A stretch of 38,357 bases of DNA, from NCBI RefSeq assembly GCF_016775155.1, contig NZ_JAEUGD010000041.1, positions 1-38,357 on the forward strand. The letters run 5' to 3'. Every line of letters starts with the position of its first letter. Position 1 is the first letter of the stretch. This document shows positions 1 through 38,357 of this stretch, piece by piece. A program made the position numbers and the translations under genes. The notes under the pieces were generated by a model. It saw nothing but the letters and a program-made list of their open reading frames with translations. It had not been told where the DNA came from and searched no databases. This stretch comes from Fulvivirga marina (GTDB lineage: Bacteria > Bacteroidota > Bacteroidia > Cytophagales > Cyclobacteriaceae).

Positions 1-20
1 AATTACGCAACTCTTAAAGT

Positions 21-66
21 GGCATAGTAACACCGAAATGACTGGCATAGTCCGACCGAAATAACC
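21..66. repeat. Two 23-bp direct repeats, possible IS21-type terminus
   Basis: Two adjacent 23-bp units (21-43 and 44-66) share 18 of 23 positions, each beginning GGCATAGT and containing ACCGAAAT. The reading frame of the neighbouring transposase stops matching its family exactly where these repeats begin (about position 68). Multiple short terminal repeats of this kind are typical of IS21-family ends. The body of such an element would lie left of the window, so the assignment is inference from pattern only. Confidence 0.35.
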
Positions 67-266
67 AATGATCATGGAAACGCGATTGCCATGCAAAATC
101 TGCATGTATTTTCCGGCATTCGAACGTGGTTCGCCCCCTGTACCATCGTACGATTTTCGACAGGTTGTCGTGCAACATGGGATTTTTATTACCGGTTATT
201 CCGCCAGGTGGGTTGGGTGATTCTGGATGGGGTTGTGATCCGAATTCCGGTTGATCCGGTTCCACC

Positions 267-306
267 ACGTTGGTAGAGACGCGATTAATCGCGTCTCTAC
301 CAACGT
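267..306. repeat. Perfect 40-bp REP-like palindrome inside the RAYT frame
   Basis: Positions 267-286 are the exact reverse complement of 287-306, centre between 286 and 287, with the core GAGACGCGATTAATCGCGTC. It lies in the RAYT reading frame without interrupting it and is read there as VGRDAINRVSTNVV. The GTAGAGACGCG...CGCGTCTCTAC type of palindrome is a known dispersed REP-like sequence in several phyla. Here it sits within the enzyme family thought to move such sequences. Confidence 0.85.
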
Positions 307-749
307 CCCCAACCAATAACCCATCGCCATCGTCCACATCCCGTCCAAACCCACCATCCGGTTTATCAATAATCACAATCCCATGAACATGATTGGGCAT
401 AACAATATGATTGCCCAATTTGGCAAACGGAAATTGATCGGGAATTTTCAACCAACATTCATGGGACATATGGTATCGTCACCGCGAGGCACGAAGCGGT
501 CCCCATATTCTAAGCTCTGCTCTTCTTATAATTTGGAGACTATTTGCCTACTGATTTCTGCAGCCATAATCCCAGAATGATGCACGTGCAGAGGCAATAC
601 GGTATTTGTTTTGGTAGGTGTCGGACATGGATACTTTCTATATACGTTTTAATTTCATGTATAGAAAATGTGCTTTTTCTATACATGTATACTTTTAAAA
701 TAGATGTGTAAACCTATGGGGAGGGGTTACTGTGGAGATTCTCCTGAAA

Positions 750-773
750 CAAAAAAACCGCGAAATTCGCGGT
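750..773 (-). terminator. Rho-independent terminator of the TAC cluster
   Basis: On the minus strand ACCGCG-AATTT-CGCGGT forms a GC-rich hairpin followed immediately by seven T residues (the A-run at 751-757 of the plus strand). It lies 31 bases after the stop of the small gene at 804 and is the first terminator met after the KAP/toxin/antitoxin/SecB-like genes, so it probably ends that transcript. Confidence 0.75.
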
Positions 774-803
774 CTTAAATCTATCTTTTTATTTCAATAA
801 ATC

Positions 804-950
804 TTAAAATGCAGGAGTATAACCTTTAATATACTCTGGCTTATACTCTTTAACCGAGGATAAATATTTCTTAGTATCAACTATTCCTTTCTTAGTTGAA
901 TTACTATCTGTATTATCAGTACTAGTTTGTTTCTTCAATTGTTTTTCCAT
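804..950 (-). CDS. Small hypothetical protein (48 aa) downstream of SecB-like gene
   Basis: An ATG at 950 opens a 48-codon frame ending with TAA at 804. The protein is highly charged: a Lys/Gln/Ser/Thr/Asn-rich first half (begins MEKQLKKQTSTDN) and a Tyr-rich second half with KYLSSVKEYKPEYIKGYTPAF-like content. It has no signal peptide or membrane segment. It starts 28 bases after the SecB-like stop and is followed by a good terminator, so it fits as the last cistron of the operon. I do not recognise a family. A small partner of the chaperone or antitoxin is possible, but that is only a guess from position. Its reality rests on start, composition and context. Confidence 0.55.
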   Translation of the reverse strand: MEKQLKKQTSTDNTDSNSTKKGIVDTKKYLSSVKEYKPEYIKGYTPAF

Positions 951-978
951 AATTAAGATTACTTATCTCACCAGAGTT

Positions 979-1410
979 TTACTCAAAAACTACATCTTCC
1001 TCTATCATCTCGGCTATGTTCATTGTAGGAAGTACAAATTGATCAAACTTCGTATTATCAAGCTTTGCATGTAATATACCCCTTGCAGTGCCAACAGTAA
1101 GTGCGGAAAGATGGATGAAAAAATCTTTCGGAATTATGTATTGACTGCTTTTTTTATCCAAAAACCTCAGAAAAGCCTTTTGTTCAATATCAAAATGACA
1201 AGAAGTTTTCAGGATTATGAATGGTCCTTTCTCGCATAAAAAGGATATCTCAAACCTAACCGCCAGGCTATGTTCTTCCTTATCGATACCAAATTTGAAG
1301 CCTGATTCAAGAGTAACTTCCTCTTTTTCTTTATAGTTGCTTTCTATCGTAGCAAATTCCTCTGTTACAATAGTTTTAATAGCAAATGGAATTATTTCGT
1401 TTTTTGACAT
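979..1410 (-). CDS. SecB-like chaperone, toxin-antitoxin associated
   Basis: This 143-residue protein resembles SecB in layout: a beta-strand-rich body (residues ~8-80) with a central FEISFLCE segment and HFDI at 72-75, followed by helices with TVGTARGILHAKL and the closing FDQFVLPTMN, the counterpart of the SecB ARG...(L/F)PxxNP-type region. SecB proteins are tetrameric holdase chaperones. A subgroup encoded next to HigBA-type pairs (as in Mycobacterium tuberculosis Rv1957) protects an aggregation-prone antitoxin. Here the gene begins 2 bases after the HTH antitoxin stop, so coupled translation and the same role are inferred. A housekeeping SecB is unlikely given this setting. Sequence similarity to classical SecB is weak, so confidence comes partly from context. 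Confidence 0.7.
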   Translation of the reverse strand: MSKNEIIPFAIKTIVTEEFATIESNYKEKEEVTLESGFKFGIDKEEHSLAVRFEISFLCEKGPFIILKTSCHFDIEQKAFLRFLDKKSSQYIIPKDFFIHLSALTVGTARGILHAKLDNTKFDQFVLPTMNIAEMIEEDVVFE

Positions 1411-1412
1411 AC

Positions 1413-1940
1413 TTATCCTTCCATTTCATAATGAGATTCTTCAGCAATCATCCTTTCCTTGCTGAACCCTTGAGCATAGATTTTTCTACTTACTTTCTGA
1501 TTCTCACTAATTTTAATACTGCTTGGGCTTTTCACAATATATGAAGTTTTAAATGTTTGCCGAACCAGTCCTTCATGAATAAAGAACATTCCTCCCTCAC
1601 TCTTCTTCACAACAATTTCATCAGAAGAAATTACAGAAATTAGCTCAATACCCAGGGCGCTTTCTATTTTGGTAATAGTTTCCAGTTTCAGGTTTTCCCT
1701 GCCCTTCAATATTTTATTCACCTGCTGCGGGCTCACCTCTAAAAGCTCTGCCAGGTTCTTTTGGCTTAGCCCCTTATCCCGCAGGGCCCGACCAATTTTG
1801 ATCGCAATTTTGGCCGATTTCCTCAACCAGGCTCTGTTAGCCTTGCGATAAGCATTGTCTTCCCTCCATTTACTATCCACGCCTTCAACCAAATAACTGT
1901 TGAAGGCTTCAATACTTTCCTTGCTTTCTCTGTTCTTCAT
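1413..1940 (-). CDS. HTH (XRE-type) antitoxin, HigA-like, with C-terminal extension
   Basis: 175 residues. A charged N-terminal segment is followed by a Cro/C1-type helix-turn-helix at about residues 46-103 (KGLSQKNLAELLEVSPQQVN, then INKILKGR-like and LETITKIESALGIEL). After it comes a 70-residue extension rich in Lys, Ser and Ile (105-175). Ordinary HigA antitoxins stop soon after the HTH. In toxin-antitoxin-chaperone systems an extra C-terminal chaperone-addiction segment binds the SecB-like partner, and the extension here is a candidate for that. The gene starts 5 bases after the toxin stop and ends 2 bases before the SecB-like start. Autorepression by the HTH is expected for the family, but no clear operator was found upstream. 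Confidence 0.8.
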   Translation of the reverse strand: MKNRESKESIEAFNSYLVEGVDSKWREDNAYRKANRAWLRKSAKIAIKIGRALRDKGLSQKNLAELLEVSPQQVNKILKGRENLKLETITKIESALGIELISVISSDEIVVKKSEGGMFFIHEGLVRQTFKTSYIVKSPSSIKISENQKVSRKIYAQGFSKERMIAEESHYEMEG

Positions 1941-1945
1941 AGATT

Positions 1946-2473
1946 TTATTCTAGATCAATAAACTTATCTGAAGCGGTGTTCAATTTTAATGCATCTCGT
2001 ACGATACTCATTTTTGTCAATTCCAAATCAGTATGTTCTCTTTCCTGCATGGTTTTGGTCAGCTTGATAGCCCCACCTGTGATAACATAACCATCAGCGA
2101 ATTTTACTGCATAAATTCTTAGCCACGTTTTGCGTTCGCTGCCTTTTGCTTTTTGTTTTTGATAATCCTTGATTTGATATTCTCTATCATTTAACGGTCG
2201 AAAAAGATTATCCAGGTTCGCTCCTTCATCTTCTTCTAAGGCTTCAAAGAGCTCATACGATTCATCATAAGTAGTGTCTACTGCCTCGTCTACGGTTATG
2301 CGCCCATAAAAACCTGATTGTAAATCAGCCTTATGTCCTTCAAAAAAATCTTGCAGCCATATAATATCAGACCAGTTATCTTGTAGTATTCTTAGAACAT
2401 GTGCAAGCTCTCCTTCCCATTGAACAGCCCATAGTTTGTTTTTAAGAGTTTCAAATATACGATGTATTAACAT
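1946..2473 (-). CDS. Probable RelE/HigB-superfamily toxin (175 aa)
   Basis: The C-terminal half carries a pattern like the RelE/HigB core: RKTWLRIYAVKFADGYVITGG, then AIKLTKTMQEREHTDLELTK, matching the usual basic residues, final strand and 'K-T-P-x-E-x-x-A' helix of ribosome-dependent mRNA endonucleases. The N-terminal ~100 residues (a W-rich, acidic region with LQDFFEGHKADLQSGFYG) are longer than in a typical ~100-residue HigB. It is first in the toxin-antitoxin-chaperone row, with the toxin-first order of HigBA. The start is an ATG at 2473, 104 bases after the KAP ATPase stop. The toxin assignment is inference from pattern and neighbours; catalytic residues cannot be named with confidence. 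Confidence 0.6.
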   Translation of the reverse strand: MLIHRIFETLKNKLWAVQWEGELAHVLRILQDNWSDIIWLQDFFEGHKADLQSGFYGRITVDEAVDTTYDESYELFEALEEDEGANLDNLFRPLNDREYQIKDYQKQKAKGSERKTWLRIYAVKFADGYVITGGAIKLTKTMQEREHTDLELTKMSIVRDALKLNTASDKFIDLE

Positions 2474-2577
2474 ATAATCAACCTACAAGTTTATTTTTAA
2501 GTTCATTTTGTGCTCTATCAGTTTCTTCACATCTCATAGGTAGTTATATATTTTCCAAGCCCTTCGCTATTAGTTCG

Positions 2578-5500
2578 TTACTTGTTTGCCGTTTTACTTA
2601 CACCTCCAAAAGAAAACCTCCTTACAAAAGGAACATGTGCATTGAACTGCGAGCCAGTGTAATTCAATAGTTCTGAAATGTGACTATTTTTTTCAATAAT
2701 GATTTTGATTTGGTTAGACCTCTCAAGAAAATCTGACAACTGCTTATCAGGCTTACTGTCAAATTCTTTGAAAAGAAAGTGAGCCTGCTCTCTGTATTTT
2801 CCAAGATTCACTGCCAAAACAAACATGATAGCCAAAAATTCTTCATTCTGCTTTATCTCATCATATCGCAACTGTTCATGAGCACGTATAATGCGATAGA
2901 TGTTAATGAAGCGTTTAATTGTTCTTGGGGTATTGCCAACCAAGCAAATTATTTGTTGTAGAAGCTCATATTCTTTGTTTGAAATTCTAAGATCTTTTGG
3001 ATGAATTCGAGAACCTTTTGCTCCGTCATTTGATCCAGGTTCAGAGTTTTCTTGAAGAGCTTCAATGACCTTTTGGAATTCATTATCACTTACCTGTTTT
3101 ATTTCTTGTGACTCTAATTCCGACTGTAACGCTTTCAGCTCTTCGGATGTAAGCTTTTCTACTTGGGTTGATGTTTCAATTTGATTTTTAAGAATCTCTT
3201 TTACCATATTTTGAGCATCATGTTCTGTTGCGTCCTTTAATTGAAAGGGTATTTGAAAGATTTTCTCCAGATATTCATCTGGCTTAATTTCTTCTCTTTC
3301 CCCCGGTGAGTCAAAATTGTTCGGGGCTTGCTGTTTGTAATTTAAGGCATTGTAAACACATCTTTTATCAATACCTACAACAACATTAAACAATGGGAAT
3401 GCCATCAATAAATGAACGGCCTGAATAACCTCTAATACTTTTGTGTCAGTGCACCTGTCAAGATCATCGATGTAGAGAATTATACGGTCAAGAGGTTTTT
3501 TAAATAATTTTGTGAGTTCATCATGTTCTTTTTTCTTATCCTTTTGTTCATTTTGGACTTCTTGCCGAGCTTTAACATCTACTTCTATATCTCTAAAAAG
3601 CTCACTAAGAGTTTCGAAATCCTTTCTTATAATTGAAATAAGACCAAGGTGAGCCTCATATGTTTTATCTCCATTCCTCCTTTTGATAAAGTTATAAAAC
3701 GCTCTTTTTGCTACAAAATGATTCAAAGTATACTCTAAATCGGTAATCTCCTGATCTATTCTATTAAGTTTACTCTGAGCCAACAACATTTCAGAGCTTT
3801 TCTCTTTTATCTGTGTCTCCAGCAGTTGAAGTCTTTGATCATAGTTAAATTTAGCCTCTTCTAACTCCTGATTATATCGATTTTTGTAATCAATAACCGG
3901 CTGAATAAGTTTCCTGAAATTTTTATACGATTGATGAAATTTCGCAAATACAGGCCCCACAATGCTGAAAAATATTGTTATATGACGAGCTGTTTCATCA
4001 ATAAAATTACTTACAAGCCCCCAAGGATTAAACCAAACAAATAGAAGAACGAGTGTTGAAAAGAAAAAAGCTAATATGTAGCGCCATGAAAAACTACTTA
4101 AATTCTCATAAAAAGTCACCCAGGATGTCAATTCCTTATACAGGACATCAGGTGAAAGCTCATTGATCCTTTCTTTTGATATACCGTATTTATTTAACTG
4201 CACCTTAATTTCATCCTCCAGAGCAACTTTCTTTCGGACGTTATCAATTATTACTTTTAAATTCTTGTTTGCAACCTCATCCAGTAAATCCTGCTTACTT
4301 TGCTTTAGTTCATCTATCTTAGTCTGGGTTTCCTGTTTCTGCTTTTGGAGCTCTTCCTTTTCATTTGTTGTAATCTTTTTTTCGGTTGATAAAATTTCCA
4401 GCTTCTCACTTAGCTTTTGTCGTATCTCTAATTTCGCGTTCTTTCCTTTACTGCTATTAGTGATGTATTCATCCAGTTTCTCAAATATACTCGCAACCAA
4501 ACCAGCCCATAGATTAGCATCAAGGTAAGACCATGCATTAAATTTAATTTGAGCTATCCCCTTACAAAACGGCTCTTCATCATTTTTCACATCAGGATCA
4601 ACATCTTCGACAAACGCCTGATTAACCGATAATTCATCAATTCGTTTGGATAACTGCTGCATAAAAAAACTCTTACCGGAGCCCCAAGGCCCGAGTAAAG
4701 CAATGGCTAGAGGGGGCTGTACTTGCCTTGAGGCAAGCAACAAGGCAAAGGCTCGGATATCATTCTCTATATCCAATAAATCCTTTGTAGAGTAGGCTAC
4801 GTCATTGTCAAAGCCTGTTAGTTTAATTTTATTTTTAATATGTTTTGTTATCTCATGCTCTATTTCATCTTCGGCTAAGAATGGGGTGCTAATGCTCAGC
4901 TCTGTGGAATTAATAATTTCCTCAAAAACAGACCTATGAACTCGCCATAGATTACCCTGAAGTTTTTCTGAATTCAAAAGTAATAAATCAAAATTTGGAA
5001 GTTGCTCTAGTTTTTTTCGAGAAACTGCCCTGGTAAATTTATACAGCAGTTTAAAGTGTACCTGATTTCTTTGAGGGTAAATCTCATAAACTTCAAAAAG
5101 TCCTTTTACCTCTCTATTTGGTGAAGCCTGAAAGCCTATAACTAAATCCCCTGGGTGGAGATTATAGAGATCAGACTTTATATCAAGATTACTAAAAACA
5201 ACATCTTCATTATAGATAGAATCTACATTAAAATCCTCTATTATTAGTCGATCCTGAGTAACGTTCAACCACCAGTAATAGTCACTGGAACGATGTAAAA
5301 TTAAATTCTCTATGGCTGCAATTTTCCGAACTTCTTTGGGATCATTGATCTCAAAAGCACTTGTAATGTTGCTTCTCACTTTTTTGTATGAATCCACTAT
5401 TGATCCCTCAGTAAAAGAATTGTCAGCTTGTTGCTTACTACCACTCCTCTCTTCTATAAGCTTCACTCCCCACTTTTCCTGAATGTCAGGATACTTATAC

Positions 5501-5880
5501 AATTCTGTTTCAATCCAACCAAGATCAAAAACCTCAAATTTTCCTGCAATTAATTTTTGCATATAGGCATTAAGCTGATTAGCTATATTTTGATGAACTC
5601 TTGAGAAAGCCACTAGTAAGTATGATAATGGCTTCAACTCTTGAACATGAAGCTCCATCTTCTTTAACAGCCTAAAGGTTTCAGTAATTTTTGTTTGTCC
5701 CAATATAGAAGCGACTACATCCGGAGCAGGGGAATTTGCTTGATTTTGCCACAGATCAGGTCCCTTCTTTCCCTTGGCAGAAAAAGGCTGCAAGTCTAAT
5801 CCAAATACTTGATTTAGAAGATCCTGTGCCAGACCTTCCTTAGATTTATCGCTTATCTCATCAAAATTAAACTTGCTCAT
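2578..5880 (-). CDS. KAP-family P-loop NTPase with EVE/PUA-like domain
   Basis: 1100 residues. (1) Residues 1-~145: an unassigned domain with a GKKGPDLW motif. (2) About 200-325: an EVE/PUA-like fold (DYYWWLN, then GDLVIGFQASPNREVKGLFEVYEI, ending with LWRVHRSVFEEI), the type linked to recognition of modified bases in McrB-like proteins. (3) KAP NTPase: Walker A GPWGSGKS (397-404), a long insertion with coiled coils and two hydrophobic segments (about 597-643), Walker B with the KAP signature ILYIDDLDRC (about 800), and the C-terminal GNTPRTIKRFINIYR helix. KAP ATPases are membrane-associated and frequent in defence loci. It lies upstream of the TAC genes on the same strand, separated by 104 bases. 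A defence role is inference. Confidence 0.85.
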   Translation of the reverse strand: MSKFNFDEISDKSKEGLAQDLLNQVFGLDLQPFSAKGKKGPDLWQNQANSPAPDVVASILGQTKITETFRLLKKMELHVQELKPLSYLLVAFSRVHQNIANQLNAYMQKLIAGKFEVFDLGWIETELYKYPDIQEKWGVKLIEERSGSKQQADNSFTEGSIVDSYKKVRSNITSAFEINDPKEVRKIAAIENLILHRSSDYYWWLNVTQDRLIIEDFNVDSIYNEDVVFSNLDIKSDLYNLHPGDLVIGFQASPNREVKGLFEVYEIYPQRNQVHFKLLYKFTRAVSRKKLEQLPNFDLLLLNSEKLQGNLWRVHRSVFEEIINSTELSISTPFLAEDEIEHEITKHIKNKIKLTGFDNDVAYSTKDLLDIENDIRAFALLLASRQVQPPLAIALLGPWGSGKSFFMQQLSKRIDELSVNQAFVEDVDPDVKNDEEPFCKGIAQIKFNAWSYLDANLWAGLVASIFEKLDEYITNSSKGKNAKLEIRQKLSEKLEILSTEKKITTNEKEELQKQKQETQTKIDELKQSKQDLLDEVANKNLKVIIDNVRKKVALEDEIKVQLNKYGISKERINELSPDVLYKELTSWVTFYENLSSFSWRYILAFFFSTLVLLFVWFNPWGLVSNFIDETARHITIFFSIVGPVFAKFHQSYKNFRKLIQPVIDYKNRYNQELEEAKFNYDQRLQLLETQIKEKSSEMLLAQSKLNRIDQEITDLEYTLNHFVAKRAFYNFIKRRNGDKTYEAHLGLISIIRKDFETLSELFRDIEVDVKARQEVQNEQKDKKKEHDELTKLFKKPLDRIILYIDDLDRCTDTKVLEVIQAVHLLMAFPLFNVVVGIDKRCVYNALNYKQQAPNNFDSPGEREEIKPDEYLEKIFQIPFQLKDATEHDAQNMVKEILKNQIETSTQVEKLTSEELKALQSELESQEIKQVSDNEFQKVIEALQENSEPGSNDGAKGSRIHPKDLRISNKEYELLQQIICLVGNTPRTIKRFINIYRIIRAHEQLRYDEIKQNEEFLAIMFVLAVNLGKYREQAHFLFKEFDSKPDKQLSDFLERSNQIKIIIEKNSHISELLNYTGSQFNAHVPFVRRFSFGGVSKTANK

Positions 5881-6109
5881 TTCAAAATTTCATTAGATTT
5901 CCTTGCCCTTCAAGAACATTATGCACTGAACCAGATATTTTTATACAGAAGATGTACAATCACAAAAGGGCTTTGGAAAATAATAAAATATTTGCAAACC
6001 GTTTCCTTTTTCTTTTCTGGACCATCTGACATTTACTTTCCCAATGACCATTTAGGGTTTCTCAAACACCTGCCTACCAAATCCCCAAAAATTCCCTTAA
6101 TTTACACCC

Positions 6110-6736
6110 ATGAATGTACGCCTGACCCAAGAGCAAAAAATCAAAGTCCTTAACTCGGAAGATGTGTATCGTGTGATGCAGCAGGTGCTGCTGCGGGAGA
6201 ATAAGATCCGCAGAAACCAAGAGCACTTCTGGGTGGTGGGGCTGGACAATAAGAATAAGATCCTTTTCATTGAGCTGATCAGCCTTGGGGCTGTCAACCG
6301 GGTGCAGGTGGCGCCGCCGGAGATTTTCAGGATGGCGATCTACAAGCTGGCAGTGCAGATGATCCTTGTGCACAACCACCCGAGCGGCGAACTCACACCA
6401 TCTGAAGGTGATAAGGATGTTACAGACAAAATGATCAAAGCGGGCCAGATGCTCAACATTGAGGTGATTGACCACCTCATCATCTCCGAAAAGGAGTATT
6501 TCAGCATGGCGGATAAGGACATTATCGAAGAACTGAAAAACAGCCACAATTATGTGCTGATGGACAGGGAAAAGGCGCTTTTGATCAGTATGAAGATTGA
6601 TGCGGCGAAGGAAAAAGGCAGTAAGGAAAATAGTGCAGAGATAGCAAGGAAGATGCTTGACAAAGGCTATGACACCAAAACCATCAAAGAATTAACCGGG
6701 CTTAGTAAGAAGGAGATTACTGCGCTGAAGGAGTAG
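6110..6736 (+). CDS. RadC-family JAB (MPN) domain protein with C-terminal tail
   Basis: 208 residues. The RadC/JAB fold occupies residues ~15-140, with the JAMM metal site HNHPSG (H88, H90), D101 in the usual spacing, and E55 in LFIELISLG as the probable general acid/base. The N-terminal helix-hairpin-helix of full-length RadC is missing, as is common in accessory copies. The tail (about 165-208: EIARKMLDKGYDTKTIKELTG, then LSKKEITALK) resembles the helix-turn-helix-like end of Rpn/PD-(D/E)XK transposase-type nucleases, an unusual addition. Biochemical function of RadC is unsettled; short RadC genes cluster in mobile and defence islands. It is divergent from the KAP gene across 229 bases. Confidence 0.85.
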   Translation: MNVRLTQEQKIKVLNSEDVYRVMQQVLLRENKIRRNQEHFWVVGLDNKNKILFIELISLGAVNRVQVAPPEIFRMAIYKLAVQMILVHNHPSGELTPSEGDKDVTDKMIKAGQMLNIEVIDHLIISEKEYFSMADKDIIEELKNSHNYVLMDREKALLISMKIDAAKEKGSKENSAEIARKMLDKGYDTKTIKELTGLSKKEITALKE

Positions 6737-8201
6737 TTTTGGTTCTTCGAAGTTAGACCAATTGAGTCCGTTCTTCATAATCAGGAGATTGCTTTGTCGT
6801 TCGTACCTCTCTCCGCGCAATGACGATGATATCGACTCGGGCTGCACACAAGTAATTGGTAATCAATACAAATAAAATCATATAACCTCGTCATTCTGAA
6901 ATTTTCGTAGTGTAGCGGAGAAAATATTCAGAATCCCTCGGAGTGGAATACCTGCTTAAATAACCTCACAAGCCTTGATTGAACTGTGGAGAAACACCCT
7001 TATAATCCCCTCAAGGGGATAGTGTGAGTGCCCTAAATTGAAGATTCATTAAAGATATAATTAGTTCTTCGTAGCAAGGGGATTGCTTCCTCGTACCTCG
7101 TCGCAATGACGAGTTTAATTTAAGTTCCGTCATCACGAGGAGGTACGACGAAGTGATCTCCTTGATCGTGGCACTGACTAATCACTGCCCCGAACCCAGT
7201 TTTTCAACTATAGTTAAGGAAATTGCTTCCTCCCCGAAAGCTTTCGGGACAGGCTGTACCTCGTCGCAATGACGGTTAGTATAATCAAAATTATATACCC
7301 CGTCATTCTGAAATTTTCGTAGTGTAGCGGAGAAAATATTCAGAACCCCTGGGAGTGGAACACTGGCTTAAATTAACCTCACAAGCCTTGGATTGACCTG
7401 CGGAGAAACACCCCTATAATCCCCTCAAGGAGATAGTGTGAGTGCCCTAAATTGAAGATTCATTAAAGGTATAATTAGTTCTTCGTAGCAAGGGGATTGC
7501 TTCCTCGTGCCTCGTCGCAATGACGAGTTTAATTTAAGTTCCGTCATCACGAGGAGGTACGACGAAGTGATCTCCTTGATCGTGGCACTGACTAATCACT
7601 GCCCCGAACCCAGTTTTTCAACTATAGTTAAGGAAATTGCTTCCTCCCCGAAAGCTTTCGGGACAGGCTGTACCTCGTCGCAATGACGGTTAGTATAATC
7701 AAAATTATATACCCCGTCATTCTGAAATTTTCGTAGTGTAGCGGAGAAAATATTCAGAACCCCTGGGAGTGGAACACTGGCTTAAATTAACCTCACAAGC
7801 CTTGGATTGACCTGCGGAGAAACACCCCTATAATCCCCTCAAGGAGATAGTGTGAGTGCCCTAAATTGAAGATTCATTAAAGGTATAATTAGTTCTTCGT
7901 AGCAAGGGGATTGCTTCCTCGTGCCTCGTCGCAATGACGAGTTTAATTTAAGTTCCGTCATCACGAGGAGGTACGACGAAGTGATCTCCTAGATCGTGGC
8001 ACGGTCTAATCACTACTTGAATCCAGTTTTTCAACTATAGTTAAGGAGATTGCTTCCTCCCCGAAAGCCTTCGGGGCAGGCTGTGCCTCGTCGCAATGAC
8101 GGTAAAAAAAGCGATTCATCATAAACCCCTAAACTAACCACTATTACCGATCACTGAATACCGAATACTGATCACTGACAACAGGTCACTGGTCACCGAT
8201 A
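6737..8201. other. Long gene-free spacer filled with repeats
   Basis: No credible gene was found on either strand over about 1.46 kb. The spacer holds one degenerate half-palindrome near 6782-6827 (GAGATTGCTTTGTCG ... GCGCAATGACG), then three tandem ~413-bp units (listed separately), then a short tract at 8140-8200 with recurring ATCACTGA / AATACTGA-type words. These resemble the dispersed CGTCATTCTGAAATTT and CGTCATNNCGAGGAGG repeat families common between genes in Cytophagales. Confidence 0.8.
6889..8102. repeat. Three tandem copies of a ~413-bp element
   Basis: Units begin with CGTCATTCTGAAATTTTCGT at 6889, 7301 and 7715, so the periods are 412 and 414 bp. The third unit ends about 8102 (~390 bp). 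Each has a first half (CGTCATTCTG... to about +225) and a second half built of inverted arms CCGTCATCACGAGGAGGTAC and its near complement ...CTCGTCGCAATGACGG, with an internal perfect CCCGAAAGCTTTCGGG palindrome in units 1 and 2. First halves of units 2 and 3 match each other; second halves of units 1 and 2 match each other. No coding capacity is apparent. Confidence 0.9.
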
Positions 8202-11135
8202 TCACAGCGACTCAATCACTTTCTTCAAAGAGGCTGTCTGCTTCCATTGCCCAAACTTCGATTGTAGCAATTCGTCTTCTTTGAGTTTGGCGCTGTCGCT
8301 GGTGGTTTCTTTGAGCAGCATGAGTAACTTTTTCAGGTTGCGCGCTGGCTCTTCGGGCATGTTTCTAAGGCAGTTGTGCAGCAAGATGAACATGCCTTCC
8401 TTGTGCTGTGGAGATACGGTGTACAGGTTGATAGCCAGGTCTGCGAAGCGCTTAACTGGAGAAAACTCCTGGGTGTAAGTTTTGGCAAGTGCGGCCCCTA
8501 CCTGCGCATGGCTGATACGCTGGTTGAAGGTCTCGTTAACCCATATCTCTCCGGCAATGGTTCTGGCTGTTTTGTCACTGCATGTCATAGTGATGGCCAG
8601 GAAGTCGTGGGGCACTTTGCTGTATTCGTTCCAAATACCCGCCAGATACTCTAGCGCGCTGATCACACTTTTCTTATCTGACTCCGATGAAAAGGTAGAC
8701 CACTTCAGTCCCTTTTCCATCAAGGAGACCAGCAGAGGACCGGGATTATTCGGGGTTAAGGATAGAAACCGTGCAATATCGTTGCTAAGTCCTTCAAGCC
8801 ACTGTTCTTTAATCTCCATCTGAGCGTACAAACTGGAGTCAACCTTCTTTGATAAGAACTTCTTCTTAATAAACCCGACTACTCCTGAAATCGCATTTTC
8901 ATTAGCATTTCTTTTTACCACCAGCTTTTTATGGTGATCCTTAAAAGAAATACTCTTACGTTTCTTGTAATCATACCGTTGGTTCATAAATGGTTCCAGG
9001 CCGGTATACCATTCAAATGCTCCTGTCAGTTTCTGTCGGTCATGTTGAGACCCTATCAAAGATTCAAGTTCTTCATATACTGCCTCTGGGTCTTTGGATA
9101 TTGCTGCGGTAATCCATGCTTTTTGACGCTCAAAAGGTCCCGATAGCCTTTCATCTTCCGTTAGGTAAAAGATAAACAGGCGTTGCATTTCTGCATTTAG
9201 GGAAGAGTTAATATATTCTTTTGATACCTCTTTATAAGGGAAGCATCGGGCCAAAGCTATTTGTAAGTCCAGTTCATTGATGGGAATCTTCTTCTCCTGA
9301 TACTGTTTAACCCTGTCCACCAGCACTTGCGGATCAATGAAACAAGGCAGGTGTGTAGGTGTTGAGAGCAGCGATGTACTATCCCCTCTGGATAACTTCT
9401 CCAAGGAATAAACCAGCATTTCTCTGAAAACAAAATACACCGGTGTAGACCCGCTGGTATGCCATGTTTTTAGGGGAGTGAGTCTCCTGCGGTACCACCC
9501 ATGTTCACGATCCATCTCCACATCCTGATTGTAATAGGCAGTAGCCATATCATGAAGCACTTTGGCATCTTTTCCTTGCTCCTGCACCAACATTTTTCCA
9601 TACTCAATAAAGAATGTCGCGAGCATATTGTCCAGGTACCCTACCCGGCTGTTCCAGTCTCCCATCACGGACTTATAAGCGCGCTGCAAGGCGGGTTCCA
9701 GTTTGGCTATATTGCTGCCCTTCACCTCATCTTGCAGGTGTATAAGACTGGCTATAAGTGCATCAAAATGGTGAGCCTCGTTATTATCAAAAGCCTGACT
9801 GCTGAGAAACATGAGTTCATCAAAATCTCTGGCAACGCCCAGCGGCCCCATGTCTTCTAAAGCCGGTAACTGGGCCGTTTCAAAGGCTTCTTCAGGTAAC
9901 GGCTCTTCATCAGCCTCCTCAATGAGAAAAGCCACATGCCCCTTAGGCTCCGTCATTAGGGTACTCTGATACATGCTGATTTCGCCCTTTAAGGCCTCAG
10001 TTTCATCAGCATACTTCGCTATCAGTTTAGCCGCCCGTAGCTGTATATCGTTATCCTGCTGCAAAAAGGCCTGACAGGCATGAATACAAATCGTCTCTTT
10101 TAAGTCCTTATCCTTTCGGGCAATTTTATCCAGCACCATCAAGGCGGACTTCACCACCGACTTGGTTTCAGAAGTCAACAGCACAGGGGCATTATCGACA
10201 AAATCCTGACGGGCAAAGTCCTTTTGGGTCACTATTTTTTTAATGGCCTTGAGTGCTCCGTTGATCACCTTGCTATGTGGAGAGGTAAAAAGGGCCAGAA
10301 TGTCGTGCTGATGCTCCAGCATTTCTTCATCAGTCGGCTCCAGGTAGAAGAACAAATCGATGAACCAACCTGAAGCAGATGTATTGAAATTTTTATTAGC
10401 TGCTTGTAACGATGAGCTCAATACCCTTTTCCTATTGAGTCGATCGGTCTCTATCAGTAGCTTAAAGGTTTCTTTCCAAGTATGCTCCTTTACCTCATCT
10501 ACATAACTTATATACTGATCACTCCAGTGAATACTCGACTCATAATCAAACAAATACCAAATGTGCTTATCTAATGTTACTGGTCTCTTCCATAAGCCAC
10601 CGGGCACATACCGCCACTTGTGGTCATTCGCCTGAGTACGAATGCTTTCCAGGATACGAATAACAATCAGCTCCGGGGTCAGGGTAACGTACCCCTTCTC
10701 CTCCAGGTCCACCAGTTCATCATAATTCAATGGAGTCTGCGCCCAGCTACCATCACTGATATCATTGATGTCTTTTTCCAGCCAGGTCGGACAGTACCAC
10801 GGCAGGATTTGGTCCATCAGTGCTTTGGTCATTTGTCGCCTGGCTCCCCATGCCTTATTATAATCTCTCTGGTTATTACACACAAAAGAGAGTATAGTGA
10901 ATATCTTTTTCTGAGCTTCTGTACCCTTGGGTGTGGAAGAGGTTCTAAAAACTGACCCTCCGCTACGCTCCTCTTTGAAGTTAAACTCCCAGACATACTC
11001 GAATTCCTTCAAAGCCTTAGCAACTTCTTTCTTTTCCTTTTTGTCTAACTTTTGAAGAAATGGAATAACCTCGCTTTCTTTTTCATTCTTAATGAGGTCA
11101 CCAATTCGCTCAGCTGGGGTCATGAGATCAGTCAT
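8202..11135 (-). CDS. DUF6493-like large repeat protein, partner of SWIM protein
   Basis: 977 residues, no signal peptide or membrane segment, so probably cytoplasmic. It opens with TPAERIGDLIKNEKESEVI and is mostly amphipathic helices. The region around residues 270-400 has HEAT/ARM-like pairs (VINGALKAIKKIV, KSVVKSALMVLDKIARKD, IQLRAAKLIAKYAD). Large helical proteins of this type (I believe DUF6493) accompany SWIM zinc-finger proteins in many bacteria, often with MoxR ATPase and vWA genes. The start ATG lies inside the SWIM gene (8-base overlap, 11128-11135), so the two are translationally coupled. A mostly scaffold-like, protein-binding role is inferred; no catalytic motif was seen. Confidence 0.65.
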   Translation of the reverse strand: MTDLMTPAERIGDLIKNEKESEVIPFLQKLDKKEKKEVAKALKEFEYVWEFNFKEERSGGSVFRTSSTPKGTEAQKKIFTILSFVCNNQRDYNKAWGARRQMTKALMDQILPWYCPTWLEKDINDISDGSWAQTPLNYDELVDLEEKGYVTLTPELIVIRILESIRTQANDHKWRYVPGGLWKRPVTLDKHIWYLFDYESSIHWSDQYISYVDEVKEHTWKETFKLLIETDRLNRKRVLSSSLQAANKNFNTSASGWFIDLFFYLEPTDEEMLEHQHDILALFTSPHSKVINGALKAIKKIVTQKDFARQDFVDNAPVLLTSETKSVVKSALMVLDKIARKDKDLKETICIHACQAFLQQDNDIQLRAAKLIAKYADETEALKGEISMYQSTLMTEPKGHVAFLIEEADEEPLPEEAFETAQLPALEDMGPLGVARDFDELMFLSSQAFDNNEAHHFDALIASLIHLQDEVKGSNIAKLEPALQRAYKSVMGDWNSRVGYLDNMLATFFIEYGKMLVQEQGKDAKVLHDMATAYYNQDVEMDREHGWYRRRLTPLKTWHTSGSTPVYFVFREMLVYSLEKLSRGDSTSLLSTPTHLPCFIDPQVLVDRVKQYQEKKIPINELDLQIALARCFPYKEVSKEYINSSLNAEMQRLFIFYLTEDERLSGPFERQKAWITAAISKDPEAVYEELESLIGSQHDRQKLTGAFEWYTGLEPFMNQRYDYKKRKSISFKDHHKKLVVKRNANENAISGVVGFIKKKFLSKKVDSSLYAQMEIKEQWLEGLSNDIARFLSLTPNNPGPLLVSLMEKGLKWSTFSSESDKKSVISALEYLAGIWNEYSKVPHDFLAITMTCSDKTARTIAGEIWVNETFNQRISHAQVGAALAKTYTQEFSPVKRFADLAINLYTVSPQHKEGMFILLHNCLRNMPEEPARNLKKLLMLLKETTSDSAKLKEDELLQSKFGQWKQTASLKKVIESL

Positions 11136-12474
11136 TTACCTGAAGTTTCTTTTTAGTAGCCAAAATATGTTTGCAAACCCCTCTTTCTCCCTGGTGTCGG
11201 GCAAACCAGGTGCATGTACAGCGCGCCTGTTCCCCATCAATAACCACGGTGTGGTTTACTCCGCTACCTTCCACACTCGCCTCCACTCTACCAGACTCTT
11301 CCGACACTATGGTCACCTTATTTTCTGCCACAAGCTTTTCAGCACCCTTTAGCCTGGGGTTAAGGCTTAAAATGCGGTCCATTTTGAAAGGTAGCCTTCT
11401 ATAGAAGTATTCGTTATGATCAAGGTCAAAACCCAACAAGCCCATTGCAGCCAGCCGGGCAGTAATATTTTTAATCTGAGCCATATCCAATGATTCCTCA
11501 ATGGCTAGCAAAGTGGGATTAAAGGCCTGATTGGCATAACTGTAGTTATCAAAAGCCTGTATCCATTCGTCAGGCACGTCCTCTATTAATGATTCCAGAG
11601 CCGCTCCTTCACCTGAGAAACCGCGCCAGTGGTCGCGACTCAGGGTAAGCGAAAACCTAACCGTCCCAAAGTAAAGCTGCCATGTTGTAGATTGCATATC
11701 AGGATGTGGAAACACCCTAAATTCATCAATCAAGGGAATCAATGGCTCCAGCAATTTAAGGCGGTGTACCCCGCCTATACAGATGGCATCGTTAGATTTC
11801 ATAGGAGAAAACATCCACTGGTTTCCTCTCTTCACCAGATAGTAGTCTGTTTTCACTTTTCCCTTGGGGATGGTACGGAACAATTGAACCGCCTGTATCC
11901 GGTTGCCTTTCACCTCCTCCGTTGCATCTGCCAGGTAAATTTGTACCGTTGTCAGCCCTTTGATCCACTTTATCGGCAATGGCACCTTTCGCTCTACAGT
12001 CTTTTCTCCCTCACGGTGCAGCCCCACCTCTTTTTGCCCTACCGATAGCACCACGTTCTCATTTTTCCTGACTGCACTCAACGCACTGATCATAGGCGGG
12101 TTGAAGTCAACGTTTGTAGTGCCATTCTCTAAAAACTCTCCATCATGCCCGTCGGGCATCACATCCACACGTGCATATACACCCGCACAATGCGAAAAGC
12201 CCTCAAAGCGGATCCTCTCATTTCCGGCAGTCACGATCGGGTCTTTAAGCAGAGCCATCTGAAATGGCGATAGGTTAAAACTGGACTTTACCACATTGCT
12301 CAAAGTGATCAGGCACCGGCTTACTATGAATGGGTCTGTCAGCTTACCCCAGAAGAAGCATGGGCTATTGCCTTTCTGCACTTCGCTGTATTGTGCAAGA
12401 AACAATTCATCAGAAGTGCCGCTTTTTCTTAATGTTGAAGGTTGATTATAGGAGTAAGTAATTGTATCTGACAT
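11128..12474 (-). CDS. SWIM zinc-finger family protein
   Basis: 448 residues from the ATG at 12474. The frame can be extended to 12513, but that start is TTG; the family-like N-terminus begins SDTITYSYNQPS, so the ATG is preferred. Family landmarks are FFWGKL near the N-terminus, DPIVTAGNERIRFEGFSHC, and DGEFLENGTTNVDFNPPM. The SWIM zinc finger is at the C-terminus: CTCTWFARHQGERGVCKH, i.e. CxC-x12-CxH, followed by a basic end. SWIM fingers bind nucleic acid or protein. The gene leads a two-gene operon with the DUF6493-like protein. Its cellular process is unknown; related sets with MoxR/vWA suggest assembly or remodelling of a complex. Confidence 0.8.
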   Translation of the reverse strand: MSDTITYSYNQPSTLRKSGTSDELFLAQYSEVQKGNSPCFFWGKLTDPFIVSRCLITLSNVVKSSFNLSPFQMALLKDPIVTAGNERIRFEGFSHCAGVYARVDVMPDGHDGEFLENGTTNVDFNPPMISALSAVRKNENVVLSVGQKEVGLHREGEKTVERKVPLPIKWIKGLTTVQIYLADATEEVKGNRIQAVQLFRTIPKGKVKTDYYLVKRGNQWMFSPMKSNDAICIGGVHRLKLLEPLIPLIDEFRVFPHPDMQSTTWQLYFGTVRFSLTLSRDHWRGFSGEGAALESLIEDVPDEWIQAFDNYSYANQAFNPTLLAIEESLDMAQIKNITARLAAMGLLGFDLDHNEYFYRRLPFKMDRILSLNPRLKGAEKLVAENKVTIVSEESGRVEASVEGSGVNHTVVIDGEQARCTCTWFARHQGERGVCKHILATKKKLQVND

Positions 12475-13007
12475 AGCCGGATCAGTTTTATAAATCCGTC
12501 TGAAACTAGCCAAAAATTATATTAAACAAAATTTTTTGAAGTTTGAATTAGGGAGATGACTTGCTTGATGACCAGAGTTGGAAGCAGGAAGACCAAAGTC
12601 CGAAATGGTTCTTGCTTTAGGGTTAGAGTAATTGGTGTTCAGTATAAAACCAAATTAATTAACTCGTTATTCTGAAATTTTTGTAATGTAGCGGAGAAAA
12701 TATTGACAATCCTTCGGGGTGGAGCACTTGCCTGAATAGCCTACAAAAGCCTGAAGTTGGGCCTGTGGAGAAACATTCCTATAATCCCCTCAAGAGGATA
12801 GTGTGTGCGCTTAATATAACTCAAAAAATACGAATCAGGACAATAACTTTGGACAATAGGTATTTGCATATCTTATAGGTGATCCACACCGCTGGCAAGA
12901 GGTCCTTCTCCATCAACACGCTACAATGAGACGCTCCCATATGCGCAAGATTCGGGTTTTAACATGCAGCGATCCATATAATATTTGTCGCTTTAAACCA
13001 AAAAGCT
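12475..13007. other. Gene-free spacer with diverged repeat fragment
   Basis: About 530 bases between the SWIM gene and the next plus-strand ORF. It holds a short GGAAGCAGGAAGACCAAAGT-type tract near 12580, a diverged partial copy of the 413-bp element (listed separately), and AT-rich sequence leading to the small ORF at 13008, with AATATTTG (one mismatch to TAnnTTTG) near 12981. Confidence 0.7.
12662..12815. repeat. Diverged partial copy of the 413-bp element (first half only)
   Basis: CGTTATTCTGAAATTTTTGTA then ATGTAGCGGAGAAAATATT and, further on, GTGGAGAAACATTCCTATAA and TCCCCTCAAGAGGATAGTGTG match in order the first half of the units at 6889, 7301 and 7715, in the same orientation, with scattered substitutions. 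The second, palindromic half is absent. It lies on the other side of the SWIM/DUF6493 operon from the three complete copies. Confidence 0.8.
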
Positions 13008-13370
13008 ATGCGTACGATATTATTATTAATTTTTGTAAACCTGTTAATAACCGAGACTTCTAATGGCACCTATTTCAGAGACACCACAGACCTTGCTCAT
13101 ATTACGTCTCCTGTAGATTCGAATTTTGTGCAGGTATTAAGCATTGAACTTCTGAAAGAATATTTGCTATCAGAAATAGAAGTTTCCTGCCCCTCCGTTG
13201 TTCTCGTCACCTATAATGAGCAAGGTAACAAGCAGACGACGGAGTCATACCCATTGAATCACTTCATAGAAAATCTTCAACAACACAATCTATTCAAACA
13301 GAAAAGGATATATCTCATTCTAACCCGATTCAAAACCTATTATTTCAGCAACCTGAACAGACAAAATTGA
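13008..13370 (+). CDS. Hypothetical small exported protein (120 aa)
   Basis: Starts with ATG and a short hydrophobic N-terminus (MRTILLLIFVNLLITETSNG) that looks like a signal peptide. The remainder is soluble, with a VVLVTYNEQGNKQ segment and a basic, aromatic end. No family recognised. The stop codon TGA overlaps the ATG of the next small ORF (TGATG at 13368-13372), which suggests that both are real and coupled. It is an isolated plus-strand pair between a repeat-bearing spacer and the minus-strand cold-shock genes. Confidence 0.55.
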   Translation: MRTILLLIFVNLLITETSNGTYFRDTTDLAHITSPVDSNFVQVLSIELLKEYLLSEIEVSCPSVVLVTYNEQGNKQTTESYPLNHFIENLQQHNLFKQKRIYLILTRFKTYYFSNLNRQN

Positions 13371-13504
13371 TGAAAGATAAGAACCTCACTAAAGCCACCC
13401 CAGATGATCCTAAACAGGAAAATAAAACATTACGGATTTTGAAGCTCTGGAAAAACAAAATCAGGTTTATCCCTGGAGCTGAATTCATGAATTACACAAA
13501 ATAG
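13370..13504 (+). CDS. Hypothetical small protein (44 aa), coupled to the upstream ORF
   Basis: ATG at 13370 shares two bases with the upstream stop (TGATG). The 44-residue product is basic and soluble (begins MKDKNLTKATPDD, ends AEFMNYTK) and ends with TAG at 13502. There is no signal peptide or recognisable motif. Support comes from the stop/start overlap only. It could be a leader-like or partner peptide, or a chance frame. Confidence 0.35.
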   Translation: MKDKNLTKATPDDPKQENKTLRILKLWKNKIRFIPGAEFMNYTK

Positions 13505-13650
13505 AGTTATCACCATATGCAGTGAGGAGCAGCAATAAGAGCTAACCTGCCAGAGGTAAGTGAGTTACGGTAGTGTAATAGCGGCCTGATCAGACGAAGA
13601 TATACATAAACTTCTATTGCCCTCATCTACCATGTTGGATCTGCTGGCAT

Positions 13651-13690
13651 AAAAAAGCCGCCTCTGAGTTCACCCCAGGGCGGCTTTTAC
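13651..13690 (-). terminator. Terminator after the cold-shock genes
   Basis: The hairpin with GCCGCC and GGCGGC arms (about 13656-13686) around a ~15-base loop is flanked by A-runs on the left and T-runs on the right. On the minus strand it ends in six T residues, 19 bases past the stop of the downstream csp gene. It could act in both directions. Confidence 0.7.
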
Positions 13691-13708
13691 CTTTATGACC
13701 AAACAGAA

Positions 13709-13903
13709 TTAGTCGATCAACTCAACGTTAACCGCGTTCATTCCTTTTCTTCCTCTTTCCACATCAAACTTCACTTTGTCATTTTCACGGATCTCGTCGA
13801 TCAAACCGCTCTCATGTACAAAAATGTCTTCACCTGAATCTGATGGTTTAATAAATCCAAATCCTTTGGTATTATTAAAAAATTTTACTATTCCTTCTTG
13901 CAT
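13709..13903 (-). CDS. Cold-shock domain protein (copy 2)
   Basis: 64 residues forming a single cold-shock OB fold: KFFNNTKGFGFI contains RNP1 (KGFGFI, 13-18), and DIFVHES (26-32) is RNP2. These small proteins bind single-stranded RNA or DNA and melt structure in mRNA. It differs from the copy at 13946 by only a handful of conservative changes (e.g. I/T at residue 5, G/S at 24, I/V at 35, K/R at 42). The 42-base spacer upstream repeats the leader of the other copy. It is followed by a terminator. Confidence 0.95.
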   Translation of the reverse strand: MQEGIVKFFNNTKGFGFIKPSDSGEDIFVHESGLIDEIRENDKVKFDVERGRKGMNAVNVELID

Positions 13904-13945
13904 TACTTTATTAATTGTGTATTTGTATATTCTTTTCTTTTCGAA

Positions 13946-14140
13946 TTAGTCGATCAACTCTACGTTAACCGCATTCATTCCTTTTCTTCCTCTTTCTACA
14001 TCAAATCTTACTCTGTCGTTTTCACGAATCTCATCTACTAAGCCACTTTCGTGTACAAAGATGTCTTCACTTGAATCTGAGGGCTTAATAAATCCAAATC
14101 CTTTGGTATTATTAAAAAACTTTACTGTTCCTTCTTGCAT
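13946..14140 (-). CDS. Cold-shock domain protein (copy 1)
   Basis: 64 residues, one cold-shock domain with RNP1 KGFGFI and RNP2 DIFVHES, nearly identical to the neighbouring copy. The two genes and their short AT-rich leaders (each ...TACAAATACA...AAAGTA before ATG) are a tandem duplication. As first of the pair it lies downstream of the desaturase gene on the same strand, so cold-related membrane and RNA functions are adjacent. No strong promoter could be picked in the 66-base gap. Confidence 0.95.
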   Translation of the reverse strand: MQEGTVKFFNNTKGFGFIKPSDSSEDIFVHESGLVDEIRENDRVRFDVERGRKGMNAVNVELID

Positions 14141-14206
14141 TACTTTATTTAATTGTATTTGTGTTTTCTTTTATTGATGTCAGGTTTGCTTTCAATCCTG
14201 CTTATT

Positions 14207-15199
14207 TTATTTTACGCGTTGCTTTACCGGGGCCAGTTCCATCCTGCCCAATTGGTATAGCATTTTGATATGATCCCAAACGGCCGCTGCGAAAGTTTTC
14301 TTGGTATGGTATGGTATGCCATACTCTCTGGCAGTCTCAGCCACAATGCGCGACAGCTTTCTGTAATGCACATGACAAATATTTGGCAACAAATGATGTT
14401 CTACCTGATAGTTTAATCCTCCTATAAACCAGGAGAAGACCCTGCTACGAGGCGAAAAATTGCTTGTGGTCGCTAGCTGGTGGATAGCCCAGTCATTAGC
14501 AATCATGCCATCCTCATCCGGCAACGGAAACTCTGATGATGGCATTACATGTGCCGTTTGAAACACCAGGCTAATTGCTATCCCCGTAACAAAATGCATG
14601 GTAATAAATGCTAGTACTACCAGCCATGGCGACATTGATAACATAATGATAGGAAGTGCCAGCGTGTAAGAATAATACACCAGCTTCCAGCTTATGACCT
14701 GTAACATTTCTTTTCTAAACTCTTCCTGCTTGATGAAACCCATCTTTCGGTATTGTCTCATCTTGATAAAATCTTTGGAAGTTACCCAGGAAATAGTGGA
14801 GAGACCATAGAAGAACCAGATATATATAAACTGAAATTTATGTAACCAGTATTTTTTAGCATGAGGTGAAAAGCGCAAGAAAAACGGCGCACTTATATCA
14901 TCATCTGCTTCATCAATATTGGTATAGGTATGATGAAGCACATTATGCTGTATCTTCCAGATCGTGGCATTGGCACCTATCAGGTTGAGCGTATAGCCCA
15001 TGTATTTATTTACTTTCCTGTTTTTAGAATATGCCCCGTGTATCGCATCATGCATTACTCCCATGCCTATTCCTGCCATGCCCAGTCCACTGAGTATATA
15101 CATAAAAAATAGTACCCATGGACTGGTTATAAAACCAATATTTACGATAACCAAAGGCACAAAAAAAAGTGAAAGCATGAATACAGTTTTGGTAACCAT
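14207..15199 (-). CDS. Membrane fatty-acid (acyl-CoA/lipid) desaturase
   Basis: 330 residues from the first ATG. Three histidine boxes are visible: HDAIHG, then HNVLHHTYTN, and QVEHHLLPNICH near the end, the last with the QxxHH form of front-end/linoleoyl-CoA-type di-iron desaturases. Hydrophobic pairs lie between the boxes. The enzyme would introduce a double bond into acyl chains in the inner membrane and help maintain fluidity. The family's N-terminal segment (SDFSKTLKNRVNDYFKTNN then LSKYGDG) is encoded in the same frame just upstream of 15199, back to about 15319, without ATG, GTG or TTG. The true start is therefore probably upstream and non-standard, for example ATT at 15319. Confidence 0.9.
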   Translation of the reverse strand: MVTKTVFMLSLFFVPLVIVNIGFITSPWVLFFMYILSGLGMAGIGMGVMHDAIHGAYSKNRKVNKYMGYTLNLIGANATIWKIQHNVLHHTYTNIDEADDDISAPFFLRFSPHAKKYWLHKFQFIYIWFFYGLSTISWVTSKDFIKMRQYRKMGFIKQEEFRKEMLQVISWKLVYYSYTLALPIIMLSMSPWLVVLAFITMHFVTGIAISLVFQTAHVMPSSEFPLPDEDGMIANDWAIHQLATTSNFSPRSRVFSWFIGGLNYQVEHHLLPNICHVHYRKLSRIVAETAREYGIPYHTKKTFAAAVWDHIKMLYQLGRMELAPVKQRVK

Positions 15200-15513
15200 A
15201 CTGCCATCACCATACTTACTGAGATTATTCGTTTTGAAATAATCGTTAACTCTGTTCTTTAATGTTTTAGAAAAATCAGAGCCAGTTGCGTTTGAAAATT
15301 TTGGATTCTTTGTATTAATGATATTGTATTTTGTATTACTTAGCTTTTGTCAGGTTATTGATAATTAAGTAATTGAAAATTTAAACCTATTATCAATCTT
15401 TTAACTCTTTTGAGTATTAAGTGCCTGATCTATATTGTGGAACTGCGTGTAGGAATTATTGAGATACTTTTTCAGAGTGGTCTTAAGATCCTTACATTAG
15501 GAACAACACCGTA

Positions 15514-15542
15514 CAAACATACTACTTATTTTTAAAGTTCAA
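15514..15542 (-). promoter_or_regulatory. Bacteroidota-type promoter of the desaturase
   Basis: On the minus strand TTG (15540-15542), 18 bases, then TATGTTTG (15514-15521) fits the -33 TTG / -7 TAnnTTTG consensus. Transcription would start near 15507, leaving a leader of about 190 bases before the probable coding start around 15319. Confidence 0.5.
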
Positions 15543-15607
15543 GCTAGGGCGGTAACATTTGTATTTTGTAAACAGCTTACTACAGCTCTGCATAGACCTA
15601 AATGTAC

Positions 15608-18022
15608 TTACAGTTCCTTGATTACTTTAAATATTGCTACATCCGAGTCTTTATACACATTAAGCAGATAAATACCTGCAGGCTGATCAATATTAATTTT
15701 CAACATGCTGGATTTAAAAGAAATTGGCACATCAATTACCCTCCCTGAAAGATCAGTCACCTCTACGCTAAAATTCGCCCCAAGCAAATTGGTTTCTATA
15801 TTCAATTCCCCACAAGTTGGATTCGGGTAAACCTTAACAAACCTCTGCTCCAAACCTCCCACCCCCAACGGAGTAACCTCCAGGCACTCAGACCTAACTT
15901 CGCAGCCTCCTTTAGTAACGATGACGGCATAACTACCAGCTTGGCTGGGTTCAAATGTAAGGTTTATTTCCCCTTCTATTGCTAAACCGCCATTAGCACA
16001 ATTTATCCACTGATAATCTGCCCCCTGAGTATTGCATATTAGCGTATGCTCGCTAACCTCAATGGCTAGATCAATGACATTAACCCGTACATTGGTAGTA
16101 ATCACACTGTCACAACCTGATATTGTCTTCAACATACTGATAAAAGAAATATCACCGGTTATGTTTTCTTTTTTTGTACCATCAGGGAAAGTATAATCCT
16201 CGCCTCTACAGACCGAAACCTCCTCCTCAAAATCATAGACAGAGTTTATACTCACCACAGTGGTAACCAGACTATCGCAACCACTGGCGGCACTTAACTG
16301 ACTCACATGGGTTAAAGCCTCCGAGATACCAGAGACCACTGTACCATCTGGAAAAGTAAAATCTTCGCCGCTGCAAAGCGATATCTCCTGCAACTGATTA
16401 TAGACTGGTGTTACCTTAAGTGATGTTACCACTACACTATCACAATTATTTTGAGAAAGTAGCATGCTAGTGTGCTTGACATTCTCAATAATACTGGTCA
16501 AAACCACTCCGTCAGGGAAAGTATAGTCCTCACCCGAGCAAATAAACTGATCAATAAAGGTAACTGCCAATTTTGATAGTGCCTGATATGCATTAAGTAC
16601 ACCATGACCATGATACTTATCCCAACCAGCGATATCCTCATTTGGCCTGCCCACACCATCCATGGCAGTGTTATATAAAATACTCTTGATGGAATCAACT
16701 GAAATATCCTCATTCATCCCTTTGATGAGAGAGATAACACCGACCACAAATGGCACTGCCTGAGATGTACCTCCCCACATGCGATTATAATCATTATTCC
16801 CTTTATAGTTAAGGCCATAGATATAATTCCCAGGCGCCACGATATCGATATGATCTCCGAAATTGCTACCACTGGCAGCATCGTAAAAGAAGGGGCTGGC
16901 ACGAGTGTGATCTGGGTTAGTAGCTCCTACGGCTATTACACTTTCATACCCCGCCGGGTAAAAGACCTTCTCACTATTGATATTCATCATACTGGCCACC
17001 ACAGGCACTCCATGGCTTCTCGCGTAATCAACAGCATCTCTCATTGCAGCTGAAAAGTTTATTCCCCCAACCGACATATTGATGACATCGGCGCCGTTAT
17101 CCACGGCATAATAAATGGCTGATATCCAGTTGGAGTAAAAACCAGAATTATTCTCGTCCAATACCTTACAGGCCATGAGCTTACTTTTCCAGTCCACGCC
17201 AGCGTACCCTATCTCATTGTTACCTGTTGCTCCTATAATACCTGCCAAATTGGTACCGTGCCCATGGTCATCTACAGGGTCATTATCATTATTTACAAAG
17301 TCCCACCCGTGAATGTCATTATAATATCCATTACCATCATCGTCCAGCAGGTTTCCCGCTATTTCCCCGGTATTCACCCATACCCTGCCATCAAACTCCG
17401 GATGGTCCAGCTTTATCCCGGAATCCAGTATAGCAACTACCACACTGGTATCTCCGGTAGTAATACCCCAGGCCTTTTCCATATCTATGTCAGCCCCTTC
17501 CACACTAGTAGCAGTGAGTGTTCCGTCATTGTGAAGCCCCCACTGCCGGTTATTGTAATGCGCATCATCGGGGGTAACTGTACATTCTGACCCTCCATAC
17601 CCCATGTAATTAGGCTCCGCATACTCATAAAAGCCCGTTTTCATTAAAATATGGATCACTTCATTTACATTGATCTGATCTCCAAAAGTATAAAGAACAG
17701 GTTGTTGCGAAACGGGAGGTCTACTACTGGCACTGCCGTTACTTCCCCCTGCCTTATTATTTGGAATAAGGGTCTCTGCATTGATTACGTTCAATTGTCT
17801 GTTAAGATCTCTAATTTGTGGATTGTCAATGGTTATCCCTCCGGTTTGCTGCCTGGATATGGCAATATCACTATTGAATTTAACAATCAACTGATCATCC
17901 GCATATACCTGTTTTACCATGGCGTCAGGAGCCTGAGCTACGGCAACATTGCCTCCTACAAATGAAAGCTCCAGCAATAAAACAGCCACTATAAATAAAG
18001 GTATATGTATATTTCCCTTCAT
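15608..18022 (-). CDS. Secreted subtilisin-like (S8) serine protease, T9SS cargo
   Basis: 804 residues from ATG at 18022. The frame is open to 18241, but the signal peptide (KGNIHIPLFIVAVLLLELSF ... AQA) starts here. The S8 triad is clear: Asp in VAILDSGIKLDH, His in DDHGHGTNLAGIIG, Ser in GGTSQAVPFVVGVI. Next come three related ~63-residue modules (C-x-GEDYTFPDG...GCDSVVTT), then an Ig-like/PKD-like segment (DYQWINC). The C-terminal T9SS type A sorting domain begins VYPNPTCGELNIE. The protein should cross the inner membrane by Sec and the outer membrane by T9SS, ending on the cell surface or in the medium. It is divergent from priA. Confidence 0.95.
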   Translation of the reverse strand: MKGNIHIPLFIVAVLLLELSFVGGNVAVAQAPDAMVKQVYADDQLIVKFNSDIAISRQQTGGITIDNPQIRDLNRQLNVINAETLIPNNKAGGSNGSASSRPPVSQQPVLYTFGDQINVNEVIHILMKTGFYEYAEPNYMGYGGSECTVTPDDAHYNNRQWGLHNDGTLTATSVEGADIDMEKAWGITTGDTSVVVAILDSGIKLDHPEFDGRVWVNTGEIAGNLLDDDGNGYYNDIHGWDFVNNDNDPVDDHGHGTNLAGIIGATGNNEIGYAGVDWKSKLMACKVLDENNSGFYSNWISAIYYAVDNGADVINMSVGGINFSAAMRDAVDYARSHGVPVVASMMNINSEKVFYPAGYESVIAVGATNPDHTRASPFFYDAASGSNFGDHIDIVAPGNYIYGLNYKGNNDYNRMWGGTSQAVPFVVGVISLIKGMNEDISVDSIKSILYNTAMDGVGRPNEDIAGWDKYHGHGVLNAYQALSKLAVTFIDQFICSGEDYTFPDGVVLTSIIENVKHTSMLLSQNNCDSVVVTSLKVTPVYNQLQEISLCSGEDFTFPDGTVVSGISEALTHVSQLSAASGCDSLVTTVVSINSVYDFEEEVSVCRGEDYTFPDGTKKENITGDISFISMLKTISGCDSVITTNVRVNVIDLAIEVSEHTLICNTQGADYQWINCANGGLAIEGEINLTFEPSQAGSYAVIVTKGGCEVRSECLEVTPLGVGGLEQRFVKVYPNPTCGELNIETNLLGANFSVEVTDLSGRVIDVPISFKSSMLKINIDQPAGIYLLNVYKDSDVAIFKVIKEL
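16060..16560 (-). repeat. Three ~63-residue coding repeats in the protease
   Basis: Three in-frame modules each start with C[SR]GED[YF]TFPDG and end with a CDS[VL][VI]TT motif. Paired cysteines suggest a disulfide-linked surface stalk domain between the catalytic domain and the sorting signal. The copies are diverged at DNA level. Confidence 0.8.
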
Positions 18023-18041
18023 ATTATCTTTTACCAAAAAA

Positions 18042-18049
18042 CAAATGTA
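18042..18049 (-). promoter_or_regulatory. Candidate -7 element for the S8 protease
   Basis: TACATTTG on the minus strand matches TAnnTTTG and lies 20 bases before the ATG at 18022, which also supports that start over the longer frame. No clear -33 TTG was seen. Confidence 0.35.
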
Positions 18050-18264
18050 ACTAATATCCTTCCTTGAAAATACACTCTGAATCTGCTGAACGCTCTTTTG
18101 TACAGATTGAACGCCAAAGAAGTAGTTGAAACCATGGATTAGATGGGTGAATGATTTAACCATGTACCCTGAGAACAATGCAGGAGTAAAGTGGCTCTTG
18201 TAATACTTACCATAAATGATTAGTAAGTTTGCGCTGATCATTTACCTTTACCTTCGCAACTGCT

Positions 18265-20778
18265 ATGAGTCAACTTGAATTCCATTCGGCTACCGAAGAT
18301 ACCCGGCAAACCTGGTTTGTCGATGTAATACTCCCCGTACCCATACCTAAGATGTTTACATACCGGGTACCTCATGAGCTGAGCGATCTGGTTCAGATTG
18401 GGTGCAGGGTGATCGTTCAGTTTGGCTCAAGAAAAATTTTAACGGGTGTGATTGGGAGGATGCATCAAACTCCCCCAGAAAAGTATGAGGCCAAGTATAT
18501 TCTGGAAATTCTTGATGATGAACCGGTAATCAACAAAATACAAATAGGTCTCTTCCATTGGATCGCTGACTACTATATGTGTACTCTGGGCGAGGTACTC
18601 AACATTGCCTTACCCACGGGCCTGAAGCTCAGTAGCGAATCAAAAGTACAGCTTCACCCTCACTTCGAATACTACGAGTCTGATCTTGAGTTTAGCGACA
18701 AGGAAGCTATCGTGCTGGAAACATTGCTCAAAACGAATAGTCTTTCTTATGGTGAAATTAGTAAGCTGCTCAATTTAAAGTCAATATATTCGATTATAAA
18801 ATCGCTGGTTTACAAAGAAACCATTATCATTTTTGAAGAAGTTAAAGAGAAGTATAAACCCAAAAAAGAAAACCGCATAAGGTTAAAACCTCATTGGTTA
18901 GGTAAGAATCAATTACAAAAGGCTTTCGACGAACTTGCTAGCAAACCCAAGCAAGAAGCCATACTGCTGCATTATTTGCAACATGTACCCGTTTTTAATG
19001 AGCCTGAACTTAACCAAAAGGGACTTATCAAATCGAGTTTTACGAGTAGTGACTTATCTGGTTCATCCCTGAGAACGCTTATAAAGCATGAAATCTTTGA
19101 AGAATTTGAGGTCATAGTTTCAAGGTTTGACTCTTACGACAACTCTCTGGCAGAAGTTAACCTGACAGAAACTCAATTAAAAGCTAAAGACGAAATACTA
19201 ACCAGTTTTAAAGAAAAGGATGTTACCCTGCTTCATGGAATAACCGGGAGTGGTAAAACAGAGTTATATATCAGCTTGATCCAGGATGCGCTAGAAGGCG
19301 GAAGTCAGATTCTTTACCTACTACCGGAAATAGCCCTTACCACCCAAATTGTTAGCCGTCTACGCAAAATATTTGGAGACAAAATGGGTGTTTACCATTC
19401 AAAATTCTCAGATAATGAACGTGTTGAAGTCTGGAAAGGCGTGCTTTCCGGCCGATACCAGTTCGTTGTAGGTGTACGTTCTGCCATATTTTTACCTTTT
19501 GACAATTTAGGTCTAATTGTGGTGGATGAAGAGCATGAATCATCATATAAGCAATATGATCCGGCACCTCGGTATAATGCCAGGGATGTAGCCATGGTCA
19601 TGGCCAACCAACATCACGCCAAGGTACTGCTAGGCTCAGCTACCCCTTCGATGGAGTCGCAATACCAGGCCCAGCAAGGTAAGTATGGGCTGGTGAAGCT
19701 CACTACCCGATTTGGTGAAGGACAACTTCCTGATTTTGTTGTAGCTGACATGATCAGGGAAAGGAATAAGAAACTATCTAAAGGAGAGTTTTCATCAGAA
19801 CTTGTCAGCTCCATTAATCAGGCACTGGAAAACAAAGAGCAGGTGATTATTTTCCAAAACCGTAGGGGTTATTCGCCTTATATTACATGCAATGAATGTG
19901 GGTGGATACCCAAATGCAATAGTTGCGCAGTGAGCCTTACTTACCATCAGTATAGAAAGGAGCTCAGGTGTCATTATTGTGGATATAAAGAACCGCTGCC
20001 CAGCACCTGCGAGGCCTGTGGTGCTACTCACTTGAAAACTATAGGTTTCGGCACCGAAAAACTCGAAGAGGAAATTTCATTGCTCTTCCCCCAGGCCAGA
20101 GTACAGCGCATGGATCTGGACACTACCCGTAAGAAACGTAGCTACGATACCATCATATCTGATTTCGAACAAGGAAATATTGATATACTTGTAGGAACAC
20201 AAATGGTAAGCAAAGGACTCGATTTTGATAACGTAAACCTTGTTGGAATTTTCGACGTTGACAGGATGCTCCACTTTCCCGATTTCAGATCCTTTGAGCG
20301 AACCTTTCAGCTTTCCACTCAGGTAAGCGGACGAGCAGGAAGAAGAAATAAAAAAGGCAAAGTAGTGATCCAAACCAGAAGCATTGATCAGCCTATACTC
20401 AAACAGATTATAGAGCACGGATATGATAAGTTTTACCAGAACGAGATTGCAGAACGCCATGCTCATCACTACCCTCCCTTCACGCGCCTGATCGGTGTTA
20501 CGGTTAAAAACCGTGATGTTAAACTCGCCTCTTTAACGGCAATCAAACTCGGCAACCTGATCAAAGAAAAACTTGGCACAAAACGTGTGCTTGGCCCAGA
20601 GGAACCGATAATCTCAAAAATCAGAAATGAATATTTGATGGAGTTGACCATTAAACTGGAGAGGTCTCAGGTTAATCTGGCTAAAGTCAAAAGTATATTA
20701 CTGGAAACCAGGTTGGAATTGATGCAGGAAAAAGAGCTAAAAACCTCCAAAATAATCTTTGATGTAGACCCTTACTAA
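18265..20778 (+). CDS. priA: Primosomal protein N' (replication restart helicase)
   Basis: 837 residues. The N-terminal 3'-DNA-binding region contains FVDVILPVPIPKMFTYRVP. The helicase core shows Walker A GITGSGKTELY (about 325-335), LLPEIALT, motif II VVDEEHESSYKQYD (about 418-431) and GSATPS. The family-specific zinc region has CNEC, CNSC, CHYC and CEAC pairs (about 543-590). The C-terminal helicase half has GTQMVSKGLDFDNV and SGRAGR. PriA reloads the replisome at stalled forks. Length is slightly above the ~730 of E. coli, normal for Bacteroidota. It is transcribed away from the S8 protease. Confidence 0.98.
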   Translation: MSQLEFHSATEDTRQTWFVDVILPVPIPKMFTYRVPHELSDLVQIGCRVIVQFGSRKILTGVIGRMHQTPPEKYEAKYILEILDDEPVINKIQIGLFHWIADYYMCTLGEVLNIALPTGLKLSSESKVQLHPHFEYYESDLEFSDKEAIVLETLLKTNSLSYGEISKLLNLKSIYSIIKSLVYKETIIIFEEVKEKYKPKKENRIRLKPHWLGKNQLQKAFDELASKPKQEAILLHYLQHVPVFNEPELNQKGLIKSSFTSSDLSGSSLRTLIKHEIFEEFEVIVSRFDSYDNSLAEVNLTETQLKAKDEILTSFKEKDVTLLHGITGSGKTELYISLIQDALEGGSQILYLLPEIALTTQIVSRLRKIFGDKMGVYHSKFSDNERVEVWKGVLSGRYQFVVGVRSAIFLPFDNLGLIVVDEEHESSYKQYDPAPRYNARDVAMVMANQHHAKVLLGSATPSMESQYQAQQGKYGLVKLTTRFGEGQLPDFVVADMIRERNKKLSKGEFSSELVSSINQALENKEQVIIFQNRRGYSPYITCNECGWIPKCNSCAVSLTYHQYRKELRCHYCGYKEPLPSTCEACGATHLKTIGFGTEKLEEEISLLFPQARVQRMDLDTTRKKRSYDTIISDFEQGNIDILVGTQMVSKGLDFDNVNLVGIFDVDRMLHFPDFRSFERTFQLSTQVSGRAGRRNKKGKVVIQTRSIDQPILKQIIEHGYDKFYQNEIAERHAHHYPPFTRLIGVTVKNRDVKLASLTAIKLGNLIKEKLGTKRVLGPEEPIISKIRNEYLMELTIKLERSQVNLAKVKSILLETRLELMQEKELKTSKIIFDVDPY

Positions 20779-20832
20779 GCTGATAACCGTTAATCTTACT
20801 TTAACATGACCTGTAAACTGGAAATCATTTTA

Positions 20833-20840
20833 TATTTTTG
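20833..20840 (+). promoter_or_regulatory. Candidate -7 element before the lipoprotein gene
   Basis: TATTTTTG matches TAnnTTTG and is just 9 bases before the ATG at 20850, so it would give an almost leaderless transcript. No good -33 element; weak evidence. Confidence 0.25.
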
Positions 20841-20849
20841 CCAACATTG

Positions 20850-21503
20850 ATGAAAAAAATCACAGACATACTCCTGATGCTCGCTTTGGCCATACTCGCA
20901 CTGGCTACTGTCAGTTGCGAAGAAAATGAGCCTGAAATTACAGGTATAGAGCCCTCTTTCAAGATCAGGTTCATTAATCAGGACAGTATTTCAAAACTCA
21001 ATGACAGCATAAGTATTATCAATGCTGATTTACAGGAGATTGCAGATAGTCTGGTAGTGATAGACACACTGGAAAGCCGGGACGAAAATGCCGATTATAC
21101 GGCTAATAAGGAAGCTCTCAACACCTACAAGAAAGAACTCAACCAGGATAAATCTGACCTCACTAAGATCATAAACCTGATCAACTCGGGTAAAGTGCAC
21201 CTAACAAGTCTTGAAGGACAGAATGGTGTCGGTACCCTGATCTATGAAGACAGCCTTACATTATACAGGTTTCCTCTTAACACCAATGCTGATTTTAGCA
21301 GGTTTATAATGACCATTGACGGGAATGAATATTCCCTGGACACCTATTACACAAGAGAAACCGTTGAGGAAGAACGGTATATAGTTATCAAGGCCTATAA
21401 TTTTGAAATCCGGGATTACTCCCGGTTTGACAGTCTGAAAATAAGTCAGCGAGACTCTATCAACTATTCAAGCAATGAAGCCACTGTTACAGCATATTTT
21501 TAA
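20850..21503 (+). CDS. Probable lipoprotein (DUF6452-like)
   Basis: 217 residues starting at the ATG at 20850; a TTG twelve bases earlier is possible but less likely. A lipoprotein signal with lipobox LATVSC ends about residue 24, so the mature protein should be tethered to a membrane by a lipidated Cys. Residues ~45-110 look helical and coiled (repeated SDLTKII-like heptads). The C-terminal half is beta-rich (LYRFPLNTNADFSRF, YEFEIRDYSRFD-like). Its 3' end overlaps the next gene by 29 bases. In Bacteroidota a DUF6452 lipoprotein commonly accompanies a DUF6048 outer-membrane protein, and this pair fits that arrangement. Function unknown. Confidence 0.65.
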   Translation: MKKITDILLMLALAILALATVSCEENEPEITGIEPSFKIRFINQDSISKLNDSISIINADLQEIADSLVVIDTLESRDENADYTANKEALNTYKKELNQDKSDLTKIINLINSGKVHLTSLEGQNGVGTLIYEDSLTLYRFPLNTNADFSRFIMTIDGNEYSLDTYYTRETVEEERYIVIKAYNFEIRDYSRFDSLKISQRDSINYSSNEATVTAYF

Positions 21504-22128
21504 TATTCTACTGCTTTCCTTATTCTGCCAGATAGCTGTAGCGCAGGCAGATGCGGATACTACTGCTCTGGAAATAAAGGCAGGTCCTGGTATTTATATA
21601 GATTATGGAAAGTTATTGACCATTCCTACCGATTTTGAAACCAAGTTTGAAGCAGGTCTCTCTTTCAGGCTTAAAAACAGACTATCTCCTAATGTTCAGG
21701 CCGGTATGGGTAAGTTAGAACCTGGTGGTGCGATCAATAATGGCACATATTTAGCTGAAGGGTGGTATGGCCGTATAGGTATAAACTACCTGGTGCCCTT
21801 AAATAACAAAAGTATGCTATACGCCGGGGCAAAATACAGCATGAGCAGATTTGATGAGAGTGGCAGCTATGAGATAGGTAGTAACCTCTGGGACAATTAC
21901 AAAGATGGGTTCAGCCGAGAAGGTTTACAAGCTGATTGGTTTGAGGTCATTTTGGGTTCAGAAACCATGCTAGATGACCATTGGTCTGCTGGTGGTTACT
22001 TTAGCTTGAGGATTTTAAACCAAAGGGATGAGTTCAGTCCAATTGATACCTACGCCATCCCTGGATATGGTCGTGCCTTTGATAAAACTACTCCTGCTGT
22101 TAATGTCTACATTCGCTTTAGCCTGTAA
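21475..22128 (+). CDS. Outer-membrane beta-barrel protein (DUF6048-like)
   Basis: 217 residues. A signal peptide (MKPLLQHIFNILLLSLFCQI then AVAQA) precedes alternating strands with aromatic girdles: GIYIDYGKLL, FEAGLSFRLKNRLSPNVQAG, YGRIGINYLVPL, MLYAGAKYSMSRF, WSAGGYFSLRIL. It ends in VNVYIRFSL with a terminal hydrophobic residue, as for barrels inserted by BamA. The start ATG lies within the 3' end of the lipoprotein gene, so the two are co-translated and may form a lipoprotein-barrel complex. Specific function is not known. Confidence 0.75.
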   Translation: MKPLLQHIFNILLLSLFCQIAVAQADADTTALEIKAGPGIYIDYGKLLTIPTDFETKFEAGLSFRLKNRLSPNVQAGMGKLEPGGAINNGTYLAEGWYGRIGINYLVPLNNKSMLYAGAKYSMSRFDESGSYEIGSNLWDNYKDGFSREGLQADWFEVILGSETMLDDHWSAGGYFSLRILNQRDEFSPIDTYAIPGYGRAFDKTTPAVNVYIRFSL

Positions 22129-22131
22129 GCA

Positions 22132-22902
22132 TTAAATCTCCCACTCATCATTCATCAGGCTAATGGCGTGGTGAGCAGTAAGATCAAATATACATGGCAC
22201 CACTGACACGTAGTTATTAGCAATAGACCACTCGTCATTATCTTCACCCTTATCAAAATTCACAAAGTTTCCTGCCAACCAGAAGTATCTTCTTCCATTA
22301 GGATCGTATCGCTGATCAAACTCCTCCTGCCACTTCGCCCTTGCCTGCCTGCATATCTTGATCCCCTTAATATTTTCATTTCTTTTAGGTGGAAAGTTAA
22401 CATTAAGCGCCACACCCTTGGTCAGACCTTTTTCCAGCACGGTCTGGGCTATTTTCTTAATATATTCCCGTGTATGCGAAAAATCTGCATCGGAAGCATA
22501 GTCGCAAAGTGAAAAGCCAATCGCAGGCATACCTTCAATAGCTCCTTCTATAGCAGCAGACATGGTGCCCGAGTACAAGATGCTTATTGCAGTATTACTG
22601 CCGTGGTTTATACCACTAACCACCAAGTCAGGACGCCTATCCTTCAACACAAAATGCTTGGCCAGCTTAACACAATCGGCTGGAGTACCCGAACACTCAT
22701 AGGCTGTTACCCCTTCAAAAATATCTGTTTCTTCAAGCCTTAATGTATTGCCAATAGTTATGGCGTGGCCCATTCCGGATTGTGGGCTATCAGGAGCCAC
22801 CACTACTACTTCCCCAAGCTCCTTCATTACTTCGACTAAGGTACGGATTCCCTTTGATGTTATTCCATCGTCATTTGACACTAAGATCAGCGGTTTTTTC
22901 AT
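22132..22902 (-). CDS. surE: 5'/3'-nucleotidase SurE
   Basis: 256 residues. The metal-binding N-terminus ILVSNDDGITSKGI (D11, D12) is diagnostic, followed by VAPDSPQSGMGHAIT, the CSGTPADCVKL loop and SGINHGSNTAISILYSGTMSAAIEG. SurE dephosphorylates nucleoside monophosphates with a divalent metal and helps in stationary-phase survival. It is convergent with the outer-membrane barrel gene, separated by 3 bases. A possible -7 element (TAATTTTG at 23037-23044, minus strand) lies 135 bases upstream. Confidence 0.97.
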   Translation of the reverse strand: MKKPLILVSNDDGITSKGIRTLVEVMKELGEVVVVAPDSPQSGMGHAITIGNTLRLEETDIFEGVTAYECSGTPADCVKLAKHFVLKDRRPDLVVSGINHGSNTAISILYSGTMSAAIEGAIEGMPAIGFSLCDYASDADFSHTREYIKKIAQTVLEKGLTKGVALNVNFPPKRNENIKGIKICRQARAKWQEEFDQRYDPNGRRYFWLAGNFVNFDKGEDNDEWSIANNYVSVVPCIFDLTAHHAISLMNDEWEI

Positions 22903-23069
22903 GTGTGTTTTTAATATTTAGATTAGTATAGCACATGGAAAGATCAAAAGCCTGAATCCCTAGCCCCTACTTCAACTCATTGGAGCAGGTCAATACTTTA
23001 CTTATCCTCATATGCTTACTGCTAGTATGTAGATAACAAAATTAAAAATTGATGACGGGTAAGGTCATT

Positions 23070-23684
23070 TCACTCTCCAAACAGAGCGTTGTAATAAGCC
23101 ACCAATTTAACAAGATCGGCTCGACGGTCTATACGTATCTTGTTATTTTTAATATATCTTTTTATTTCTGAAGACTTCTTATTCATAACCCATAACAGGT
23201 CTTTCTTTTTCCCTGTTGACTGGGAAATTGAGCCATCAGGCTTTAGAAAATAATGTGTATAAACCAGTTCCAGTCTTGTATATGTACCCGCCATGGAATA
23301 AGGATAGTTGGCTACCTGGTACTCAATAGACTCTCTACTAAGCAAAGAGAGGTGCTCACCCGTATAGAGAACTTCGAAGATAACCGGTGCCTTATAATTG
23401 CTCTTAACACTATAAGGAATGGCGTAAAACTGCCGGTACCTATTGGATGTTTTATCAAAAATTTCAAAAAAGAGAAGCTTACGGGCAGTAAATGTTTTTA
23501 CAGTCTGACCGCCTCTTGTATATTGTACAAGGTCTGTTTCCAGGCTATACTTTACCTGCCCTACCAGCGTATCCCCTTCTAATAATACCAACTTTCCATC
23601 GTGCCATACTTCAGAAGGAAAAACCTGGGCTATACCAAAATAGCCCGGTAAGCAAAGTATCGCAAACAGAAAAAGTTTTCTCAC
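23070..23684 (-). CDS. Conserved-looking secreted hypothetical protein
   Basis: 204 residues with a clear signal peptide (RKLFLFAILCLPGYFGIAQV). The start codon is GTG at 23684, 3 bases after the ribBA stop, so it is read in the same operon. The mature part has short beta-strands with W-HDGKLVLLEGDTLVGQVKY, a fold seen in several uncharacterised Bacteroidota periplasmic proteins, and a basic C-terminal helix ending RRADLVKLVAYYNALFGE. No enzymatic motif. Its placement behind ribBA need not imply a role in riboflavin synthesis. Confidence 0.75.
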   Translation of the reverse strand: MRKLFLFAILCLPGYFGIAQVFPSEVWHDGKLVLLEGDTLVGQVKYSLETDLVQYTRGGQTVKTFTARKLLFFEIFDKTSNRYRQFYAIPYSVKSNYKAPVIFEVLYTGEHLSLLSRESIEYQVANYPYSMAGTYTRLELVYTHYFLKPDGSISQSTGKKKDLLWVMNKKSSEIKRYIKNNKIRIDRRADLVKLVAYYNALFGE

Positions 23685-23687
23685 GTA

Positions 23688-24917
23688 TTATTTTTTATCT
23701 TTTAATATTTGGTGCCCCATTTTGTCACGCTTTGTTTTAAGGTATGTATGATTGTGCTCATTAGGGGCTATTTCCATAGATACATTTTCAACAATTTCCA
23801 GGCCATATCCAATTAATCCTACACGTTTTTTTGGATTATTAGATATCAGCCTGATTTTATGAATGTTCAAGTCTCTCAAAATCTGAGCTCCTATACCATA
23901 ATCTCTCTGATCCATTTCAAAACCCAGCTTCAAGTTGGCCTCCACAGTGTCAAACCCTTCTTCCTGTAGTTTATAAGCTCTTAGTTTATTAACCAGTCCA
24001 ATTCCTCTGCCTTCCTGATTCATATAAAGCACTACCCCCTTACCTTCTTTTTCAACCATCTCCATAGCACCATGCAGCTGCCCGCCACAGTCGCAACGAC
24101 ACGAGCCAAAAATATCACCTGTAACGCACGAAGAGTGCACCCGTACCAAAACCGGTTCATCAGCATCCCACTCCCCTTTCACCAAAGCCAAGTGGTTATC
24201 TCCTGTATTGGTTTGCTCATAAGCTATCAACTTGAAGTTTCCAAACTCTGTTGGCATGTGTACATCCTCAACTTTACGCTGAATTAGACTTTCCTTCTCT
24301 ATTCTATAAGTAATCAGATCCTGAATGGAAACCAACTTAAGGTTAAACCGCTCAGCCACATGCACCAAATCCGGGAGACGCGCCATGCTGCCATCCTCAT
24401 TCATTATCTCTACAAGTACACCCGCTGGTCTAAAACCTGCCAACCTGGCAAAATCGATTGCTGCTTCGGTATGTCCTGCCCTTCTAAGTACACCACCTCT
24501 TTTAGCCCTTAGCGGAAATATATGACCGGGTTTCCCTAACTCTTCCGGGTCAGTCTCAGGATCAGCCAGCGCTTTGATTGTTTTAAACCTGTCATGTGCT
24601 GAAATACCAGTGGTACATCCATGCCCAATAAGGTCAACTGAAACTGTAAATGGTGTTTCAAAAGCTGCTGTATTACGCCCCACCATCAATTCCAACCCTA
24701 ATTCTTCACAACGATCCTCAACTAATGGCACACAGATCAGGCCTCTGCCATGCGTTGCCATAAAGTTTACAATCTCCGGAGTGATACATTCAGCTGCACA
24801 AATGAAGTCCCCTTCGTTTTCGCGGTCTTCATCATCTACTACAATGATCACTTTTCCATTTTTCACATCTTCGAGGGCTTCCTCAATAGTGTTCAATTTA
24901 ATTTTATCCTGGCTCAT
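23688..24917 (-). CDS. ribBA: Bifunctional DHBP synthase / GTP cyclohydrolase II
   Basis: 409 residues from ATG at 24917. The frame runs to a GTG at 24953, but a -7-like element lies between the two, so the downstream start is favoured. N-terminal Rib[17 protein letters not shown] and [10 protein letters not shown], then [15 protein letters not shown]-terminal Rib[22 protein letters not shown] carries the three zinc-binding cysteines, followed by [21 protein letters not shown]. The two halves make 3,4-dihydroxy-2-butanone 4-phosphate and the pyrimidine precursor of riboflavin. No FMN riboswitch was recognised in the 150 bases upstream. Confidence 0.97.
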
Positions 24918-24934
24918 TAATCCCTTAGTTTTGA

Positions 24935-24942
24935 CAAAAGTA
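24935..24942 (-). promoter_or_regulatory. Candidate -7 element of ribBA
   Basis: TACTTTTG on the minus strand fits TAnnTTTG, 17 bases before the ATG at 24917. The matching -33 TTG is not evident. Confidence 0.3.
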
Positions 24943-25069
24943 GGTCTTTTCACTTATGTAAAAAAACTTTCCATCTCTTCAACAACTTATAGCTCTTTGA
25001 CGTTCGTACGAGTAATTAATTCAATAGGTTGACTCTTTCCTAAACTTCTTTTTTACCACATGTGATATA

Positions 25070-26992
25070 TCAACGAGAGACTACCACCCCCAAAACTTTA
25101 GCAATCTCCATTTCAGATTTCTTCAGCTCTCCATGTATCGTAAAATAGTGATCCTGTTCCTCTTCCCCCTTAGCTTCTTTCATTTTTGCCAGGTTGTCGG
25201 AGATAAGCTTCTGAACCACTCTGAATTTAAGTCTGAGTACATTGGTGAACACCACATTTTCGAGGATATCATTTTCATGAGGCACAAAGATCTGAAATTT
25301 ATCATTCCAGTTCGGGCTCACATCGTGCCTTTCCGTTAGCAGATCAACTACCTCCTCCTTTATTTCAGCGGAGCAATGGTTAATAAAAAAGTGACTGTCT
25401 ACAACCTTGCCTTCGGCCAGTTCCCTTTTGAAAATATCAAGGATCTCCCGGTAAACAGGAGTGGTAAATTCAATATCCTCCAACTGCTCAAAAAGATAGT
25501 CGTAAAGCCTGTATTCCTCTTCTATTTCATTTAAACCATAATTAATCAACAACCTGATACTTTCCCGCTCCTGAATTTTCACAATTCTGCTATAGTCCAA
25601 CGATTTGCTCTCAGTAGCATCCTCCACAAGCTCCTTCAGCATCTCATTGGTAGTCGCCTGCTGTTCTTGTTCCTTCCCTTTCTTCCGTTTCTGGCTGATA
25701 AGCAGTTTATTCATCTCCGCCAGTAGTACCGCTTCATCAATATCAAGTACCGATGAAGTCTCCTTGATATAAATCGCTCGCTTTATAGGGTCGGGTATCT
25801 TAGTGATCGTACTTACAATCTCCTTAATGGATTCTGCTTTCCTGATAGGATCTCTGGCTGCCTCCTCAGCATACAAACCGGCTTTGAAGGTAATGAGGTC
25901 ACGGGTATTTTCTTTAAGGTAATTTTTAAACTCAGTAGTCCCCAGCTTACGCGAATAGCTATCCGGATCCTCTCCCTGAGGGAATACCACCACCCGAACA
26001 TTAAGCCCTGCTTCAAGGATCATATCCACACCACGCAATGCTGCCATAAGTCCGGCTGTATCACCATCAAACAACACTGTGATATTATCTGTAAACCTTC
26101 GGATTAGTCTGATCTGCTCCTCAGTCAGCGAAGTACCTGAAGAAGACACAACATTCTCAATATCAGACTGATGTAATGATATTACATCAGTATAACCTTC
26201 AACGAGGTAGCAATTATCCTGTTGACGAATAGCCTGCTTACCCTGAAACAGCCCGTAGAGTATTTTACTTTTATGGTATACCTCCGTCTCTGGAGAGTTG
26301 AGGTATTTGGGCTTGGCATCTTTCTTTAATGTACGTGCTCCAAACGCTATTACCTTTCCGGTAACATTATGTATAGGAAATATGACCCGGCCACGAAAAC
26401 GATCGTATTTCTTACCGTCGTCTTTCCGTATAAGAAGCCCTGCTTTAGCCAGAATGTCTTCATTATAAGAGTTTTTCAGAGCTTTCTGAGTAAGGGCATC
26501 CCATTGGTCAAGGCTATAACCCAGCTCAAATTTCTCTATAGTCCTCTCTGTGAAACCTCGCTCTCTGAAGTAGCTCAGTCCTATTGACTGCCCCTCATCG
26601 TGTTTTTTTAAAGTTTCCTTAAAATATTCATTGGCAAAATTGAGAACAATAAAAAGACTGTCTCTTTCATTTTGCTGCTGAACCTGGGCGTCACTCTGCT
26701 CTTCTTCCTGTACTTCAATACCATATTTTTGAGCCAGATGGCGAATGGCTTCAATATAGGTGAGTCCATCGTGTTCTTCTACAAAAGAAATGGAATCCCC
26801 TGCCTTACCGCACCCAAAACACTTATAAATACCCTTGGCAGGTGATATAGAGAAAGAAGGTGTTTTCTCGTCATGAAAAGGACAGCAGGCCCATAGGTTT
26901 TGCCCTTTCCTTTTTAGACTGACATAATCAGACACGACCTCCTCGATATCCATCCGGTCTTTAACTTGCTGTATCGTAGCCTGGTTGATCAA
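25070..26992 (-). CDS. dnaG: DNA primase
   Basis: 640 residues, TTG start (INQATIQQVKDRMDIEEVVS follows). The CHC2 zinc finger uses C37, H40, C58 and C61 (CCPFHDEKTPSFSISP ... YKCFGCGKAGD). The TOPRIM catalytic core has YLVEGYTDVISLHQ and VLFDGDTAGLMAALRG. The C-terminal ~170 residues form the helicase-interacting domain (LIKE-type helical segments ending MEIAKVLGVVVSR). It synthesises RNA primers for replication. Its promoter faces that of mrp. Confidence 0.98.
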   Translation of the reverse strand: MINQATIQQVKDRMDIEEVVSDYVSLKRKGQNLWACCPFHDEKTPSFSISPAKGIYKCFGCGKAGDSISFVEEHDGLTYIEAIRHLAQKYGIEVQEEEQSDAQVQQQNERDSLFIVLNFANEYFKETLKKHDEGQSIGLSYFRERGFTERTIEKFELGYSLDQWDALTQKALKNSYNEDILAKAGLLIRKDDGKKYDRFRGRVIFPIHNVTGKVIAFGARTLKKDAKPKYLNSPETEVYHKSKILYGLFQGKQAIRQQDNCYLVEGYTDVISLHQSDIENVVSSSGTSLTEEQIRLIRRFTDNITVLFDGDTAGLMAALRGVDMILEAGLNVRVVVFPQGEDPDSYSRKLGTTEFKNYLKENTRDLITFKAGLYAEEAARDPIRKAESIKEIVSTITKIPDPIKRAIYIKETSSVLDIDEAVLLAEMNKLLISQKRKKGKEQEQQATTNEMLKELVEDATESKSLDYSRIVKIQERESIRLLINYGLNEIEEEYRLYDYLFEQLEDIEFTTPVYREILDIFKRELAEGKVVDSHFFINHCSAEIKEEVVDLLTERHDVSPNWNDKFQIFVPHENDILENVVFTNVLRLKFRVVQKLISDNLAKMKEAKGEEEQDHYFTIHGELKKSEMEIAKVLGVVVSR

Positions 26993-27015
26993 AGATTATT
27001 TGTTTAATAAAACCG

Positions 27016-27046
27016 CAAAGATAATTTTAAAACCGTCATCGCCCAA
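27016..27046 (-). promoter_or_regulatory. dnaG promoter
   Basis: On the minus strand TTG in TTTTGGG (27044-27046), 20 bases, then TATCTTTG (27016-27023) match the Bacteroidota -33/-7 consensus. Predicted start is near 27008, about 16 bases before the TTG start codon of dnaG. Confidence 0.55.
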
Positions 27047-27063
27047 AACAATACTAAAACAAC

Positions 27064-27071
27064 TATCTTTG
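27064..27071 (+). promoter_or_regulatory. Candidate -7 element of mrp
   Basis: TATCTTTG matches TAnnTTTG, 82 bases before the mrp ATG. The -33 region is not obvious. With the dnaG promoter it makes a compact divergent promoter region of about 160 bases. Confidence 0.4.
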
Positions 27072-27153
27072 TCTAGCAAATGTTACTAAAAGCAAAAGTT
27101 AAAAGCTAAATTGCAGGCTAAAATTTTTAATGATTTTGAAGGGAAGATTTTAA

Positions 27154-28248
27154 ATGAAATATACTGAGGCTGATATACTTAAAGCGTTATCTACAGTAGA
27201 TGATCCGGATTTAAAAAAAGACCTGGTGACGCTTAATATGATCAAGGATATTGAGGTGTTTAGTGATTTGGTAAAATTTACCGTAGTGCTTACCACGCCT
27301 GCCTGTCCATTAAAAGAACTCATCAAGAATAACTGCATAGATGCCATACATGAACATGTAGATAAAGGCCTTAGTGTAGAGGTAGTAATGACATCAAACG
27401 TTACCACCACACGTGATAGTGCCCCACTACTCCCTAATGTAAAGAACATTATTGCAGTAGCATCAGGTAAAGGTGGGGTAGGTAAATCTACCGTAGCTGC
27501 TAATCTTGCTGTTTCCCTTTCTAAGGAAGGTGCAAAAGTTGGTATTATCGATGCTGACATCTATGGTCCATCAGTGCCTACCATGTTCAACTGCGAGCAT
27601 GAACAACCCAGCGTAAAGCAGGTTAATGGCAAAAATGTTATTGTACCATTGGAGCAATATGGTGTAAAACTTATTTCAATTGGCTTCCTTACCCCAGCTG
27701 ACAATGCTGTAATCTGGAGAGGCCCTATGGCCAGCTCGGCCCTAAAGCAATTTATTGCTGATACAGATTGGGGAGAGCTTGATTATCTGATCATTGATTT
27801 GCCTCCGGGCACAAGTGATATTCACCTTACTTTGGTACAGACTGTTCCTGTAACTGGTGCAGTGATTGTTACCACACCGCAAAAAGTGGCACTTGCAGAT
27901 GCTCAAAAAGGATTGGCCATGTTTAAGCAACCACAAATAAATGTACCGGTATTGGGTATTGTTGAAAATATGGCCTATTTTACTCCTGAGGAACTCCCCA
28001 ACAATAAATACTACCTGTTTGGCGAAGGTGGAGGGTTGAACTTATCAGAAAAATTTGATGTTCCACTACTTGGACAAATACCGATAGTTCAAAGTATCCG
28101 TGAAAGCGGAGACAATGGGTACCCTGCTGTAATGAAAGAGGGAATTACCCAAAAAGCATTTACCGACCTGGCCGAAACTCTTGCTAGGCAAGTGGCTATA
28201 AGAAATGCTAATTATGACAAGACCAAAACGGTAGAATTTAAAGTATAG
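27154..28248 (+). CDS. Mrp/ApbC-type Fe-S cluster carrier ATPase
   Basis: 364 residues. The N-terminal MIP18/DUF59 domain (about 1-85) contains TTPACPLKELI with its conserved Cys51. The P-loop is the deviant Walker A ASGKGGVGKST (103-113). Further Mrp features are DADIYGPSVP, MASSALKQF, DYLIIDLPPGTSDIHLT and a C-terminal FGEGGG. The CxxC of some Mrp proteins is replaced here by YYLFGEGGG, as in many Bacteroidota. The protein loads [4Fe-4S] clusters on apo-enzymes. It is followed after 4 bases by a NifU-type scaffold gene, a fitting partner in one operon. Confidence 0.95.
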   Translation: MKYTEADILKALSTVDDPDLKKDLVTLNMIKDIEVFSDLVKFTVVLTTPACPLKELIKNNCIDAIHEHVDKGLSVEVVMTSNVTTTRDSAPLLPNVKNIIAVASGKGGVGKSTVAANLAVSLSKEGAKVGIIDADIYGPSVPTMFNCEHEQPSVKQVNGKNVIVPLEQYGVKLISIGFLTPADNAVIWRGPMASSALKQFIADTDWGELDYLIIDLPPGTSDIHLTLVQTVPVTGAVIVTTPQKVALADAQKGLAMFKQPQINVPVLGIVENMAYFTPEELPNNKYYLFGEGGGLNLSEKFDVPLLGQIPIVQSIRESGDNGYPAVMKEGITQKAFTDLAETLARQVAIRNANYDKTKTVEFKV

Positions 28249-28252
28249 TTAA

Positions 28253-28558
28253 ATGGAGTCTACGAATACATTACCTATGGAGGATATCACTACCAAAATT
28301 GATCAGGCATTGGATAACATTAGACCCTACCTGGAAACAGATGGGGGCAATGTGAAGATACTGGAGATCACTGAGGACCTGATAGTAAAACTTGAGTTAT
28401 TGGGAGCTTGTGGCTCATGCCCCATGTCTACCATGACACTTAAGGCTGGTGTAGAAGAAGCTATCAGAAAAGCTGTTCCTCAGGTTAAATCTGTAGAGGC
28501 TGTCAATATCACTCACCCTGATGACCCTCACGCAAAGCTGCCTGATAATATGTTATAA
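28253..28558 (+). CDS. NifU C-terminal domain Fe-S scaffold/carrier protein
   Basis: 101 residues. NifU C-terminal fold: KIDQALDNIRPYLETDGGNV, then LLGACGSCPMSTMTLKAGVE with the CxxC cluster ligands, then EEAIRKAVPQVKSVEAV. It transiently holds a [4Fe-4S] cluster and hands it to targets. It lies 4 bases downstream of mrp. The mRNA probably ends at the hairpin at 28623-28644, inside the next gene's start region. Confidence 0.95.
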   Translation: MESTNTLPMEDITTKIDQALDNIRPYLETDGGNVKILEITEDLIVKLELLGACGSCPMSTMTLKAGVEEAIRKAVPQVKSVEAVNITHPDDPHAKLPDNML

Positions 28559-28580
28559 ACACCAAAATTATTAACGTCTA

Positions 28581-31500
28581 TTGCAACTGAAAAAGAAAAG
28601 TAAAATATCACTAACCACAAAGAGCCTGTTTATAGCAGGCTTTTTGTTATGCATAGCAACGTGCATACCCTTCCGAATTTATGCACAACGATGCGCTACT
28701 GTAGAGTACCAAAAATTAAGGCAGGAAAAATATCCTTATCTGGAATCAGAAACCAACTTTGAAAGTTGGCTAAAAAGAAAAATAGAGGAGAGAAAAACTG
28801 CCAGGGCCAATGGCGTTACACGAGAAGAAGCTACCGTTTACACTATTCCGGTCGTGGTTCATGTAATTCATAACGGCGAACCGCTTGGTGTTGGAATAAA
28901 TATCCCTGACGACCAGATCATTTCACAGATCGAAGTACTTACCGAAGATTTTCGCAGAACCAATGCCGATGCTTCTAATACTCCGGCTATGTTCCTACCT
29001 GTAGCTGCTGATATAGAGCTTGAGTTCACCCTGGCCAAACGCGACCCTGAAGGACTGGCCACCTCAGGTATAACAAGAATAAATGGAGAAAGGTCACAAT
29101 GGAGCCTGACGGACAACTATGAGCTAAAAAGCCTTAGCCTCTGGCCACCGGAAGACTATCTCAATATTTGGGTTACAGACCTCAGCGGTAGTTATCTGGG
29201 CTACGCACAATTCCCTACTACCGGGCTACTTGCCGGGCTTGACGCAGCCAGTGAAAGTAAGTTCACTGATGGTGTTGTTATAGACTACCGTGCTTTCGGT
29301 TCTGAAGACAAATATCCTCCGGCCAACGTTATCAACTCATATAACCTCGGTCGTACTACCACTCACGAGGTTGGACATTTCTTTGGTTTAAGACATATAT
29401 GGGGAGATGATAGCGGTGGATGCTCCTTATCAGACTATGTAGACGATACCCCTAACCAGGGAGGAAGCACCAATGGGTGCCCGGGCACAAACCCAGAATC
29501 ATGTTCATCAACTGATATGATCCAAAATTACATGGACTACACTGATGATGCCTGCATGAACATTTTCACTAACGGCCAGAAAGCAAGAATAAGGACTATA
29601 TTAGACAATAGTCCCAGACGAGCTAGCCTAAAAAACTCAAAGGGAGCAACATCTCCCGTTGTTGTAAACAATGATCTGGGTATCAGAGAAGTCGTAAGTC
29701 CTTTATACAGTTCCTGTGCTGGCTCAGTAACTCCTACACTAGCCATTAGAAACTATGGAAACAACAATATCACCTCTGCAGAAATAACCTTTCAACTTAA
29801 TGGAGGAGCCATTCAGGGCACTACTTTTATTTTAAATCTAGCTCCGTTGGAAATTGACACAGTGAAGTTTGATCCTAAAAATCTGGATCTGCCGGGGGAT
29901 TATAACATTACTTATGAAATAACGGCTGTAAATGGTGTTGCTGATGGCAATGCTGATAATAATAAGAAATCAACATTGATCAATGTGCCTGAATCAACAA
30001 ATATTCCTATCAATGAAAATTTCAATGCACTTACCTCAGGTCAGTTGCCTGCAAAATGGACACTGCAAAACCCGGATGGACAAAAGACCTGGGAATTAAA
30101 ACAGAATGTACCCAATGGAGAAGGGGGTTCTAATAATGCTTTCTTTGTAAACTTTTATGACTATGAGGTAGAGGGCGACTATGATACCTTGCTAACTCCC
30201 GTTCTTGACCTTTCTTCAGTTGCTTTTGCCTTACTTTCATTTGACAGGGCTTATGCTCCATACCCACAGGTGGACGCCGACGGCCTGATCATTAAGGTAT
30301 CTACTAACTGTGGACAATCTTATGATTATACACTTTACGAAAGCTATGGCAACGAATTAGCTACCGTTCCTGAAACTTTCAACTATTACACCCCCTCAGG
30401 CCTGTCAGACTGGAAAAAGGAATGTCTGACCCTGGATGGTTTTCTTGGCAACCCCAATGTAAGGATAGCATTCATCGCCCGCAATGGCTATGGAAACAAC
30501 CTTTATATAGATAATATTTCCATCAATAACAGCGGCAACACTAGCGACAGAAAAGACCTGGCCCTCATTGACCTTTCACGCCCGTCAAAAGTGGTTTGTC
30601 CTCAGGAAGTCGCTCCAACAATCCTGGTTAAAAACCAAGGTTGTACCGTTGAGAAGCAATTCACGCTAAGTTACCAATTTGATTCGGAGCAACTCGTTAC
30701 TAATGAGGTAACTTTTGATAGTCTAAAACCAGGACAAAGCCTTGAGGTGGTTTTACCTAGCAAATCCTTCACGCTTGGGGAACACATTTATAATGTAGAA
30801 CTTCCTGATACCAATGACATCAACACCTCAAACAACTCCCTGACCGGAGCCTTTTATGTCAATGAAGAAAAAGATGAACTGCCAATAAGGGAAGATTTTG
30901 AAAACTTTAATTCTTCGATCTGGGTTGCTGTAAACGATATCGACAGAGTTGTTTCTTGGGAATTAGAAGCTACAAACAAAGGTACTTCTATATTCCTGTC
31001 CGGGTCTGGTCAGGAGGGTTGGCTGGTAAGCCCGACGCTAAATTTAACAGCATCTGAACAAGCAACATTATCTTTTGATCTTGCTTATTCTTACACTGAA
31101 GGGTCCAAAGATAATCTTACGATTCTGGTAAGTACCGACTGCGGTATCTCTTATGAAGAGGTTATATTCAGCAAATTTGGCGAAGACCTTAGTACAGGTT
31201 CTTTTACGAGTACTCCAAAAGCAGACTCTGTATGGTCGCGTATGGAGGTAAGTCTGAGCCAATACTTACAAGAAGACGATCTAAGAATTGCTTTTATTAT
31301 CACGAAAGATAGCGAAAACAATGTATACCTGGACAATATACAGACGTTTGTGACCAAACATAATGTAACGAGAGACCTTATCTATCCTAACCCTGCACCA
31401 GGGGGTATTTTCAACATTTCTTTTGATCTACCTCAAAAGGAAACCGTAGAGGTAGGCATATATGATACTCGAGGGCAAATACTGGGACATACTGTCTTTA

Positions 31501-31619
31501 ACAATACATTAAACCAAACATACACGTTTGACTATAGCCATGCCGCTCAGGGCATGTACTTTGCAAAAGTAGTAGGCGAATCTTTTTCCTATACAAAAAT
31601 AATTTGGCTGTTACGTTGA
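28581..31619 (+). CDS. Secreted M43-type metalloprotease with T9SS sorting domain
   Basis: 1012 residues, TTG start at 28581; an in-frame TAA lies at 28572 and no ATG precedes the signal peptide (KSLFIAGFLLCIATCIPFRI then YAQ). The pappalysin-type catalytic domain contains TIPVVVHVIHN, the extended zinc motif HEVGHFFGLRH (H262, H266, H272) and the Met-turn NYMDYTDDACM. Two MAM/jelly-roll-like modules follow (each ILDLSSVAFALLSFDRAYA-like and NVYLDNI-ending, about 470-650 and 770-925). The C-terminal YPNPAPGGIFNISFDLPQK is a type A sorting signal. It is probably a cell-surface or released protease for protein degradation. Confidence 0.93.
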   Translation: MQLKKKSKISLTTKSLFIAGFLLCIATCIPFRIYAQRCATVEYQKLRQEKYPYLESETNFESWLKRKIEERKTARANGVTREEATVYTIPVVVHVIHNGEPLGVGINIPDDQIISQIEVLTEDFRRTNADASNTPAMFLPVAADIELEFTLAKRDPEGLATSGITRINGERSQWSLTDNYELKSLSLWPPEDYLNIWVTDLSGSYLGYAQFPTTGLLAGLDAASESKFTDGVVIDYRAFGSEDKYPPANVINSYNLGRTTTHEVGHFFGLRHIWGDDSGGCSLSDYVDDTPNQGGSTNGCPGTNPESCSSTDMIQNYMDYTDDACMNIFTNGQKARIRTILDNSPRRASLKNSKGATSPVVVNNDLGIREVVSPLYSSCAGSVTPTLAIRNYGNNNITSAEITFQLNGGAIQGTTFILNLAPLEIDTVKFDPKNLDLPGDYNITYEITAVNGVADGNADNNKKSTLINVPESTNIPINENFNALTSGQLPAKWTLQNPDGQKTWELKQNVPNGEGGSNNAFFVNFYDYEVEGDYDTLLTPVLDLSSVAFALLSFDRAYAPYPQVDADGLIIKVSTNCGQSYDYTLYESYGNELATVPETFNYYTPSGLSDWKKECLTLDGFLGNPNVRIAFIARNGYGNNLYIDNISINNSGNTSDRKDLALIDLSRPSKVVCPQEVAPTILVKNQGCTVEKQFTLSYQFDSEQLVTNEVTFDSLKPGQSLEVVLPSKSFTLGEHIYNVELPDTNDINTSNNSLTGAFYVNEEKDELPIREDFENFNSSIWVAVNDIDRVVSWELEATNKGTSIFLSGSGQEGWLVSPTLNLTASEQATLSFDLAYSYTEGSKDNLTILVSTDCGISYEEVIFSKFGEDLSTGSFTSTPKADSVWSRMEVSLSQYLQEDDLRIAFIITKDSENNVYLDNIQTFVTKHNVTRDLIYPNPAPGGIFNISFDLPQKETVEVGIYDTRGQILGHTVFNNTLNQTYTFDYSHAAQGMYFAKVVGESFSYTKIIWLLR
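28622..28646 (+). terminator. Terminator-like hairpin inside a signal-peptide coding region
   Basis: AGCCTG (28623-28628), a 7-base TTTATAG loop, CAGGCT, then TTTTG. It is 65 bases after the NifU-type stop, in the place expected for the mrp-nifU terminator, yet it encodes SLFIAGFL of the metalloprotease signal peptide. Stem only 6 bp, so moderate strength. Confidence 0.5.
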
Positions 31620-31642
31620 TATTTATAGTTGTATTATATTTG
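31616..31642 (+). promoter_or_regulatory. Promoter of the ddl gene
   Basis: TTG (31616-31618), 16 bases, TATATTTG (31635-31642) fits TTG / TAnnTTTG. It lies right at the end of the metalloprotease gene and about 30 bases before the ddl ATG. Confidence 0.5.
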
Positions 31643-31671
31643 ACCCCAACTGTATAACCTCATTACGACCC

Positions 31672-32748
31672 ATGGATAAAAAGCTAACCGTAGCCATTCT
31701 TTTTGGCGGCAAGTCTGTTGAGCATCAAATTTCAATCAACTCGGCTAAAAATGTTTTTGAATTTATAGATAAAGAGAAGTATACTCCTGTTCTTATTGGA
31801 ATATCTCCAAAAGGAGAATGGTTTTTAAAAGAGGAGGTTAATGGTAATTTTGATATAAAAGACTCTCTTAAACTTATTTTAAATACTGAAAAAGGAGGGT
31901 TTCACAATAACTATAGCGGTGAGACCATCACACCTGACCTCGTTTTCCCTGTACTCCATGGTACGGACGGCGAAGATGGCAGTATCCAAGGACTTCTCAA
32001 GGTAATCAACATACCGTTTGTTGGCACCGGAGTTTTAGGCTCAGCAGTCTCGATGAGTAAGCTATATTCCAAAAGGCTATTACAGGCTGCCGGTATTCCT
32101 ATAAGTAAATATGTGTTCTTTGATATTCATGAAAGGGAAAAGATCTCTTTTCAGCAGTTGAAAGACGAACTTGGTTTGCCATTCATGGCCAAGGCTGCCA
32201 ATTTGGGTTCCTCAGTAGGTGTGCATAAAGTAAAATCAGAAGAGGACTTTGACCATGCTGTAGCAGATGTCTTTAATTTTGATGGTACTATCATCTTTGA
32301 GCAGTTTGTGAAAGGCCGTGAGTTAGAGTGTGCTGTGATAGGCAATGAACAACCTCAAGCATCGTTACCTGGTGAGATTGTAGTCAGTAAAGACTATGAC
32401 TTTTATACCTATGAAGCCAAATACCTGGACCCTGAAGCCGCAAAACTCGAAATCCCAGCAGTGGTAGATGAAAAATCTTCAAAAACAATCCAGGAACTAT
32501 CCGTCAAAAGCTACCAGGCATTGAAGTGCGAAGACTTTGCCAGAGTCGATTTGTTTTTAAAAGAAAACGGAGACATCATTATCAATGAGATCAATACAAT
32601 ACCAGGCTTTACCAACTCAAGCATGTTCCCCATGATGTGGAAAGAACGCGGTATTTCTTTTACTGACCTAATAACTAAACTGGTCGAAATGGCCCTAAAG
32701 CGATTCGAAAGAAATCAGTATATTTCAAATCAGTTCTCAGGCAATTAG
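31672..32748 (+). CDS. ddl: D-alanine--D-alanine ligase
   Basis: 358 residues. N-terminal VAILFGGKSVEHQISINSAKNV, then the HGTDGEDGSIQGLL motif, the ATP-grasp core FMAKAANLGSSVGVHKVKSEEDF and EQFVKGRELECAV, and the metal/substrate end INEINTIPGFTNSSMFPMMW. It joins two D-Ala residues for peptidoglycan precursors in the cytoplasm. The Y-x-K/S-region around VYLDEY is not used to infer depsipeptide specificity. It is followed 77 bases later by a PASTA protein, which suits a cell-wall theme. Confidence 0.97.
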   Translation: MDKKLTVAILFGGKSVEHQISINSAKNVFEFIDKEKYTPVLIGISPKGEWFLKEEVNGNFDIKDSLKLILNTEKGGFHNNYSGETITPDLVFPVLHGTDGEDGSIQGLLKVINIPFVGTGVLGSAVSMSKLYSKRLLQAAGIPISKYVFFDIHEREKISFQQLKDELGLPFMAKAANLGSSVGVHKVKSEEDFDHAVADVFNFDGTIIFEQFVKGRELECAVIGNEQPQASLPGEIVVSKDYDFYTYEAKYLDPEAAKLEIPAVVDEKSSKTIQELSVKSYQALKCEDFARVDLFLKENGDIIINEINTIPGFTNSSMFPMMWKERGISFTDLITKLVEMALKRFERNQYISNQFSGN

Positions 32749-32825
32749 TTTATTGACAGATAAAAATTTCACCCCTTTATAAGAATTCATTAAGTTTAAC
32801 CGTTAAGTATACTCAGTATTATCAC

Positions 32826-33608
32826 ATGAAATTAGAAACTGATTCTTTTAAAAGCTTACTTATACATTTAATTATTGTTGCTGCCGTTCTTTTTGGGTTA
32901 GCTTTAGCATTCTTCTATATCTACCTGCCTTCAACCACAAATCATGGAGAATCCATAACTGTTCCAAACCTTGAGGGGTTACATATGGAAGAAATCGATG
33001 AATTTTTAACAAAAAGGAACCTAAGGTATGAAATCAATGATTCAACCTTTTCAGATAAGTACCCTCCACTAACTATACTAAAACAATACCCAAAACCAGG
33101 GAGCAAAGTAAAAGAGGGAAGAAAAATATTTATATCTGTAAACAGGGTAGATCCTCCTACAGTACCAGTGCCAGAATTAGTAGACCGGTCACTTCGCAAT
33201 GCCGAATCGGTATTAAAAAGTAATGAACTTAAAAGAGGTAAGATAACTTACAAACCCAGTCAGTTCCTGAACCTGGTTTTAGAAATGCGTTATGATAATG
33301 AAATTATTAATTCAGGAGAACGGATCCCTAAGGGCTCTACCATTGATCTGATAGTAGGTGACGGCTACGCACAATCAAATTTTGCTGCGCCAAGACTTAC
33401 TGGCAATGAAATAGACGACGCACGGTTTATTATACTGGGTTCAAACCTCGAAATTGGGTTAGTAACCTTAGAGGGAGATACTACCGGACTCAAAAGCATC
33501 GTTACAAAACAGAAACCTGAGGCTGGTGCCCAGGTACGTATAGGTGATGCTATTGACTTATGGATTTCACCCGTATCTGAAGAAGATGAAAATACAGCGG
33601 AAAATTAA
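32826..33608 (+). CDS. Single-pass membrane PASTA-domain protein
   Basis: 260 residues. A short N-terminus, then one membrane helix (LLIHLIIVAAVLFGLALAFF, about 11-34), then three PASTA modules of ~65-70 residues: VPNLEGLHMEEIDEFLTKRN, VPELVDRSLRNAESVLKSNE, and APRLTGNEIDDARFIILGSN. Each is followed by a TILKQYPKPGSKVKEG-type half with I-x-x-G or similar. PASTA domains bind muropeptides or act as spacers at the wall. There is no kinase or transpeptidase domain. The next gene starts 1 base after its stop codon. Confidence 0.9.
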   Translation: MKLETDSFKSLLIHLIIVAAVLFGLALAFFYIYLPSTTNHGESITVPNLEGLHMEEIDEFLTKRNLRYEINDSTFSDKYPPLTILKQYPKPGSKVKEGRKIFISVNRVDPPTVPVPELVDRSLRNAESVLKSNELKRGKITYKPSQFLNLVLEMRYDNEIINSGERIPKGSTIDLIVGDGYAQSNFAAPRLTGNEIDDARFIILGSNLEIGLVTLEGDTTGLKSIVTKQKPEAGAQVRIGDAIDLWISPVSEEDENTAEN

Positions 33609-33609
33609 C

Positions 33610-35502
33610 ATGTTGAAGGTACTCAAATATGTAATAGCAGTTTTAATAACCTTTAGTATTGGGCAAAGCATGGCCCAGCTTAAGGTATATAGTATAAAAA
33701 AGACTGATCAATCCGCAAAAAAGAAAAAAGATGTCAATGCCCGTGAAGAGGCTACAGTAATCAACCTTCCCTTTTGGGACGACTTTTCTTACTCCAACAA
33801 CCAACCCTCTGATTCACTCTGGCAAGCTAGTGGAGTGTTCATCAACAATGGGCTGGGCATTACTCCTCCCAGCCTTGGTGTAGCATCGTTTGATGGCACA
33901 GACGCATATGGTCAGGGGTACTCTGTCAATGCAAATAGCTCGGGAAAAACAGATAGTCTCACTTCACTTCCGATTGACCTTAGTGGACTCTCCGTTAGTG
34001 ACGATGTTTACATAAGCTTTTTCTACCAATATGCAGGTTATGGAGACAGCCCGGATAGCGAGGATTCTATCAGGTTGGAAATCATGAAAGATGATTCTAC
34101 ATGGGTAAGTATATGGCCTGGATCAGTTCAACTAAATACTACAGGTAACTTTATACAGGTTATTAAAAAAATTGATGATGCGGCCTATTTCCACGAATCA
34201 TTTCAATTTCAATTCACCTCTTTTGGAAGACGTTCCGGTCCTTTTGATGTCTGGAACATTGATTATGTGTATGTGAATAAGAACAGGTCCGAATCAGATC
34301 TTTTCTTCCCAGATAGAACGATCAGCACGCCTATGATCAAGATTTTTAATGACTATGTAGCCATACCATATAATCATTTTGATCCCTCACTCCTTGAGTA
34401 CCCTACTTTAAACTTTTATAACCTTGAAGATGGCACGATCCCCTCTCCGTATGGTTACAAAGTGGGAGGAGTAATAAACTACTATCATAGCGGTGTATTG
34501 AGTTCTGACTTATTTGACACACTATCTATTACCGCAGTAGGACAACCCTTGGCACCTAGAGAGATTCAATCACTGAAGCTGGATCCATTCTTGAGCAGCG
34601 TTACTTTCAACAATAGTGCGGACTCTGTTGAAATAGAAGCAACACTTGCCATTGATGCGGGGGACAATGTTGATGACTATGATCCGGCGATATATTCACC
34701 TATGGACTTTCGTATTAATGATACCACTCGCTCTACTTTCACTCTTTCCAGCTACTATGCTTATGATGATAGTGGCGCAGAAGTAGCGGCAGGGCTACTC
34801 AACGGTGCAGGAAAATCCCTGGCTTACCAATTTGACCTTGCTAAAGATACAACGGATTATATTGTTGCGATAGATATATATTTTCCATATATCAATACTG
34901 ACCCTACAGGTAAGGAAATAGACCTTTCAATTTGGAGAGCTATTGATACTAACAACTCTAGCCCAAGTACTACATCAATCATACACAGGGAGCGCACAGT
35001 AGCCCAACGAGGCTCTGGCTTAAATGAATTTGTAAGGTATAAACTCAGAAATGCCGTAGAAGTAACGGACACTTTCTTTATCGGTTATAAACAGATAGGA
35101 GCCGGAGATCTGGGCATTGGTTTGGATAAGAACACTAACTCAGGAAATAAAATATTTTTTAACATAGATGGCACCTGGCAACGCAACACACTTGTAGAAG
35201 GGAGTTTAATGATGCGCCCTATTTTCGGTACTCCTCCGAGTTCTACCGTTACCGGACTTCCTGGTAAGGTAACAACCAAACTAAGTGTATATCCTAACCC
35301 CTCATCTGGTAAATACACGATCAAAGGAACGTTCAAAACTGTAAAAGTCTTTGACATTCATGGAGTTGAACAAAATTTTTCTTTGATATCTGATGGTAAA
35401 AATGCTACTTTGAATCTGGAACATCATGCTGAAGGATTATATATACTTCAGTTCATTCGCAAGGAGCGGATTGAAACCATCAAAGTATTTAAAAAAGAGT
35501 AG
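33610..35502 (+). CDS. T9SS cargo protein, otherwise unrecognised
   Basis: 630 residues from ATG at 33610, one base after the PASTA stop; two earlier ATGs in frame lie inside the PASTA gene and precede no signal peptide. The signal peptide is LKVLKYVIAVLITFSIGQSM then AQ. The mature region is beta-rich, with a jelly-roll/MAM-like first part (FSYSNNQPSDSLWQASGVFI, ... FGRRSGPFDVWNIDYVYVNK) and a later Ig-like part. The C-terminus VYPNPSSGKYTIKG, ending EGLYILQFIRKERIETIKVFK, is a T9SS type A sorting domain. It is probably surface-anchored. No catalytic motif; possibly an adhesin or a structural protein. Confidence 0.85.
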   Translation: MLKVLKYVIAVLITFSIGQSMAQLKVYSIKKTDQSAKKKKDVNAREEATVINLPFWDDFSYSNNQPSDSLWQASGVFINNGLGITPPSLGVASFDGTDAYGQGYSVNANSSGKTDSLTSLPIDLSGLSVSDDVYISFFYQYAGYGDSPDSEDSIRLEIMKDDSTWVSIWPGSVQLNTTGNFIQVIKKIDDAAYFHESFQFQFTSFGRRSGPFDVWNIDYVYVNKNRSESDLFFPDRTISTPMIKIFNDYVAIPYNHFDPSLLEYPTLNFYNLEDGTIPSPYGYKVGGVINYYHSGVLSSDLFDTLSITAVGQPLAPREIQSLKLDPFLSSVTFNNSADSVEIEATLAIDAGDNVDDYDPAIYSPMDFRINDTTRSTFTLSSYYAYDDSGAEVAAGLLNGAGKSLAYQFDLAKDTTDYIVAIDIYFPYINTDPTGKEIDLSIWRAIDTNNSSPSTTSIIHRERTVAQRGSGLNEFVRYKLRNAVEVTDTFFIGYKQIGAGDLGIGLDKNTNSGNKIFFNIDGTWQRNTLVEGSLMMRPIFGTPPSSTVTGLPGKVTTKLSVYPNPSSGKYTIKGTFKTVKVFDIHGVEQNFSLISDGKNATLNLEHHAEGLYILQFIRKERIETIKVFKKE

Positions 35503-35508
35503 TTACAT

Positions 35509-35808
35509 ATGTTGGAGGTCGCGGCCAAAGAGCTCAAAAGGAGACTGGCTAATAAGGAAGAGCTATATATCATTGATGTAAGAGAGTGTTGGGAATATGA
35601 TGAAGTAAACATTGGTGCTACCAATATTCCCTTAGGAGAACTGCCTCAACACCTTTCACAATTGCCCTCGCGGAAAGACATGGAAATCATCGTGCACTGT
35701 CAGTCAGGTCGCAGAAGCGGCCAAGCACAAAAATATCTGGCAAAGCAAGGCTATTCCAATGTCACCAGCTTAAAGGGAGGACTTGATGCTTATCTTCGCC
35801 TGAAATAA
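35509..35808 (+). CDS. Rhodanese-like single-domain sulfurtransferase
   Basis: 99 residues, one rhodanese fold: YIIDVRECWEYDEVNIGATN, IPLGELP, and the active-site loop VHCQSGRRSGQ with the catalytic Cys, closing with LKGGLDAYL. No signal peptide, so cytoplasmic. Such stand-alone domains carry persulfide sulfur or act as thiol sensors. It begins 6 bases after the T9SS cargo gene and is probably read in the same transcript. Confidence 0.95.
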   Translation: MLEVAAKELKRRLANKEELYIIDVRECWEYDEVNIGATNIPLGELPQHLSQLPSRKDMEIIVHCQSGRRSGQAQKYLAKQGYSNVTSLKGGLDAYLRLK

Positions 35809-35859
35809 TTCAAAGTCTGTCTACTTTCCCTGTTTACTCATACCGACTGGTCGATTCGC

Positions 35860-37092
35860 TTAATTGATCACTATTGGAGCTGGACTGAATGATATCACAA
35901 AGATCAACAGGGCCAGCCAACCAATGACTTGTCTCTTCATGTCCAATGGTTCTTCGACCATAGACGGCGGATGATATACCCCGAGTACCCTACCCACAAT
36001 AAAGGCAAATAACAACCAGCCTGAATACCCAATAATTTTTGGGTCGTAAAGAGAGATTGCAAACTGTGTGGTAAAAATAATCAGCGCATACATCAACGTT
36101 TCCTGTCTACTCTTTCTCAAACCTTGCAGGGCAATATACAGAAAGCCTATATACAGCGGAATGCTATAGATCAGATTTTCGGCACCATCATATGGTGTAA
36201 GCATACCCAAGCCTGCATAAAATAAAAATGAGATAAAAACGACTGTTGCTACCTTCTTAAATCTGCTATAGCCAATCAACCCATAAAGCACATGTCCTCC
36301 ATCGAGTTGACCAATAGGCATAAGGTTTAACGACGTAAATAGTAAAGCAAGAAAACCGGCAAACAGCCATGGGTAATGCATCAGTTCTTTGGCATTAGGC
36401 ACCTGCTGCGGGTCTTTGACTATGTATTTCTCAAAGAACAAAAACAATAAGGGCTTCCCTAAAGCAATTGAAGGGTACTCCGGTTGAGGTTCAAACTTTC
36501 TGAACTCCCACGTTCCTTCCTTCCCCCCCTCTATATAACGGAGCGAGTCAGCCTCTCTTGCCTCGGCATAAGCCAGCGAGTCCTGATGTTTATGAAACTC
36601 ATAGGTATACACATGACCTTCAAAACCAGGCCCATATGCCTCATATTCCGGGTGAATACTGTAGATATACTCCGGTTCAGGCAGGTGTGTATAGCCATAA
36701 TACAAAACTCCTAGTGCAATGATAAAACCAGCCACCGGTCCTGCAACACCAATATCAAAATGAAGCTTTTTCGAGATTACAGGTTCTTTGATCCTGATAA
36801 GTGCCCCCATCGTGCCGAAAAAACCTGGAAATGGCGGTAGTGGAATATAAAAGGGCAACGTAGTTTTTACTTTGTGATAAACAGCAGTAAAATAGTGCCC
36901 AAATTCATGCACAGTCAGTATTAATAACAGCGGAATTGAATAGGACAGGCCATTTTGAAAATCCGCCCAAGAATAATCAGTGAGTAGCCACATCTTACCA
37001 TGGACCCACCATTCTCCGGCCAAAGTAGTTGTAAAAAAAGTAACAATAAACAGGGAGGCCTGTATGATATATGTCTTCGTACTTTTATCCAT
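35860..37092 (-). CDS. Site-2-protease-type membrane metalloprotease (M50)
   Basis: 410 residues with about six to eight hydrophobic segments. Zinc motif HEFGH (62-66) lies in the second membrane helix, and the third ligand is in NLMPIGQLDGGHVLYGL (about 257-273). Between them sits a soluble loop (VYTYEFHKHQDSLAYAEARE, EPQPEYPSIALGKPLL) with no recognisable PDZ domain. S2P-family enzymes cut transmembrane substrates in regulated proteolysis. The ATG at 37092 overlaps the HAD gene's 3' end by 8 bases, so the two are coupled. Convergent with the rhodanese gene. Confidence 0.93.
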   Translation of the reverse strand: MDKSTKTYIIQASLFIVTFFTTTLAGEWWVHGKMWLLTDYSWADFQNGLSYSIPLLLILTVHEFGHYFTAVYHKVKTTLPFYIPLPPFPGFFGTMGALIRIKEPVISKKLHFDIGVAGPVAGFIIALGVLYYGYTHLPEPEYIYSIHPEYEAYGPGFEGHVYTYEFHKHQDSLAYAEAREADSLRYIEGGKEGTWEFRKFEPQPEYPSIALGKPLLFLFFEKYIVKDPQQVPNAKELMHYPWLFAGFLALLFTSLNLMPIGQLDGGHVLYGLIGYSRFKKVATVVFISFLFYAGLGMLTPYDGAENLIYSIPLYIGFLYIALQGLRKSRQETLMYALIIFTTQFAISLYDPKIIGYSGWLLFAFIVGRVLGVYHPPSMVEEPLDMKRQVIGWLALLIFVISFSPAPIVIN

Positions 37093-37705
37093 TAAAAAAA
37101 TCCATCAAAGCTGTGGGCTTATTTATATGTAGAGTCTGAATGCCTAAGTTAGCCGCTCCCTCGATATTATCGGCATTATCATCAATAAATAATACATTCT
37201 CAGGTGTCAAATTGTTATCATCCAGTACAAACTGGTAAATATCAGCATCCGGTTTACGCCTATTGATCAAATGAGAATAATATTGCTTATGAAAGTAAGG
37301 ATCAAAGCTACCTACTCCATGTTTTGACAACCTTTCATATACACAATGCATGTGGATAGTATTAGTGTTGCTGAGCAGAAACAAATCATGATTCTCTTTC
37401 AGTTTCTCTAGCAACGCCAGACGTTCAGCAGGAATATCCAAGATCATCGCATTCCAAGCATCGTCTAACTGTTTATCTTCTCCTTTAAACTTCAATATTT
37501 CCCTTAAGAAACTTCTAAACTCTTCATCCCCAATGGCGCCAGTCTCATAACGTTTAAATTCGTCATGATTTAAATATTGCTCTCTAATAAAGCTCGGCTC
37601 TACCCCTCCTAAAAGAGCCAATTCTACAACGGTACGCTCTGTTTCCAGGTTAATAATAACGCCTCCAAGGTCGAATATTAAAAATTTTAAATTTCTTGTG
37701 CTCAA
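37085..37705 (-). CDS. HAD-superfamily hydrolase (subfamily IA)
   Basis: 206 residues, TTG start at 37705; no later Met precedes motif I. Motif I is FDLGGVIIN (nucleophile D12), motif II FLLSNTNTIH (Ser114 region), motif III NRRKPDADIY with the conserved Lys, and motif IV LFIDDNADN. The helical cap lies between motifs I and II (about 18-100). The DLGG form lacks the second Asp of classical phosphatases, which is common in the haloacid-dehalogenase/epoxide-hydrolase N-type group, so the substrate is unclear: a small phosphorylated metabolite is most likely. Operonic with the M50 protease. Confidence 0.93.
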   Translation of the reverse strand: MSTRNLKFLIFDLGGVIINLETERTVVELALLGGVEPSFIREQYLNHDEFKRYETGAIGDEEFRSFLREILKFKGEDKQLDDAWNAMILDIPAERLALLEKLKENHDLFLLSNTNTIHMHCVYERLSKHGVGSFDPYFHKQYYSHLINRRKPDADIYQFVLDDNNLTPENVLFIDDNADNIEGAANLGIQTLHINKPTALMDFFNG

Positions 37706-37711
37706 ATTTGA

Positions 37712-37719
37712 TAACTTTG
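37712..37719 (+). promoter_or_regulatory. Candidate -7 element upstream of the tRNA
   Basis: TAACTTTG matches TAnnTTTG, about 87 bases before the tRNA. A TTG at 37696-37698 is only 13 bases away, shorter than usual. Weak. Confidence 0.3.
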
Positions 37720-37805
37720 TTTGTGTAATTCAAAGCAAATATGTAACATTGCAATCCCAATTTCAAGGAGATAAAAGAAGTTAATTCAATAATCTTTTTT
37801 GAAAC

Positions 37806-37879
37806 GGGCCTATAGCTCAGCTGGTTAGAGCACTTGACTCATAATCAAGGGGTCCCTGGTTCGAGCCCAGGTGGGCCCA
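37806..37879 (+). tRNA. tRNA with CAT anticodon (Met elongator or Ile2)
   Basis: A 74-base cloverleaf. Acceptor GGGCCTA pairs with TGGGCCC (one G-T), discriminator A at 37879. D-arm is GCTC-AGCTGGTTA-GAGC. Anticodon stem CTTGA/TCAAG encloses loop CTCATAA, with anticodon CAT at 37840-37842. T-arm is CCTGG-TTCGAGC-CCAGG. It is not an initiator tRNA: base 1-72 is paired and the anticodon stem has no GGG/CCC. A CAT anticodon may be elongator Met, or Ile2 if the C is converted to lysidine by TilS; sequence alone by eye does not settle which. CCA is not encoded. Confidence 0.97.
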
Positions 37880-37886
37880 CAACACT

Positions 37887-37922
37887 AAAGCCTTGTAAAT
37901 CGTTGATTTACAAGGCTTTTTT
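37887..37922 (+). terminator. Strong terminator of the tRNA gene
   Basis: GCCTTGTAAATC (37890-37901), a GTT loop, and the exact complement GATTTACAAGGC (37905-37916), followed by six T residues. The 12-bp perfect stem begins about 10 bases after the tRNA end. Confidence 0.9.
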
Positions 37923-38357
37923 CATTTCACAAACTCCATCTCCGTTTCCATTAAAATTCAATAAAAGTCAGATTTGCTAAGTTTTTGCTAAGTTTTGTTT
38001 TTATTTAACCTCTAACGTAAAGAAATACTAATCCATCTATGAGCATAGTTCTATTGGCATGATGAGAGTCAAAAAAAAGGAAAATCATTCCTTTAATAAT
38101 ATGAGTTCCAATACCCATCATAAATTTCTCTTGATTGGCCTGCAATTTGCATGCTCTATTTGTTTACCTCCACCATGTATTTTACACTACAATGGTTACC
38201 CCATGATCATTTGCAAATTTTTTATTATTTTTTTAAATAATTCACGCAACATTTTTTATGTTTATACTTTTAAAGTACTATAAAACAGGATATTAAGTTT
38301 TATAAACAGTAAATCAACAAATTTTGGACACATTTCTTCTTGAGACTTTTCACCATA
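37923..38357. other. AT-rich right end without a convincing gene
   Basis: About 435 bases. It contains an exact 11-bp direct repeat TTTGCTAAGTT (37973-37983, 37984-37994). A 74-codon plus-strand frame at 38059-38283 has no family features and AT-driven composition. The very AT-rich tract near 38215-38300 may be a promoter region for a gene beyond the window. Confidence 0.6.
37973..37994. repeat. Exact 11-bp tandem direct repeat
   Basis: TTTGCTAAGTT occurs twice head to tail 94 bases after the tRNA. Repeats like this may be protein-binding arms beside a tRNA attachment site, but no integrase is seen, so the role is open. Confidence 0.6.

Follow-up and report, generated by a model that had tools for sequence, protein, structure and literature searches.

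The window analysed here is a stretch of 38,357 nucleotides from Fulvivirga marina (contig NZ_JAEUGD010000041.1). Near its start, on the minus strand, genes for a toxin (T), an HTH antitoxin (A) and a SecB-like chaperone (C) are followed by a small open reading frame (ORF) and a terminator-like hairpin. The features, with their basis, are as follows:

2578..5880, minus strand: KAP-family P-loop NTPase, 1100 aa, a neighbour not counted as part of the unit (PF07693, E 1e-34)
1946..2473, minus strand: T, RelE/HigB-fold toxin, 175 aa (ORF listing and predicted fold)
1413..1940, minus strand: A, HTH antitoxin, 175 aa (HTH_3, E 2.1e-11; PADLOC PDC-M64C, E 1.7e-18)
1641..1787, minus strand: HTH core of A, residues 52-100 (HTH_3 match)
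1416..1637, minus strand: C-terminal extension of A, residues 102-175, a putative chaperone-addiction (ChAD) tail, last residues HYEMEG (tail length 74)
979..1410, minus strand: C, SecB-like chaperone, 143 aa (ORF listing and predicted fold)
804..950, minus strand: small ORF, 48 aa, ahead of the terminator (coding-like codon score; without homologues)
754..776, minus strand: intrinsic-terminator-like hairpin closing the unit (hairpin search)

Genes and products of the locus

By sequence and fold, this locus is identified with high confidence as a type II toxin-antitoxin-chaperone (TAC) module. The four co-directional ORFs lie where the original prediction had placed them, with gaps of 5 bases between T and A, 2 bases between A and C and 28 bases between C and the small ORF, and the terminator expected after the fourth gene was recovered as an intrinsic-terminator-like hairpin read from 776 to 754. 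Two terminator-like sites were found in 600-2700, against a mean of 0.9 (sd 1.1) in shuffled sequences. The codon scores of T, A and C were each higher than those of the other five frames and than all 2000 shuffles; the score of the small ORF likewise exceeded 2000 of 2000 shuffles. The scores of T, A and C, together with recurrence of the T-A-C order in 41 distinct loci, window included, indicate that the arrangement is not due to chance. In the Fulvivirga marina genome, the locus and the T profile were each matched once.

The expectation of an oversized RelE/HigB-type toxin was borne out by the structure model of T, which has the RelE fold of the RelE/HigB (BECR-fold) toxins (pLDDT 88) and counts HigB1 of the Mycobacterium tuberculosis TAC among its best PDB structural neighbours; T is about 50 residues longer than HigB1. 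K108, R119 and K137 were invariant in 105 of 105 toxins, and Y121 is likewise invariant in the family. In order and spacing, without superposition of the residues, the first three fit R68, R77 and K95, given as the catalytic residues of the M. tuberculosis TAC toxin in the available text of PMC9098466. The antitoxin also agrees with its first description as an HTH protein with an extension of about 70 residues, since 74 residues follow the HTH core.

Pfam, NCBIfam and PDB sequence searches with T and C returned nothing useful, whether run singly or as profiles or alignments. There was no telling Pfam match among 20 toxins of the T branch or among 10 chaperones of the C family, and a scan of viral contigs with T found no relative. 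Of the PADLOC models, PDC-M64B was matched weakly by T (E 0.007) and PDC-M64C by both A and C (the latter with E 3.5e-11); within the T family, 17 of 20 members matched PDC-M64B and 9 of 20 matched PDC-M64A. In L006 (1480-2340) and L036 (6001-6861), which are identical in sequence, toxin and HTH antitoxin are fused in a 286-aa ORF, without tail or chaperone.

The assignment of C as SecB-like stood as far as its fold is concerned and failed at the level of the Pfam SecB model, which missed C. The structure model of C is a SecB (pLDDT 95), with the solved SecB-like protein of the M. tuberculosis TAC among its best structural matches, and the TARGIL...LPTMN stretch pointed out originally lies in C. 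Over the Fulvivirga marina genome, Pfam SecB gave nothing above its cut-off (best E 0.76, not at this locus), so the genome seems, within the reach of that model, to have no canonical SecB. PD-T4-9_C, the model of CmdC, was matched by one of four C-family members tested (L033, E 2.3e-5).

A relative of C is present in 54 of 395 genomes of the phylum, the window's own included, at 55 places, of which 30 loci and nine further, weaker matches were examined. Twelve of the 29 non-window loci are T-A-C; the other 17 (L132-L148), all from one genus, perhaps Chlorobium, hold orphan SecB-like genes, with no T or A visible within about 1.5 kb on each side. A short gene pair lies just upstream in seven of the nine weaker matches, and no such pair in the other two. 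The gene of the pair nearer to the chaperone matches the antitoxin profile in six of the seven; for the farther gene, the T profile gives a weak match in three and none in four. Among other loci, L158 (3032-4456), from the same genus as the window, is a decayed TAC with toxin and chaperone each broken across reading frames. In L150 and L152, which are related TACs, the toxin is a PDC-M64B one and the chaperone scores above the Pfam SecB cut-off; their antitoxins terminate in RLTG and RLAG.

The small ORF had been put forward as an extra protein outside the described three-gene layout, and this description holds: it is coding-like and has no homologue beside any other TAC locus compared. Matches at E up to 1 were found in 44 of 241 genomes of the order, and apart from its own locus the best match in the 240 other genomes had an E of 0.064; nor is such an ORF present behind C in the same-genus loci L030 (Fulvivirga aurantia) and L158. 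Since no homologue was found, we do not count it as a conserved part of the system; in our view the gene is young or lineage-specific and probably on the TAC transcript. It might alternatively be a working fourth component, such as an inhibitor, a trigger peptide or a client of the chaperone, to which its place close behind C and ahead of the terminator and its coding-like codon use would point. We consider this improbable in view of the missing homologues and of the different short ORFs that stand behind C in several other loci.

Antitoxin tails and chaperones across the toxin family

The comparison covered 105 distinct T-A loci including the window, 41 with a SecB-like chaperone behind the antitoxin (TAC loci) and 64 without one (TA loci). 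Dropped before this count were L006, L018, L036 and L048, which gave no separate antitoxin match, L023, which had no T match among its ORFs, and repeats in which the last 60 residues of the toxin were the same. Four of the TA loci (L065, L076, L083 and L099) have less than 500 bases of sequence behind the antitoxin, so that a chaperone could be missed in them, and L038 was counted as TA despite a remnant of C. Median gaps in the TAC loci were 4 bases between toxin and antitoxin and −1 base between antitoxin and chaperone.

TAC antitoxins carry a C-terminal extension that is absent from their chaperone-less relatives, with three exceptions. Past the HTH core, the tail was 22-143 residues long in TAC loci (median 57) and up to 74 residues in TA loci (median 7.5), and tails of at least 40 residues occurred in 40 of 41 TAC loci versus 2 of 64 TA loci. 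The sole TAC exception, L131, has its tail cut by an in-frame stop; in the other two, L039 and L091, the long tail is not accompanied by C.

On a tree of the 105 toxins, 16 changes were counted among TA, TAC and TAC with a second kind of chaperone (C', see below), which means that the layouts have switched repeatedly. Well supported branches of this tree provided seven independent pairs of loci differing in chaperone. The long tail went with the chaperone in 6.7 of the seven pairs on average, and the opposite was seen in 0.0 (200 pairings), with a median p of 0.016 (range 0.016-0.125). L038 gives a single instance of such a change: T and the HTH part are kept, and the tail and most of C, of which a 33-aa remnant lies behind, are missing, apparently lost together.

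In 21 of 41 TAC loci versus 4 of 64 TA loci, the antitoxin ends in an aromatic residue and then a small one. These ends are reminiscent of that of CmdA, which is LAA, a ClpXP signal (PMC11618068, available text). The test for such degron-like ends was defined after the tails had been seen, and on the toxin tree it was not significant (median p 0.25).

A second chaperone and proposed movement of the tail-chaperone unit

In five loci (L010, L061, L090, L101 and L108), four of them from Cyclobacteriaceae, the same toxin family and a long-tailed antitoxin are accompanied by a different SecB-like chaperone, C'. Pfam SecB matched C' below threshold in two of three members tested (E 0.0034 and 0.009). 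Comparison of the C and C' profiles first gave a probability of 8.6%, and 92% with a broader set, which ties C to SecB-like proteins at the profile level as well. Both types occur inside one toxin clade (support 100/100). L043 (Roseivirga seohaensis) and L101, for example, are 70% identical in T and 62% identical in the HTH core; L043 has a C-type chaperone, and its tail hardly aligns with that of L101 (24%, score 27). A single origin of C' was not rejected (AU p 0.41), and we therefore claim at least one cassette replacement in this clade, not several.

The converse arrangement is seen in L160 (645-1950). Its chaperone is 74% identical to the C' of L090, and the last 60 residues of the two antitoxins are 68% identical (z 26), whereas their N-terminal parts are at the level of any two HTH proteins (17%, z 2.2) and the 141-aa toxin of L160 has no detectable similarity to T (28%, z 1.3). 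Toxin and HTH part of L160 instead resemble those of L164 (52% and 43% identical). The tail of L164 is a different one (23%, z 1.8), and L164 has a chaperone more distantly related to C' (41%). At the DNA level, L160 and L090 are 71% similar over 567 bases, from near the HTH/tail junction through most of the chaperone gene. The simplest reading of these alignments is that tail and chaperone have moved as a unit.

These patterns bear on whether the tail has anything to do with the chaperone at all. The locus could be an ordinary two-gene toxin-antitoxin pair that happens to adjoin an export SecB-like gene: SecB is a general chaperone, orphan relatives of C exist, and a long tail occurs without C in L039 and L091. 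We find this barely credible, because gains and losses of the tail coincide with those of the chaperone, L038 lacks both, and the two occur together on a different toxin-antitoxin pair in L160.

We prefer to see tail and chaperone as coupled, and the relatives of the window TAC suggest that the two can move together as one exchangeable unit. Going further, we propose, with a confidence just short of even, that tail and SecB-like chaperone are a mobile addiction cassette of natural origin, which separates at the HTH/tail junction and passes as one unit between toxin-antitoxin pairs. Within this proposal, and held just as tentatively, two or more dissimilar cassettes would have been in use in one toxin family, and a single cassette would be present on two toxins without detectable similarity. 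If this is true and the chaperone is a phage sensor as in CmdTAC, bacteria would exchange the sensor and retain the killer, and also the other way round. According to the available text of Bordes 2016, tail and chaperone have been moved by engineering, using ChAD regions without significant similarity between TACs; natural exchange would match these grafting experiments, and L160 suggests a natural counterpart to them. Published work already describes several origins for TAC chaperones and signs of horizontal transfer in the regions where they are encoded (PMC4257090, accessible portion). In a partial search of the open literature, we recognised no report of natural transfer of a tail-chaperone unit.

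Surroundings, proposed mechanism and known systems

The KAP NTPase gene shares the strand of T and lies 104 bases upstream of it, and the protein matches the QatA model far below the cut-off (E 5.5e-15). With its QatA-like stretch, this 1100-aa protein is possibly a stand-alone defence gene. The strand, the short gap and the occurrence of KAP proteins such as QatA in defence systems would also fit a composite defence operon of NTPase and TAC. We rate this as quite improbable: in L030, the nearest relative, it is a type I specificity gene that stands two ORFs upstream of T, and no KAP relative other than the window's own is among the ORFs of L001-L026, a weak argument given flanks of about 1.5 kb or less. 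At the edge of the window, an ORF at 14-469 on the minus strand has no Pfam match; by eye, we take it to resemble REP-associated (Y1) transposases (MPNHVHGI motif).

Type I restriction (hsdM/hsdS-type) genes were found in 9 of 19 TAC neighbourhoods versus 0 of 54 TA neighbourhoods (Fisher 9.5e-7), a comparison of 19 of the 41 TAC loci with 54 of the 64 TA loci in which the TA set is mostly Bacteroidales. The assignment of the genes comes from Pfam for representatives of six of these nine loci and from a PADLOC scan of 122 neighbours; on the tree the association was not significant (four independent pairs, median p 0.5). In L037, L060, L061, L101 and L108, an hsdM/hsdS-type gene stands 35-51 bases in front of T. 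PADLOC's PDC candidates are described in general as found by guilt-by-embedding (PMC12988326, available text), an origin that fits these restriction-gene neighbourhoods.

Computation gives the folds of T and C, the gene order, the co-occurrence of the genes and the coupling of tail to chaperone. As a whole, the locus is best explained, in our view quite securely, as a TAC with a RelE/HigB-fold toxin, a tail-dependent antitoxin and a SecB-like chaperone. Tail binding, proteolysis, nuclease activity and trigger are inferred from characterised TACs. T would be a probably ribosome-dependent mRNA nuclease that cuts translated mRNA. A would hold T, and probably the operon promoter, through its HTH part, and its tail would make it dependent on C. 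By analogy, C would bind the tail, preserve the fold of A and protect A from proteolysis. Diversion of C, most probably to a phage structural protein or to some other unfolded client, would leave A to be degraded, and the freed T would stop translation.

A defence role is likely by the same analogy, and a phage trigger for this particular TAC stands evenly in the balance. In the available text of the respective papers, a capsid protein competes for the chaperone of CmdTAC (PMC11618068) and the HigBAC toxin is activated by the lambda major tail protein (PMC11980606). The same TAC could instead regulate growth in connection with stress or export, or stabilise DNA, with misfolded or secreted proteins that occupy the chaperone as its trigger. 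Such a job would accord with the older view in Bordes 2016, in its available text, that TAC chaperones can replace E. coli SecB, with chaperone titration as the proposed trigger. It would also accord with plasmid relatives of T (two-gene TA in Bacteroides and Phocaeicola, TAC in Persicobacter, L027) and with the chaperone-only relatives of C in one genus. We consider it the somewhat unlikely alternative, since MqsRAC and CmdTAC are described as protecting against phages and HigBAC as answering to a phage protein, restriction genes accompany 9 of the 19 TACs compared, even if not significantly on the tree, and PADLOC lists the family as candidate defence.

With this locus, TACs gain a Bacteroidota branch mostly missed by sequence models. 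It also comes with a large natural data set in which the antitoxin of one toxin family is chaperone-dependent in some loci and not in others, so that the chaperone-addiction model can be tested by comparison. It can now be asked in concrete terms whether the chaperone is an exchangeable phage sensor.

The closest known counterpart is HigB1-HigA1-Rv1957 of M. tuberculosis (Rv1955-Rv1957), which has the same T-A-C order, an HTH antitoxin with a C-terminal tail, a RelE/HigB-fold toxin and a SecB-fold chaperone, the latter two being the solved proteins among the best structural matches of T and C. The two systems differ in sequence (5-11% identity) and in tail, and we read the extra residues of T relative to HigB1 as mainly helical and placed ahead of the sheet's second half. 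CmdTAC (PD-T4-9), MqsRAC and HigBAC of E. coli share a SecB-like chaperone as third gene. CmdT is an ADP-ribosyltransferase (PMC11618068, accessible portion) and MqsR belongs to another toxin family, whereas the window toxin is HigB-like; the three E. coli systems are defence TACs, the window TAC a putative one. PDC-M64 (A, B, C) of PADLOC corresponds to the window in A and C (PDC-M64C) and weakly in T (PDC-M64B). Finally, the ChAD/SecB modules in the available text of Bordes 2016 are engineered transferable units of tail and chaperone, of which L160 and L090 suggest a natural case.
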